A stretch of 64,000 nucleotides of DNA from Allostellaceae bacterium (GTDB lineage: Bacteria; Pseudomonadota; Alphaproteobacteria; ATCC43930; CGMCC-115725). Positions within the stretch are counted from its first letter, which is position 1, and each line of letters opens with the position of its first letter. Location of the stretch: NCBI GenBank assembly GCA_025451725.1, contig JANWJX010000040.1, positions 1 through 64,000 on the forward strand. Direction: 5' to 3'. The notes under the pieces are model-generated. The model did not search any database. It saw only the letters and a program-made list of their open reading frames with translations, and was not told the origin of the DNA. Below, in pieces: positions 1 to 64,000 of this stretch. Position numbers and translations under genes: made by a program.

Positions 1-212
1 ACCTAATGGAGCCGCTGCGGCCGATCGCCGATCGCGGCGTGCTCGAATTTGTCCAATGCCACATTTTTGAGCCGGCCGATTTCACGTTGAGCCGCAAAGG
101 CGTGTGCCGGCTCAATCCGCAGCTGGCGCGGGCATTGGTCAAATCGATGGGTACAGCGATCGTTGCCGATCCATCGATTATCGGTTTGACGAGAAAGTTC
201 CGACGTGAGTAG
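1..212 (+). CDS. Cas1-like protein, C-terminal end only (partial at window edge)
   Basis: The reading frame is open to base 1 and ends at a TAG at 210-212, so only about 69 C-terminal residues are visible. They begin L-M-E-P-L-R-P, followed by a VLEF stretch and G-V-C-R-L-N-P. From memory of the family, this matches the last helical part of CRISPR integrase Cas1, where the acidic residue of the 'LMEP/DLME' motif is the third metal ligand. Integrase function cannot be judged because the rest lies outside the window. No cas2 and no repeat-spacer array follow in this window, so this may be an isolated or degraded cas1. A second, diverged copy of part of this sequence lies at 1018-1076. The assignment rests on motif recognition alone. 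Confidence 0.5.
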   Translation, partial: LMEPLRPIADRGVLEFVQCHIFEPADFTLSRKGVCRLNPQLARALVKSMGTAIVADPSIIGLTRKFRRE

Positions 213-240
213 GCGATCTCTCTAAGGGTGTGACGATTAC

Positions 241-259
241 ATATCGCATCCCGCGATAT
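241..259. other. Perfect inverted repeat (hairpin), 7-bp arms
   Basis: ATATCGC, a 5-base loop, then GCGATAT, located 29 bases after the stop of the Cas1-like gene. No T-run follows, so it is not a canonical intrinsic terminator. It could be a terminator-like hairpin or an operator. It occurs only once here, so it is not evidence for a CRISPR repeat. The rest of 213-406 shows nothing recognisable. Confidence 0.35.
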
Positions 260-406
260 CATCTATCCAAAATCCAAATTGCACTTGGGGGACTTTTTTT
301 CAATTGAGGGAGAAGCGCTCATGGTTGCTGCAGGCGAATTTGGCAGCGCCGCGATGACATAATCAAGCTCGTCCCAAAGCATAGCTATCCAAAGGATTTG
401 GTTATC

Positions 407-925
407 ATGCCCGCACCGAAGCTCACACCGAAACAGCGTCGTCTGAAAAATGAGATCGAAGATATAGCGGCCTTAGTTCAAATGGATCATTGGAATATTT
501 TAGATTATTCGGTCGAGAGTCGGACAACATATTTGGAGATAATGAAAAGACAACTCGTCCGAGGCGAGATCATTACAAAATATACGCTGATCGACGAATT
601 TTTATCGGTCCTCATATGTCACTTTTATTTTAAGAAACCTAACAAGGGAGTTTCGTTTCGAGCGCTCTGGAAAACAAAAAAATTTCAACTCTTCAATCAT
701 TTTGTTTTGGACGAAACCTATCTACTTAACAAAATGAAGCTGGTTAGCGCAGTCAGCGAAATACCGCCTGATGTGAGAAGGGCAGTAGAGCGCATTAATG
801 CTGTGCGAAACGCGATTGCCCATAGTTTTTTCCCGGAAAACAGGCGGCAATATATTCCGTATAGGAGGGTGATGTATCAGAACGCCGATATATATTCGAA
901 ACCCGGCATCGAACAATTTGGTTAG
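407..925 (+). CDS. HEPN-motif small protein, interrupted by an in-frame TAG near its C-terminus
   Basis: 172 codons from ATG 407, chosen over TTG 398 because the AAAGGA at 391-396 is too close to the TTG. The protein is helical-looking and carries R-N-A-I-A-H at residues 134-139, an R-x4-H motif typical of HEPN ribonuclease or toxin domains, followed by S-F-F-P-E-N-R-R. No close named family was recognised. After the TAG at 923-925 the same frame runs for 16 more codons (beginning D-F-E-S-A-R-E-Y-F) to a TAA at 974-976. That tail continues the F-x2-D pattern I recall in relatives, so the TAG probably truncates a slightly longer protein. Codon use is A/T-richer than in the chromosomal genes. 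The position between two Cas1-like fragments and beside Abi and helicase genes suggests a defence role, which is inferred. Confidence 0.6.
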   Translation: MPAPKLTPKQRRLKNEIEDIAALVQMDHWNILDYSVESRTTYLEIMKRQLVRGEIITKYTLIDEFLSVLICHFYFKKPNKGVSFRALWKTKKFQLFNHFVLDETYLLNKMKLVSAVSEIPPDVRRAVERINAVRNAIAHSFFPENRRQYIPYRRVMYQNADIYSKPGIEQFG

Positions 926-1017
926 GACTTCGAGTCAGCCAGGGAATATTTTTGGCGGCGAGCGGGCTGGGCATAAGGGTGAAAGCTCCATGAGGTATAC
1001 TGCATCTTTTTTTTATA

Positions 1018-1076
1018 TTGAGCCGCGAAGGCGTGTGTCGGCTCAATCCGCAGCTGGCCCGCGCTCTTGTGAAGAA
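1018..1076 (+). pseudogene. Second fragment of the Cas1-like C-terminus
   Basis: Read in frame from TTG 1018 the sequence encodes L-S-R-E-G-V-C-R-L-N-P-Q-L-A-R-A-L-V-K, matching the segment at 87-143 in all but one residue (K to E). Over those 57 bases 48 are identical and almost all differences are synonymous. The copies therefore diverged under coding constraint before ending up here, rather than by a recent duplication. Upstream of 1018 (A/T-rich) and after about 1076 the similarity stops, and there is no start codon with a ribosome site. It is a remnant, possibly left by recombination or insertion into a cas1 3' end. The rest of 977-1148 holds nothing recognisable. Confidence 0.5.
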
Positions 1077-1148
1077 TTGGCAAATCACGGAGCTGGAATC
1101 GAAAAAATGCGGGGTGATTTGGCAATCCGGTGCGATAGCATGCGTTCC

Positions 1149-1985
1149 TCAAGAATTGGAAGCGCGCCAGATTTCAAGTAAGAACGTGGCGACCGTGATA
1201 GCCGCATTCACCACGAGCCTTGCATGTGCAATTTGTAGATCCTTGCTCCTGGTGCGCCCGTGCCCGGTCCCATGTAGATTCCTAACCTCGGCGACACCAA
1301 CCACGATTTGGCCCAGGCTGCTCAAAGTTCTTTTCAGAGTGGCATTGGCTCCGGCCGCCGCAGATTTTGGGTCAAGATCGAGCTGCTCTCGGACGTGCCT
1401 TAGCAGAACGTTGATGTCATCGCTGGTGCCGGGCTCGTCTTTTCCAAGGATAGTTTTCATCACTGTTTCGAGGAGTTCCTTGGCCGACCCAATTGCTTGG
1501 GCTGGGTCACTGACGATTCCCGACCTTATGCGTGCCGCATGACGGTTGAGATCAGCCACATCATGGATAGCAGAAGCTTCTTCGAGCTGTTCCAATGGGA
1601 CGGTCGGCGTAGACTCTGCGTCATCATAGAGTTCAGCATATAGGCCCTGGTCTTTTTGCTTGAGCCAGGCCCTAAGCCCAACGAAATCTTCGATGGCACC
1701 CAGATGTTCGAAATTCGAGCCAACTAGGTGGCGCAGTATCGCGAAGACATTTCCACCATAGTCTTCATCTCCCCATTGAAGGCTCCGCAGCAGGCGTGAA
1801 TGGCCGACAATAATGTCATGCTTTTGAAGCCGATAGCCCAACTCTTCCCATTTGCCCGAATTGAATGTCGCCAAGATAGCCTTCTGCAAAGCTACCATCG
1901 CAGTATCGGTACTGAAGCCGTCCTTCATCTGGGTTTCGATTGGGTCTCCGCGTAACGGCGTATCAGAGGCGTAGCGTAGAGGCAC
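1149..1985 (-). CDS. Abortive-infection family protein (Abi_C-like C-terminal domain)
   Basis: 278 residues starting at GTG 1985, preceded by a GGAGA ribosome site at suitable distance; an internal ATG at residue 20 is the alternative. The N-terminal half (to about residue 150) is not recognised. The C-terminal part (about 160-275) resembles the Abi_C domain, including the signature R235-N-L-H-G-T-G-H242-G, an R-x6-H arrangement like the HEPN ribonuclease motif, then a helix H-A-R-L-V-V-N-A-A with A-T-F-L near the end. Members of this family are found in phage-resistance loci and are thought to act by growth arrest. The gene is divergent from the helicase at 2093 with a 107-base shared upstream region, which suggests co-regulation. 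The reading frame is intact, unlike its two neighbours. Confidence 0.7.
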   Translation of the reverse strand: MPLRYASDTPLRGDPIETQMKDGFSTDTAMVALQKAILATFNSGKWEELGYRLQKHDIIVGHSRLLRSLQWGDEDYGGNVFAILRHLVGSNFEHLGAIEDFVGLRAWLKQKDQGLYAELYDDAESTPTVPLEQLEEASAIHDVADLNRHAARIRSGIVSDPAQAIGSAKELLETVMKTILGKDEPGTSDDINVLLRHVREQLDLDPKSAAAGANATLKRTLSSLGQIVVGVAEVRNLHGTGHGRTRSKDLQIAHARLVVNAAITVATFLLEIWRASNS

Positions 1986-2092
1986 GAGAGGTCTCCGTGT
2001 GTTACATTAAGTAATGGGGATACGAACTCCTAGCTCAACGTGGGTTGAACTGCACATCATGATTTGCTGTAAAAGCCTGTCGCAAACCAATT

Positions 2093-5032
2093 TTGCGCCG
2101 TTCGAGCAACGCTGAAGCTCTCAGACGCGGCATGGGATATTTTTCTGATCATTATAGAGATCTGAAATTTCCGATCGCCGAGAATGGGCAAGCTGGATTC
2201 CGGCCTGCCCAAATCGCCGCCGCACAAGCGGTATCTGCCCATTTCTTTGACGCCAACGATCCCGCGATCGTGACGATGCCCACTGGTGCAGGAAAGACTA
2301 CCGTTCTTATGGCGCTGGCTTTCTTGTTTCGCGCGGAGCGCGTCCTGGTCCTTACCCCGAGCCGGCTGGTTCGGGAGCAAATTGCCGAAAATTTTCGGGT
2401 CCTTCTGGATTTGAAGAGAATCGAGGCCCTGCCTGGGGACCTCGCGACACCGCAAGTGTTCGCGACGGACCACACCATCGGTTCCGAGGAAGCGTGGGAA
2501 ACCCTCCGACGATATGACGTTGTTGTAGCGACGGTTCCGAGCGTCAGCCCTAGGGATGGCGCCATACCCGAACCGCCGCCCGGTTTATTTGATGTTGTGT
2601 TCGTTGATGAAGCACACCACGCGCCAGCCAGAACTTGGAGTCGGCTGCTCGACCTTTTGCAGCATGCTAAGCAAGTGCTCTTTACAGCGACGCCTTTCCG
2701 ACGCGACGAAAAGGAAATCAAGGGCAAGATCGTCTTTAGTTACGATCTTCGCCGGGCCCACGCGGACCGCGTGTTTGGCGACATAACGTTTGAACCTGTG
2801 GACGGGCGCGGCGCGCCCTCTGTGGATATCGCCATTGCCCAGGCGACTGAAGCGCGCTTTCGGCACGACCGAGCTGAAGGTCTCCAGCACTTGATCATGG
2901 TCCGGGCCGACACGCTTTCGAGGGCCAAAGAACTTGAAGGAATCTAGTCCGCAAACACGGGACTACGGCTGGCGTTCGTAAACGGCCAGCACAGTCTCGC
3001 CCACGTCAAACGAATCGTCGCAAAGCTGAGAGGCGACGAGCTCGACGGAATTGTTTGTGTCAATATGTTTGGCGAAGGGTTTAACCTCCCGACCCTAAAG
3101 ATTGCGGCTGTTCACAGCCCGCATAAATCACTAGCCGTCACGCTTCAGTTTATTGGCCGTTTTGCGAGAGTTGGTGAGGCAAACATTGGCCGCGCAACAT
3201 TCCTTGCCGAGCCAACAAACAGTCAGTCGGAAATCAGTGAGCTCTATGAGACCGGCGCGATCTGGCGCGAGATTATCCAGAATCTCGCAGAAGGCCGAAT
3301 TGGCGCCGAGCTCCACGTCCGCGAAGTTCTTGACAGCTTTAACGTGGACGCGGCGCCAGACATGGATGATTTTTCTCTGTATACGGTGCGACCTTATTTT
3401 CATGCCAAGGTTTTTGGGACCCCTGACGGGGTGAACCTCAATGTCGTTCCGGACTTTCCTGATAATCTTCAAGTCATATTCAAGGGCATAAGTGATCCGC
3501 ACGGTGCCGCCGTCTACATTACGCGTGAGGCCGTTCGATCGCCGTGGTCGTCCGACGACCGTTTTACCAATGTTGCCTACGACATCTTCATCTTCCACCA
3601 CAACCGCGATGCCAATCTCCTTTTCGTCTGCGCGTCACGGCGTCCCGCGCAACTGTACACGCGCCTGGCGCGTGAACTGGTCGGCGGAAGACCCCGTCCT
3701 CTGTCGCACAGCAGAATCAGCCGAGCCCTCAACGATCTGGACGCGGCAGAATTTTTTAACGTGGGGATGCGCAAGCGAAACAGAATGGGTAGAAACGAAT
3801 CTTACCGCATCATTGCAGGGCCAAGCGCTGATCGAGCGATTCAAGATACGGACGGCCGGCTGTTCGATCGCGGGCATTGTTTTGGAAAGGCGATCGACGG
3901 TGCGAACGAAATCACGATCGGCGTAAGCACCGCCTCTAAAATCTGGAGCAACACCTATGATCGCATCCCGGAGTTGATGGCTTGGTGTGATCGGCAAGCG
4001 CAAAAAATCGCGAGCGGTCGGGACCCGATTACGGGGTCTCGTCTTGACCTGTTATCTTCAGGCGAAGAGTTGCAACAAGTCCCGGCGGGTGTGATCGCGA
4101 TGGGCTGGGGTATAGGACCTTACCGGGATGCGCCGCCCGTGTTTTACCACCACGGCGATGGCACATTCGCTGAGGCTTCCCTCCTGGACTTCGAGCTTGT
4201 GATACTGGACAGCAAAGAAGGCCGAGTGGCGTTTGCAGTAAAAAATTCTGAAGTCGAATGGCACGGTGTGTTTTCTCTTGCTGCTCCGGAACTGGTTGAA
4301 GCCGTGTCAGAAGATGAGCCTGATCTAACCGTCCATGTGCACAACGCGGACTTTCCGATCGCAGAGTATCTCAATGAGGAACCTCCAACCTTTTACTGTG
4401 CCGACCTTTCAGCAATTGAGGGGACAAGTTTGTTTCGGGTCCCGCCAGACTTACCCACAATCGGAGATGGCTCATTCGAGGTAGTTGATTGGAACGCAGC
4501 CGGGGTCGATATCACAAAAGAAAAGCCCGACGGTGGCCTTAGGTTATCGATCTTCGAATGGCTGCAAAACCGCCTTAACGCATCGGGAGCGAGCGTCGTA
4601 TTCTGCGATGATGGTACCGGCGAGATGGCTGACTTCATTGCTGTCGAGGAGACAGCTACGGGGCCCCTCGTAGGTATGTTTCACTGCAAGGCCAGCGATG
4701 GAGATCGACCCGGCAATAGAGTTCACGATCTTTACGAAGTATGCGGACAAGCCGTTAAATCATGCGTTTGGGTTAGACCAGAGCGCCTCCTGCCTCAGCT
4801 AAAGCATCGAGCTCGCCTTCGCGGAATTGTCGGTTATGTAAAAGGGGACGAGGTCGAAGCAACGCGCATTCTCACCCTTCAGGCCCGTCAGCAAGTTCAA
4901 TTCGTAATCTACGTGGTCCAGCCCGGTATCATGCGGGACGATCGCGATCCACCCGTTTCCAATCTCCTCGCAGCAGCAAATCATTATTTGCTTCAGAGTG
5001 GCGTTGACCAATTTTCTATTGTGGCCAGCTAG
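2093..5032 (+). pseudogene. DEAH-box SF2 helicase with C-terminal nuclease-like domain, split by an in-frame TAG at 2945-2947
   Basis: One frame runs from TTG 2093 (or ATG 2132) to the TAG at 5030-5032, about 979 codons, with a single TAG at codon 285. The N-terminal part carries Walker A P-T-G-A-G-K-T-T (63-70), V-D-E-A-H (171-175) and T-A-T-P-F-R (198-203). After the TAG, M-F-G-E-G-F-N and Q-F-I-G-R-F-A-R (352-359) supply helicase domain 2, so the two open pieces (2093-2947 and about 2948-5032) are halves of one protein. Near residues 840-870 the pattern G-E-x-A-D-F-I, spacer, F-H-C-K-A-S resembles a PD-(D/E)XK nuclease core of the Mrr 'QxK' type with H replacing E or Q. The TAG probably replaced a Tyr codon. 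The split makes loss of function likely unless the stop is suppressed or is a sequencing error. A role in phage defence is inferred from architecture and neighbours. Confidence 0.72.
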
Positions 5033-5153
5033 GTGGTAGAAGAGCCGGGAGGATCACGCGAAGCTGGACACCCCCGCAGATGTTTGCCTTGCAGGCCCTA
5101 CCCGAGTCAGTGTGGTCAAAAGTGTGGAAGTCCTGGAGAGATAGCTAGACCCC

Positions 5154-5168
5154 CCCCCATCGAGGGGG
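5154..5168 (+). terminator. C5/G5 hairpin downstream of the helicase
   Basis: CCCCC, a 5-base loop, then GGGGG, between the helicase stop and the GMC oxidoreductase start. No U-run follows, so termination by this hairpin alone is doubtful. It sits close to where base composition changes to the chromosomal pattern. The rest of 5033-5189 shows no gene. Confidence 0.25.
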
Positions 5169-5189
5169 AGGGTGTTACTAGAAGAGCGA

Positions 5190-6800
5190 ATGACGCAATT
5201 CGATTACATCATCGTCGGGGCCGGGTCGGCGGGTTGCGTCCTCGCCAATCGATTGAGCGCCGAGCGCGGCGTGCGGGTGCTGCTGCTCGAGGCCGGCGGG
5301 CAGGACAATTCACTGAAGCTCAAAATCCCGGTCTATGCGCCGAAACTGTGGTTCGGCCACCAATTCGGCTGGGGCTATGACGGCGAGCCCGAGCCCCATC
5401 TCGACGGGCGCTTCATTCCGGTGCCGCGCGGCAAGATTCTCGGCGGCTCGTCTTCCATCAACGGCATGCTCTATTCGCGCGGCCATCCGCGCGACTACGA
5501 CCAGTGGCGCCAGCTCGGTAACGCCGGCTGGAGCTACAGCGATATTCTGCCATATTACCGGCGGCTCGAAAGCGACTGGCGCGGCGCGAACGACTATCAC
5601 GGCGGCGACGGACCGCTGCGCGTGTCGCGCCACGACAAGTCGCACAAGCTCTACGATGTCATCCGCGACGCCGCGCTCGCCGCCGGCCATGTCGAGACCG
5701 ACGATTTTCACGGCGACCGGCCCGAAGGGTTCGGCGTGCCGGACTTCACCACGGTAGACGGACGGCGCGGTTCGACGGCGGTGACGTTCCTGCGGCCCGC
5801 GCTGACGCGGCCGAACCTCGAGGTCGAGACCGGCGCCTATGCGGTGCGTATCGCGATGGAGGGGCTGCGCGCCACCGGCATCGAATATGTCCAGCATGGC
5901 AAGAGTCACGTCGCCCACGCATCGCGCGACGTGATTCTCGCCGGCGGCTCGATCAACTCGCCGCATTTGTTGATGCTCTCGGGCATCGGGCCGGCGGACG
6001 AATTGCGCCGGCACGGCATCAAGCCGGTGCTCGACCTGCCGGGCGTCGGGCGGAATTTGCAGGATCATGCCTCGACCGGCATTGACGTGCTGCTCAACCA
6101 GCCGATCGGCTTCGTCAATCAGTTGCGCGTCGATCGCGTGGCGCGCTCGCTGGTGCAATGGGCGGCGACCGGCACGGGCGCGCTGGCGGGGCTGCCGGTC
6201 AGCGCAATGCTGTTCGCGCGCTCGCGTGCGGGGCTGGAGCGGCCCGACCTGCAATTCTTGATCTCGCCGGTGCGGCTGTTCGCGAATCTTTGGTTTCCCG
6301 GCTGGCGCAAGGCGGACGGGCATTACCTTTCGATCCGCGCCGTGCTGCTGCATCCGGACAGCCGCGGCTGGGTCAAGCTGCGCTCGGCCGATCCAATGGC
6401 GAAGCCGCGCATCACCTTCAATCTGCTCTCGGAGAAAAGCGATTACCCGCCGCTGCGCGCCGCGATCCGCCTGTCGCGCGAATTGGCCAAGAGCGGCGCA
6501 CTGGCGCGGCTGGTCGAGCGCGAAGCCTCGCCGGGCGAAAGCGTGCAGAGCGACGAGCAGCTCGACGCTTTCATCCGCAAGGATGTGCGCACCGCATTCC
6601 ATCCGGTCGGCACGTGCAGCATGGGCAGCGTGGTGGACGAGCAGTTGCGGGTACGCGGAATCGACGGGTTGCGCGTCGTCGATGCCTCGGTGATGCCGAC
6701 CATCATCGGCGGCAATACCAACGCGCCGACCATGATGATCGCCGAGAAAGCATCCGACATGATTTTGGGGCGGCCCGTTTTGGCGCCGGCGGAACTATGA
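5190..6800 (+). CDS. GMC-family FAD-dependent oxidoreductase (choline/alcohol dehydrogenase-like)
   Basis: 536 residues from ATG 5190, preferred to GTG 5172 because the FAD-binding strand begins at once (D-Y-I-I-V-G-A-G-S-A-G, residues 5-15) with E34 of L-L-L-E-A-G-G as the expected ribose ligand. GMC signature 1 is P-R-G-K-I-L-G-G-S-S-S-I-N (79-91); signature 2 is G-G-S-I-N-S-P-H-L-L near 250. The catalytic pair is H471 (F-H-P-V-G-T) and N511 (N-T-N-A-P-T). Such enzymes oxidise alcohols such as choline or medium-chain alcohols with flavin; the substrate is not readable from sequence. The stop overlaps the start of the amidase (ATGA), so the two are translationally coupled and probably work on the same compound class. 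Confidence 0.88.
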   Translation: MTQFDYIIVGAGSAGCVLANRLSAERGVRVLLLEAGGQDNSLKLKIPVYAPKLWFGHQFGWGYDGEPEPHLDGRFIPVPRGKILGGSSSINGMLYSRGHPRDYDQWRQLGNAGWSYSDILPYYRRLESDWRGANDYHGGDGPLRVSRHDKSHKLYDVIRDAALAAGHVETDDFHGDRPEGFGVPDFTTVDGRRGSTAVTFLRPALTRPNLEVETGAYAVRIAMEGLRATGIEYVQHGKSHVAHASRDVILAGGSINSPHLLMLSGIGPADELRRHGIKPVLDLPGVGRNLQDHASTGIDVLLNQPIGFVNQLRVDRVARSLVQWAATGTGALAGLPVSAMLFARSRAGLERPDLQFLISPVRLFANLWFPGWRKADGHYLSIRAVLLHPDSRGWVKLRSADPMAKPRITFNLLSEKSDYPPLRAAIRLSRELAKSGALARLVEREASPGESVQSDEQLDAFIRKDVRTAFHPVGTCSMGSVVDEQLRVRGIDGLRVVDASVMPTIIGGNTNAPTMMIAEKASDMILGRPVLAPAEL

Positions 6801-8092
6801 GCGACGCTGTCGCCGTCGCCGAAGACACGCTGGCGCGTATCGAGGGATGCGACGATAGCGCCATCTTCACCCGCGTCACGCGCGACCGTGCGCTGGCCGA
6901 GGCGCGCGCCGCGCAACAGCGCGGCTTCTCGCTCGGTCCGCTCGACGGCGTGCCGGTGGCGTGGAAGGATTTGTTCGACCTCAACGGGCTGACGACGCGC
7001 GCGGGGTCGGTCGTGCTGGCCGACAATCCACCCGCCGCCTCGGATGCGCCGGTGGTCGCCAATCTCGCGAAAGCGGGCATGGTCTGCGTCGGCGCGGTCA
7101 ACATGACCGAGTTCGCCTATTCCGGCCTCGGCCTCAATCCGCATTACGGCACGCCCCATAATCCGCACGGCAAGGATCAGCCGCGCGCGCCCGGCGGGTC
7201 GTCGTCCGGCTCGGCGGTCGCCGTGGCGCGCGGCCTGGTGCCGGTGGCGATCGGAACCGATACTGGCGGCTCGGTCCGCCTGCCGGCGGCGCTGAATGGC
7301 GTGGTCGGCTACAAATCGACGACCGGCCGATATTCGATGGATGGCCTGTTCCCGCTGTCGCCGACGCTGGACTCGCTCGGCGTGTTCGCGCGCACGGTTC
7401 GGGAAACGGCGCTGGTCGATGCGGCGATGCGTGGTGCTGCGCCGGAAGCGCCGCCGCCGCGCGCGCCCGAGGGCGTGCGTATCCTGGTGCCGACCAATGT
7501 GGTGCTCGCCGATTGCGAGCCTTCGGTGCTGGCGAATTTCGAGGCGGCGGTCGAGCGGTTGGCAAGTGACGGCGCGATGATCGAGCGCGCGCCCTTGCCG
7601 GCGTTCGACGACATCCTCAAGCTCAGTGCGGCGCGCGGCACCATCCTCGCCGCCGAAGCCTATGAGGTGCATCGCGAGCTTCTGGCGAAAGGCGAGGGTG
7701 CGCGGATGGATCGCCGTGTCGCGTCGCGGTTGGCGGCGGGCGCCAAGATCGCGCTGCCCGACTATCTCGCCGTGACGTTCGCGCGCCGCAAGATCGTCGC
7801 TGACACCAACGCGCGGCTTGCCGGCTGCTTCATCGCGTTCCCGACCACGCCGATGGTGGCGCCGGCGATCGCGCCCTTGGAAAAGGACGACGCGTTGTTC
7901 TTCGCCGCCAATGCGCGGCTCCTGCGCAACACCAGCCTCGGCAATTTCCTCGATTGGTGCGGCGTGTCGCTGCCGAGCGGGACTGACGGGAACGGCATGC
8001 CGACCGCGCTGCTGCTCTCGGCGCCCGCGCGCAACGACGACGCGCTGCTGAGCCTGGCGATGGGGTGCGAGACAATCGTCTGCCGTGAATAG
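6797..8092 (+). CDS. Amidase-signature family hydrolase
   Basis: 431 residues, starting at the ATG that overlaps the GMC stop by four bases. The Ser-cisSer-Lys triad is visible: K57 (V-A-W-K-D-L), S135 in P-G-G-S-S-S-G-S and S159 in T-D-T-G-G-S-V-R. The Gly/Ser-rich signature and following G-Y-K-S-T-T-G-R are typical. The length is slightly short for the family but complete. Family members hydrolyse amides, including allophanate, indoleacetamide and Glu-tRNA(Gln)-linked substrates. Nothing here favours GatA, since gatB and gatC are absent. Coupling to an alcohol/polyol oxidase suggests catabolism of an amide- or carbamate-containing substrate (inference). Confidence 0.85.
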   Translation: MSDAVAVAEDTLARIEGCDDSAIFTRVTRDRALAEARAAQQRGFSLGPLDGVPVAWKDLFDLNGLTTRAGSVVLADNPPAASDAPVVANLAKAGMVCVGAVNMTEFAYSGLGLNPHYGTPHNPHGKDQPRAPGGSSSGSAVAVARGLVPVAIGTDTGGSVRLPAALNGVVGYKSTTGRYSMDGLFPLSPTLDSLGVFARTVRETALVDAAMRGAAPEAPPPRAPEGVRILVPTNVVLADCEPSVLANFEAAVERLASDGAMIERAPLPAFDDILKLSAARGTILAAEAYEVHRELLAKGEGARMDRRVASRLAAGAKIALPDYLAVTFARRKIVADTNARLAGCFIAFPTTPMVAPAIAPLEKDDALFFAANARLLRNTSLGNFLDWCGVSLPSGTDGNGMPTALLLSAPARNDDALLSLAMGCETIVCRE

Positions 8093-8174
8093 CTTTTACG
8101 GCACCGAGTGCATGTGACTTGCCCGGCGCGGGGCCCGCTCGCTAATCTCGGTTCAAATTCAAGGAGGCTTGTCC

Positions 8175-9149
8175 ATGGTTCATGCCATTCGCTTTCACGA
8201 GACCGGCGGCCCGGAAGTGCTGCGCTGGGAAGAAGTGCAGGTCGGGAAGCCGGGCGAGGGCGAGGTGCGCATCCGCCATACCGCCGTCGGCCTCAACTAT
8301 GTCGACACCTATCAGCGGAGCGGCCTTTACGCGATGCCGATGCCGAGTCCCTTGGGCGGCGAGGCAGCGGGGGTGATCGAGGAAGTTGGGCCGGGGGTCG
8401 GCGATCTCAAGGTCGGCGATCGCGTCGCCTACGGTTCGGCGCCGCTCGGCGCTTATTCCGAGGCGCGCCTCATTCCGGCGGCGCGGCTGGTGAAAATCCC
8501 GAGCGGCATCGACGACAAGACCGCCGCGGCGATGATGCTCAAGGGCCTGACCACCGAGTATCTCGTCAACCGCAGCTACAACATCCAGAAGGGCGACACC
8601 GTGCTGTTCCATGCCGCTGCCGGCGGCGTCGGGCTGATTTTCGGCCAATGGGCGAAAGCGAAAGGCGCGACCGTGATCGGCACGGTCGGCGGCGCGGCCA
8701 AGGCCAAGCTCGCGCGCGACCACGGCTACGATCACGTCATCGACTATTCCAAGGAGGATTTCGTCGCCCGCGTCGGCGAGATCACCAAGGGCGCGAAACT
8801 TCCCGTGGTTTACGACGGCGTCGGCAAGGACACGTTCATGAAGTCGCTCGACTGCATCCGGCCGCACGGTTTCCTGATCTCGTTCGGTCAGGCCTCGGGC
8901 AAGATTCCGCCGGTTGATCTCGGCATCCTTGCCGCCAAGGGCTCGCTCTATGTCCAGCGACCGACGCTCGGCACCTACGGCGCCAAGCGCGAAGATCTGG
9001 TGGCGATGGCGAAAAATCTGTTCGACGTGGTGCAGTCGGGCAAGGTCAAGATCGTGGTCAGCCAGACCTATCCGCTCAAGGACGCGAGCAAAGCGCACGC
9101 GGACCTCGAGGGCCGCAAAACGACCGGTTCGACCGTGTTTGTCGTCTAG
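8175..9149 (+). CDS. NADPH:quinone oxidoreductase, zinc-free MDR family
   Basis: 324 residues. ATG 8175 is set by an AAGGAGG at 8161-8167 with a seven-base gap; the TTG at 8169 is too close. The GroES-like N-terminal half contains N-Y-V-D-T-Y, typical of quinone oxidoreductase (QOR). The Rossmann half has the family motif A-A-A-G-G-V-G for NADPH, followed by Q-W-A-K-A-K-G. There are no zinc-ligand cysteines. It reduces quinones or other enones at the expense of NADPH in the cytosol. It stands alone with its own ribosome site. Confidence 0.88.
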   Translation: MVHAIRFHETGGPEVLRWEEVQVGKPGEGEVRIRHTAVGLNYVDTYQRSGLYAMPMPSPLGGEAAGVIEEVGPGVGDLKVGDRVAYGSAPLGAYSEARLIPAARLVKIPSGIDDKTAAAMMLKGLTTEYLVNRSYNIQKGDTVLFHAAAGGVGLIFGQWAKAKGATVIGTVGGAAKAKLARDHGYDHVIDYSKEDFVARVGEITKGAKLPVVYDGVGKDTFMKSLDCIRPHGFLISFGQASGKIPPVDLGILAAKGSLYVQRPTLGTYGAKREDLVAMAKNLFDVVQSGKVKIVVSQTYPLKDASKAHADLEGRKTTGSTVFVV

Positions 9150-9161
9150 GACGCGGACTCA

Positions 9162-9542
9162 ATGAGACTGAGCATGGAGGCGAAGAAGAGCAATTCTGCC
9201 AGGGTTTGGGCGTGGAAGGGCTCGCGCCTTCAGGGGGTATTTATCCTTATCCTCGGGCTTGCGGCCGGATACGTGTCCATCATGCTTCCGTTGCAACAAG
9301 CCTATCGCAAAGCGCCCGAAGTTTATCCGACGTTCAAGTTGGCGTTTCTATCGCCGGCGCTTGTGATTTTGGGCATCCTGGCCATCATCGTCCCGAGCAT
9401 GACAAGCGATCGGACGTTCCTATTGAGCGGACCCAAAACGTTGAGCTTTACCGGATGGATTTTGGTGATCGCATTGTTGATCGTTGGAATCGGCACATAT
9501 TACTTGCTCCACCAAAAGCTGAGTTCGTTGGGATATAACTGA
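9162..9542 (+). CDS. Small three-helix membrane protein of unknown function
   Basis: 126 residues from ATG 9162 (ATG 9174 also possible), starting 12 bases after the qor stop. Three hydrophobic segments are visible, at about residues 24-43, 61-80 and 95-115, with short charged connections. No family was recognised and no catalytic motif is seen. It may be co-transcribed with qor. Codon use is less G/C-biased than in neighbouring genes, which may mean recent acquisition or weak constraint. Confidence 0.55.
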   Translation: MRLSMEAKKSNSARVWAWKGSRLQGVFILILGLAAGYVSIMLPLQQAYRKAPEVYPTFKLAFLSPALVILGILAIIVPSMTSDRTFLLSGPKTLSFTGWILVIALLIVGIGTYYLLHQKLSSLGYN

Positions 9543-9569
9543 CCCGCTCGGTGGTTCGAATTTTGATTT

Positions 9570-10043
9570 TTACTTGAACGCGACCTTCACCACCTCGTAG
9601 GAGCGGGCGCCGCGCGGGGTCGAGACCTCGACGCTTTCGCCGACGCCCTTGCCGATCAGCGCGCGTGCCAGCGGCGACGTCACCGATAAGCGGCCCTTGC
9701 TGATGTCGGCTTCGTCCTCGCCGACGATCTGATAGACGTTCTTTTCCTCGGTCTCTTCGTCCTCGAGCGTGACCGTGGCGCCGAACTTGACCTGCTTGCC
9801 CGAGAGTTTGGAGACGTCGATCACCTCGGCGCGCGCGATCTTGTCCTCGAGCTCGGCGACGCGGCCCTCGATGAAGCTCTGCCGCTCGCGGGCGGCGTGA
9901 TATTCGGCATTTTCGGAAATATCGCCGTGCTCGCGGGCCTCGGCGAGCGCGCGGATAACGGCCGGCCGGTCGGTCGCCTTGAGCCGCTTCAATTCTTCCT
10001 GAAGCCGGTTGAAGCCGGCGCTGGTCATCGGAACTTTAGCCAT
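9570..10043 (-). CDS. greA: Transcription elongation factor GreA
   Basis: 157 residues, the normal family length. The N-terminal coiled coil contains the GreA hallmark G-D-I-S-E-N-A-E-Y (residues about 40-48), whose acidic tip enters the RNA polymerase secondary channel to stimulate cleavage of backtracked RNA. The C-terminal FKBP-like domain has [10 protein letters not shown]. It lies downstream of carB on the same strand, a neighbourhood usual in Rhizobiales, with its own 96-base leader that includes a weak GC hairpin. Confidence 0.96.
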
Positions 10044-10139
10044 GAAGAAAACCCGTCCCCCAAACGCAAAGGAGAAATACCCGCCGGGCCCCTACCCGGA
10101 AACGAACCGGCGGCGCGGGAGCGTTAACCAAGCCTACCC

Positions 10140-13368
<3,229 letters not shown>

Positions 13369-13376
<8 letters not shown>

Positions 13377-14520
13377 GCTTTTTCATCAGGTCGACGAAGC
13401 GGTCGAAGAGGTAGTGGCTGTCCTGCGGGCCGGGGCTGGCCTCGGGATGGTACTGCACCGAAAAGATCGGCTTGTCGGTAAGGCGGAAGCCTTCGTTGGA
13501 GCCGTCGAACAGCGAGACGTGAGTCACCTCGGCGTTGTTCGGCAGCGTTTCGGGCAGCACGACAAAACCGTGATTCTGGCTGGTGATTTCGACCTTGCCG
13601 GTGGCGAGGTCCTTCACCGGATGATTGGCGCCGCGATGGCCGATATCCATCTTCCGCGTTTTGCCGCCGAGCGCCAGCGCCAGCAATTGATGGCCGAGGC
13701 AGATGCCGAAAATCGGTTTCCCGCTTGCCATCAGTTCCGTCAGCGTCGGCACGGCGTACTCGCCGGTCGCGGCCGGATCGCCCGGCCCGTTCGACAGGAA
13801 AATGCCGTCGGGCTGGTGGCGCAGCACGTCGCTTGCGCTGGCGTTCGCCGGCACCACGGTGACGGCGCAGCCCGCGCTCGCCAGCATGCGCAAAATGTTG
13901 CGCTTGGCGCCGTAGTCGATGGCGACGACGTTGTATTTGGGTGACGCAAGCTTGCCGTAGCCCTTGCCCCATTCCCAAACCGTCTCGTTCCAGCCATAGG
14001 TCTGACGGCACGTCACTTCTTTCGCGAGGTCCATGCCTTCGAGGCCGGGCCACGCCGCGGCGGCTTTTTTCAACGCGTCGACGTCGAGCTTGCCGTCGGG
14101 CGCGTGGACCAGCGCACCGCTGGGCGCGCCCTTGTCGCGGATGCGCCGCGTCAGGAGCCGCGTGTCGATGCCCGCGATGCCGACCAGATTGAAGCCCTTG
14201 AGCCAGGCGTCGAAATGCTGAATCGCGCGCCAGTTCGACGGCTCGGTGATATCGGCGCGCAGCACCAGGCCGAGCGCCGCGCTGGTCTGCGTCTCGATGT
14301 CTTCGCGATTGGCGCCGACATTGCCGATATGGGGGAAAGTGAACGTGACGATCTGACCGGCATAGGAGGGGTCGGTCATGATCTCCTGATAGCCCGTCAT
14401 GCTGGTGTTGAAGCACACCTCGCCGACGCGCGTGCCGGCGGCGCCGATACCGTGCCCCCAAAATACGCTGCCGTCGGCCAGAACCAGGGCGGCCGTCGGG
14501 CGCGGGGGAAGCAGATTCAT
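13369..14520 (-). CDS. carA: Carbamoyl-phosphate synthase small chain (glutaminase)
   Basis: 383 residues from ATG 14520 (M-N-L-L-P-P); a TTG four codons upstream is less likely. The N-terminal CPSase small-chain domain is followed by a class I glutamine amidotransferase domain with the nucleophile in F-G-I-C-L-G-H-Q and the H-P-E motif near the C-terminus (Y-H-P-E-A-S). It releases ammonia from glutamine and feeds it to CarB. A likely promoter lies at 14624-14650 with a leader of roughly 100 bases. Confidence 0.97.
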
Positions 14521-14623
14521 GCGGAGTCGCAACCTTCAACCGGGGACCGAAGCCGCGCGACAAAACGCCTCGGGCGAAAGGCCCGGCACGCTTGCAACCG
14601 TGATGCGCGGCTAGAACCCTCAC

Positions 14624-14650
14624 ATAGTATGCGGAACAGAGTCGCGTCAA
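14624..14650 (-). promoter_or_regulatory. Candidate carAB promoter
   Basis: On the minus strand TTGACG (14645-14650) and TACTAT (14624-14629) are separated by 15 bases, a slightly short spacer for a housekeeping sigma factor. The -35 box overlaps the stop codon of the upstream transporter gene. The roughly 100-base leader to carA shows no clear attenuator or riboswitch to me. Confidence 0.4.
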
Positions 14651-15237
14651 CCCCGCGCGGCGACGAACGATTCGGCGCGGCGTGCGTCGCGTTCGCGCAG
14701 CCACCAAATGAAGGGCAGGGACACCACCACCATCCACGCCTTGCCGACAATCTGGCCAACCAGAAAGTCGAGGCTGCCGAAGGCGAGCCACAGAAACAGC
14801 ATGCTGTCGACGATGAGGCCCACGGCGCTCGAGGCGATCACGGCGAGGATAAAGCGGCGCTGTTGCAACGGCGTGTAGACCGCGAAATCGGCCAGCTCGG
14901 ACAACAGGAACGCGCCGGTGGACGCGATCACCAACGACGGGGCGGCGAGCAGCGCCGACAGCGCGGCGCCGACCGCGATCGCCGCCAGCGACCACCAGCG
15001 CCCGAGCCGGCGCTGCACCAGGTCGCGCAGCACCAGCGCAAGGCCGACCGTGAGCACGCCGCTCGGCGCCATCAGGCCCGGCGCCACGGGCACCATGCAC
15101 GGCCCCCCGTTGGGGACGCAAAACGTGCCGACATTCCCGATCATCCAGTTGGCGGCCGGAATGCACAGCATGTAGAGGACGAGATAGACGGCGCCCTCGA
15201 TACGGTCGTCGCGGGCCGTCACGGCAATTGCGGACAT
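14647..15237 (-). CDS. VUT/YhhQ family transporter (probable queuosine precursor transporter)
   Basis: 196 residues, hydrophobic, with about six predicted membrane spans. Family features include P-S-G-V-L-T-V-G-L-A-L-V-L-R-D near residues 56-70, S-E-L-A-D-F-A-V-Y-T-P-L in the middle, and D-S-M-L-F-L-W-L-A-F-G-S-L. YhhQ proteins of this family import preQ0/preQ1 for queuosine synthesis. No queuosine gene lies nearby, so the substrate is from family knowledge only. Confidence 0.75.
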   Translation of the reverse strand: MSAIAVTARDDRIEGAVYLVLYMLCIPAANWMIGNVGTFCVPNGGPCMVPVAPGLMAPSGVLTVGLALVLRDLVQRRLGRWWSLAAIAVGAALSALLAAPSLVIASTGAFLLSELADFAVYTPLQQRRFILAVIASSAVGLIVDSMLFLWLAFGSLDFLVGQIVGKAWMVVVSLPFIWWLRERDARRAESFVAARG

Positions 15238-15304
15238 CGCGTCCCTTTAGCATTCCGCGCCAGATTGGGATAGTTTCTTAGACCCAAATTCTTGGAGATT
15301 TCGC

Positions 15305-15760
15305 ATGCTGCGCGAGCAATTCAGCGACGCCTTGAAAACCGCGATGAAAGACAAGAACGTGCTCGGGGTCTCGACCGTGCGGCTGATCATCGCGCGGCTC
15401 AAGGAACAGGACATCGATGCGCGCGGCCGCGGCAAGCCCGAGCTCGACGACGCGTCGATCCAGCAAATGCTGCAAGGCATGATCAAACAGCGGCGCGAAT
15501 CGATCGCACTCTACGAACAGGGCAAGCGCATGGACTTGGCCGACAAGGAGCGCGGCGAAATCGCCATCATCGAGACCTTTCTGCCCAAGCCAATGTCGGA
15601 TGAAGAAGCGGAGGCCGCGATCAAGGAAATCGTCGCAGCGACCGGCGCGCAATCGATCAAGGACATGGGCAAGGTGATGGCGGCGATCCGCGAAAAACTC
15701 ACCGGCAAGATCGACAACGCCAAGGCCTCGGGCATCGTCAAGAAGCTGCTCGGGAACTAA
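15305..15760 (+). CDS. GatB/YqeY domain-containing protein
   Basis: 151 residues from ATG 15305, with GGAG about eight bases upstream. It consists of the YqeY helical domain alone: N-terminal charged helices, then E-T-F-L-P-K-P-M-S near residue 95 and a C-terminal K-I-D-N-A-K-A-S-G-I-V-K-K-L-L typical of the GatB tail. The family is thought to bind tRNA or related RNA, but the free-standing protein's role is unclear. It is divergent from the VUT gene and carA, the usual place in Rhizobiales. Its stop overlaps the trmB stop by four bases (convergent). Confidence 0.88.
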   Translation: MLREQFSDALKTAMKDKNVLGVSTVRLIIARLKEQDIDARGRGKPELDDASIQQMLQGMIKQRRESIALYEQGKRMDLADKERGEIAIIETFLPKPMSDEEAEAAIKEIVAATGAQSIKDMGKVMAAIREKLTGKIDNAKASGIVKKLLGN

Positions 15761-16461
15761 CGCGACCGACGCTTGAATCGCAGATAGATCGGCGTCCGCC
15801 CCGCCGCCAGCGCCTTATGCTCGTAGCGCGTCGCGGGCCAGTCAGCGGGACGCGTGCGCCAATCGTCCGCGCGCCGCGCCAGCCATTCCCACTCCGATGC
15901 GGCGGTAACATCGCCAAGCATCGCGCTTTGATAGTCCGGATCGTCGCTGGCAAGGCGCAATTCAGCGCCGTCGCGCATCGCGCGTGCCAGTTGCGCCAGC
16001 GTCGCGGGCGACACGATGCGGCGCTTGCGGTGACGCAGCTTGGGCCACGGATCGGGAAACAGAATATAGGCGGCGTCGAGACAGCGATCGGGCAGGGCCG
16101 CGAGCAACAGGCGCGCATCGTCGATCAGGATGCGGATATTGGCGAGGTCTTGCGCCGCGATTGCGGTCAAGAGCTTGGCAATACCGGTCTCGAAAATCTC
16201 GACGCCGATAAAGCCCGTGTCGCGGTGCGAAGCGGCCTGCGCCGCGAGATGCTCGCCGGCGCCGAAACCGATCTCCAGCGCAAAACGGCGAATCTGGGAA
16301 GGAAAGAGGGAGAACGGATCGAGGGTGCCGCTGTCTGGTACGGCCACGTGCAGGCGCGGCAACAGCGTCGCCATCAAGCCGGCCTGGGCCGGGCGCAGCT
16401 TGCGGCCGCGGCGGCGGCCGTAAATCATGCGATGGCGCGACGGCGCAGAGTCCTCAGTCAT
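15757..16461 (-). CDS. trmB: tRNA (guanine-N7-)-methyltransferase TrmB
   Basis: 234 residues. SAM-binding motif I is L-E-I-G-F-G-A-G-E-H-L near residue 57, and V-E-I-F-E-T-G follows. The TrmB signature F-P-D-P-W-P-K-L-R-H-R-K-R-R is intact. It methylates G46 of tRNA. In related genomes metK usually stands between the upstream XRE regulator and trmB; here only 61 bases separate them and metK is absent. Confidence 0.94.
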   Translation of the reverse strand: MTEDSAPSRHRMIYGRRRGRKLRPAQAGLMATLLPRLHVAVPDSGTLDPFSLFPSQIRRFALEIGFGAGEHLAAQAASHRDTGFIGVEIFETGIAKLLTAIAAQDLANIRILIDDARLLLAALPDRCLDAAYILFPDPWPKLRHRKRRIVSPATLAQLARAMRDGAELRLASDDPDYQSAMLGDVTAASEWEWLARRADDWRTRPADWPATRYEHKALAAGRTPIYLRFKRRSR

Positions 16462-16522
16462 GACAACAGGATCGCCGCCGAATGCAATTCCGGCAACGAT
16501 TACGCGCGCGACCGTTACCTGC

Positions 16523-16993
16523 TCAGGCGTCGGCCGTTACAATTCCGGCGTTGGCGATGGCCTTGACCAACTCGAACAGACGGCGGCGCGTCTGCGCATC
16601 CGTCACCCGGTAGTAGGCTCTTACCAATTCCAACGTTTCCCGGCGCATCATCGGATCGGGTTCGTACGGCGCCGCTGCCGGCTCATGCAAGCCAGGCACC
16701 CCCTCGGCCACCGAAGCCGCCACGGCCGGATTGATGTCGTCGAAAAAAAACGAGACCGGAACGTCGAGAACGCGACTGAGATCGAAGAGCCTGCTGGCAC
16801 CGATCCGGTTCGCGCCGCGTTCGTACTTTTGCACCTGTTGAAAGGTCAGGCCAATCGCATTGCCTAGCCGTTCCTGGCTCATCCCCAGCAATGTCCGCCG
16901 CAACCGCACCCGCGATCCGACATGGACATCGATGGGGCTGGGTTTGTCCGACTTGCGCCGCCGGCGCCGACCGTCCCCTGGAAGTTCACTCAT
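16523..16993 (-). CDS. XRE-family helix-turn-helix regulator
   Basis: 156 residues. After an R/K-rich N-terminus (10-18), the HTH (about 25-80) reads G-S-R-V-R-L-R-R, then M-S-Q-E-R-L-G, T-F-Q-Q-V-Q-K-Y-E-R-G. The C-terminal part has R-R-E-T-L-E-L-V-R-A-Y-Y-R and ends with short helices. This is the regulator that in Rhizobiales usually sits between lnt and metK. The target genes are not readable. The 130 bases upstream (16994-17124) are A/T-rich and probably hold its promoter. Confidence 0.88.
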   Translation of the reverse strand: MSELPGDGRRRRRKSDKPSPIDVHVGSRVRLRRTLLGMSQERLGNAIGLTFQQVQKYERGANRIGASRLFDLSRVLDVPVSFFFDDINPAVAASVAEGVPGLHEPAAAPYEPDPMMRRETLELVRAYYRVTDAQTRRRLFELVKAIANAGIVTADA

Positions 16994-17124
16994 TAGTAGC
17001 TTTCATGCTCTAAACGACCCCTGCCAAACCTTGTTAAGGCATGCCATCGCGTGAGGTCAATACAATTAGTGATTACATTTCTAAACGCAAATTGCACTTT
17101 TTGCGGCAAAATCAAGAAATATGG

Positions 17125-18750
17125 TTAACGCGATTGACGGTATCGCGATAAAGCGAAACTAACGATCAGTTCAACGACCAGTAACGCCAAGAAAATCGCG
17201 TCGCCTATTCGGCTATAGATCGTGGGTTTCGTCGCCGCCGGCAGCGGAACATCGAGCGCCCCGATGGCGTCGAGATCGAGCCGCGCCAGCACGCGACCGT
17301 ACGGGTCGATCGCGCCGGTGATGCCGTTGTTGGCGGCGCGCAACAGCGGCAAACCTTCCTCCACAGCGCGCACCCGCGCGATGGCGAAATGCTGGAAAGG
17401 GCCAGACGTCAAGCCATACCAGGCGTCGTTGGTGACGTTGAGCATCCAGCCCGGGCGTTCTTTCTCGTCAATGACGGCGGCGGGAAAAATGGCCTCATAG
17501 CAGATCAGCGGGCCGACGGCAGGCAGATCGGGCAACGAGATGGTCCGCGGACCCGGCCCCGCGGAAAAATCCATCAGGCCGGGCGTAATCTTGCGGATCG
17601 GCAGAATACCGCGCAGCGGGACATACTCGCCGAACGGCACCAGATGGGCCTTGTCGTAGGTCGCGATCAGATCGCCACCGGCATTGAGAATTTCCAGCGC
17701 GTTCCAGATATGCGTCGGTTTCGCCGGCGCGCTATCGGTGCGCACCACGCCGGTCATCAACAGCGCGCCCGACGGCATGGCCACCGCCAAGGTCTGGCGC
17801 AACTCGGTGTCGCGCTCGAGAAACGGCGGTGCCGCGGCCTCGGGCCATACCACCGCGGCGATCGGCACGTCGCTCTTGGTGCCGCTCAACGCGATCAGGC
17901 GCCGCAGATTGTCGGCGCGCGCAGCCGGGTCGTTCTTGAGCTCCTCGGGAATCGACGGCTGCACCAGGCGGATCGTAATGCCGGGCACCAAATCCCGGGG
18001 CGAGGACAGAAGGCGCGCCGCGCCGCCGACCATCGGCACCGCGATCAGCAGGATTGTCGCCAGTATCGCCGGCCACGGCCGTGCGCCGGCGCGGTCGCCG
18101 AGCCGCGCCGGCAGCGCCGCCGCCGTCACCGTCACCAGCGACAGGCCGTAAATGCCGGTCACGGCGGTCAACTGCAACATCGGATCGGAGCCGGGGAACG
18201 CGCCCGACCACGCGTAACCGACGAGGTTCCAAGGGAACCCGGTGAGGATGTGGCCGCGCAGCCACTCGGCGATGCACCAGAACACGGCAAGGGCGAGGAT
18301 GCGGGCGGCGCCGTGCAGCGCAAAAGCGCGACGCGCCTCGTTGGCGGCGAGCAAGGCGAGGCCGGTGAAGATAGCGAGGCCGGCGGGAATGCCGAGCACC
18401 GCGAATGGCATCAGCCACCAGAAACTGGCGATATCGACCAGTAGCGCCGCGCCGATCCAGTACAGCCCCGCGACGAAAAAGCCGAAGCCGAAACTCCAGC
18501 CGAGAAAAAAAGCGCCGCCGCGCCGCGTCGTGGCGTCGCTCAGCCAGATCAGCGACGTGAACGAGACCACAAGCAGCGGCGTCAGATCGACGGGCGGCAG
18601 AGCCGCCGCCGCGATTGCGCCCATCAGGATCGCGTAAAGATGCCGCCGCCAGCCGCGGAGGCTGGACGTCCACGCCGCCCAGCCTTGCAACGGCGCCAAC
18701 GGACCGGCGCCGGTGAACAACAGCGCCGGCGGCAAATCGGCTCGGCTCAT
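17125..18750 (-). CDS. lnt: Apolipoprotein N-acyltransferase
   Basis: 541 residues. The N-terminal half holds about seven membrane spans. The C-terminal half is a nitrilase-like periplasmic domain with the Glu-Lys-Cys triad visible in W-P-E-A-A, Y-D-K-A-H-L-V-P-F-G-E-Y and L-I-C-Y-E. A final membrane helix lies near 515-535. It transfers an acyl chain to the N-terminal Cys of lipoproteins in the inner membrane. The ATG overlaps the corC stop by four bases. Confidence 0.95.
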   Translation of the reverse strand: MSRADLPPALLFTGAGPLAPLQGWAAWTSSLRGWRRHLYAILMGAIAAAALPPVDLTPLLVVSFTSLIWLSDATTRRGGAFFLGWSFGFGFFVAGLYWIGAALLVDIASFWWLMPFAVLGIPAGLAIFTGLALLAANEARRAFALHGAARILALAVFWCIAEWLRGHILTGFPWNLVGYAWSGAFPGSDPMLQLTAVTGIYGLSLVTVTAAALPARLGDRAGARPWPAILATILLIAVPMVGGAARLLSSPRDLVPGITIRLVQPSIPEELKNDPAARADNLRRLIALSGTKSDVPIAAVVWPEAAAPPFLERDTELRQTLAVAMPSGALLMTGVVRTDSAPAKPTHIWNALEILNAGGDLIATYDKAHLVPFGEYVPLRGILPIRKITPGLMDFSAGPGPRTISLPDLPAVGPLICYEAIFPAAVIDEKERPGWMLNVTNDAWYGLTSGPFQHFAIARVRAVEEGLPLLRAANNGITGAIDPYGRVLARLDLDAIGALDVPLPAATKPTIYSRIGDAIFLALLVVELIVSFALSRYRQSR

Positions 18751-19628
18751 GTATCGGGTTTTTCTGCGGGCTGGATTTTGCGCACGCGCAGTCGCTTGAC
18801 GCGGCGCGGATCGGCATCGAGCACTTCGAACTCGATTCCCGAGGGGTGGCGAATGATCTCGTTGCGGCCCGGTACCTTGCCGGCCAGCATGGTAACGAGG
18901 CCGCCGAGTGTGGTGACGCCCTCCTCGAGCTCGGCCATAAGCTCGGCCGGCAGAATCTGGCCCTCGAGCGACAGAAGCGGCGTGCGTGCGTCGGCGATGA
19001 TGCTGCCGTCGGGACGCGCGATGATCTTGGGCCGGTCAGCGTCGTCGTGCTCGTCCTCGATCTCGCCGACGATCTGCTCGATCACGTCCTCGATGGTGAC
19101 GAGGCCGTCGATGCCGCCGAACTCGTCGATCACCAGCGCCATGTGGACGCGCGACAGGCGCATCTGCAGCAGCAGGTCGAGCACCGGCAGCGACGGTGCG
19201 ACGAACAGAACCTTGCGCACGATCTGACGCAGCGACACGGTTTTGCCGTCGACCGCGTAAGGCATCATGTCCTTGACGTGAAGCATGCCGATCACGTCGT
19301 CAAGCGTGTCGCGATAGACCGGCACGCGACTATGTCCTTGCTCCATCATCTGCTGCGTCGCCTGCTCGAACGGCGTGTCCTCGGCCACAGCTACGATGTC
19401 GGCGCGCGGCACCATGATCTCGGCGGCGGTCAGCTCGTGCAGCTTGAGAATGTTGGTAAGGAGGCGCCGCTCATGCGGGTCGATCGGCTCTTCCTGCTGA
19501 TGTTCCTCGATCAGCTCCTCGATGTCCTGGCGCAGATCGCCTTCGGGCGCGTCGCCGCGCCGCCATTGGCGAAGCCATTGGCGCAACCCGGCGAGCGGCT
19601 TGTCGTGGTTCGAATCCGCGTCAGCCAT
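18747..19628 (-). CDS. CorC/HlyC-type CBS-domain protein (hemolysin family)
   Basis: 293 residues from ATG 19628 (M-A-D-A-D-S-N), which overlaps the ybeY end by eight bases. A charged N-terminal region is followed by two CBS motifs (about 75-200, including I-M-V-P-R-A-D and G-H-S-R-V-P-V-Y) and a CorC_HlyC domain at about 210-290. No membrane spans are seen, so it is the short CorC form rather than a full CNNM transporter. A role in magnesium or cobalt homeostasis is family-based. The position between ybeY and lnt is conserved widely in proteobacteria. Confidence 0.9.
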
Positions 19629-20100
19629 GGCGTAACCGATATGGATCGGCGACGCCAAAGCTTTTGAGGATGCGGCGCTCGCGATTTTCCATGCGAGTGG
19701 CGTCGCGCTCGCGCGCATGATCGTGGCCGAGAAGATGCAGCACGCCATGCACGACCAAGTGCCGGACATGGTTTGCAAGCGGCTTGCCCTGGGCCTTCGC
19801 TTCGCGCGCCACGGTCTCGAACGCCAGCACCACGTCGCCGAGGAGGTTCGGCTCGCCGGTGGCGAAGGACAGTACGTTGGTCGGCGCATCTTTGCCGCGC
19901 CAGCGCTTGTTGAGGATGCGCACGGCTTCATCGTCGCTCAGCACCACGCTCAATTCGCCTCCCGTGTGCCTGGCATCGGCAAGCGCCGCCCGCGCTGTCT
20001 CGCGCGCGAGTTTCGCGGCGCCGGGAAGGTGCTTGCGCCACGCGGCGCAGGGCGTCACGACGTCGATGACCGGTAACTCAGGTTCGGGATCGTCTTTCAT
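19621..20100 (-). CDS. ybeY: Endoribonuclease / rRNA maturation factor YbeY
   Basis: 159 residues from ATG 20100 (M-K-D-D-P-E-P). The zinc motif [11 protein letters not shown] is intact near residue 120, preceded by the family sequence T-N-V-L-S-F-A. YbeY acts in 16S rRNA 3'-end maturation and ribosome quality control. Its start lies 23 bases inside the phoH 3' end, so it is coupled to phoH. Confidence 0.95.
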
Positions 20101-21094
20101 CGTCCGGTTTGGCACGCGATGCGGCGCGGCGCGCGCCGCGCTGGCGGTCGCGCCGATCATACGCGCGCACGATGCGCGCGACCAGCGGGTGACGCACAAC
20201 GTCGCTGTCGTCGAACTGCACGGTGGCGACGCCGTCGGTGCCGTCGAGCGTGTCGAGTGCGTCCTGAAGGCCGCACTCGGCGCCCGGCGACAGGTCGATC
20301 TGGCTGAGATCGCCGGTGACCGCCATCCGTGCATCCTCGCCGAGTCGAGTCAGGAACATTTTCATCTGGCCGGGCGAGGTGTTCTGCGCCTCGTCGAGGA
20401 TGACGAAAGCCCTTGCGAGCGTGCGGCCGCGCATGAAGGCGAGGGGCGCGATCTCGATTTCGCCCGACGCGATGCGCTTCATTACCTGATCGCCCGGCAA
20501 CATGTCGTAAAGCGCGTCGTAAAGCGGACGCAGATAGGGATCGACCTTGTCCTTGAGATCGCCGGGCAGGAAGCCGAGCCGCTCGCCAGCCTCGACGGCG
20601 GGGCGCGACAACACGATGCGCTCGACCTGGCCGCTCATCAGCATGTCGACGGCGGTCGCGACGGCAAGATAAGTCTTGCCGGTGCCGGCGGGGCCGAGAC
20701 CAAAGACCAGATCGTGGCCGCGAAGCGCGCGGACATAGTCGGCCTGATGCGGACTGCGCGGCGAGATGCGGCGCTTCTTCGTGCGGATGTCATCGCCGTC
20801 GGAGCGCGCGCCGCCCGAAGCGGCGTGACGGAGAGCGGCATCGACGGCGGCTGCATCGACGGCATGTCCCTGCTGCAGTCGGCGGTAAAGCTGGTCGAGC
20901 GCGGCGCGCGCCATGTCGGCATTGGCGCCGGCGCCCGAGATCATCAGATGGTTGCCACGCGACACCAGCGCGACGCCAAGCTTTTCCTCGATGCGTTCGA
21001 GATTGCGGTCGCGCTCGCCGAACAGTTCCGGCAGCAGCGAATTGTCGTCGAACTGCATCTGCACCGTGGTCGCGGATTCGCGCGGCGGATTCAT
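20078..21094 (-). CDS. phoH: PhoH-like ATPase
   Basis: 338 residues. It has an N-terminal KH-like region (to about 100), then the PhoH ATPase core with G-P-A-G-T-G-K-T (Walker A) and V-I-L-D-E-A-Q-N (Walker B). It is probably an RNA-linked ATPase or helicase, commonly encoded next to ybeY. Overlaps of 4 bases with miaB upstream and 23 bases with ybeY downstream make it part of a tightly coupled operon. Confidence 0.93.
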
Positions 21095-22428
21095 CGGACG
21101 ATCTCGCCGGCAAGACTGTTGGCGCCCAGCGCGGTGACGCGCACAGGCGCGACCGTGCCGATGAAATCGTCGGATGCGTCCGCGTGAACCGCCTGAAGGT
21201 ATGGACTGCGGCCGACGAGCTGGCCTGGATGACGCCCCGGCTTCTCGAACAGCACTTTCATGTCGCGGCCGACCGCGGCGCGGTTGAACGCGCGCTGCTG
21301 CGCCGTCAGCAATCCCTGCAACGCGTCGAGCCGCGCGGCTTTGACCGCGTCGGGAACCTGATTCTTCATCGACGTGGCTGGCGTGCCGGGACGGGCGGAG
21401 TACTTGAACGAAAAGGCCTGCGCGAAGGCGACGTCGCGGACCAGCGCCATGGTCGCGTCGAAATCTTCGTCGCTTTCGCCCGGGAAGCCGGCGATGAAAT
21501 CCGACGACAGCGCCAGGTCGGGCCGCGCCGTGCGCAGCCGGTCGACGATGCGGCGGTAATCGTCGGCGGTGTGCCTGCGATTCATCGCGTCGAGAATCTT
21601 ATCTGAGCCTGACTGCACCGGCAGATGCAGGAACGGCATCAGCTTTTCGACGTCGCGATGCGCCTCGATCAGCTCGTCATCGACATCGCGCGGATGCGAA
21701 GTGGTGTAGCGGATGCGCGCGAGACCCGGAATCTCGGCGACGGAGCGGATCAGGCGCCCGAGGCCGTATTCTCCATCACGGTAGGCGTTGACGTTCTGGC
21801 CCAGCAACGTGATCTCGCGCGCGCCGAGTTCGACGAGACGCCGCGCCTCCGCGACGATCGCGCCGGCCGGCCGCGAATATTCCGCGCCGCGCGTATAAGG
21901 CACGACGCAGAAGGTGCAGAATTTGTCACAGCCTTCCTGGATCGACAGGAATGCGCTGACACCCGGCGCCACGTTGGTCTCGGGCAGGAAATCGAACTTG
22001 GCCTCGGCGGGAAAATCGGTGTCGAGCACGACTGCGTGCTGGCGCGAAGCGCGCGCCACCATTTCCGGCAGGCGGTGATAAGTCTGCGGACCGAGGATAA
22101 TGTCGACCTCGGGCGCGCGCGCCTTGATCTCGCCGCCTTCGGCCTGCGCGACGCAGCCCGCGACCGCCAGCAGCATCCGCCCGCCGGCGTCGCGCTTCGC
22201 TTCCCTCGCGGGGCGCAAGCGGCCGATGTCAGAATAGACTTTCTCTGCCGCTTTTTCGCGGATGTGGCAGGTGTTGAGGATCACCAGATCGGCGTCCTCA
22301 GCCGTCTCCGTCGTGGCGTAACCGAGCGGCGTCAGCAAATCGGCCATGCGCGCCGAATCGTAGACGTTCATCTGGCAGCCATACGTTTTGATATGGAGCT
22401 TGCGGCTCGGCTGACGAGGCTCTGTCAT
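21091..22428 (-). CDS. miaB: tRNA-2-methylthio-N6-isopentenyladenosine synthase MiaB
   Basis: 445 residues from ATG 22428 (M-T-E-P-R-Q-P); the frame is open further upstream inside olsA, but this start overlaps the olsA stop by four bases and fits the family N-terminus K-T-Y-G-C-Q-M-N. The UPF0004 domain is followed by the radical-SAM cluster C-D-K-F-C-T-F-C (C-x3-C-x2-C) and a C-terminal TRAM domain (about 380-445). It adds a methylthio group to i6A37 of tRNAs. Confidence 0.96.
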
Positions 22429-23273
22429 GAAACCCGAACGGGTTGCGGCAGCCGGCTCTTGAGCCGGCGGCGGCGCGGCGCGCCGGCCGGCGACAGTTTG
22501 CGGCCCGCGAGCGATTCCGCGACGCCGTCGCTGATGACACGATAGCAATGCGCCGCCAATTCCTTGCGCGACGCGAACTGGTCGATCGTCACCGGCGGGA
22601 AGAAAGTCAGTTCGACGGTCAGGACGCCGAGGCCAAGGGCGTTCCACAGATGCGGCGCCAGATCCATGTCGCCGTACCAGGCAAAGAACGGGCGGAACGA
22701 GCGGCCGAGCGGTATCCCGTCGAGCGTCGTGTAGGCGACCGACACCGGCTGCACTGCGATCGGCGCGCCGTCGTGGCGGTATTCGGCGACGCTGAACAGG
22801 CTCGATTTGAACGGCAGGACATGGCCGCCGTCGCTGCTGGTGCCTTCGGGGAACAGGATCAACCGGTCGCCCTGGTCGAAGCGCTCGACGATGGCGTTGC
22901 GGTGGCCGGCGGCGGCGGTGCGGACCCGGTCGATGAACACGCTGCGCTGCAGTTTCGCGAGCCAGCCGAACCACGGCCAGTTTCGCACCTCGGCCTTGGA
23001 GATGAACGAGGCTTCGAGCGCCGCGCCAAGAATTTCGATGTCGAGATAGCCGGTGTGATTGCAGACATAAAGCGCAGGCTGGGTCTCGATCGGCTTGCCG
23101 TCATACGCCAGCCGGATGCCGAGCACGCGGCACGACAGCCGATGGTACCAGCGCGGCAGCGTGCGGGCGAGCCTGAGGTTGAGCGCCACCGCCACGGCCT
23201 GCACCGGCATCAGCGGCGCGGTCAGGCCGACGTACAAGACGATCCGGGTCAATCGCAGCAACAGCGCGCTCAT
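22425..23273 (-). CDS. olsA: Lyso-ornithine lipid O-acyltransferase (PlsC family)
   Basis: 282 residues from ATG 23273. There is an N-terminal hydrophobic anchor (about 5-30), then PlsC motifs N-H-T-G-Y-L-D (H-x4-D) and [10 protein letters not shown]. The family alone would give 1-acylglycerol-3-phosphate acyltransferase. The gene directly before it encodes the OlsB-type N-acyltransferase with a four-base overlap, which points to OlsA, the second step of ornithine-lipid synthesis. The C-terminus is Arg-rich. Confidence 0.82.
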
Positions 23274-24133
23274 TGTCCCTTGTCGATCGGGTTCCACGTG
23301 ACGCCGGCGTTCTTGGCGCGCCGTTCGTAGTGGCGATAATATTTCGCCGTGACCGCGGCGCATTTCACCACGACTGAAATGTCGGTGGTGTTGAACTGAT
23401 AGTCGATCACAGCGCCGTCGCCGACACAGCCCCCCAAACGCAGATAACCCTTGATCAGCGGCGGCAGTTCCGCCTCGACTTTGGCCTGGTCGTAACTCCC
23501 GGGCGGCAGCCGGTTCATCTCGACGAAGCGGTCCGCCAGCGCGCGCGGGCGCAACTCGGGTTCGGCGAGGTGGCTCTGATAGAGATAGGACAGCGTCGGC
23601 GCCAGCGCGTCGGGATCGGTGCCAGGCAGGCTGGCGCAGCCGAACATGATGTCAATCTTGTAGTGGAAAACATAGGCCGCATTGCCGCGCCACATCGCCT
23701 GCAGCGTCGCGTGGTTGCGCGCGCGCGCATCGACGCAGGACCGGCCGAGCTCCAATATCTCGCCCGGATAGGCAATGATTTTCGATACGTCGTACTCGGC
23801 CTCGGAATAGAACCGGCCGAGGATTTTCGCCGCCGGGCGGCGGATGTAACGATAAGTGCCGATCACCGCTTCCGGACCGTCGCCGAGCGCATGATCGATG
23901 GCGATGAGATGATCGCAATGCGCGTCGAATTCGTCGAAGTCGCGCCGCCGCCGCGCCATTTCGGGCGAGGGTTTCGCACCCATCTCCTCATAGAACACGC
24001 GATAGCGCAGCGCCTGGACGGCATCGATGTCGACATCTGTTTCCGCAAGCCGCACTTCGACCGAACCTGAGCGAATATCGACCGGCCGCGTGCCACCGGG
24101 CGCGCTCGCCTTCACCGCGACCGCATCCGTCAT
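23270..24133 (-). CDS. olsB: L-ornithine N-alpha-acyltransferase (OlsB family, GNAT-like)
   Basis: 287 residues, the usual length for OlsB (long annotated as hemolysin-like). The N-terminal acyl-transfer core contains V-E-V-R-L-A-E-T and R-Y-R-V-F-Y-E-E-M-G; later I-G-T-Y-R-Y-I-R and E-L-G-R-S-C-V-D match the acyl-ACP-dependent N-acyltransferase pattern. The product is lyso-ornithine lipid, which OlsA then O-acylates. It sits between fur and olsA with four-base overlaps on both sides. Confidence 0.85.
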   Translation of the reverse strand: MTDAVAVKASAPGGTRPVDIRSGSVEVRLAETDVDIDAVQALRYRVFYEEMGAKPSPEMARRRRDFDEFDAHCDHLIAIDHALGDGPEAVIGTYRYIRRPAAKILGRFYSEAEYDVSKIIAYPGEILELGRSCVDARARNHATLQAMWRGNAAYVFHYKIDIMFGCASLPGTDPDALAPTLSYLYQSHLAEPELRPRALADRFVEMNRLPPGSYDQAKVEAELPPLIKGYLRLGGCVGDGAVIDYQFNTTDISVVVKCAAVTAKYYRHYERRAKNAGVTWNPIDKGQ

Positions 24134-24597
24134 TTCTTAGCCTTGTGATGCGCCGCGTCTGCCGCGGCAGCAGGTTTGTGCGGCACGGCGTACAGTTCGA
24201 GCCGGTGTCCGACCAGCGCGTAGCCGAGCTTGTCGGCGACTGCTTTCTGAAGCTTCTCGATGTCTTCGTTGCGGAATTCGATGACGCGGCCCGACTGCAT
24301 GTCGATGAGATGGTCGTGGTGGTCGCCGGTCATTTCCTCATAGCGCGCGCGGCCGTCGCCGAAATCGTGTCGGGTTAGGATGTTGGCTTCCTCGAACAGG
24401 CGCACCGTGCGATACACGGTTGCGATGCTGATCTTCGAATCGATTTCAACCGAGCGGCGGTACACGCTCTCGACATCGGGATGATCGGCCGATTCCGACA
24501 GAACCCGCGCGATGACGCGGCGCTGTTCGGTCATCTTCAGGCCCTTGTCGATGCATAACTGTTCCAGGCGCGACGTCATTCCGCTCGTTTGGGACAT
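24130..24597 (-). CDS. fur: Fur/Mur-family metalloregulator
   Basis: 155 residues from ATG 24597 (M-S-Q-T-S-G); ATG 24579 is an alternative. The winged helix (about 10-85) includes T-E-Q-R-R-V-I-A-R-V-L and the A-T-V-Y-R-T-V-R-L-F recognition helix. The metal region keeps H-H-D-H-L-I but continues M-Q-S-G-R-V-I-E-F, so the structural C-x2-C pair of classical Fur is missing, as in rhizobial Fur/Mur proteins that respond to Mn or Fe. The gene heads the chain through olsB, so metal status and ornithine-lipid genes share a transcript. Confidence 0.9.
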   Translation of the reverse strand: MSQTSGMTSRLEQLCIDKGLKMTEQRRVIARVLSESADHPDVESVYRRSVEIDSKISIATVYRTVRLFEEANILTRHDFGDGRARYEEMTGDHHDHLIDMQSGRVIEFRNEDIEKLQKAVADKLGYALVGHRLELYAVPHKPAAAADAAHHKAKK

Positions 24598-24711
24598 GCC
24601 TCTCGCGCAGATTATAGCCCAAAGCGCCGTCGGTGCCAGCGCCGGCCACATTACAAGCGAGTCTCAATAATCCGTGGAATTTCAATGCGTCCCGGTACCG
24701 GGGCGCGGGAC

Positions 24712-25122
24712 TCAGCTGCCCTTGCGGCCGCGTGTGCCGAGGCCGATCTCCTTGGCGAGACGCGAGCGCTGCTTGGCGTAGTTCGGAGCTACCATCGGAT
24801 AGTCGGGCGGCAGGCTCCAGCGCTCGCGATAGGTCTCGGGCGTCAGCTTATAGGCGGTCATCAGATGCCGCTTCAGCATCTTGAGTTTTTTGCCGTCCTC
24901 GAGACAGACGATGTATTCGGGATGAACCGAGCGTTTGATCGCCACTGCGGGCTGCGGCCGCGCCACGGCGGCGGGCGTCTTGCCGACGCCGGACAATGAC
25001 TGATAGACCTGACTGATTAGTTGCGGCAGATCAGCGACTGCGACGGTGTTGTTGGAGACATGAGCCGACACGATGTCGGTGGTCAGCGTCAGCAAGTCTT
25101 TGTTACTGTTTTTGTCCGTCAT
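24712..25122 (-). CDS. mucR: MucR/Ros-family transcriptional regulator
   Basis: 136 residues from ATG 25122. The N-terminal half is the helical oligomerisation region (I-V-S-A-H-V-S-N-N). The DNA-binding half contains E-Y-I-V-C-L-E-D-G-K-K-L-K-M-L-K-R-H-L, then L-T-P-E-T-Y-R-E-R-W-S-L-P. The first zinc Cys is present, but the second ligand position is Asp and the second His position is Ala-Tyr, so it may bind little or no zinc, as described for some Mesorhizobium MucR homologues. These proteins silence many A/T-rich promoters. Confidence 0.92.
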   Translation of the reverse strand: MTDKNSNKDLLTLTTDIVSAHVSNNTVAVADLPQLISQVYQSLSGVGKTPAAVARPQPAVAIKRSVHPEYIVCLEDGKKLKMLKRHLMTAYKLTPETYRERWSLPPDYPMVAPNYAKQRSRLAKEIGLGTRGRKGS

Positions 25123-25216
25123 TGCGGCTTTGCCCCTCAAATTCTATGACAATTGCCCACAAATTCGGGCATTCCCTAAACTTCGCCCATCAATACAAGA
25201 ACTGTAAGTCGTTTGT

Positions 25217-25690
25217 CTATGATTGTTCGGCCGTTCGCGCTAAAGAAACCCCGAAAATCAAGGCGTCAGCTTTGCCGGACGGCAGCCGGTAATAGCCCGG
25301 CCGCTCGCCGAGCAAGACAAAACCGACGGAATTGTAAAGCGCGATGGCGCCGTGATTGTCCGCGGCGACTTCGAGCAGCAGGCGGCGCGCGCCTTTGTGC
25401 CTGGCCCGCTTCATTAGATCGGCGATCAGCACACGCGCCAGACCGCGCCGTCGCGCCGCGGGCGCGACGCCGATGGTCAGAATCTCGGCATCGTCTGGGC
25501 CGATCAGGTCGAGGATGAACGCGGTGATCCCGGCTTCGGACGACGCCACCAAATGGCCGCTGGCGCCGCGGATCGCGAGCAATTCCATGAAGTCGCGCAC
25601 CGACCAGGGATCGACCGGAAAACATTCGGCGTGAACTTTGCTGACCGCGCCGAGTTCGGACCGCACCAAAAGACGCAGTTCTTCGCTCAT
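25217..25690 (-). CDS. rimI: Ribosomal protein S18-alanine N-acetyltransferase
   Basis: 157 residues, a compact GNAT fold. The acetyl-CoA loop is seen in V-A-P-A-A-R-R-R-G-L-A-R-V-L-I (about 78-92), followed by L-E-V-A-A-D-N and A-L-Y-N-S-V-G-F, typical of RimI. It acetylates the N-terminal Ala of S18. Its ATG overlaps the tsaB stop by four bases, a conserved pairing. Confidence 0.9.
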   Translation of the reverse strand: MSEELRLLVRSELGAVSKVHAECFPVDPWSVRDFMELLAIRGASGHLVASSEAGITAFILDLIGPDDAEILTIGVAPAARRRGLARVLIADLMKRARHKGARRLLLEVAADNHGAIALYNSVGFVLLGERPGYYRLPSGKADALIFGVSLARTAEQS

Positions 25691-26364
25691 CGCGCGGCCT
25701 GGCGTTTGGGCGCGGTCGTGTCCGGCGCGCGCAAATAGAGCGGGCGCGGGGGCGACGCCGCGACACCGGGACGAAACGCCGCGTCGGCAAGACGCGCGAC
25801 CTCCACCGCGAGCGGCCGGTCCGGCTGGTCCGCGACGGCGATGTCGCAGCCCGCGAGGAACGGCGCGAGGCGATCCGCCGCATCGCCCGCGAGCAGCAGG
25901 GGAAGGGTCGGGAGCAGGCGCGCCGCCTCGGCGCCGTCGGCGAGAAAGGGTTCGGCATCGTTGCCGGCGAAGAGCTGGAGAAAAAAATCCTCGCGCCGTG
26001 TGTCGAGCGCGACCAGGAGCGCGCGGCCGCTACGGTTCTGCGCGGGGAATTGCGCCGCGACCGCGGCGAAGCGTGTGATGCCGACCGCCGGGACGCCGGT
26101 CGCGAGCGCGAGACCGCGCGCCGCCGCGATGGCGATGCGTAAGCCGGTGAACGAGCCGGGTCCGGTCGCGACGCCGATGGCGCCGAGCGATGCCGCCTCG
26201 ATGCCGGCGTCGGCGAGCGCATCGGCGATCATCGGCATCAGGATTTCGGCCTGGCCGTGCGGCCGCGCATCTGCGCGCATCGCAACAATCGCGTCATCGC
26301 GCAGCACAGCGACCGATGCGCCGTTGCCGGCGCTATCGAAGCCCAAAATAAATGGCTGATTCAT
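25687..26364 (-). CDS. tsaB: tRNA threonylcarbamoyladenosine biosynthesis protein TsaB
   Basis: 225 residues from ATG 26364 (M-N-Q-P-F-I-L-G-F-D). The ASKHA-type N-terminal domain shows F-D-S-A, H-G-Q-A-E and T-G-P-G-S-F-T-G-L-R. The C-terminal lobe is short, as usual for TsaB. It is the scaffold partner of TsaD in making t6A37 of tRNA. It is divergent from the dipeptidase gene with 26 bases between the starts, so their promoters overlap. Confidence 0.92.
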   Translation of the reverse strand: MNQPFILGFDSAGNGASVAVLRDDAIVAMRADARPHGQAEILMPMIADALADAGIEAASLGAIGVATGPGSFTGLRIAIAAARGLALATGVPAVGITRFAAVAAQFPAQNRSGRALLVALDTRREDFFLQLFAGNDAEPFLADGAEAARLLPTLPLLLAGDAADRLAPFLAGCDIAVADQPDRPLAVEVARLADAAFRPGVAASPPRPLYLRAPDTTAPKRQAAR

Positions 26365-26390
26365 GCGGCGACTCGGTTCACGCTCGGGCC

Positions 26391-26951
26391 ATGACATTGC
26401 TTGAGATCACGCCCGAAAGCCACGGCGTCGTGCTCGACATCGCCTACGCCACGAAGCGCAATTTCACCGGCAAACCGGTCTATGCGCGGCCGGGCTGTTA
26501 TCTCCACCAAGACGCCGCCGCGAAACTGGCCAAGGCGTCGGAACTGGCCAAGGCGGTAGGGTTGCGCCTCAAGATTTTCGACGCGTTCCGCCCGAGCGAA
26601 GCGCAATGGGTGTTGTGGAATTTCCGCCCCGATCCCGAATTCCTCGCCGATCCGCGCAAGGGCTCTCCTCATTCGCGCGGCGTCGCGATCGACCTGACGC
26701 TGATCGACGGCGCCGGCATTGAGCTCGACATGGGCACGGGGTTCGATGCCTTCACGCCGTTGTCGCATCACGCCAACACCGACATCGCCACGGCGGCGCA
26801 AGGCAACCGGTTTTTGCTGTTGGGATTGATGAGCGCGGCCGGGTGGGATTTTTACGGCAACGAGTGGTGGCACTACCAGCTGTTCCACGCCAGGAACTAT
26901 CCGGTGCTCGGCGATGGAGCGCTCGACCGGCCGATGATGCCGCCGGCGTGA
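26391..26951 (+). CDS. D-alanyl-D-alanine dipeptidase (VanX/DdpX family)
   Basis: 186 residues from ATG 26391. The M15D motifs are intact: S-P-H-S-R-G-V-A-I-D (zinc His and Asp), D-M-G-T-G-F-D, and E-W-W-H-Y-Q (catalytic Glu and third zinc ligand). No signal peptide is seen, so a cytoplasmic enzyme is likely, probably for recycling D-Ala-D-Ala rather than vancomycin resistance, since vanH and vanA are not nearby. It converges on nfuA with almost no gap. Confidence 0.9.
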   Translation: MTLLEITPESHGVVLDIAYATKRNFTGKPVYARPGCYLHQDAAAKLAKASELAKAVGLRLKIFDAFRPSEAQWVLWNFRPDPEFLADPRKGSPHSRGVAIDLTLIDGAGIELDMGTGFDAFTPLSHHANTDIATAAQGNRFLLLGLMSAAGWDFYGNEWWHYQLFHARNYPVLGDGALDRPMMPPA

Positions 26952-26952
26952 A

Positions 26953-27507
26953 TTAGAGCGCGCGGACCTCGATCACTTCCGGGATGTAGTGCCGCAGCAT
27001 GTTCTCGATGCCCGCCTTGAGAGTCGCGGTCGAGGACGGACAGCCCGAGCAGGCGCCATGCATCTGGAGATAGACGATGCCGTCCTCGAAATGCTCGAAC
27101 ACGATGTCGCCGCCGTCCTGCGCGACGGCGGGGCGGACGCGGGTCTCGATCAATTCCTTGATCGCGGCGACGGTCTCGTCGTCGGCTTCGGCGCTCGCGC
27201 CCGGTGCAGCGCCGGTCTGTTCGAGGACGACCGGACGGCCCGAGGTGTAGTGCTCCATGATCGCGGCGAGGATGCTCGGCTTGAGCACGAACCAATCCAG
27301 CGCCCCGTCTTTGGTGACCGAGATGAAGTCGCCGCCGAGGAACACGCCGGTGACGCCGTCGACGCCGAACAGGCGCTGCGCCAGCGGCGAGCGCTCGGCC
27401 GCCGCCTCGGCGGTGGTGAACTGGGCGGTGCCCTCGCCCATCACGGCGCGGCCGGGAATGAATTTCAGCGTCGCCGGATTGGGCGTGGTCTCGGTCTGGA
27501 TGAACAT
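26953..27507 (-). CDS. NifU-family Fe-S cluster scaffold (Nfu type)
   Basis: 184 residues from ATG 27507 (M-F-I-Q-T-E-T-T-P-N-P-A). The Nfu N-terminal domain (1-90) is followed by a NifU C-terminal domain with C-S-G-C-P-S-S, the C-x2-C pair that carries a 4Fe-4S cluster between two monomers. It delivers clusters to apo-proteins. A long leader (27508-27760) precedes it, with a good promoter at its far end. Confidence 0.92.
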   Translation of the reverse strand: MFIQTETTPNPATLKFIPGRAVMGEGTAQFTTAEAAAERSPLAQRLFGVDGVTGVFLGGDFISVTKDGALDWFVLKPSILAAIMEHYTSGRPVVLEQTGAAPGASAEADDETVAAIKELIETRVRPAVAQDGGDIVFEHFEDGIVYLQMHGACSGCPSSTATLKAGIENMLRHYIPEVIEVRAL

Positions 27508-27602
27508 GAATTCCTCGTTGCGATGAGCCAATCACAAATGGGACCGGATTGGTCCCGAGTCAATTGTCAAATGCGTCGCCGGTTGCGGTCAAAAAAAGCG
27601 CG

Positions 27603-27719
27603 AAATGGCTTCGTTTCAAGCCCTAATCAGCCTCGTTTTGGCTTCCAATTGGGTTCGCTTTGATGCCATTTTATCTCTAGAAATGGCTTATTTCCGCGAA
27701 AATTGGCTTCGTTTTGCAG
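27603..27719. repeat. Degenerate short repeats in the nfuA leader
   Basis: Variants of ATGGCTTCGTTT / TTGGCTTCGTTTTG recur at about 27603-27616, 27631-27645, 27650-27662, 27679-27693 and 27700-27718. Read on the minus strand they give N-E-A-N-F, N-K-P-F, S-E-P-N-W and similar repeated words, a pattern I have met in intergenic regions of Bradyrhizobium-like genomes. The rest of 27508-27844 holds a six-base-arm hairpin at 27540-27556 and the promoter at 27763-27790; no gene is seen. Confidence 0.55.
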
Positions 27720-27762
27720 AATTTTTTCTTGACCGTTCCGTCCTGGGGCACCACGTTCGCTC

Positions 27763-27790
27763 AACATAACGCAATTAGCGTAATTGTCAA
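27763..27790 (-). promoter_or_regulatory. Candidate promoter for nfuA
   Basis: On the minus strand TTGACA (27785-27790) and TATGTT (27763-27768) are separated by 16 bases. This is the best housekeeping promoter match noticed in the window. It would give a transcript with a leader of about 250 bases before nfuA, running through the repeats at 27603-27719. Confidence 0.5.
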
Positions 27791-27844
27791 GAGGACCGCG
27801 TCGATGGTTCCATGACCCACCGGCGGCGCGACGGTCGGCCCGGA

Positions 27845-28636
27845 CTATTGATCTTCCGCGACGATCTTGTAGGTCTCGGCCCACATACGCTGTTTGTCGG
27901 TTTTGTGCGGGAAGCCGTCGAGCGAGACGATGGCATACGGCTCGAGGGCGGCCGGGTTCGTCAACTTCGCCTTGGGCGGCAGGATGGCGCAATTCTCCTC
28001 GTCGACGACGCGGAACACGACCAGCGTGTGGTCTTGCTTGAATTCGACACGCGAGATCGGCCCCCCCGCCGATTGCGAACGGCCCTTGTCGTACGCCGCG
28101 ATCGTCTCGGCGGCCTCGTCATGGCAGGTTTTGATCTGTCCCGGATCCATGCCGAAAATCTGCTCGGCGAATTTCCACTCGTTGCCTTCGCGCTCGAACT
28201 TGAGCGTGATTTCGTTGTGGATGATCTGGCCGGGCTTGGGCGCGTCGGGCGGCGCATCCTTCGGCAGTTTCAGGTTTTCGGGCATCTTCACGGTCGCGAG
28301 CGCGACGATGACGGCGTGCTTGCCGTCCTTCGACAGCGATGCGCGCCTCGGTTCGAGCGTATCGGGCGTCATCGACTTCGCCATCGCGGCGAGCCCTTCG
28401 GCATCCTCTTTGCTCTTGGTGGCGTCGATAATTTGTTTGCGCAGGTCCGGCACGCTGATCGCGGCCGCGTCGGCGAGCTTGCCGTCGCCGAGCGAATGTT
28501 CCCAGCGATTGAATAGCGCCATCAATTGCGCCTGAAGTTCCGGCGAGGCCGGCGCCGCGATGCTTGCTTGCGATATAGCCAACGACATCGCCAATCCCGC
28601 CAGGACGGCGACGACACGCCCCTTCGACACGCTCAT
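27845..28636 (-). CDS. Secreted protein of unknown function
   Basis: 263 residues from ATG 28636, with AGGGGG a few bases upstream. The N-terminus is a classical Sec signal (M-S-V-S-K-G-R, hydrophobic core, cleavage expected after S-I-A-A near residue 27). The mature part is soluble, helical at first (Q-A-Q-L-M-A-L-F), with two cysteines (in T-C-H-D and E-N-C-A-I) that may form a disulfide. No family was recognised. It is 31 bases downstream of gshA and probably co-transcribed. Confidence 0.65.
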   Translation of the reverse strand: MSVSKGRVVAVLAGLAMSLAISQASIAAPASPELQAQLMALFNRWEHSLGDGKLADAAAISVPDLRKQIIDATKSKEDAEGLAAMAKSMTPDTLEPRRASLSKDGKHAVIVALATVKMPENLKLPKDAPPDAPKPGQIIHNEITLKFEREGNEWKFAEQIFGMDPGQIKTCHDEAAETIAAYDKGRSQSAGGPISRVEFKQDHTLVVFRVVDEENCAILPPKAKLTNPAALEPYAIVSLDGFPHKTDKQRMWAETYKIVAEDQ

Positions 28637-28667
28637 GCGATCCCCCTTGATCGGCTGGGTGTGGGGT

Positions 28668-30035
28668 CTAGTAAGCCTCTTCCTTGAAGATCGGGTCAAC
28701 CGACCCTTGCCAGCGGCCTTGGTACGCGTCGCGCAGCATGTCGGCGGGCGACTTGCCCGAGGCGACGATCTCGCGCAGCGGATCGAGGAACAGGCTCTCG
28801 TCGCGGCCCTTGCCGTCGCGGCGGTTGCGGCGATGGAGGCCGGCGGCGGAAATCTCGAGTGTCGCCTTCGCGAGATCGAGCACCGTGCCGCCGCGGAACC
28901 TGGTGTGCAGGCCCGATTTCGGCACGTCGTTGCGCAGCGCCTCGCGCTCCTCGCGCGTCCAGTCCTTGATCAGATCGAGCGCGGCGTCGGTCGCGGCGTC
29001 GTCGTAGAGCAGCCCGACCCAAAGCGCGGGCAAGGCGCACAGCCGGCCCCACGGTCCGCTGTCGGCGCCGCGCATCTCGAGGAATTTTTTGAGGCGTACT
29101 TCGGGAAAGGCGGTGGTGAGATGGTCGCCCCAATCGCTCATCGTCGGCAGTTCGCCGGGCAGGCCGGGCAATTTGCCGGCGAGGAAATCGCGGAACGACT
29201 GGCCGGCGACGTCGATATATTTGCCGTCGCGATAGACGAAATACATCGGCACATCGAGCATGTAATCGACGTAACGTTCGAACCCCATGCCGCGCTCGAA
29301 CACAAAGGGCAGCATGCCGGTGCGGTCGGGATCGGTGTCGGTCCAGATATGCGCGCGATAGGAGGCGTAGCCGTTGAGCTTGCCCTCGGTGAAGGGCGAG
29401 TTGGCGAACAGCGCCGTGGCGACCGGCTGCAAGGCAAGCGAGAGCCGGAACTTCCGCACCATGTCGGCTTCGTCGGCGAAGTCGAGATTGACCTGCACGG
29501 TGCAGGTCCGCAGCATCATGTCGAGGCCGAGCTTGCCGCGCGTCGGCATGTAGCGCCGCATGATCGCGTAGCGGCCCTTCGGCATCCAGTCGATGTCCTC
29601 GCGCCGCCACTTGGGATCGAACCCCGCCGCGAGGATGCCGAGACCGATTCCGCCGGCGACTTCCTTGGCTTGGCGCAGATGCTCGGTCACCTCGCCGCAA
29701 GTCTGATGCAGATTCTCCAGAGGAGCGCCCGACAATTCGAACTGGCCGCCCGGCTCCAGCGTGACCGACGCATCGGCGCCATTGGACAGGGCGATGATGT
29801 TGTCGCCTTCCGTCACCGGCCGCCAGCCGAACTTGGTCATTCCATTCAGCAAGGCCCCGATGCCGCGCGGGCCGGCATAAGGCGCGCGCGACAGGTCGTC
29901 GCGGCGGAACACGAATTTCTCATGCTCGGTGCCGATGCGCCATTGCGCCGCCGGCTTGCTGCCGGAAGCGAGATATTCGACGAGTTGGCGTCGATCGGTG
30001 ATGCGGGCGCCGCCCGAAGCGACTGGGCCTGACAT
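28668..30035 (-). CDS. gshA: Glutamate-cysteine ligase (alphaproteobacterial/plant type)
   Basis: 455 residues, normal for this type. The N-terminus has [10 protein letters not shown] and later [11 protein letters not shown], the catalytic metal and glutamate-binding core, followed by Y-M-P-T-R-G and [10 protein letters not shown]. It makes gamma-glutamylcysteine, the first step to glutathione. rsmE lies 34 bases upstream on the same strand, an arrangement common in Rhizobiales. Confidence 0.95.
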
Positions 30036-30068
30036 AAGACTCGGAAAACCCCTTGAAAGACCGGCGTG

Positions 30069-30818
30069 TCAGGCCCCCCGACCGGCACGCCAATCGCCGA
30101 GAAACGCCTGAAGCAGGGACAGCGCGCTTATTGCTGCCGTATCCGCGCGCAACACCCGCGGCCCCAGGCTGACGGCGCAAACAAAGGGGAGTTTCCCGAT
30201 AGCGTCAAGTTCGGAATCCGCAAAGCCCCCTTCCGGACCGACGAGCGCGGCCCATTTCCCGGGCTGCTCCCGCGCCAATTGCTCGGCGACAGGCGGCGCC
30301 GCGCCACTTTCGACGCAAGCGAGGAGGCGCCGGTCCGCCGGCCAATCGGCTAGCAGCGCGCCGAGCGGCATGGGGTCGCGGATCTCGGGCAGGGTGAGGC
30401 GCTCGGTTTGCTCCGCCGCCTCGCGGGCATGGGCGCGCAACCGGTCGAGATTGAGCCGCTCGACGATGGTGCGCTCGGTGATGACGGGCAGCAGGGCGCT
30501 CACGCCCAGCTCGGTCGCCTTCTCGACGAGATAGTCGATGCGCGCGCGTTTCAGGGGCGCGAACACCAGCCACAGGTCGGGTTCGGCGCGCGGCTTCCGG
30601 CGTTGCTCGACGGGACGCGCGGCGCCGCCGTTCTTGCGGAGATTCTCGATCTCGGCCCACCACTCGCCGTCGGCGCCGTTGAACAGCGCGATGCGCGCGC
30701 CGGCGCCGAGGCGCAGTACGTTGCGGAGGTAGTGCGTCTGCGCGTCGTCGAGCGGAACCGAAATGCCGCCGCCTAGCGGCTGATCGCTATAGAGGCGCGT
30801 GACGGTGGCGTACGCCAC
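30069..30818 (-). CDS. rsmE: 16S rRNA (uracil1498-N3)-methyltransferase
   Basis: 249 residues from GTG 30818. The N-terminal PUA-like domain contains Q-T-H-Y-L-R-N-V-L-R-L. The SPOUT C-terminal domain has L-V-G-P-E-G-G-F and L-G-P-R-V-L-R-A-D-T-A, which form the SAM-binding knot. Its start is two bases from the stop of the preceding gene, so the two are coupled. Confidence 0.93.
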   Translation of the reverse strand: MAYATVTRLYSDQPLGGGISVPLDDAQTHYLRNVLRLGAGARIALFNGADGEWWAEIENLRKNGGAARPVEQRRKPRAEPDLWLVFAPLKRARIDYLVEKATELGVSALLPVITERTIVERLNLDRLRAHAREAAEQTERLTLPEIRDPMPLGALLADWPADRRLLACVESGAAPPVAEQLAREQPGKWAALVGPEGGFADSELDAIGKLPFVCAVSLGPRVLRADTAAISALSLLQAFLGDWRAGRGA

Positions 30819-30819
30819 G

Positions 30820-31914
30820 TCATTTCCCGGCAGGCTTCGCCGGCTGGTTGGCGGTCGCGGCGGGTTTCACTTCCGCCTGGTTGGTGGCGACGGTGCGATA
30901 GGCGTGGGCCCCGGTATCGTCGCGCGCCACCAGGATGAGACCGGCGAACGCGGCGGAATATTCAGGCACCGCTTTGACGAAGTCGCGGATCAGCGTGCGA
31001 TTGCGCGTGTCGGCGTCGTTGTCGCTGTGCCACGGAGACAGTTCCTGGGTGATCGCGAGATAAAGTTTGTCGCCGACGCCGGCGGCGCCGACATTGTCGA
31101 TCTTGTAGGTGCTGTCGCCGATCTTCCAGTTGAGCGGCGGCTTGCCCTGGAGATAGGCCGGGATCGGCAGTTTGCCGATCTGGCTTTGAATATCGGATTC
31201 GAGTCCGAGCTGGAGGTCGCTGCCGCGCGTCGCGAGCCGGACCGCCGCGCCGTAGAGCAGCACCGCGTTGAAGTCGTGATGCTGATCGTGCTGGGCGCGC
31301 GCCGCCGCGACCATCTCGTCCAGCGTCTTGCCGCCCATCGCGGTAGCGGCGACGTTGAAGCCTTCGACCCGCCAGCCGGATTCCGGCACCAGCCACAGCA
31401 CGAACGCCCAATGCCCGCCTTTGGCGGTGGCGTCGACGATGAGGTGCGCCTGCTCGGGGACCGGCTTGGCGGTGACCGCGACCCAACGATCCGTCTGATC
31501 GAGACTGCCGCAGATCACGCGTTGCCGCGCGCCGCCGTTGCTTGCGGCGCGGACAAAATACGTATGGACGACATGAACGTCGCTCAGCGGCGCGATAGCT
31601 TCCAACGAGGGACGCATCGCGGCGAGGAATTTGTCCGGCGTAACCGCACCCTTGGTGTCGGCGGCCAGCATGCCGTACGCATTGATCGGATTGGCGCCCG
31701 AGGCGGCGTTGACGAAATCGAGCGCCGCTTGCTCCAGCGCGTGGCGCGTGCCGCCGTCGATCGCGTCGTCGACGATGCAACTCGCCGTTGGCGGCTGATA
31801 GGTGATGCGCCAACCGAGGACGTAGCCGGCGCCGGCGGCCACCGCGACGATCGCCAGCGCCAACACCGCGCCGGCGACACCGCCGCGCCACGACACCTGA
31901 TTCGCTTCCGCCAC
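30820..31914 (-). CDS. Membrane-anchored periplasmic protein of unknown function
   Basis: 364 residues from GTG 31914, chosen because GGAGG lies five bases before it; a GTG at 31980 would add 22 residues without a ribosome site. One N-terminal membrane helix (about 12-33) is followed by a periplasmic domain with few recognisable motifs. Three Cys are visible, in A-S-C-I, V-I-C-G and elsewhere. No family was recognised. It is the first gene of the unit leading to rsmE and gshA. Confidence 0.6.
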   Translation of the reverse strand: MAEANQVSWRGGVAGAVLALAIVAVAAGAGYVLGWRITYQPPTASCIVDDAIDGGTRHALEQAALDFVNAASGANPINAYGMLAADTKGAVTPDKFLAAMRPSLEAIAPLSDVHVVHTYFVRAASNGGARQRVICGSLDQTDRWVAVTAKPVPEQAHLIVDATAKGGHWAFVLWLVPESGWRVEGFNVAATAMGGKTLDEMVAAARAQHDQHHDFNAVLLYGAAVRLATRGSDLQLGLESDIQSQIGKLPIPAYLQGKPPLNWKIGDSTYKIDNVGAAGVGDKLYLAITQELSPWHSDNDADTRNRTLIRDFVKAVPEYSAAFAGLILVARDDTGAHAYRTVATNQAEVKPAATANQPAKPAGK

Positions 31915-32069
31915 GCCGACCTCCGCCGATTGCACCCTACACCTAGCAACCCGGCGCGGCCCGGTCGAGGGGTCGGGCACTAATAAATCGCGGGGAAGTG
32001 GCCAAGCGTGATGGGCGGCGGACTTGCGCCAGCGCCGCCACGTATTAGATTCGTCCCGAGGAGACAGAC

Positions 32070-32468
32070 ATGACCGACAAAGTGAAAAAGTCCGACGCTG
32101 AATGGCGCAAGGAACTGACGCCGGCCCAGTATCACATCATGCGGGAAAAAGGCACCGAGCCGGCCTTCACCGGCCAATATTGGGACGACCACACGGCCGG
32201 CACCTATGTTTGCGCCGGTTGCGGCGCGCCGTTGTTCGATTCGAACACCAAATTCGATTCCGGCACCGGCTGGCCAAGCTTCTTCAAGCCGATGGACGAC
32301 AAGGCGGTCGCCACCGGGTCCGATCACAGCCATTTCATGACCCGCACCGAGGCGTTGTGCGCCAAATGCGACGCGCATCTCGGTCACGTCTTTCCCGACG
32401 GGCCGGACCCGACCGGGCTGCGCTATTGCATGAATTCGGCGTCGCTCAAGCTGGTGCCGAAGAAATAG
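32070..32468 (+). CDS. msrB: Peptide-methionine (R)-S-oxide reductase
   Basis: 132 residues, full MsrB. Structural zinc ligands are C48, C51, C97 and C100; the catalytic Cys is C120 in R-Y-C-M-N-S-A-S. The usual resolving Cys near residue 60 is absent (F-D-S-N-T-K-F-D), as in many single-Cys MsrB. There is no signal peptide, so it is cytosolic. A ribosome site GAGGAGA lies just upstream. Confidence 0.95.
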
Positions 32469-32476
32469 GGGTGGGG

Positions 32477-32725
32477 ATGCGCGCCGCGGCCATCATCGCA
32501 TTTTTTGTACTGACGGCCGTGACTCCCGCCATCGCCGGAATGGGCGGCGGCGGCGGCATGGGAGCCGGTGGCGGCATGGGAATGGGCGGCGGTTACTACA
32601 CGCCGCCGTCACAGTGGCAAAACCGCCCGACACAAAACAACGCGACAGCCAATCCACCGTCGTCAAATCAATCGGCGGCGCCCACTGACAATAATTCGCA
32701 GACCGCGGAGGACCCGGATCGTTAG
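32477..32725 (+). CDS. Small secreted Gly-rich peptide
   Basis: 82 residues from ATG 32477, eight bases after msrB, with GGGG just before it. A Sec signal (about 1-20, ending A-I-A) precedes a Gly/Met-rich run (G-M-G-G-G-G-G-M type) and a Q/N/S/P-rich hydrophilic tail. No family was recognised. Its four-base overlap with the convergent spoVR gene is unusual. It may be an exported low-complexity protein, and its expression is unproven. Confidence 0.5.
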   Translation: MRAAAIIAFFVLTAVTPAIAGMGGGGGMGAGGGMGMGGGYYTPPSQWQNRPTQNNATANPPSSNQSAAPTDNNSQTAEDPDR

Positions 32726-34287
32726 CGGCGCGCGGGTTCTTCGTAAGTCTTCAGGACCTTGTCGGTGACGGCGTCCGTCTCTTCAAGCCGCACGCCATAG
32801 CGCCAGAGTTCGGCGACGTGATCGAGCACCGCGTTGCAGCTCGCCTCGTCGAGCGGGATGCCGTCATGCACGGCGTGACTCAGAACGAGGCAACGGTCGC
32901 CGGCGAGATCGACATCCTTGACCTGAATGTCGGGCTCGTGACGGGCGAGGTCGTAATGCCGCGCCAGCGCCGCGCGGATCTCCTTGTAGCCGCGCGCATC
33001 GTGGATCGCAGTGACGTCGAGCGTCTCGGCGCCCTCCTTGTCGGCGATCTTGAACAGGCGGAATTCGCGCATCAGGCGCGGGCTCAGATATTGCAGGATG
33101 AAGCTCTCGTCGCGGTAGTTCGCCCAGGCATGACGCAGCGTGCCATAAGGATCGTTGTTGCCCGCGACATCGGGGAACCATTCGCGATCCTCGTCGGTCG
33201 GCTCGGTGCAGATGCGCTTGATGTCGCGCATCATGGCGAAGCCCAGCGCATACGGGTTGATGCCGTTGTAGCGCGGATCGTCGAAATCGGGCTGCGTCAC
33301 GACGCTGGTGTGCGAATGGAGAATTTCCAAAAGCGCGCCGTCGGAGATGAGCCCCTTTTCGTGCAGTCGGTTGACGATGGTGTAATGGACGAACGTGGCG
33401 CAGCCCTCGTTCATCAGCCGGGTCTGTTTCTGCGGATAGAAATATTGCGAGATGTGGCGGACGATGCGCACCAGTTCGCGCTGCCATGGTTCGAGACGCG
33501 GCGCGCGTTTTTCGATGAAATAGAGCAAATTTTCTTCCGGCAGGCGAAGTGCCTTGCGGATGTCGGCGTGCTTCTTGGCCTCGAGGTCCGGGTCGCGTTT
33601 CTCCTCGCCGAACGTCGTGGTAATGCGCCAGACATCGTCGTAATGCGTCTCGAAGAAGGTGCGGCGCTCTTCCTCGCGCTTGCGCTCTTCCTCGAGATTA
33701 AGCTTGGGCGGCTTGGCGTAGCGGTGCACGCCGTGATCCATCAACGCATGCGCCGCGTCGAGCACGCGTTCCACCGCCTCGACGCCGTAACGTTCCTCGG
33801 CATGCGCGATGTAGTCCCGCGCGAAGGCAAGATAGTCGAGGATGCCGCCGGCGTCGGTCCATTGCCGGAACAGGTAGTTGTTCTTGAAGAAATGGTTGTG
33901 GCCGAACGCGGCGTGCGCGACCACCAGGGTCTGCATCGGCATGGAATTTTCTTCCATGATGTAGCTGATGCACGGGCTGGAATTGATCACGATCTCATAG
34001 GCGAGGCCCATCAGGCCATGGCGGTACAGCGCCTCCTCGCGGGCGAAGCGCTTGCCGAAGCTCCAATGCCGGTACATCAGCGGCAGGCCGATGGAGGCAT
34101 AGGCGTCGAGCATTTGCTCCGACGTGATGACCTCGATCTGGTTGGGATAAGTGTCGAGGCCCATCTCGCCGACGGCGATCTCCTCGATCGCGCCATAGAC
34201 GCGGCGCAGTTTCTCGAAATCCCATTCCGAGCCCTGGAACAGGGTCGGTCCTCCGGCTTCGAGCGAGATGGGGTAAAGATTCGTCAT
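32722..34287 (-). CDS. SpoVR family protein (YcgB-like)
   Basis: 521 residues from ATG 34287, which overlaps the stop of the previous gene by one base (TGATG). Family words include E-E-N-S-M-P-M-Q-T, G-H-N-H-F-F-K-N-N and N-P-Y-A-L-G. Biochemical function is unknown in the family. It is nearly always linked to yeaH and prkA, as here, and related to stress and stationary phase. Confidence 0.93.
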   Translation of the reverse strand: MTNLYPISLEAGGPTLFQGSEWDFEKLRRVYGAIEEIAVGEMGLDTYPNQIEVITSEQMLDAYASIGLPLMYRHWSFGKRFAREEALYRHGLMGLAYEIVINSSPCISYIMEENSMPMQTLVVAHAAFGHNHFFKNNYLFRQWTDAGGILDYLAFARDYIAHAEERYGVEAVERVLDAAHALMDHGVHRYAKPPKLNLEEERKREEERRTFFETHYDDVWRITTTFGEEKRDPDLEAKKHADIRKALRLPEENLLYFIEKRAPRLEPWQRELVRIVRHISQYFYPQKQTRLMNEGCATFVHYTIVNRLHEKGLISDGALLEILHSHTSVVTQPDFDDPRYNGINPYALGFAMMRDIKRICTEPTDEDREWFPDVAGNNDPYGTLRHAWANYRDESFILQYLSPRLMREFRLFKIADKEGAETLDVTAIHDARGYKEIRAALARHYDLARHEPDIQVKDVDLAGDRCLVLSHAVHDGIPLDEASCNAVLDHVAELWRYGVRLEETDAVTDKVLKTYEEPARR

Positions 34288-35582
34288 CACGCCGCCTTGT
34301 CCCGCCGCTTGGCGAACAGTTCATGGAACACCGGGAAGATCTGGCTCGGCTCCGCGACGCGGCGCAGCGCGAAATTCGAGTGCGCCGGCGCGATCTCCGC
34401 GTAAGTCCGCCACAAATCGGTCGGCGGCGACGGAAAGCCGTGGCGCAGCGTGGCGTCGGCGCCGACCTCGATATAGGCGAAATATTGCGACATCGGCAGC
34501 AGCTCGTCGTGCAGGAGCTGCGCGCAGCGCTCGCCGTCTTCGCTGAAATTGTCGCCGTCCGATGCCTGCGCCGCATAGATGTTCCACTGGCCCGGCGGAT
34601 AGCGGTCCTTGACGATGCGCAGCATTTCCTCGAGCGCGGTCGAGACGATCGTGCCGCCGGTCTCGCGGCTGTGGAAGAACGTGTCCTCGTCGACTTCCTC
34701 GGCGTTCGAGGTGTGGCGGATGAACACGATGTCGAGATGCTTGTAACGTTTGGTCAGGAAGACGTGGAGCAGGAGGAAGAACCGCTTGGCGAGATCCTTC
34801 ATCGCCTCGGTCATCGAGCCCGACACGTCCATGAGGCAGAACATCACCGCCTGGGTGATCGGTTTCGGCACGCGGTCGAAGCGGTTGTAGCGCACGTCGA
34901 GCGGGTCGATGAAAGCGAAGCGCTTGGCGCGGCGCTCGGCGGCCTCGAGATCGTGCTGACCCTGCGCCGCGCCTTCGAAATCGTCGGCGGCGCGGGCGAA
35001 TTCGAGCTGGCGCCGGATGGCGTCGATCTGCGACGGCGACGGCCGGCTCAGCGAAATGCGCCGCGCCAGCGAATTGCGCATGGTGCGCCGCAGGTTGAGG
35101 TTCGCCGGCGTGCCGTCGATCGAATAGCCGGCGCGAGTCAGCTGCGTCGCCTCGGTTTCCTTGAGGTTGGTCTTGATCAGCTCGGGAAGTTCGAGGTCGT
35201 CGAAGAACAGATCGAGGAATTCCTCCTTCGACAGCACGAATTCGAAATTGTCCTGCTCGCCGTTGTCGGAATTGCCGGCCTTGCCGCGGCCGTCGCCCTG
35301 GCCGCCCTTGGGCCGCTCGATCTTGTCGCCGACGACGAATTGCTTGTTGCCCGGCACGACATAGTCGCGGTTGCCGCCGCGGCGCGCGTGCTGGAAGCTC
35401 GGCTCCTGGATGCCGCGCGCGGGGATCGAGATTTTCTCCCCGCCCTCGGCATCGCCGAGCTTGCGCCGCTTCAGCGCGTCGACCAGTGAGCGCTTCACCT
35501 CGTCCTTGGCCCGTTCGATGAAGCGCTGCCGGTTGGCGAGGGACTTGCCCTTCGGGTTGGGCCGGCGGTCGATGATATTCAT
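34287..35582 (-). CDS. YeaH/YhbH family protein (DUF444, vWA-like)
   Basis: 431 residues from ATG 35582 (M-N-I-I-D-R-R-P-N). The N-terminal part is highly basic and Gly-rich. The C-terminal half holds a von Willebrand A-type fold with the metal motif D-V-S-G-S-M-T. It lies 16 bases downstream of prkA and is coupled to spoVR. In the family it is the partner of the PrkA kinase. Confidence 0.93.
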   Translation of the reverse strand: MNIIDRRPNPKGKSLANRQRFIERAKDEVKRSLVDALKRRKLGDAEGGEKISIPARGIQEPSFQHARRGGNRDYVVPGNKQFVVGDKIERPKGGQGDGRGKAGNSDNGEQDNFEFVLSKEEFLDLFFDDLELPELIKTNLKETEATQLTRAGYSIDGTPANLNLRRTMRNSLARRISLSRPSPSQIDAIRRQLEFARAADDFEGAAQGQHDLEAAERRAKRFAFIDPLDVRYNRFDRVPKPITQAVMFCLMDVSGSMTEAMKDLAKRFFLLLHVFLTKRYKHLDIVFIRHTSNAEEVDEDTFFHSRETGGTIVSTALEEMLRIVKDRYPPGQWNIYAAQASDGDNFSEDGERCAQLLHDELLPMSQYFAYIEVGADATLRHGFPSPPTDLWRTYAEIAPAHSNFALRRVAEPSQIFPVFHELFAKRRDKAA

Positions 35583-35598
35583 CGCGGGCTCCTTCCCG

Positions 35599-37542
35599 TT
35601 ACCCGGCCTTGTTGACGCGCATGTACCACTCGACCAGGCGGCGGACCTGGCGCGGGGTATAGCCGCGCGACACCATGCGCTCCAGGAAGTCACTGTGCTT
35701 CTTCTCGGTGTCGGAATCGCGCTTGGAGCCGAAAGAGATCACCGGCAGCAAATCCTCGACCTGCGAGAACATGCGTTTCTCGATGACCTCACGCAGCTTT
35801 TCGTAACTGGTCCAGGCCGGATTCTTGCCGTTGTTGGCGGCGCGGGCGCGCAGCGCGAACTTCACCACCTCGTTGCGGAAATCCTTCGGGTTGGCGATGC
35901 CCGCCGGCTTTTCGATCTTTGACAATTCCTGGTTGAGGATTTCGCGGTCCATCATCTGGCCCGTGTCCGGATCTTTGTAGTCGGAATCCTCGATCCATGC
36001 GTCGGCATAGGATAAATACCTGTCGAACAGGTTCTGGCCGTAGTCGCCGTAGGATTCTAGGTAGGCTTTCTGGATTTCGTTCCCAATGAATTCGGCATAA
36101 CGCGGCGCCAGTTCGGCCTTGATGAAGGCGATGAGCTTTTTCTCCTGCTCGTCGGCGAACTGCTCACGCTTGATCGCCTGTTCCAGCACATACATGAGAT
36201 GGACCGGATCGGCCGAGACTTCCTGCGTGTCGAAATTGAAGGTGTTGGACAGGACCTTGAAGGCAAAGCGGGTCGAGAGACCCTCCATCCCCTCGTCGAC
36301 ACCGGCGGCATCGCGATATTCCTGTACCGTCTTGGCGCGTGGATCGCTGTCCTTCAGCGACTCGCCGTCATAGGCGCGCATCTTGGAGAACAGGTTGGAG
36401 CTTTCGTGCGGTTTCAGTCGCGACAGCACGCAGAACCGCGCCAGCATCTCCAACGTCGAAGGCGCGCACGGCGACTGCGACAGTTCCGAGGAGGCCAGCA
36501 GCTTTTCGTAGATCTTGCGTTCCTCGGTGGCGCGCAGGCAGTACGGCACCTTGATGACGCAGATGCGGTCGATGAACGCTTCGTTGTTGCGGTTGTTCTT
36601 GAAGGTCTGCCACTCGGCTTCGTTCGAGTGCGCGAGGATGACGCCCTGATACGGAATCGCGCCGATATTCTCGGAGCCGATATAGTTCTGTTCCTGCGTC
36701 GCCGTCAGCAGCGGATGCAGCATCTTGATCGGCGCCTTGAACATCTCGACGAATTCGAGAATGCCCTGGGTGGTGCGGTTGAGGCCGCCCGAGAAAGCGT
36801 AGGCGTCGGCGTCCGCCTGGCTGAAAAATTCGAGGCGGCGAATATCGACTTTGCCGACCAGCGAGGAGATGTCCTGGTTGTTCTCGTCGCCCGGTTCGGT
36901 TTTGGCGATGCAGATCTGGCGCAGGCGCGACGGCACCATGCGCACGACGCTGAACTTGGAAAGATCGCCGCCGAATTCGTCAAGCCGCTTCACCGCCCAA
37001 GGCGAGGCGAGACCGGTCAGCCGACGCTTCGGAATTTTGTAGGTTTTCTCGATGGTATCGCCCATGCGCGCCGGATCGAACAGACCGAGCGGGCTTTCGA
37101 AAATCGGGCTGACGTCCTTGCCGGCCTTGAGCACGTAGATCGGCAGCTTCTCCATCAGCAGCTTGAGGCGCTCAGCGAGCGACGACTTGCCGCCGCCGAC
37201 CGGACCGAGCAGGTACAGAACCTGCTTGCGTTCTTCCAGCCCCTGCGCCGCATGGCGGAAATAACCGACGATGCGCTCGATCGTTTCTTCCATGCCGAAA
37301 AAATCGGCGAACGCCGGATAAACCCGGATCGTCCGGTTCATGAAGATGCGGCCGAAGCGCGGATCGTGGGCGGTGTCGACCATTTCCGGCTCGCCGATCG
37401 CAGCAAGCATGCGTTCGGCGGCGTTGGCGTAAGCGAGCGGTTCGCGGGAGCAGGATTTGAGATAGTCCTCGAGGGACATCTCGGTCTCTTTCTGGCTGTC
37501 GTACAGCTTGGCGAAGAGACCAAAGGGGCTGTCATATGACAT
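35599..37542 (-). CDS. prkA: PrkA family serine protein kinase (YeaG-like AAA+ ATPase)
   Basis: 647 residues from ATG 37542 (M-S-Y-D-S-P-F), the usual length. The AAA core has G-P-V-G-G-G-K-S-S at 113-121. The C-terminal third is the PrkA kinase-like region. It is the first gene of prkA-yeaH-spoVR, a stress/nitrogen-starvation module in enterobacteria. A candidate promoter lies at 37713-37740. Confidence 0.94.
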   Translation of the reverse strand: MSYDSPFGLFAKLYDSQKETEMSLEDYLKSCSREPLAYANAAERMLAAIGEPEMVDTAHDPRFGRIFMNRTIRVYPAFADFFGMEETIERIVGYFRHAAQGLEERKQVLYLLGPVGGGKSSLAERLKLLMEKLPIYVLKAGKDVSPIFESPLGLFDPARMGDTIEKTYKIPKRRLTGLASPWAVKRLDEFGGDLSKFSVVRMVPSRLRQICIAKTEPGDENNQDISSLVGKVDIRRLEFFSQADADAYAFSGGLNRTTQGILEFVEMFKAPIKMLHPLLTATQEQNYIGSENIGAIPYQGVILAHSNEAEWQTFKNNRNNEAFIDRICVIKVPYCLRATEERKIYEKLLASSELSQSPCAPSTLEMLARFCVLSRLKPHESSNLFSKMRAYDGESLKDSDPRAKTVQEYRDAAGVDEGMEGLSTRFAFKVLSNTFNFDTQEVSADPVHLMYVLEQAIKREQFADEQEKKLIAFIKAELAPRYAEFIGNEIQKAYLESYGDYGQNLFDRYLSYADAWIEDSDYKDPDTGQMMDREILNQELSKIEKPAGIANPKDFRNEVVKFALRARAANNGKNPAWTSYEKLREVIEKRMFSQVEDLLPVISFGSKRDSDTEKKHSDFLERMVSRGYTPRQVRRLVEWYMRVNKAG

Positions 37543-37712
37543 CGGCGCCACCTCAACCGGTAAGCCGCAAGATAGCGGCACTTTCTAAGGTTGCCACAAA
37601 TGGCGGCGAAGTTAAGGGGAATGGGTGATATTTAATAGTGTCGAGTCGCCGAAATCCGTACTTAAGACATTGAATTTCCACAGTTCTGACAAATTGCCGC
37701 AGCGCAACATTT

Positions 37713-37740
37713 TTTATATTGCATCGCAAAACCGGTGCAA
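37713..37740 (-). promoter_or_regulatory. Candidate prkA promoter in a 310-base intergenic region
   Basis: On the minus strand TTGCAC (37735-37740) and TATAAA (37713-37718) are separated by 16 bases, leaving about 165 bases of leader to prkA. The region 37543-37852 is A/T-richer than its surroundings and otherwise holds no gene; a 72-codon frame at 37625-37843 has no ribosome site and no family look. The plus-strand promoter of the phosphotransferase must also lie here. Confidence 0.38.
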
Positions 37741-37852
37741 CGCACCGCCAATCTGCTCCTCAATATATAGATGTTCGAAAGAGTCGCGGTGCGACTCGCA
37801 GGCGCGAGATTTCCCTTGGCGGGGAAGGCCCGTCACGTTTTGATGCCGCGCC

Positions 37853-38932
37853 ATGATCGATCAACATGATGGGGCCGGACTCGGCCAGACCGCCGGGCCG
37901 GTTCGCGAGGCGCACCGCTTCGACGAGGCGCGGCTGGCCGCCTGGATGGTCGATCATGTCGAGGGTTACGCTGGGCCGCTGACGGTCGAGCAGTTTCAGG
38001 GCGGCCAGTCCAATCCGACCTACCGGTTGAGCACGCCGGCGCGGAAATATGTGCTGCGCCGCAAGCCGCCGGGCCGCTTGCTGCCGTCGGCGCACGCGGT
38101 CGACCGCGAGTACCGCATCATCACCGCGCTCAAGAACAGCGACGTGCCGGTCGCCAAGACCTACGGCCTCTGCACCGACGACAGCATCATCGGTACTACC
38201 TTTTTTGTGATGGATTACGTCGCGGGCCGCGTGTTCTGGGACCCGACGCTGCCCGACATGACGCCCGCGTCTCGCGGCGCGATCTTCGACGAACTCAACC
38301 GCGTGATTGCGGCGCTGCATCGCACCGACTATGCGGCGCTCGGCCTCGGCGATTACGGCCGGCCCGGAAATTATTTCGTGCGCCAGATCGACCGCTGGAC
38401 CAAGCAGTACCGCGCGTCGGAGACCGAAAAGATCGCGGCGATGGACAATCTCATCGCGTGGCTGCCGGCGCATGTGCCTGCGGACGATGAGACGTCGATC
38501 GTCCATGGCGACTACAGGCTCGACAATGTCATCTTCCATCCGACGGAGCCGCGCATCCTCGCCGTGCTCGATTGGGAATTGTCGACGCTCGGCAATCCCT
38601 TGGGCGATTTCGCCTATCACATGATGCAGTGGCGGCTCGGCTCGTCGACCTATCAGCGCGGCCTCGCCGATATCGATTTCGCCAAGGAAGGCGTGCCGGA
38701 CGAGGCGCAGTACAAGGCGACGTACTGCAAGCGCACCGGCCGCGCCGACATCCCGAATTGGGATTTCTACATGGTCTACAACATGTTCCGGCTGGCGGCG
38801 ATTTTGCAGGGCATCATGGGCCGCGTGGTCGAAGGCAACGCGTCGAGCGCCAATGCGCGCGAGCAGGGCGCCCGCGCCAAGCTGCTCGCCGAAGCCGGCT
38901 GGCGCCTCGTGGAACAGAGCGGCGCCGCCTGA
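37853..38932 (+). CDS. Phosphotransferase family protein (ACAD10/aminoglycoside-phosphotransferase-like)
   Basis: 359 residues. The kinase-like fold shows Y-V-L-R-R-K-P-P-G (ATP lysine), the catalytic loop H-G-D-Y-R-L-D-N and the metal-binding L-D-W-E-L-S-T-L-G. It is closest in style to the ACAD10 N-terminal kinase that phosphorylates hydroxyacyl-CoA or related compounds, rather than to antibiotic resistance enzymes. No acyl-CoA dehydrogenase is adjacent. It directly abuts the DUF1345 gene. Confidence 0.85.
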   Translation: MIDQHDGAGLGQTAGPVREAHRFDEARLAAWMVDHVEGYAGPLTVEQFQGGQSNPTYRLSTPARKYVLRRKPPGRLLPSAHAVDREYRIITALKNSDVPVAKTYGLCTDDSIIGTTFFVMDYVAGRVFWDPTLPDMTPASRGAIFDELNRVIAALHRTDYAALGLGDYGRPGNYFVRQIDRWTKQYRASETEKIAAMDNLIAWLPAHVPADDETSIVHGDYRLDNVIFHPTEPRILAVLDWELSTLGNPLGDFAYHMMQWRLGSSTYQRGLADIDFAKEGVPDEAQYKATYCKRTGRADIPNWDFYMVYNMFRLAAILQGIMGRVVEGNASSANAREQGARAKLLAEAGWRLVEQSGAA

Positions 38933-39616
38933 ATGGCCGTGTCGCCGTGGCGTCGTGCGCTCGTCGGTAAATTCGGTCTGCGCCGTCTCGCATCTGGCGT
39001 CGTCATTGGCGTCGGGGTGAGCTTCGCGACCCAACCGTTTCTTCGCCTGCCGTTTCGTGTCGCGTCCGGCTGGATCGCGGGCGTCGCCCTTTATCTGCTG
39101 CTGACCGGCCTGGTGATCGGCCCGGCAGGTCCGGCGGAAGCGCGCCACTACGCCGAGCGGCAGGACCCGCGGCGCTGGATCATCATGCTGCTGGTGATCG
39201 CGGCCGCGTTCGTCAGCCTGCTGGCGCTCGGTTTCGGTTTCGTCAAGGCGGGACACGCGACCGATACCGTACTCGCGGTACGACTCGTGTTGGCGGCGCT
39301 GACCATTCTCGCGTCGTGGACCGTGGTTCATACCGTGTTCGCGCTGCATTACTGTCATCATTTCTACGGCGACGACACGACGCGCGAGGGAAGACAGGAT
39401 CGCGGCGGCCTCGAATTTCCCGGCAACGAACTGCCGGACTATTGGGATTTTCTCTATTTCTCCTATGTCGTCGGCATGACGTGCCAGGTCTCCGACGTGC
39501 AGGTGACGTCGCGGACCATGCGCCGGATGGTGCTGGCGCACGGCGTCCTCAGTTTCTTCTTCAATACCTTCATCCTCGCGCTTGCGGTGAATTTCGTCGC
39601 CGGCAGTCTCGGCTGA
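38933..39616 (+). CDS. DUF1345 membrane protein
   Basis: 227 residues, starting directly after the previous stop. About five membrane spans are visible. Family words are V-H-T-V-F-A-L-H-Y and G-L-E-F-P-G, followed by D-Y-W-D-F-L-Y-F-S and G-M-T-C-Q-V-S-D. Function is unknown in the family. Tight spacing suggests co-expression with the phosphotransferase. Confidence 0.88.
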   Translation: MAVSPWRRALVGKFGLRRLASGVVIGVGVSFATQPFLRLPFRVASGWIAGVALYLLLTGLVIGPAGPAEARHYAERQDPRRWIIMLLVIAAAFVSLLALGFGFVKAGHATDTVLAVRLVLAALTILASWTVVHTVFALHYCHHFYGDDTTREGRQDRGGLEFPGNELPDYWDFLYFSYVVGMTCQVSDVQVTSRTMRRMVLAHGVLSFFFNTFILALAVNFVAGSLG

Positions 39617-39637
39617 CATGCAGGCAACTTTTCATTC

Positions 39638-39700
39638 CGTCATCGCCGGGCTTGACCCGGCGATCCATCGGATGGCCCCCCGGATCAAGCCCGGGGGTGG
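39638..39700. repeat. Intergenic palindromic repeat (GGCTTGACCCGG family)
   Basis: Two stem-loops lie in tandem: arms at 39644-39650/39656-39662 (loop CTTGA) and at 39677-39683/39691-39697. The core GGCTTGACCCGG recurs at 47403-47414 in this window. This is the widespread REP/BIME-like element of Bradyrhizobium-type genomes. Here it ends without the closing TGACG seen in the second copy. It may also terminate transcription. Confidence 0.75.
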
Positions 39701-39739
39701 CAAGGAGAGCAGTTCAGCCGTTGGTCCCCGTTCATTGTG

Positions 39740-40312
39740 ATGGAAGCTCTCCTTGCCAGCTTCGGCATCGTTTTCCTGGCGGAACTCGGCGACAAGACGC
39801 AGTTCCTGTCGCTCTATCTCGCCGCGACCTATCGCAATCCGATTCCGGTGCTGGGGGGCATTTTCGTCGCGACGCTGGCAAGCAACGTCGTCGCCGGCCT
39901 GTTCGGCCATTGGATCGGCGAATACCTGACGCCGGACATTCTGCGCTGGACGCTGACCCTGTCGTTTGTCGCCTTCGCGATCTGGGCGCTGTTGCCGGAG
40001 AAGGAAGACGCCGAGCAGACCCGCCGCCATGTCGGCCATCGCGGCGCGTTTGTCGGCACGCTTCTCAGTTTTTTCATCGCCGAGCTGGGCGACAAGACGC
40101 AGATCGTTACCGCCGCCCTGTCGGCGCGCTACAATTCCGTGGTCATGGTGGTAGCGGGCGCCACCGCCGGAATGATGGTTGCCAATCTGCCGGCGGTGAT
40201 CGGCGGCCACTATTTCGCCGGCAAGGTGCCGTCGCGGATCGCCAACTACATCGCGGCGGTCATTTTCGCCGTGCAGGCCGTGCTGACTTATCTCGGGATC
40301 GAGCGCTTTTAG
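39740..40312 (+). CDS. TMEM165/GDT1 family cation transporter (UPF0016)
   Basis: 190 residues from ATG 39740. It has six membrane spans arranged as two repeats, each with the hallmark E-L-G-D-K-T (A-E-L-G-D-K-T-Q-F near residue 14 and A-E-L-G-D-K-T-Q-I near 113). Family members export Mn2+ or exchange Ca2+/H+. No yybP-type riboswitch is visible upstream. The last 53 bases overlap the convergent gene at 40260. Confidence 0.9.
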   Translation: MEALLASFGIVFLAELGDKTQFLSLYLAATYRNPIPVLGGIFVATLASNVVAGLFGHWIGEYLTPDILRWTLTLSFVAFAIWALLPEKEDAEQTRRHVGHRGAFVGTLLSFFIAELGDKTQIVTAALSARYNSVVMVVAGATAGMMVANLPAVIGGHYFAGKVPSRIANYIAAVIFAVQAVLTYLGIERF

Positions 40313-40766
40313 CCAGCGCCCTGGGCAGGTCGGCGGCGAAGGCGACGATGTCGCCGCCGCTTTCGCGGATGAAATATTCGACCTGGAGATTGACGGTCGA
40401 GCCTTCGTTATCTGCTGACAGGCGGAAATCGCCGCGATAGCCGACGATCAACTTGCCGCGCGCGAAGCCATAGCCGATTTCCGCCGCCGTGCCGCTATCG
40501 ACATCGCTGCCGTCGAGCACCGCGACGATTGCGTCGCTGCGGTCGATCGCGGCGCGGTTGGCGGCGCCGATCTCACGGTCGAGCTTGCGCCATGCCGCGC
40601 GCTTCGACGCGCCGTAGCGCATGCGCTGGACCTTGCTCGTGTCGGTCAGGGCGAACGGATCGACGACGCGATGGCCATTGGCCGCGAGCAGGCGTTTGAG
40701 TTTCGGCACGAAGGCGCGGCCCGCCTCGGAAAACCCCAACGGCCCCGCCAGATAGATGCGCACCAT
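40260..40766 (-). CDS. Nucleoside 2-deoxyribosyltransferase
   Basis: 168 residues from ATG 40766, with a GGGAGGG ribosome site. It has I-Y-L-A-G-P at the N-terminus, D-A-I-V-A-V-L-D-G and D-S-G-T-A-A-E-I-G-Y, with the nucleophile Glu expected in the last motif. It exchanges bases between deoxynucleosides. The C-terminus is a basic tail encoded antisense to the end of the GDT1 gene and may be an extension peculiar to this strain. It is divergent from the cytidine deaminase operon. Confidence 0.88.
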   Translation of the reverse strand: MVRIYLAGPLGFSEAGRAFVPKLKRLLAANGHRVVDPFALTDTSKVQRMRYGASKRAAWRKLDREIGAANRAAIDRSDAIVAVLDGSDVDSGTAAEIGYGFARGKLIVGYRGDFRLSADNEGSTVNLQVEYFIRESGGDIVAFAADLPRALAKSARSRDKSARPARRK

Positions 40767-40846
40767 TCCCTCCCGGTTGGCGATGCGATGCTAGCACCGC
40801 GCTCGGCGGCATGTCACATTGCGCCAGCGAACAAGGGAGGCGAGGG

Positions 40847-41260
40847 GTGGCGGAACCCCTATCGGCGCGCGCATTGCTGCCGCTGGCGGCGGAGGCCGCG
40901 ACGCATGCCTACGCGCCTTATTCGCGCTTCCGCGTCGGCGCCGCCGTGCAGGGCGAGCGCGGAATCTATACCGGCGCCAATGTCGAAAATGCCAGCTACG
41001 GTCTCTCATTGTGCGCCGAGCGGTCGGCGCTGGCGGCAGCGATCGCCGCGGGCGAGCGGCGCTTCGCCGCGGTCGCGGTGGCCTGCATCGACGCGCCAGA
41101 CGACGCAGGCGTGTCCGAGCGCACGCCCTGTGGCGCGTGCCGGCAATGGCTCGTCGAGCTGGCGCCCGATGCCGAACTGGCGATGCTCGGCGTCGACGGC
41201 ACGATGCAAGTTCGAGACTTGCTGCCGCACGCCTTCGCGCTGAAGGCCAAGGAAAAATAA
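40847..41260 (+). CDS. cdd: Cytidine deaminase
   Basis: 137 residues from GTG 40847, chosen over ATG 40811 because GGGAGG lies six bases before it. The zinc site is C56-A-E58 and P-C-G-A-C (C95, C98), with N-x-E (N-V-E-N-A-S) for ribose binding. It deaminates cytidine and deoxycytidine. Its stop overlaps the next start (TAATG). Confidence 0.93.
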   Translation: MAEPLSARALLPLAAEAATHAYAPYSRFRVGAAVQGERGIYTGANVENASYGLSLCAERSALAAAIAAGERRFAAVAVACIDAPDDAGVSERTPCGACRQWLVELAPDAELAMLGVDGTMQVRDLLPHAFALKAKEK

Positions 41261-41862
41261 TGTCGCGGCCGAAGGTCTATCTCGCCGGGCCGATGGTGTT
41301 CTATCCCGATCCCGAGGCGACCTTTCGCGCGATGAAACGCATTTGCGGGCGCCACGGGCTCGACGGCGTCGCGCCGACCGACAACCAGGTCGCGCTGCAC
41401 GGCATCAAGCCGGGCAAAACGCTGATGCGCGCCATCGTCAAAGCCGACATCGCGCTGATGGACCGGCTCGATGGCGGGCTGTTCTGCCTCGACGGGTTCC
41501 GGCGGGCGCCCGACATGGACCCCGGCACCGCGTTCGAGATCGGCTACATGGCGGCGCATAGCAAGCCGAGCTGCGGCTGGACGTCGGATGGGCGCGCCTA
41601 TCCGGTCAAGGTTGCCGACTATTTCAAACGCGTATTCGGCGCGAAGCTTCACGGCGCCAAGGCCAACGAGACGGGCGGCACGTCGGGTGGGACGCGCGAT
41701 CCCGACGATATTCTGGTGCACAGCCAAGGCTGCGTGCAAAACGGCATGGTGCATGTCGGCATCGAGCTGGGCGGCGGCAAGGTCTTTGCAAACCCGGATT
41801 GGCGCGTCGCCTTCGACAAGGCCGCGGCGCATCTGGCGAAGATGTTGAAGGGCGCGCTATGA
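41260..41862 (+). CDS. Nucleoside 2-deoxyribosyltransferase (second, longer type)
   Basis: 200 residues. Its motifs V-Y-L-A-G-P-M-V-F, K-A-D-I-A-L-M-D and M-D-P-G-T-A-F-E-I-G-Y match the NDT family, but it is only distantly like the enzyme at 40260. A C-terminal section (I-L-V-H-S-Q-G-C-V-Q-N) is extra compared with the short form. It is coupled to cdd and followed closely by the nucleoside importer genes, pointing to nucleoside salvage. Confidence 0.88.
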   Translation: MSRPKVYLAGPMVFYPDPEATFRAMKRICGRHGLDGVAPTDNQVALHGIKPGKTLMRAIVKADIALMDRLDGGLFCLDGFRRAPDMDPGTAFEIGYMAAHSKPSCGWTSDGRAYPVKVADYFKRVFGAKLHGAKANETGGTSGGTRDPDDILVHSQGCVQNGMVHVGIELGGGKVFANPDWRVAFDKAAAHLAKMLKGAL

Positions 41863-41900
41863 TGGGCGTCTCAATCCGCTCGAACCAAAGGGGGGCGACG

Positions 41901-42902
41901 ATGAAATTCCTAGCGCAAGCGGCGGTCGGTCTGGGCGTGGCGATGCTGGCCGCGATGCCGGCCCGTGCCGACGACATCAAGCCGGCGGTGGTGTTCGATC
42001 TCGGCGGCAAGTTCGACAAGAGCTTCAATCAGGGCGTCGCCGGCGGCGCCGACAAATTCACCAAGGAAACCGGCATCAAATACACCGATTTCGTCGCCAC
42101 CAACGACACGCAGTTCGAGCAAGCGCATCGCCGCTTCGCCGAGCGCGGCCAGGACCCGATCATCGGCGTCGGCTTCGCGCAGGCGGACGCGGTCGGCAAG
42201 GTCGCCAAGGATTTCCCGAAGACGCGCTGGACCATCATCGACGGCATCGCCAACCTGCCGAACGTGCAGTCGGTCCTGTTCAAGGAACATGAAGGCTCGT
42301 TCCTGGTCGGCATCGCCGCGGCGATGAAAACCAAGACCGGCAAGGTCGGGTTCGTCGGCGGCATGGACATCCCGCTGATTCGCCGCTTTCAGTGCGGCTA
42401 TGAGCAGGGCGTGAAATGGGCCAACCCCAAGATCGAAATCATCGCCAACATGACCGGCACCACGCCCTCGGCCTGGAACGATCCGGCACGCGCGGCGGAA
42501 CTCGCCAAGGGCCAGTTCGAGCGCGGTGTCGACATCATCTATGCCGCCGCGGGCGCCAGCGGTCTCGGCGTCTATCAGGCCGCGGTCGACAACAAGAAGC
42601 TCGCGATCGGCGTCGATTCCAACCAGAACTACCTGCATCCCGGCACCATGCTGACCTCGATGGTCAAGCATGTCGACGTCGCCGCCTATAACAGCTTCAT
42701 GGCGGCGAAGAACGGCACCTGGAAGCCTGGGATTTCCGTGCTGGGCCTCAAGGAAGGCGGCGTCGACTGGGCGCTCGATCAGTACAATGAAAAACTGATC
42801 ACGCCGGCGATGAAGGCCAAGATCGAGCAGGCGAAGGCCGACATCATCGACGGCAAGATCAAGGTCGTCGATTACATGGCGAGCAACAACTGTAAGTACT
42901 GA
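41901..42902 (+). CDS. BMP-family nucleoside-binding lipoprotein-like periplasmic protein
   Basis: 333 residues from ATG 41901, with AGGGGGG upstream. The Sec signal is about 1-24 (ends A-R-A) without a lipobox Cys, so the protein is periplasmic rather than a lipoprotein. Family words are F-D-L-G-G-K-F-D-K-S-F-N, F-V-G-G-M-D-I-P and Y-A-A-A-G-A-S-G. BMP proteins bind purine or other nucleosides. It is the first gene of a complete ABC importer. Confidence 0.92.
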   Translation: MKFLAQAAVGLGVAMLAAMPARADDIKPAVVFDLGGKFDKSFNQGVAGGADKFTKETGIKYTDFVATNDTQFEQAHRRFAERGQDPIIGVGFAQADAVGKVAKDFPKTRWTIIDGIANLPNVQSVLFKEHEGSFLVGIAAAMKTKTGKVGFVGGMDIPLIRRFQCGYEQGVKWANPKIEIIANMTGTTPSAWNDPARAAELAKGQFERGVDIIYAAAGASGLGVYQAAVDNKKLAIGVDSNQNYLHPGTMLTSMVKHVDVAAYNSFMAAKNGTWKPGISVLGLKEGGVDWALDQYNEKLITPAMKAKIEQAKADIIDGKIKVVDYMASNNCKY

Positions 42903-42917
42903 GCGAGGTCGCGGACG

Positions 42918-44477
<1,560 letters not shown>

Positions 44478-44494
44478 CAGGCCGCCAAACCCGC

Positions 44495-45589
44495 ATGCGC
44501 GTGCCGCTGCCGCGCTGGGCGGATATGGCGCTGATTCCCGTTGCGAATGTCGTGCTGGCCCTGTTCGCGGCCGGGCTGATCGTGCTGATCATCGGCGAGA
44601 ACCCGCTCAAGGCCGTGCGCATCATGGTGGCCGGCGCGCTCGGCGACAGCGAGGGCGTCGGCTACACGCTTTACTACGCGACCAACTACATTTTCACCGG
44701 CCTCGCGGTCGCGGTCGCGTTCCACGCCGGGCTGTTCAATATCGGCGGCGAGGGTCAGGCCTATCTGGGCGGGCTCGGCGTCGGGCTGGTGTTGCTGGCG
44801 TTCGACCGCGTGCTGCCGCTGGCGGCGCTGATCCCGCTGGCGGTGCTCGCGGCCGCGCTGTTCGGCGCCGCCTGGGCGTTCATTCCGGCCTACCTCCAGG
44901 CCTATCGCGGCAGCCATATCGTGATCACCACCATCATGTTCAATTTTCTCGCCTCGGCGCTGATGGTCTATCTGATGGTCAATGTGCTGATCGCGCCGCA
45001 TCAGATGTCGCCGGAAAGCCGCGAGCTGGCGCCAGGCGCGTGGCTGCCGCAGGTCAAGCCGGTGCTGGCCGCGATCGGCGTCACGGTGGCGCGCAGCCCG
45101 CTCAACCTGTCGTTCCTGTTGGCGCTGCTCGCCTGCGTCGGGGTGTGGGCCTATCTGTGGCACACGCCCTGGGGCTACGAGCTGCGCACCGTGGGACAGA
45201 GCGAGCGCGCCGCCGTCTATGCCGGCGTGAAACCCGGCCGCATCATCGTGGTGGCGATGCTGGTGTCGGGCGCGCTCGCCGGTTTCGTCGGCGTCAACGA
45301 GATCATGGGCGTGCACCACCGCCTGCTGCTGAATTTCAATCTCGGCTACGGCTTCACCGGCATCGCGGTCGCGCTGATGGGGCGCAACCATCCGGTCGGC
45401 GTCGTGCTGGCCGGCCTGCTGTTCGGCATTTTGAGCCAGGGCGGCGCCGAGCTGGCGTTCGAGATTCCCGCGATCACGCCGGAGATGATCGTCGTCATCC
45501 AGGGCCTGATCATTCTGTTCTCGGGCGCGCTGGCGAATTTCAGCCGGCCGTTTTTCGAGCGCGTCTTCGCCGCGACCGCGAGGGCATGA
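44495..45589 (+). CDS. Nucleoside ABC transporter permease 1
   Basis: 364 residues from ATG 44495; GTG 44474, overlapping the previous stop, is an alternative start. About nine or ten membrane spans of the BPD_transp_2 family. Typical words are N-I-G-G-E-G-Q and E-I-M-G-V-H-H-R. It is the first of two permeases in the usual order substrate-binding protein, ATPase, permease, permease. Confidence 0.9.
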   Translation: MRVPLPRWADMALIPVANVVLALFAAGLIVLIIGENPLKAVRIMVAGALGDSEGVGYTLYYATNYIFTGLAVAVAFHAGLFNIGGEGQAYLGGLGVGLVLLAFDRVLPLAALIPLAVLAAALFGAAWAFIPAYLQAYRGSHIVITTIMFNFLASALMVYLMVNVLIAPHQMSPESRELAPGAWLPQVKPVLAAIGVTVARSPLNLSFLLALLACVGVWAYLWHTPWGYELRTVGQSERAAVYAGVKPGRIIVVAMLVSGALAGFVGVNEIMGVHHRLLLNFNLGYGFTGIAVALMGRNHPVGVVLAGLLFGILSQGGAELAFEIPAITPEMIVVIQGLIILFSGALANFSRPFFERVFAATARA

Positions 45590-46563
45590 TGGAAGACGCT
45601 TATCTCGTCGCCCTCCTGACTTTGAGCGCGACCATCCGCGTCTCGACGCCGCTGATCCTCGGCGCGATGGCCGGGCTGTTCTCCGAACGCTCGGGCATCG
45701 TCGATGTCGGGCTCGAGGGCAAGATGCTCGCCGCCGCCTTCGCCGCCGCCGCCGCCAGCGCGGTCACGCATGTCGCCGTCATCGGCCTCGCGGCGGGCAT
45801 CGCGACCTCGGTGATGATGGCGCTGATCCACGGCTATGCCAGCATCACCCAGCGCGGCAACCAGGTGGTGAGCGGCGTCGCCATCAACATCCTGGTCGCG
45901 GGCCTCACCGTCGTGCTCGGCATCGCGTGGTTTCATCAGGGCGGCGAGACGCCGCCGCTGCCGCCCGAGGGCCGCTTCATGCCGATCGCTTTGCCGTTCC
46001 AGGACACCGTCGCGGCGGTGCCGGTGCTCGGGCCGATCTACGCGCGTCTCATCGGCGGGCATAATCTCCTCGTCTATGTCGCGCTGGCGACGGTGCCGCT
46101 GACGCATTGGATCGTGAACGCGACGCGATTCGGGTTGCGCCTGCGCGCCGTTGGCGAGAACCCGCAGGCGGTCGATACCGCGGGCATCTCGGTGGCGTGG
46201 CTGCGCTACCGCGCGGTGATTCTGTGCGGCGTGCTGACCGGTGTTGCCGGGACCTATCTCTCGATCGCGCAGAATGCCAATTTCATCCGCAACATGTCGG
46301 CGGGGCAGGGCTTCATCGCGCTGGCGGCGCTGATCTTCGGCAAGTGGCGCGCCTGGCCGGCGTTCGGCGCGTGCCTCTTGTTCGGCTTCCTCGATGCGGT
46401 CGCAATCCGCTTGCAGGGCGTCAGCGTGCCGGGAATCGGCGAAGTGCCGGTGCAGTTCATCCAGGCTTTGCCCTATGCTCTGACCGTGATCCTGCTCGCG
46501 GGCTTCATCGGCAAGGCGGTGGCGCCGCGCGCCAGCGGCATCCCGTATGTGAAGGAGCATTGA
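45586..46563 (+). CDS. Nucleoside ABC transporter permease 2
   Basis: 325 residues from ATG 45586 (a second ATG at 45589 follows at once), overlapping the end of permease 1 by four bases. About nine membrane spans. Family words G-I-V-D-V-G-L-E-G-K-M-L and R-A-V-G-E-N-P-Q-A match the paired BPD_transp_2 permease. It completes the importer. Confidence 0.9.
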   Translation: MMEDAYLVALLTLSATIRVSTPLILGAMAGLFSERSGIVDVGLEGKMLAAAFAAAAASAVTHVAVIGLAAGIATSVMMALIHGYASITQRGNQVVSGVAINILVAGLTVVLGIAWFHQGGETPPLPPEGRFMPIALPFQDTVAAVPVLGPIYARLIGGHNLLVYVALATVPLTHWIVNATRFGLRLRAVGENPQAVDTAGISVAWLRYRAVILCGVLTGVAGTYLSIAQNANFIRNMSAGQGFIALAALIFGKWRAWPAFGACLLFGFLDAVAIRLQGVSVPGIGEVPVQFIQALPYALTVILLAGFIGKAVAPRASGIPYVKEH

Positions 46564-46579
46564 CCCGAGGGGGCGGCCA

Positions 46580-47377
46580 GTGATTCTCGACCTTATCTAC
46601 GATCATCCGATCTGGTTGTCGGGCGCAGTCGTCATCGCGCTCGCCGTGTTCATTTCCTGGATCGGCCTCGCTATCGCGGCGCGCATCTGGCCGCACGACA
46701 TCCGCGTCAATCACAACGACGTGGCCGGCTTCATCATTGCCATTGTCGGCGTGGTCTATGCGGTGCTGCTCGCCTTCATCGCGGTCGCGGTGTGGCAGAA
46801 CTACGATGCGGTCAACAGCGCCGTCGACCGCGAGGCGAGCCTGGTCAGCAATCTCTATCGCGACGCGATCGCGCTGCCGGAGCCGGCGCGCTCCGCGCTC
46901 CGCGCCGATCTCGACCAGTATTTGACGACGGTGATCGAGATTGAATGGCCGGTGCAGCGCGCGGGCCACGCCAAGAAACGCGGCTGGCGGCCGCTCAATC
47001 ATTTCCATGCCGAGTTGGCGAAGGCGGAGACCGACAAGCCCCACGGCGGCATCGTTCTCGCCGAGATGCTGCGCGCGCTCAACAACCTCTATGACGCGCG
47101 GCGCACGCGACTCTTATCAGGGCAGGGCGGGCTCAACGGTTTCATCTGGACGATCCTGCTGATCGGCGGCGCGATTACGATCGCCTTTTCTTATTTCTTC
47201 GGGGTGCGCAGCCTGCGCGTCCATTTCGCCATGACCGGCATGCTCGCGGCGTCGCTCGCGCTGGTGTTCGTGCTGATGATCGCGCTCGACAAGCCGTTCC
47301 GCGGCAGCCTTGGCATCGAGCCGACGCCGTACATCGACGTGCAGAAGGAGTTGCGGCACCTACCCGCGGGGGATTGA
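46580..47377 (+). CDS. DUF4239 (bestrophin-like) membrane protein
   Basis: 265 residues from GTG 46580, with GAGGGGG upstream. Two N-terminal membrane helices (about 15-36 and 50-72), a soluble middle (75-185), and two C-terminal helices near 190-210 and 220-240. Family words are V-Y-A-V-L-L-A-F and D-R-E-A-S-L-V. The function is unknown. A paralogue lies at 51578-52354. It may be transcribed with the importer. Confidence 0.85.
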   Translation: MILDLIYDHPIWLSGAVVIALAVFISWIGLAIAARIWPHDIRVNHNDVAGFIIAIVGVVYAVLLAFIAVAVWQNYDAVNSAVDREASLVSNLYRDAIALPEPARSALRADLDQYLTTVIEIEWPVQRAGHAKKRGWRPLNHFHAELAKAETDKPHGGIVLAEMLRALNNLYDARRTRLLSGQGGLNGFIWTILLIGGAITIAFSYFFGVRSLRVHFAMTGMLAASLALVFVLMIALDKPFRGSLGIEPTPYIDVQKELRHLPAGD

Positions 47378-47390
47378 AAATCCCAGCCAC

Positions 47391-47482
47391 CGTCATGGCC
47401 AGGCTTGACCCGGCCATCTCAAGCCGTCTGACGATTTGCCCGTCGCTCGCTTGAGACCCGCGGGTCAAGCCCGCGGGTGACG
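47391..47482. repeat. Intergenic palindromic repeat between convergent genes
   Basis: Bounded by CGTCA and TGACG, with a perfect nine-base-arm hairpin at 47456-47464/47470-47478 (loop TCAAG), a second stem around GGCCAGGCTTGACCCGGCC, and nested CTCAAG/CTTGAG arms. Same family as 39638-39700. Lying between convergent genes, it probably serves as a two-way terminator. Confidence 0.75.
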
Positions 47483-47507
47483 ATAAATAAATCGCTGATC
47501 GGAACGC

Positions 47508-48998
47508 TTAACCTCGGACCGGCGTATTGAGGTTCACTGTCACGTTTTTGCGCTGGGTGTAACTGTCGAGCATGCCTTCGAGCGAGAACTCGCGTCCGAT
47601 GCCGCTCTGCTTGTAGCCGCCATAGGAATGGCCCGGCACTTGGCCGAGCCCCTGATTGACCTGCACCCAGCCCGACTGGATCGCGTGCGCGGCGCGCAGG
47701 CCGCGGCCGATCTCATGCGTCCAGACATAGGCGGCGAGACCGTAATGGCTGTCATTGGCCATGCGGATCGCGTCTTCCTCGTCGCGCCACGGAATCGCAA
47801 CCAGCACCGGGCCGAAAATCTCCTCACGGGCGAGGCGCCAGTCGTTTGAAGCGTCCGCGAATACGGTCGGGATGGCGAAATAGCCCTCGCTCAGCGGCCC
47901 GTCTTTCGGCGGCAGACCGCCGAACACCAGCTTCGCGTCCTTGCGCGCGAGGCCGTCCGAGACGTAGCCGCAGACCTTGGTGAATTGCTTGTTGTTGATG
48001 ATCGAGCCCATATCGGTGGCCTCGTCGAGCGGGTCGCCGATCTTCAGCGCCTCGGCCTTCTTTTTCAGCTTGGCGAGGAAACTGTCGAAAATGTCGGCGT
48101 GGAGGAACATGCGCGAGCCGGCGGTGCAGGACTGGCTCTGCCGGGTGAAGCGCATGGCGCCGACGATGCCGTCGACCACCCAGTCCTCGTCGCAATCGGG
48201 ATAGACGATGGACGGGCTCTTGCCGCCAAGCTCCAGCGACACCGGCACGATGCGGTCGGCGGCGGCGCGCATCACCGACTTGCCGACCTCGGTCGAGCCG
48301 GTGAAGGACAGTTTGCGCACCAGCGGATGGTTGGCGAGCGCCGCGCCGCAATCCGGCCCGTAGCCGGTGAGGACGTTGAGCACGCCCTTGGGCAGAAACT
48401 CCTGACAAATCTCGGTCATCAGCAGCACGGCAAGCGGCGCGTCCTCGGCCGCCTTCATCACCAGCGTGTTGCCGGCGCACAGAGCGGGTGCGATTTTGAG
48501 CGCGCCTAAAAGGATCGGCGCATTCCACGGAATGATGGCGCCGACCACGCCGAGCGGTTCGCGCCGCGTGTAGCTCAGCACATGCTCGCCGAAGGGGATC
48601 GTCTCGCCCTTGAGCTCCGAGGCGAGGCCGCCGAAATAGCGGAAAATGTCGGCGGTGTTCTTGGCCTCGGGCCGCGCCTGGGTACGGAGCGCGTTGCCGT
48701 TCTCCCACGCGAGGAGCCGCGCGATCTCTTCGTGACGCGCCTCCATCACTTCCGCGATTTTGAGCAATAGTTTGCCGCGGTCGCGCGGCACCGTGCGCGA
48801 CCAGGCGGGGAAGGCGCGATAGGCGGCCTGGACCGCGCGATCGACATCTTCGGCGTTGCCGCGGGGCACGATGGCGATGGGCTGGCGCTTCGCGGGGTTC
48901 TCGACGGTGATGGTCTGGCCCGACACGCTGTCGACCCACTCGCCGTCGATCAGCATCTTGCGGTTCAAGAGGGCGGAACGTTCGATCGTGTCGGCCAT
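47508..48998 (-). CDS. NAD(P)-dependent aldehyde dehydrogenase
   Basis: 496 residues, standard length. Catalytic residues are N159 (P-W-N-A), E256 (L-E-L-G-G-K) and C291 (S-C-T-A-G-S-R), with E-E-I-F-G-P-V near 385. Substrate is not readable; the sequence fits the broad betaine/phenylacetaldehyde group. It stands alone on the minus strand. Confidence 0.92.
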   Translation of the reverse strand: MADTIERSALLNRKMLIDGEWVDSVSGQTITVENPAKRQPIAIVPRGNAEDVDRAVQAAYRAFPAWSRTVPRDRGKLLLKIAEVMEARHEEIARLLAWENGNALRTQARPEAKNTADIFRYFGGLASELKGETIPFGEHVLSYTRREPLGVVGAIIPWNAPILLGALKIAPALCAGNTLVMKAAEDAPLAVLLMTEICQEFLPKGVLNVLTGYGPDCGAALANHPLVRKLSFTGSTEVGKSVMRAAADRIVPVSLELGGKSPSIVYPDCDEDWVVDGIVGAMRFTRQSQSCTAGSRMFLHADIFDSFLAKLKKKAEALKIGDPLDEATDMGSIINNKQFTKVCGYVSDGLARKDAKLVFGGLPPKDGPLSEGYFAIPTVFADASNDWRLAREEIFGPVLVAIPWRDEEDAIRMANDSHYGLAAYVWTHEIGRGLRAAHAIQSGWVQVNQGLGQVPGHSYGGYKQSGIGREFSLEGMLDSYTQRKNVTVNLNTPVRG

Positions 48999-49032
48999 GA
49001 TGCGCTCCCGGTTGCGGATTGCCGCGAGAATA

Positions 49033-50607
49033 TCAGGCTGGTTTGCGGGCGTCCAAGGCCGCCATCGCCGCGCGCAACACCGCTTGGATGCGTTCCGCCG
49101 TGGCAGCGTCCACCCGGCTCGGATCGAAGTCGAAATCCAGTCCGACGATGTGCTCGCTGATCACATGCGGCGACGCTTTGCCGGACGCGTCGAGCAAGCC
49201 GTCGACGGAATACGGCACGACCTCGCGATTGATGCCTTTCATGGAAATCGGCGCAAGCTGGTGCGCCGCTACCGCGTCGCTCACCAGCGCATAGGTTTCG
49301 TAGCTCATTACGATGTGGCCCGGCTCGGCGATCGATTGCAGGCGCGCGGCCAAGTTCGCCTCGGCGCCGATGATCGTGTAATCCATCCGGTCGGCGCTGC
49401 CGAAATTGCCGACATTGCAAAAGCCCGTGTTGATGCCCATGCGGATGCGGAACGGCTCCTCGATGCCGGCCGCCCGCCATTTCACATTCAGCTCCACGAG
49501 GCGCCGCTGCATGTCCACGGCCATCCGCAGGCAGGCGAGCGCGTCCTCCTTGGTGCCCTTGGTTTCGGGATCGCCGAAGAAGATCAGCATGGCGTCGCCG
49601 ATGAATTTATCGACGGTGCCGCCATGGTCCATGGCGATGGCGGACATTTCCGTGAAATATTCGTTGAGCAGCGCGGTGATCTCCTCCGGCTGCAACCGTT
49701 CCGTGGTCGCGGTGAAATCCTTGATGTCGGAGAAGAAGATCGTGAGTTTCTTGCGCTCGGTGTGAATGATGACGTCTTTTTCCCCGCTGAAAATGCTTTT
49801 GTAGATCTGCGGCGCGAGATAACGCGAAATCTTCATCGACACCGATGCCAGAAATTCGTTCGCGGTTTCGAGATTCTTGTTGATGCCCGCGATCACGCGC
49901 GTCTGATGCCGTTGCAGCGCGATAAAGGCGATGCCGGCGGCGGCCATGAAGGCGAAATAGATCAGCAGGTACTTGAACGAAAAGATGTTGGCCGCGATCG
50001 GCTGGTCGATCGTGACTTCCTGGATGCCGCGGACGTCGCCGATTTTCCAATCGCGCTTGACGCTGTCGGGATGCGTGTTGTGGCACGAGACGCAGGCGGC
50101 GCCCATGATAATCGGCGCGACGATGCGGACCTGATCGCTGAGCGGCGATTCGACCACGTCGGTGACTTGTTGTTTCGGGTTGCGGCGAAGCGCGGTCAGC
50201 GCGTTCCGCTCGAAACTGTCCATGGGATGCGACGCGCGGCCCTTGAACGGGAAATCCGAGATAAAACGGTAGCGGATGTTCGATTGTTGCGCGCCGATGA
50301 CCGCGCCAAGCTCGAGCGACAAGGTGGCCGGGATCGGGATGGCGCCCGGTACGTCCTTGTAATTATGCACGACCTGGGTCGACGCGCCGTGCGCCGCCAG
50401 GACCCGGCCGACGACGTTCGAGGCATAATAGGCGCGAACGCTGCTGATGATCGAATTGAGATCGCCGGCTTGGGTGCGCAGCGACCGCTCGGAAAGCGAT
50501 TGCAAATCGAGCCACACCGCAAGCGGCAGGCCGGCCAACAGCGCCACCACCAGAGCGGCCAGCACCCAGCTTCGTGAATGGGCGGCGACTTCGGTACGCC
50601 AGGTCAT
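49033..50607 (-). CDS. Membrane adenylate/guanylate cyclase with periplasmic c-type haem (DUF3365-like) sensor
   Basis: 524 residues from ATG 50607, with GGAGGAG upstream. TM1 (13-33), a periplasmic domain (35-205) of DUF3365/Tll0287 type carrying C-V-S-C-H at 172-176, and TM2 (209-231). A linker leads to a class III cyclase (about 285-470) with F-S-D-I-K-D-F (292-298) and I-G-D-A-M-L around D338 as metal ligands. It probably makes cAMP in response to redox state or a gas ligand of the haem (inference). Covalent haem attachment needs the Ccm system. Confidence 0.87.
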   Translation of the reverse strand: MTWRTEVAAHSRSWVLAALVVALLAGLPLAVWLDLQSLSERSLRTQAGDLNSIISSVRAYYASNVVGRVLAAHGASTQVVHNYKDVPGAIPIPATLSLELGAVIGAQQSNIRYRFISDFPFKGRASHPMDSFERNALTALRRNPKQQVTDVVESPLSDQVRIVAPIIMGAACVSCHNTHPDSVKRDWKIGDVRGIQEVTIDQPIAANIFSFKYLLIYFAFMAAAGIAFIALQRHQTRVIAGINKNLETANEFLASVSMKISRYLAPQIYKSIFSGEKDVIIHTERKKLTIFFSDIKDFTATTERLQPEEITALLNEYFTEMSAIAMDHGGTVDKFIGDAMLIFFGDPETKGTKEDALACLRMAVDMQRRLVELNVKWRAAGIEEPFRIRMGINTGFCNVGNFGSADRMDYTIIGAEANLAARLQSIAEPGHIVMSYETYALVSDAVAAHQLAPISMKGINREVVPYSVDGLLDASGKASPHVISEHIVGLDFDFDPSRVDAATAERIQAVLRAAMAALDARKPA

Positions 50608-50827
50608 GGGTACTCCTCCCCGCTGCGGAAAGGATCGCATGGGGCACGCGAAAAGTCCCGGTTAGATTGACCTCGCTGATTGAAACCGACCTCGGACCCA
50701 ACGGCCTCAACTCCCTCGCTTCCGAGCCGCCGGGCAAAGCAGAGGCGGCCGCGACTGTCACAGTTTTGTCTTCTATTCGTTTGTTGCGGTTTCCCGACAA
50801 GACGGTCTTCGTCAAACAAACCAAGTC

Positions 50828-51565
50828 ATGGAAACGCTCAAGCACTTCGATCTTTCGGCCTTGCTCTGGGTGAACCATTTTGCCCACCACCACGCCAGGT
50901 TCGATCATTTTATCGAGGCGTGGATAAACCTGAACTTCCTGCAGGGAGGCTTCTTTTTCCTCTTCCTGTGGTGGATGTGGTTCCGCAAATCGAGCAATCC
51001 GGAAGCCGACCGGATCGATGCCATACGCATCCTGTTTGCCGTCTGGGGCACAATCATCATTGCGCGAGCGCTGCAAATCGGGTTGCCGCACCGTTTGCGG
51101 CCGCTTAACGATCCGACTGTCGCCTTCGTCATGCCTTACGGTGGCGTCAAAGACGTCGCCGCGCATTTCAGTTCTTTTCCGAGCGATCATGCCATCGTGT
51201 ATTTCGCCCTGGCGACGGCGATTTGGGCGCGCTATCGCTGGCTCGGCGCGGTTTGCTGCCTATGGACGTTGATCTTTGCCTGTTTGTCGCGGGTATATGC
51301 CGGCTATCATTATCCAGGCGACGTCCTGGTCGGCGCCATCATCGGCATTCTGTTCATGTACGTAACCGAAAGGGCGCTCTCGCCGCGCGCGATGGGCTGG
51401 GTTGTCGCGAAGGCGTTTCGATGGGAGCGGCACCACCCCGCTTCGTTCTACTGCGTTGCCGTCGCAATCACTTACGAGTGTATGGATTTGTTCGAGGACG
51501 TACGGATCATCGGACGATTCGCCGTCAAAATCGTCCTTGGGAAGGATATCGGCTTGTTTAGCTGA
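50828..51565 (+). CDS. PAP2-family membrane phosphatase
   Basis: 245 residues. About six membrane spans. Acid-phosphatase motifs are H-R-L-R-P (motif 1, with Arg in place of the usual first Lys), F-P-S-D-H (motif 2) and S-R-V-Y-A-G-Y-H-Y-P-G-D (motif 3). It probably dephosphorylates lipid phosphates such as undecaprenyl diphosphate or phosphatidate. It is divergent from the cyclase across a 220-base gap in which no other feature was recognised; no strong ribosome site is seen. Confidence 0.87.
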   Translation: METLKHFDLSALLWVNHFAHHHARFDHFIEAWINLNFLQGGFFFLFLWWMWFRKSSNPEADRIDAIRILFAVWGTIIIARALQIGLPHRLRPLNDPTVAFVMPYGGVKDVAAHFSSFPSDHAIVYFALATAIWARYRWLGAVCCLWTLIFACLSRVYAGYHYPGDVLVGAIIGILFMYVTERALSPRAMGWVVAKAFRWERHHPASFYCVAVAITYECMDLFEDVRIIGRFAVKIVLGKDIGLFS

Positions 51566-51577
51566 AGCTTCCTTTCC

Positions 51578-52354
51578 TCAGCGCGCGAAATCGCGCAGCA
51601 CGCCCGCGAGCGGCGCCGGCTCGACGCTGACGGCGCCGGTGAACGGGTGGTCGATGGCGACGATGATGAACAGGCCCGAGAAGATCAGGAGGCTGAGCGC
51701 CCCGGTCATCAACGTCTGCGCGCGCAGATTCTCGGTGCCGAAAAAGAATGTAAAACCGACCGTGACCAGCGCGCCGCCGAACAGTACCAGCCACATCACG
51801 CCCGGCACGATGCCCGAAGCCAGCGCCAGCCGCTCGCGCCGCGCCGTGGTGACGCCGTCGAGCTGGCGCAGAATGTCGGCAAGCGCGGCGCCGCCACGCG
51901 CGTCGGCTGGCGTGTAGGTCAGGAGGTCGGCGTAGATCTTGTCGAGCGCGCGGTTGGCCGCCGGGCTGGCCATGCCGCGCGCCATTGCCGGCCAGTCGTC
52001 GCGGATCGCGGCCCTGAGATAGTCGGTCATGTCCGCGCGCAGCGTTGCGCCTGCCGCGTCGCCGATGCCGGCCGCGAGGCGATAGATCGTGGTCGCGGCG
52101 CCGGCCTCGCGCGTCACCGCGCCGTCGGCGTCGTCGAATTTCTGCCACACCACGATCACCGCAAATGCCAGCAGCACGGCATAGAGCACGCCGAGCGTCG
52201 CGAATTTGAAGCCGGCGACCTCGTTGTTGGCGCGCAGCCGGTGCAGATCGACGTAGCGCCGCACCAGAAACGGCCCGCACATCGCCAGCGCCGTCAACAC
52301 GCCGACCAGCGCCACGGCGGACACCCACAACGGCATGGCGGTGATGGCAATCAT
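51578..52354 (-). CDS. DUF4239 membrane protein, second copy
   Basis: 258 residues from ATG 52354. Same layout as the protein at 46580: two N-terminal membrane helices, soluble middle and two C-terminal helices, with L-Y-A-V-L-L-A-F and T-R-E-A-G-A-A shared in style. It is clearly diverged, so not a recent duplicate. Function unknown. The 247 bases upstream to 52601 hold an A/T-rich stretch near 52496-52520 that may be a promoter. Confidence 0.84.
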   Translation of the reverse strand: MIAITAMPLWVSAVALVGVLTALAMCGPFLVRRYVDLHRLRANNEVAGFKFATLGVLYAVLLAFAVIVVWQKFDDADGAVTREAGAATTIYRLAAGIGDAAGATLRADMTDYLRAAIRDDWPAMARGMASPAANRALDKIYADLLTYTPADARGGAALADILRQLDGVTTARRERLALASGIVPGVMWLVLFGGALVTVGFTFFFGTENLRAQTLMTGALSLLIFSGLFIIVAIDHPFTGAVSVEPAPLAGVLRDFAR

Positions 52355-52601
52355 GACCGCATTAGCCGGCAAAAAAGTGGCGGGCGCAACCCGGCCGGCA
52401 CGCGCCCGCGCGTCAATGATGACCTCGCCACCTTTCGGCAGGTCAGTGGTTCACGCCGACGCGCATAGCCCGAAGCGCGTGTCGATTTGGGTCTATGATA
52501 TATTTTAATAGATATAACGAGTCACAAGCAGATTGGTTGGTTGGGAACCGCGAAAACTCGGGCTAGATTCTCGCGTAGCGATGACAGTGAGGGCGCGAGC
52601 G

Positions 52602-53888
52602 ATGAACTGGCCGAACCTGCTGCGCGGAATGGCGATGTTAGGAGTCGTTGCTGGGTCGGCGCTGCCGGCGGCAGCGATGGATCGCGGGGAATATCTTGCC
52701 CGTGCCGGCGATTGCGTCGCCTGTCATTCCGTGCCCGGCGGCAAGGCCTTTGCCGGCGGCCTCAAAATGGGCACGCCGCTCGGCAACATCTACGCGACCA
52801 ACATCACGCCGGACAAAGAGACCGGCATCGGCGACTACAGCCTCGCCGATTTCGACCGCGCGTTGCGGCGCGGCATGGCGCGCGACGGTCATCACCTTTA
52901 TCCCGCGATGCCGTACCCGTCCTACGCCAAGCTGACCGACGCGGACGTCGCTTCACTCTATGAATTCTTCATGAAGGAAGTGCCGCCGGCGCGTCAGGCC
53001 AACCGGCCGAGCGAAATTCCGTGGCCGCTCGATATGCGCTGGCCGATCGCGTTGTGGAACGTCGTGTTCATGGATCGCGGCGTGTTCCAGCCCAGGGTCG
53101 GCGAGAGCGAGACGTGGAATCGCGGCGCGTACCTCGTCGAAGGGTTGGGCCATTGCGGCGCCTGTCACACGCCGCGCGGTCTCGCCTGGAACGAGGAGGC
53201 GCTCGATTCAAGCCGCGGCAAGTTCCTCGCGGGCGCGATGCTGGATTTCTGGTCGGCGCCCAATCTGCGCGGCGACGTCAATGCGGGGCTCGGACGCTGG
53301 TCGAAGGCCGACCTCGTGCAGTACCTCAAAACCGGACATAATCGCGACGGCGCGGTGTTCGGCTCGATGATCGACGTCATCAACAACTCGTCACCCTATT
53401 TGAGCGACGCCGATCTCGACGCGGTCGCAACTTATCTCAAATCGCTGCAGGCGACCGCGCCCGACGAGAAGCCGTGGGCCTACGACGCGGCGACCACCAA
53501 GATGCTGCGCTCGGGCCATCCCGAGGGGCGCGGCGCCGCGCTCTATCTCGGTCAGTGCGTGTCGTGCCACGTCGATACCGGGCTCGGCTTCGCGCCGTTC
53601 CTGCCGCCGCTCGCCGGCAACCCGACGCTGCTCGACAAGGACCCGTCGTCGCTGATCAACATCGTTCTCAACGGCTCGAACCAGATCGTGATCAAGGGCG
53701 TGCCCGACGCCTATCGCATGCCGCAATTCCGCATCAACCTCAGCGACCAGGAAATCGCGGACGTGGTGACGTTTATCCGCAAGGGCTGGGGCAACGGCGG
53801 CAGCGCGGTAACGGCCGCGGACGTCGCAGCGATGCGCAAGGCCACCGACCCGTCGAGCGACCGGGTGGTGATTCTGAAAATGCGGTGA
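52602..53888 (+). CDS. Triheme cytochrome c, membrane dehydrogenase subunit
   Basis: 428 residues from ATG 52602 (ATG 52581 possible). The Sec signal is about 1-25 (A-A-A-M). Three haem c sites are present: C-V-A-C-H at 38-42, C-G-A-C-H near 183 and C-V-S-C-H near 318. This is the AdhB-type electron-transfer subunit that passes electrons from periplasmic alcohol or aldehyde dehydrogenases to ubiquinone. It converges on the molybdenum subunit gene at 53890, its likely partner. Confidence 0.9.
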   Translation: MNWPNLLRGMAMLGVVAGSALPAAAMDRGEYLARAGDCVACHSVPGGKAFAGGLKMGTPLGNIYATNITPDKETGIGDYSLADFDRALRRGMARDGHHLYPAMPYPSYAKLTDADVASLYEFFMKEVPPARQANRPSEIPWPLDMRWPIALWNVVFMDRGVFQPRVGESETWNRGAYLVEGLGHCGACHTPRGLAWNEEALDSSRGKFLAGAMLDFWSAPNLRGDVNAGLGRWSKADLVQYLKTGHNRDGAVFGSMIDVINNSSPYLSDADLDAVATYLKSLQATAPDEKPWAYDAATTKMLRSGHPEGRGAALYLGQCVSCHVDTGLGFAPFLPPLAGNPTLLDKDPSSLINIVLNGSNQIVIKGVPDAYRMPQFRINLSDQEIADVVTFIRKGWGNGGSAVTAADVAAMRKATDPSSDRVVILKMR

Positions 53889-53889
53889 G

Positions 53890-56088
53890 CTACAGGCTCG
53901 CCGTCCGGGTGTACGACAGATCCTGGTCCATCAGCGGCAACGAGCGGACGCGCTTGCCGCTGACGGCGAAGATCGCGTTCGCCACGGCGGGCGCGATCGG
54001 CGCGGTGCCGGGCTCGCCGACGCCGCCCCACTTCTTGCCGCCGGTCAGCGCAAGATGCACCTCGGTCTTCGGCGCCTGCGCCAGGCGCACCATCTGGTAG
54101 GAGTCGAAATTGCCCTGCTCGATGGCGCCGTTCTTGACCGTGATCTTGCCGTAAAGCGCGGCGGTCAGGCCGAAGATGGTGCCGCCTTCCATCTGTTCCT
54201 GGATGGTCAGCGGATTGACGGCGTGGCCGGAATCCGCGGCATAGACCACGCGCTCGACCTTGAGTTTGCCTTGCGGCGTCAGGTCGATCTCGGCGACGCA
54301 GCCGACCACGCTGCCGAAACATTCGGTGATCGCGATGCCGCGGCCCTTGCCGGCCGCGAGTTTCTTGCCCCAATCGCTTTTCACGGCCAGCGTGTCGAGC
54401 ACTTTCATCCAGTCGGCGCGATGGCCCAGCAGGGCGCGACGGAATGCCACCGGGTCCTTGCCGGCGGCGTGCGCCATCTCGTCGACGAAGCTTTCGAGGA
54501 AGAAGGCGTTCTGCGACGCGCCGACCGAGCGCCAGAAGCTCACCGGGATGTGCGTGTTCTTGAGATGCACCTCGAAACGCTGATTGGCGATGTCGTAGGG
54601 ATTGGTCGCCAGCGCATCGACCGCCGGTCCCTCGACGCCGTTCTTGACGAATTGCGGCATGTTGTTCGAGCGGAACAGCGAGCCCACCGCGACCCGCGCG
54701 CTGAGCGCCACCGGCTTGCCTTGCGGGTCGAGCCCGGCGGCGAAGCGTATTGCGGCTTGGGGCCGGTAGCGGTCGTGCCGCATGTCCTCCTCGCGCGACC
54801 AGATCAGCTTCACCGGCTTGCCGACCGCCTTCGACACGAACGCCGCCTGCACGCCTTCGTCGACGCCGCCGCGCCGGCCGAAGCCGCCGCCGAGGAACGC
54901 GTTATGGACATGAACCTGCTCGGGCTTCATGCGCATGATGCCGACGAGCGCCTTGAGCGTGTTGTTCGCCATCTGGGTGCCGACCCAGAGGTCGAGCCGG
55001 TCGGCCTGCCAGTGCGCCGTTGCGTTGAGCGGCTCCATCGTGGCGTGCGCGAGATACGGCACTTCGTAGATCGCTTCGAGCTTGATCGCGGCGCCGGCGA
55101 TGGCTTTGCCGGCGTCGCCGTCGTTGCGCGCCACTGCGCCCGGCTTGTCGAGCGCGGCGCGATATTCGGCGTTGAATTGCGCGCTGTCGGTATTGCCGTC
55201 GGCGCCGGTGTTCCATTCGGGCTGAAGCTTGGCCAGCGCCTGCCTGGCGCGCCAGTAAGAATCGGCGACCACGGCGACGGCGTTCGGCAGTTTCACCACT
55301 TTGATGACGCCGCGTGCGCCGGAGATCGGCGCTTCGTCGACGTTCGCGAGCTTGCCGCCCGGCACCGGGCAGGCCAGCACCGCGGCGTAGACCATATCCG
55401 GCACGCGCGTATCGATGCCGTATTTGGCCGAGCCGTCGACCTTCGCCGGCACGTCGACGCGCTTCATCGGCTGGCCGATCAGCGTGTATTGTTCGGGCGG
55501 TTTGATCGCGACGTCCTTGTTGAGCTTGATCTTGGCGGCGTCGCCGACCAGCTCGCCATATCGCAACGTTTTTCCCGACTTGGCGTGCGTCACGACGCTG
55601 TTCGCCGCCGTCAGCTCGCCCGCCGGCACTTGCAGGCGCGACGCCGCGGCCTGGATCAGGCGCTCGCGCGCGTTGGCGCCGATCTGCTGCATCAGGCCGT
55701 GGGATTCGCGCACAGTGCGGCTGCCGACCGAAGCCTGGTTGCCGTAGACATTGTTCTCGCGGACCGAGCGGTTTGCCGAGGCGTATTCGGTGCGGACCTT
55801 CGACCAGTCGCATTGCAGCTCTTCCGCGACGCACATGACGAGCGCCGTCATCGAGCCCTGGCCCATCTCCGCGCGCTGATAGCGGATCAGCACGGAATCG
55901 TCGGGCTCGATCGCGATCCAGGCGTCGAGTTCGTGCGGCGCGACGCCGTCATCGTCCCACGGCGTCGCCGACACCGTCGCCGCGTCGCCGAGCTGCGGCA
56001 GGGCCGAGAGACCGACCGCAAGGCCGCCGGTCGCCGTCACGCCGGTGACGAGGAAGCGGCGGCGGGAAAGAGCGATGTTTCCGTCCAT
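53890..56088 (-). CDS. Molybdopterin aldehyde oxidoreductase, large subunit (xanthine dehydrogenase family, Tat-exported)
   Basis: 732 residues from ATG 56088, with GGAGG six bases upstream. A Tat signal S-R-R-R-F-L-V-T-G (8-16) shows export in folded form. The body is the IorB-type molybdenum subunit, ending with W-G-G-V-G-E-P-G, where the Glu is the catalytic base. It oxidises aldehydes or N-heterocycles by hydroxylation. The 2Fe-2S subunit lies just upstream on the same strand. Confidence 0.92.
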   Translation of the reverse strand: MDGNIALSRRRFLVTGVTATGGLAVGLSALPQLGDAATVSATPWDDDGVAPHELDAWIAIEPDDSVLIRYQRAEMGQGSMTALVMCVAEELQCDWSKVRTEYASANRSVRENNVYGNQASVGSRTVRESHGLMQQIGANARERLIQAAASRLQVPAGELTAANSVVTHAKSGKTLRYGELVGDAAKIKLNKDVAIKPPEQYTLIGQPMKRVDVPAKVDGSAKYGIDTRVPDMVYAAVLACPVPGGKLANVDEAPISGARGVIKVVKLPNAVAVVADSYWRARQALAKLQPEWNTGADGNTDSAQFNAEYRAALDKPGAVARNDGDAGKAIAGAAIKLEAIYEVPYLAHATMEPLNATAHWQADRLDLWVGTQMANNTLKALVGIMRMKPEQVHVHNAFLGGGFGRRGGVDEGVQAAFVSKAVGKPVKLIWSREEDMRHDRYRPQAAIRFAAGLDPQGKPVALSARVAVGSLFRSNNMPQFVKNGVEGPAVDALATNPYDIANQRFEVHLKNTHIPVSFWRSVGASQNAFFLESFVDEMAHAAGKDPVAFRRALLGHRADWMKVLDTLAVKSDWGKKLAAGKGRGIAITECFGSVVGCVAEIDLTPQGKLKVERVVYAADSGHAVNPLTIQEQMEGGTIFGLTAALYGKITVKNGAIEQGNFDSYQMVRLAQAPKTEVHLALTGGKKWGGVGEPGTAPIAPAVANAIFAVSGKRVRSLPLMDQDLSYTRTASL

Positions 56089-56099
56089 GATCGCCTCCC

Positions 56100-56555
56100 T
56101 CACGCTTTCATCAGCGCGGCGGCGCGGTGGATGCCGCGGCGCAAGCGCTCATAGGTACCGCAGCGGCAGATATTGGTGATGTTGGCGTCGATCTCTTCGT
56201 CGGTCGGATTGGGATTGGCCTTGAGGAACGATGCCACCGCCATGATCTGGCCGGACTGGCAATAGCCGCATTGCGGCACGTCCTCCTCGATCCATGCTTT
56301 CTGCACCGGGTGCGAGCGGTCGGCGGACAAGCCCTCGATGGTGACGATGCTCGCGCCGTCGAGCGCGCCGATCGGCGCCGAGCACGAGCGCATCGCGCGC
56401 CCATCGATCTCGACCGTGCAGGCGCCGCATTGCGCGACGCCGCAGCCGAACTTGGTGCCGGTGAGGCCGATCTCGTCGCGCAGCACCCAGAGCAGGGGCG
56501 TCTCCGGTTCGAGATCGAATTGATAGGACTTGCCGTTGACCGTGAGCGAGATCAT
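56100..56555 (-). CDS. 2Fe-2S subunit of the molybdenum aldehyde oxidoreductase
   Basis: 151 residues from ATG 56555, with GGAG upstream. The plant-type cluster is C-G-V-A-Q-C-G-A-C with a later Cys (near residue 60), and the second cluster in the helical domain uses C-G-Y-C-Q and C-R-C-G-T. It has no signal of its own and should be carried out through the Tat pathway by the large subunit, which begins 11 bases downstream. Confidence 0.93.
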
Positions 56556-56647
56556 GGCGCGCTCCAATGATCGAATCCGATAAGTGGAAGATTAGCACGG
56601 AGGCGCCGGCGTCAACAGGCCGCGTATGAGAATGGCTGGGGTGCGGC

Positions 56648-56759
56648 CTTCGAGACGCGGTCTGCGGCCGCTCCTCAGGCTGAGGATTTTCTTTGTCCAT
56701 TGAGAGGCCATGAGACATGTTCCTCATCCTGAGGAGCGAGCGAAGCTCGCATCTCGAAG
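56648..56759. repeat. Inverted repeat of the CTCCTCAGG family, 39-base arms
   Basis: The arm at 56648-56686 and the reverse complement of 56721-56759 match over most of their length (cores CTTCGAGA-x-GCG and CGCTCCTCAGG-x-TGAGGA; mismatches lie in the middle third). This is a repeat of the type scattered between genes in Bradyrhizobium-like genomes. It lies upstream of the transporter gene and rules out an earlier start at 56710. Confidence 0.75.
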
Positions 56760-56784
56760 CACGCGCCGGGGGAAATCCAGCCGA

Positions 56785-58056
56785 ATGACCGTTGCCGCCG
56801 ACACGCGAGACGCCGAAAAGCCGTCCTCCCTGATGATCGCCGCCGCATCGGTGGGGAACGCGCTCGAATGGTTCGACCTGCTGATCTACGGCTATTTCGC
56901 GGTCACGATTTCGAAACTGTTTTTCCCCTCGAGCGATCCGACCGTGTCGCTGCTCCTGGCGCTCGGCACGTTCGGCGCCGCCTATCTGGTGCGGCCCTTG
57001 GGTGCGCTGGTGCTCGGCGCCTATGCCGACCGCGCCGGCCGCAAGGCGTCGATGATGGTGTCGATCCTCTTGATGATGCTCGGCACGCTGCTGATGGCGG
57101 TGATGCCGACTTACAAATCCATCGGCGTCGTGGCGCCGATCGCCGTGCTGATCGCGCGGCTGCTGCAGGGTTTTTCCGTCGGCGGCGAGTTCGGCAGCGT
57201 GACCTCGTTCCTGGTCGAGCATGGACCGCACCGACGCGGCTATTTCGCCGCTTATCAATGGGCGGGGCAGGGTCTCGCCGCGGTGCTGGCGTCGCTGTTC
57301 GGCGTCATCCTGACGACGCAGCTCACGTCCGACCAGGTCAACGATTGGGGCTGGCGCGTGCCCTATATCTTCGGCCTGCTGATCGGGCCGGTCGGTTTCT
57401 ATATCCGCGGTAAGGTCGCCGAGACGCCCGAGTTCATCGCCGCTGAACGCGCTCGCGCACCGGTGCGCGAACTGTTGGCGACGCAATGGCATCGCGTGCT
57501 GCTCGCCATCGGGGTGTCGGTGGTGTCGAACAGTTCCAACTACATCATCCTCTACATGCCGACCTACGCCATCCGGCAGCTCCATCTGCCGCCGTCGAGC
57601 GGCTTCATCGCGACGCTGATGGGCGCGCTGATCCTGATGATCGGCGCGCCGTTCGCGGGCCATTGGTCCGACCGTGTCGGCCGCACCCGCATCATGCTGA
57701 TCGCTTCGGTCCTGTTTCTTGTCACCGCCTATCCGTCGTTTTTGTTGCTCACGAGCGTCGGCACGCTGGCGATCTTGGTCGCGGTGGTGTGCTGGCTCGA
57801 TCTGGTGAAGACGAGCTATAGCGGCGTGCTGCCGTCGCTGCTCGCCGATCTGTTCCCGACCCGCACGCGTGGCACCGGCATGGCGCTGAGCTACAATATC
57901 TCCGTGCCGATTTTCGGCGGCTTCGCGCCCTTCATCTCGGCGTGGCTGATCGCGCGGACCGGCGACGCCCGCGCGCCAAGCTTTTATCTGATGGCGACGG
58001 CGGCGCTCAGCGTCGTCGCCCTCTCCCTGGTCGCGCGCCGGTTGCGCATCCGCTAG
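56785..58056 (+). CDS. MFS transporter, metabolite:H+ symporter (MHS) type
   Basis: 423 residues from ATG 56785, after the repeat. Twelve membrane spans. MHS hallmarks are N-A-L-E-W-F-D-L-L-I-Y-G near residue 30, G-A-Y-A-D-R-A-G-R-K and R-L-L-Q-G-F-S-V-G-G-E-F-G. Substrates in the family are organic acids and osmolytes. The next gene encodes a Rieske oxygenase, so an aromatic acid is plausible (inference). Confidence 0.9.
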   Translation: MTVAADTRDAEKPSSLMIAAASVGNALEWFDLLIYGYFAVTISKLFFPSSDPTVSLLLALGTFGAAYLVRPLGALVLGAYADRAGRKASMMVSILLMMLGTLLMAVMPTYKSIGVVAPIAVLIARLLQGFSVGGEFGSVTSFLVEHGPHRRGYFAAYQWAGQGLAAVLASLFGVILTTQLTSDQVNDWGWRVPYIFGLLIGPVGFYIRGKVAETPEFIAAERARAPVRELLATQWHRVLLAIGVSVVSNSSNYIILYMPTYAIRQLHLPPSSGFIATLMGALILMIGAPFAGHWSDRVGRTRIMLIASVLFLVTAYPSFLLLTSVGTLAILVAVVCWLDLVKTSYSGVLPSLLADLFPTRTRGTGMALSYNISVPIFGGFAPFISAWLIARTGDARAPSFYLMATAALSVVALSLVARRLRIR

Positions 58057-58151
58057 CCACATCGCGGTATTTCCGCTCTGCGAAAATCGTGCTGGCGCGG
58101 GGCGGGCGCGCTTGGCTAAATGGCGGGCAATAACGACCCTGGAGGAAGCCC

Positions 58152-59492
58152 GTGCTGTCACGCGAGAACAACGAACTTCTGTGCCGCGTCGGACCTGGAA
58201 CGCCGATGGGCGCGCTGATGCGGGAATATTGGATTCCCGCGCTGCCGTCGAACGAGTTTCCCGGCCCCGACAGCCCGCCGAAGCGCATGAAGCTCCTCGG
58301 CGAAAACATCATCATGTATCGCGATACGAAGGGCCGCATGGGCGCGATCGCCGAGGCCTGCCCGCATCGCGGCGCGTCGCTCTATTTCGCGCGCAACGAG
58401 GATTGCGGCATCCGCTGCGCCTATCACGGCTGGAAATTCGACCTCGACGGCAATTGCATCGACGCGCCCACCGAGCCGATGGAGCGCCGCATGCGCTTCC
58501 AGCAATCGATCAAGGCACGCGCCTTCCCATGCCGCGACGTCAACAAGATGGTCTGGATCTATATGGGCCCGCGCAAGGAACCGCCGCCGTTCCCGGCCTT
58601 CGAGATCAACACGCTGCCCTACGATCATGTCGGCGAGCCATCGATCATGATGGAAGAGGCGAACTGGCTGCAAAACATGGAGGGCGATCTCGACAGCGCC
58701 CACCTCAATTTCCTGCACAGCCGTCTCCAGGAGAAAGCGCCCCCGCCCAAACACGGCATCCAGGGCTTCTGGTCGCCGGATCCCGATCCGCCGGTGCTGG
58801 ATGTCCAACCGACGGAATATGGCGCGTACTACACGGCGAAGCGGCGCTACCGGAACAACGAGGACTGGCACCGCATCAATCAGTTCATCTTCCCGTTCCA
58901 CACCATGATCACGACCGGCGACGGCACCATCAACCTGCGCTCGTTCGTGCCGCTGGACGATCATTACGCGATGCTGATCTCGCATCGCGGCCATCCCAAA
59001 CGCCCGATCACGCCGGAGGAAAACCGCGTCCTCACCTTCGACGAAGTCGGCGGTTTCATCCCGCGCACCGAGGATCCGCGGACCTACTTCATGACCGCGG
59101 CGAACAAACGCAACGATTACGCGCGCGATCTGCAGGTCGAGAAGGAGGCGATGTTCAACGGCATTCCGTTCATCGGCAATCTCCAGGATCGCGCGATGAC
59201 GGAGCTGATGTGCTCCGACGACGGCGAGCCGCTCTACGACCGCACCAAGGAGCATCTCGGCTCCTCCGACGCGCAGGTGGCGCTGGTGCGGCGGCAGTTG
59301 TTGCAGGCCGTCACCGACCTGCGCGACCAGAAAAAGGTCCCGCCGAACGTCGACAACGTGAAGCTCGACCGCGTGCGGTCGGCGTCGCACATCTTCCCGG
59401 CCGACGCCGACTGGCGGAAGCTGAGCGAAGGCTCGCGCGACGTCGATAGCGGCGCCCCGGTCGGCGCCGAAGTGCCGCTGATCATTCAGTAA
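58152..59492 (+). CDS. Rieske non-haem iron oxygenase, phthalate 4,5-dioxygenase-like
   Basis: 446 residues from GTG 58152, with GAGGAAG just upstream. The Rieske cluster is C70-P-H72 and C89-x2-H92. The mononuclear iron site is E-G-D-L-D181-S-A-H184-L-N-F-L-H189. This matches phthalate-dioxygenase-type alpha subunits that hydroxylate aromatic acids or demethylate aryl ethers. No reductase gene is adjacent, so electrons must come from elsewhere. It ends 26 bases before an intrinsic terminator. Confidence 0.92.
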   Translation: MLSRENNELLCRVGPGTPMGALMREYWIPALPSNEFPGPDSPPKRMKLLGENIIMYRDTKGRMGAIAEACPHRGASLYFARNEDCGIRCAYHGWKFDLDGNCIDAPTEPMERRMRFQQSIKARAFPCRDVNKMVWIYMGPRKEPPPFPAFEINTLPYDHVGEPSIMMEEANWLQNMEGDLDSAHLNFLHSRLQEKAPPPKHGIQGFWSPDPDPPVLDVQPTEYGAYYTAKRRYRNNEDWHRINQFIFPFHTMITTGDGTINLRSFVPLDDHYAMLISHRGHPKRPITPEENRVLTFDEVGGFIPRTEDPRTYFMTAANKRNDYARDLQVEKEAMFNGIPFIGNLQDRAMTELMCSDDGEPLYDRTKEHLGSSDAQVALVRRQLLQAVTDLRDQKKVPPNVDNVKLDRVRSASHIFPADADWRKLSEGSRDVDSGAPVGAEVPLIIQ

Positions 59493-59518
59493 GCTGGCCT
59501 ACGGACCGGGCGGAAAAG

Positions 59519-59552
59519 GACCCTCCCCGGGTTTCCCGGGGAGGGTCTTTTA
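59519..59552 (+). terminator. Rho-independent terminator after the Rieske oxygenase
   Basis: A perfect 13-base stem (59519-59531 with 59535-59547), a three-base TTT loop, and then TTTTATT. This is the clearest intrinsic terminator in the window. It separates the oxygenase unit from the chemosensory operon. The 140 bases that follow are A/T-rich and probably contain that operon's promoter. Confidence 0.9.
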
Positions 59553-59692
59553 TTGCCGACGCTAATTGGTTAATTTCGATAATTTCCTGTTTAACGGGAA
59601 TTCAAAATCCTGTAACACGCGTTTTACGCGAATGTTCGCGCCAGTCGCCTCGCATAAGTTTAAGGAGACCGGCAATTCGTACCATCGTTGTC

Positions 59693-60130
59693 ATGCTGTG
59701 CCGGGTCGGCAATCAGCTTTGCGCCCTGCCTTTGATTCATGTTGTCGAGACCATGCGCCCGCTTCCAGTGCGGCCCATGCCGGGCATGCCTCCGTTCATC
59801 GCGGGCTTGTCGCTGATACGCGGCAACCCTCTGCCGGTTGTGGATGGCGCGGCGCTGATCGGCCAGCCCGGCGTGGCGCCGGCGGCGCGCTTCATCACGC
59901 TTCAGGTCGGCGCGCGCCAGGTCGTGCTGGCGGTGCAGGACGTGGTCGATATTCGCGCGCTTGCCGCCGATCCGTTTCAGGCGATGCCGCCGCTTTTGGG
60001 TGGCGCGCAGACCGACGTCGTATCGGCCATCGGCGCGCTCGACGCCGAATTCCTGTGGCTGCTCGACGCCGCGCGCATGGTGCCCGCAGAGCTCGGTGCT
60101 GCCGGCGAATTGCACGAGGCGACGGCATGA
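59693..60130 (+). CDS. CheW-domain coupling protein 1 (WspB-like)
   Basis: 145 residues from ATG 59693. The CheW fold shows L-C-A-L-P-L-I-H-V-V-E-T and L-I-R-G-N-P-L-P-V-V-D. No ribosome site precedes the ATG, but AAGGAG at 59662-59667 is spaced seven bases from an in-frame ATT at 59675. Starting there would add six residues and match the usual CheW N-terminus better, so a rare ATT start is possible. It couples the receptor at 62131 to CheA. The stop overlaps the cheR start (ATGA). Confidence 0.82.
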   Translation: MLCRVGNQLCALPLIHVVETMRPLPVRPMPGMPPFIAGLSLIRGNPLPVVDGAALIGQPGVAPAARFITLQVGARQVVLAVQDVVDIRALAADPFQAMPPLLGGAQTDVVSAIGALDAEFLWLLDAARMVPAELGAAGELHEATA

Positions 60131-61620
60131 GCGCCGCAGTCGACCGGGAAGTGGTGGCGCGGTTTCGCAACGTCGTGACGCGGCGGGTGGGTTTGCATTT
60201 CGACGCCGGCAAAGACGCGTTTCTCGCCGACATTCTCCGGCGCCATGCAGCGGTAATCGGCCTCGATGACTTTTGGTTTGTCGAACAGTTGGAGAATCCG
60301 CGCGCGGCGCTGGAATGGCGCGGGCTGATCCAGGAGCTGACCGTCGCCGAAACTTATTTCTTCCGCAACCCGGCGCAATTCGCCGCGCTGCGGGATGTCG
60401 TGCGGATGGACTGGGCGGGACGCGCGGTCAACGTCCTCTCCGCTGGCTGCGCCTCGGGCGAGGAACCTTACTCCATCGCCATGACGCTGGTGGATTGTTC
60501 GGCGGCGATTTCCGCCATCGACGTCAACGGTGTCATGCTCGCCAAGGCGGCGATCGGACGCTACTCCGCCTGGTCTTTACGCGAGACCGCCGCTCCGTTG
60601 CGCGCGCGCTATTTCGCGGCGTCCGGCAACGAATTCGTGTTCGACCCCACCTTGCGCCGCGCGGTCGCGTTCGAGGAGCGCAACCTGGTTGCAGACGATG
60701 CCGCGTTCTGGCGGCCCGAAGCGTTCGACGTGGTGTTCTGCCGCAACGTGCTGATGTATTTCGCGCCGGCGAACGCGCGCGCCGCGATCGCAAGGATCGC
60801 GCGCAGCCTGACGCCGGGCGGATTGCTGTTTCTGGGCCACGCCGAGACGCTGCGCGGCCTCAGCCGCGATTTCGAGCTGCGCCACACCCACGGCACGTTC
60901 TATTACCAGCGCAAGCCGATCCTCGCGCCCGTCGAGGCAAGCGACGCGCCGTCCGATCCGGCGTGGGACGCTCTGCCGCCGGCGGTCGACGGCGCCGGCG
61001 ACACCGGCGTGGCTTGGTACGAGGCGATCGCGCATGCCGCCCAGCGCGTCCGCACCATCGTCGCGCGCCCGCTGGCCGCGCCGGCGACCCCGCTCGCCGA
61101 GATGGTGCCCGACCCGGCGCTGCCGGTCGCGCACGCGATGGCGCTGATGGCGGACGAGCATTATGCCGAGGCGTTGGCGCTGCTTCAGGCGCTGCCGCAA
61201 GAGCGCGCGCGTCAGAGCGACGCGCTGTTTCTGCGCGGGGTGTTGTTGATGCATCGCGGCGACCTCGCCGACGCCGAGCGGATTTGCGAGACGCTGCTGC
61301 TGCGCGACGGCGACAGCGCCGGGGCCCATTACCTCATGGCGCTGTGTCGTGAGGCGTACGGCGACCGCGACGCGGCGGCGCTGCACGATCGTCACGCCGC
61401 GTCGCTCGATCCCGGTTTTGCCATGCCGCGCCTCCATCTCGGCCTGCTGGCACGTCGCGCGGGCGACCAGGCCGAGGCGCGGCGCGAACTGACGCGCGCG
61501 GCGACGTTGCTTCAGGCCGAAGAAGCATCGCGTGTCCTGCTGTTTGGCGGCGGCTTCGGCCGCGAGGCGCTGCTCGCCATGTGCCGGGCCGAGCTTGCGT
61601 CGGCGGACGGGACGCCGTGA
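60127..61620 (+). CDS. CheR methyltransferase with C-terminal TPR region (WspC-like)
   Basis: 497 residues from ATG 60127. The N-terminal CheR domain has T-V-A-E-T-Y-F-F-R near 75 and the SAM motif S-A-G-C-A-S-G-E-E-P-Y-S (105-116), then V-F-C-R-N-V-L-M-Y-F. A linker of about 60 residues leads to helical repeats (about 335-470) of TPR type (L-F-L-R-G-V-L-L-M-H-R-G-D-L). It methylates receptor glutamates. The TPR extension is the form seen in WspC. Confidence 0.9.
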   Translation: MSAAVDREVVARFRNVVTRRVGLHFDAGKDAFLADILRRHAAVIGLDDFWFVEQLENPRAALEWRGLIQELTVAETYFFRNPAQFAALRDVVRMDWAGRAVNVLSAGCASGEEPYSIAMTLVDCSAAISAIDVNGVMLAKAAIGRYSAWSLRETAAPLRARYFAASGNEFVFDPTLRRAVAFEERNLVADDAAFWRPEAFDVVFCRNVLMYFAPANARAAIARIARSLTPGGLLFLGHAETLRGLSRDFELRHTHGTFYYQRKPILAPVEASDAPSDPAWDALPPAVDGAGDTGVAWYEAIAHAAQRVRTIVARPLAAPATPLAEMVPDPALPVAHAMALMADEHYAEALALLQALPQERARQSDALFLRGVLLMHRGDLADAERICETLLLRDGDSAGAHYLMALCREAYGDRDAAALHDRHAASLDPGFAMPRLHLGLLARRAGDQAEARRELTRAATLLQAEEASRVLLFGGGFGREALLAMCRAELASADGTP

Positions 61621-62117
61621 TCCAGTCCACTCTCGTCGCGGATCGCGCCGCCGCCCTGCGCGCCGAGTTCGACCGCCAGTTCGCCGCCTCGCCCGCCGCC
61701 GCCGCGCCCGTGCGCGACCGGCTGCTGGTCGTCGGCATCGGCGGCGACACGCTGCTGCTGCGTCTGTCGCATATCGCCGGCTTGTTCGCGGGTCGGCGCA
61801 TCGTGCCGATACCATCTGCAGCCGCATCGCTCCTCGGCATCACCGGCCTGCGCGGCGCGATCCTGCCGGTCCATTCGCTTGGTGTCGCGCTCGGTTTTCC
61901 GCCCGCCGCCGCCACGCCGCGCTGGCTGGTGACATTGGCGAGCGCGCCGCTGGCTTTCGCCTTCGAACATTTCCATCAGCATATCGAAATCGCGCGCGAC
62001 CGCATTGTGCCCCGTGCGGACGCCGATCGCGGCCGCGGTCATCTGCGCGAGGCGGCGCTGGTCGACGGCGACAATCTCGCCATTGTCAATTTGCTGTCGG
62101 TCGCCGCGCAATTCTAG
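61617..62117 (+). CDS. CheW-domain coupling protein 2 (WspD-like)
   Basis: 166 residues from GTG 61617, which overlaps the cheR stop by four bases. About 30 N-terminal residues rich in Ala/Arg precede the CheW fold (L-R-L-S-H-I-A-G-L, G-I-T-G-L-R-G-A-I-L-P-V). The longer N-terminus distinguishes it from the first CheW, as WspD differs from WspB. Confidence 0.85.
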   Translation: MIQSTLVADRAAALRAEFDRQFAASPAAAAPVRDRLLVVGIGGDTLLLRLSHIAGLFAGRRIVPIPSAAASLLGITGLRGAILPVHSLGVALGFPPAAATPRWLVTLASAPLAFAFEHFHQHIEIARDRIVPRADADRGRGHLREAALVDGDNLAIVNLLSVAAQF

Positions 62118-62130
62118 GAGGAGCAACATC

Positions 62131-63606
62131 GTGTTCAATCGCTGGAGCCTTGGCCGCAAGCTCGGCGCGGGTTTCGCCGTCGCCGGAACGATCCTCTTGG
62201 CGGTGGCGCTGCTCGGCTATAGCAGCACCGTGTCGCTGATCGAGAACGATCGGCAGGTCGCGCATTCGCGCCTGATCCAGGCTGCGTTCGCGGCCCTGAT
62301 CTCGCAGATGAAGGACGTCGAGACCGGCCAGCGCGGCTATGTCATCACCGGCAATCCGGCCTATCTCGAGCCGTACGAAACCGCGCTCGGCGAGATCAAG
62401 AAGTCCTTCGACAATCTGCGCACGTTAACCGGAGACAATTCAGCGCAGCAACAGCATCTCAACGCGATGCAGCCGCTGATCGACCGCAAGCTTGCCGAAT
62501 TGAAGCGCGTCATCGAGCTGCGCAAGACCCAGGGTTTCGGCCCCGCCGCGGCGGAGATCGGCAACAATCTCGGCAAGGATTTGATGGACCAACTGCGCGC
62601 CGTTGTCGTGGCCAGCGACCAGGAGGCCGATGCGCTCCTCGCACAGCGCGCACGCGCCGCCGAGACGAGCGCGGATTGGACCACCGCCGTCATCCTGTGG
62701 GGCAGCATCGCCGGGGCGGCGCTGGTCGCGCTGATCGGTTGGTTCATCGTCACGAGCCTTACAAGGCAAATCGGCGCCGCCGTGCAGCATGTGCAAAGCT
62801 CGTCGAGCGAGTTGCAGGCCGCCGCCAATCAGCAGGCGACCGGCGCGCGCGAGCAGGCGACGGCGATGACAGAAATCGCCACCACGATCCGCGAGCTGCT
62901 CGCCTCGTCGCGTCAGATCGCGGAAAGCGCGCAAAGCGTGTCGCATATCGCCGAAGAGACCGCGAACGGCGCGCGTACCGGCAACGGCACGGTCGAACAG
63001 GCCACCGACGCCATCGGCGGCATCCGCCGCCAAGTCGATCAGGTCGTGACCCATATGCTGGATCTCGGCAAGAAATCGCAAGAGATCGGCGGCATTGTCG
63101 AAATCGTGTCGGAACTGGCGGAGCAGACCAACATTCTCGCCATCAACGCCACCATTGAGGCGGCGGGCGCCGGCGAGCAGGGCCGGCGCTTCACCGTCGT
63201 GGCCGACGAAATCCGCAAGCTGGCCGACCGGGTCGGCGGCTCGACCAAGGAAATACGCCGCCTGATCGAGGAAGTGCGCAGCGCCGCCAACACCACCGTG
63301 ATGGCGACCGAAGGCGGCTCCAAGGCGGTCGATGCCGGCTCGCGCCATTTCGGCGACGTCGCGACGTCGTTCACCCAGATTGCCGGGCTGGTCTCGACCA
63401 CCACCGAAGCGGCGCGTGAGATCGAGCTTTCGACCAAACAGCAATCGACGGCGGTGGAGCAGGTCAACATTGCCATCTCGAATGCCGCGCAGGCGACCAA
63501 GGAACTGGAGGCGAGCTCGACCCAGACGCTTGAAACCGCGTCGGCGCTGGCGGCGCTATCCCGCGAACTCTCGGCGATCATCCGCCCGCAGATGGCGTTG
63601 GTCTGA
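62131..63606 (+). CDS. Methyl-accepting chemotaxis protein with CHASE3-like sensor (WspA-like)
   Basis: 491 residues from GTG 62131, set by GGAGGAG seven bases upstream. TM1 (about 11-31), a periplasmic CHASE3-like domain (K-D-V-E-T-G-Q-R-G-Y at 61-70), TM2 (186-210), no clear HAMP, then the signalling coiled coil with its tip at about 325-367 (A-E-Q-T-N-I-L-A-I-N-A-x-I-E-A-A). It relays an envelope signal to CheA through the CheW proteins. Confidence 0.92.
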   Translation: MFNRWSLGRKLGAGFAVAGTILLAVALLGYSSTVSLIENDRQVAHSRLIQAAFAALISQMKDVETGQRGYVITGNPAYLEPYETALGEIKKSFDNLRTLTGDNSAQQQHLNAMQPLIDRKLAELKRVIELRKTQGFGPAAAEIGNNLGKDLMDQLRAVVVASDQEADALLAQRARAAETSADWTTAVILWGSIAGAALVALIGWFIVTSLTRQIGAAVQHVQSSSSELQAAANQQATGAREQATAMTEIATTIRELLASSRQIAESAQSVSHIAEETANGARTGNGTVEQATDAIGGIRRQVDQVVTHMLDLGKKSQEIGGIVEIVSELAEQTNILAINATIEAAGAGEQGRRFTVVADEIRKLADRVGGSTKEIRRLIEEVRSAANTTVMATEGGSKAVDAGSRHFGDVATSFTQIAGLVSTTTEAAREIELSTKQQSTAVEQVNIAISNAAQATKELEASSTQTLETASALAALSRELSAIIRPQMALV

Positions 63607-63611
63607 TCGCC

Positions 63612-64000
63612 ATGGCGGACAACGCCGACCCGCTGCGTTATTTCCGCATCGAGGCGCGTGACCTCGCCGAGGCGATGGGCCGCGATGCGCTGCGGCTCGA
63701 AGCGGCGCCGTCGGCGGAGCTGGTGACGCGCCTGCTGCGCCTCGCGCATACGCTCAAAGGCGCGGCGCGCGTGGTGAAGCAGACCGAGATCGCCGACCGC
63801 GCGCACGACATCGAGGAAACGCTGGCGCCGCTGCGCGACCGACCCGGCAGTGCGCCGAAATCCACCATCGAGACTTTGCTGCGCCAGATCGACGCCGTGT
63901 CGGCGCGGGTCGCGGCGCTGAACCGGGACGCAGCGCCCGCCGTGACGGCGGATAGGCTGACTGCGGAGGAGAGTTATGAGCGCGCCGACAGTGCTGAGCT
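63612..64000 (+). CDS. CheA histidine kinase, N-terminal Hpt part (cut by window edge)
   Basis: Open from ATG 63612 to the end of the window (about 129 residues seen), starting five bases after the receptor stop. An Hpt domain is present with the phospho-accepting His46 in L-A-H-T-L-K-G-A-A-R. The following segment is helical, then a Pro/Ala-rich linker begins. The kinase core and any receiver domain lie beyond the window. Confidence 0.85.
   Translation, partial: MADNADPLRYFRIEARDLAEAMGRDALRLEAAPSAELVTRLLRLAHTLKGAARVVKQTEIADRAHDIEETLAPLRDRPGSAPKSTIETLLRQIDAVSARVAALNRDAAPAVTADRLTAEESYERADSAE

Follow-up and report, generated by a model that had tools for sequence, protein, structure and literature searches.

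A helicase reading frame interrupted by a single TAG

Close to the left end of the window (the whole 64,000-nucleotide stretch of DNA that was analysed), an open frame of about 990 codons runs from 2063 to 5032, bounded by a TGA at 2060-2062 and a terminal TAG at 5030-5032. The only stop codon inside this frame is a TAG at 2945-2947. The following features were assigned:

3-212: contig-edge C-terminal Cas1 remnant of 69 aa (Pfam Cas_Cas1, 22.1 bits, just under the cut-off of 22.3)
1149-1985, minus strand: AbiJ-like gene, divergent from the helicase gene (Pfam AbiJ_NTD5 and Abi_C)
2132-2944, plus strand: N-terminal helicase part of 271 codons, comprising RecA1 (Walker A, DEAH, TAT) and the start of RecA2; the starts of the relatives L018 and L019 fall at ATG 2132 in the alignment (Pfam ResIII, DEAD)
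2945-2947, plus strand: in-frame TAG in place of a Tyr codon (TAT or TAC in 15 of 15 homologues)
2948-5032, plus strand: rest of the gene, which completes RecA2 with motifs V and VI and continues through a middle region and the C-terminal domain to the natural TAG at 5030-5032 (Pfam Helicase_C; 36 of 36 invariant residues; C-terminal end as in L018 and L019)
3065-3067, plus strand: sole in-frame ATG, GTG or TTG between the stop and position 3200, located in motif V (start-codon scan)

Upstream of the internal TAG the frame encodes PTGAGKT (Walker A), DEAH and TAT. Downstream, MFGEGFN and QFIGRFAR (motifs V and VI) and about 620 further residues are encoded in the same frame. This agrees with the preliminary description, which had reported Walker A, DEAH and TAT before the stop, Q-x2-G-R-x2-R after it and the lack of any other stop for about 980 codons. 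The 694 open codons 3' of the TAG have a chance probability of ∼3e-13 at local composition, and the other two frames contain 18 and 37 stops over the same region. Pfam assigned ResIII (1.2e-24) and DEAD (2.1e-11) to the N-terminal part and Helicase_C (4.6e-06) to the part after the stop. The gene was classified as an SF2 helicase of the ResIII type: a single frame carries Walker A, DEAH and TAT together with the QxxGRxxR of motif VI, and ResIII and Helicase_C score above cut-off.

The TAG had been described as separating the two RecA domains. It is indeed a single in-frame stop, but its position has to be revised. On the read-through protein the Helicase_C match extends over residues 261-348; the TAG falls at residue 272, about ten residues into it. 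The TAG thus lies inside the Helicase_C/RecA2 domain and not in the inter-domain linker.

A TAG at the position of a conserved tyrosine codon

The gene was aligned with 15 full-length relatives from MAG contigs, plasmids and chromosomes, which are up to 69% identical. All 15 are uninterrupted across the site and none has a stop in the column of the TAG. Each encodes Tyr there (7 TAT, 8 TAC), a sense codon one base away from the stop. The two closest relatives, L018 and L019 (69% identity), are uninterrupted genes of 967 aa which share start and end with the window gene. They lie on the MAG contigs PLBY01000058.1 and PMOK01000037.1, whose titles name Acidobacteriaceae and Bryobacterales.

Proteins of this kind are annotated as "DEAD/DEAH box helicase family protein" of ∼970 aa, for example WP_338835180.1 on the Bradyrhizobium plasmid pBs5S5a. 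This protein, L018 and L019 agree with the window protein in length, in domain order and in where they start and end, and identity is 46-69% over the full length. What sets the window copy apart is the TAG at Tyr272. The helicase core is matched by RadD and further SF2 helicases of the ResIII type (PDB 6jde and 7clg; E 7e-16 and 1e-16); this likeness is confined to the core, and the remainder of the protein is without match. At least 80% of the protein was matched in 58 plasmid records. The helicase gene is absent from three genomes of the same genus, and a search for a near-identical second copy of the TAG allele gave no match in viral contigs. One family member, on the Rhizobium johnstonii plasmid pRlX3 (L035, 2782-5821), is annotated as two helicase ORFs. 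Its frame shifts near locus position 3250, and this copy looks broken by a frameshift.

Since Tyr occupies the stop column in all 15 intact relatives, we regard the TAG as an ordinary single-base lesion and not as a new kind of gene. Judged from the alignment, it is very probably explained by one altered base in a Tyr codon, through real mutation or through base error. The preliminary description had proposed the same, naming a sequencing error or a point mutation, the latter probably in a Tyr codon, and had suggested the comparison of homologues at this codon that is given here.

A 655-aa open frame starts at ATG 3065, as would be expected if the gene were split into two functional polypeptides that assemble. 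This start is the only one nearby, lies inside the conserved motif V and is preceded by no sequence resembling a ribosome-binding site. A restart there would leave a helicase fragment in which RecA2 is incomplete. Moreover, the break falls inside the RecA fold. None of the 15 aligned relatives is split at this site, and no homologue that starts separately after the stop, the case named beforehand as speaking against a lesion, was found. Based on the position of the sole restart codon and the intact relatives, a split functional gene was rejected, and we consider its probability negligible.

Evolution of the region downstream of the TAG

All family-invariant residues are kept in the window gene, 34 of 34 before the stop and 36 of 36 after it. 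NG86 dS was saturated in most comparisons. Instead, we used codon-position counts and a relative-rate test with L020 as outgroup, in which changes unique to the window gene were counted against changes unique to a relative. The ratio of window to L018 was 17:10 before the stop and 39:42 after it. For L019, ratios of 19:12 and 41:41 were obtained. Of the differences after the stop, most were at position 3 of the codon (169, 131 and 432 at positions 1, 2 and 3). By these counts, the region after the stop has evolved no faster than in the relatives and retains a coding codon-position pattern. Because unique changes amount to 39:42 after the stop compared to 17:10 before it (window to L018), no sign of relaxed selection is seen. 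An old pseudogene was rejected, as there is no acceleration and no invariant residue has been lost.

Intact invariant residues, lack of acceleration and third-position bias together imply that the lesion is either recent or not real. The contig derives from a metagenome assembly of 70 contigs that is 61% complete, and the TAG is a lone lesion with no decay after it. Both points are in line with a base-calling or consensus error, with the gene intact in the living organism, and we see such an error as a serious possibility. A recent real mutation, however, predicts the identical pattern. We favour this latter reading over a consensus or sequencing error and consider a real, recent nonsense mutation somewhat the more probable of the two.

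Decoding of TAG and consequences of the stop

Among the 36 large frames of the window, six have TAG as terminator, both halves of the helicase gene being counted. A fragment of the release factor 1 gene is present at a contig edge. No tRNA with a CUA anticodon was found among the 15 tRNA genes of the 61% complete assembly; a suppressor tRNA could lie in the missing part. This genome uses TAG as a functional terminator, as shown by the natural end of the helicase gene, the partial RF1 and the lack of a CUA anticodon among the tRNAs found. Stop-codon recoding would be marked by disuse of TAG as terminator or by a cognate suppressor tRNA, and neither was seen. From the use of TAG as terminator, the RF1 fragment and the 15 tRNAs found, a change of the genetic code or suppression was rejected.

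Full-length protein could still be made if Tyr or another residue were inserted at the TAG by programmed read-through or amber suppression. The fully conserved frame downstream would fit, and shuffled sequences fold slightly less well than the RNA 3' of the stop (z -1.9, a weak signal). However, a stop at this column occurs in 0 of 15 homologues, the tRNA set offers no CUA anticodon, and TAG also terminates the same gene and four other large frames of the window. The context is UAG-UCC, unlike the known leaky stop context UAG-CAR-YYA. We therefore regard read-through as very unlikely. Likewise very unlikely is a tolerated leaky stop which would lower the level of a costly defence-type helicase, with some full-length protein still being made.

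Under the favoured nonsense mutation, the starting point would have been an intact gene of 966-967 aa for an SF2 helicase with a C-terminal domain, from a family found on plasmids and near defence genes. One base change would have turned the conserved RecA2 Tyr codon into TAG. Termination there would produce a protein of ∼271 aa from ATG 2132. Because motifs V and VI would be missing from this product, the helicase would presumably be inactive. The event itself would be recent. In practical terms, the annotation should merge the two called ORFs into a single gene flagged as interrupted; the lesion has little import beyond this. The helicase family may merit study via an intact member.

The C-terminal domain

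The family's C-terminal domain carries an invariant D / GExAD / HxK / YEVxxQxxKS pattern, located at 4600-4780 in the window. Residues invariant in the family are D826, E831, D834, H851, K853 and Q873. This pattern of invariant residues, taken by itself, suggests a putative PD-(D/E)xK nuclease. In six family members the C-terminal region gave no credible Pfam match and no nuclease hit. The read-through protein was modelled with AlphaFold, by itself and together with two relatives, and the mean pLDDT of 35 was too poor for a fold search. Nothing specific was found in the literature. This appears to be an uncharacterised SF2 helicase family with a conserved C-terminal domain, located on plasmids and beside defence genes.

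Genomic surroundings

Over the window's first 5 kb the G+C content is 0.47-0.58, compared to 0.59-0.70 in the next 7 kb. The low-GC stretch with the AbiJ-like and helicase genes looks acquired. A weak HEPN-like frame, below the Pfam cut-off, is also found in the first 5 kb. The L018 and L019 genes are located near TIR-NLR-like and E1-E2/JAB-like genes, and the copy on the Bradyrhizobium plasmid lies near AbiE genes. From its neighbours, the helicase family looks like accessory, defence-associated cargo. Apart from the Cas1 remnant at the contig edge, no Cas1 match was found elsewhere in the assembly. A second stretch of 63 nt at 1011-1073, 931 bp further on, is 83% identical to part of this remnant.
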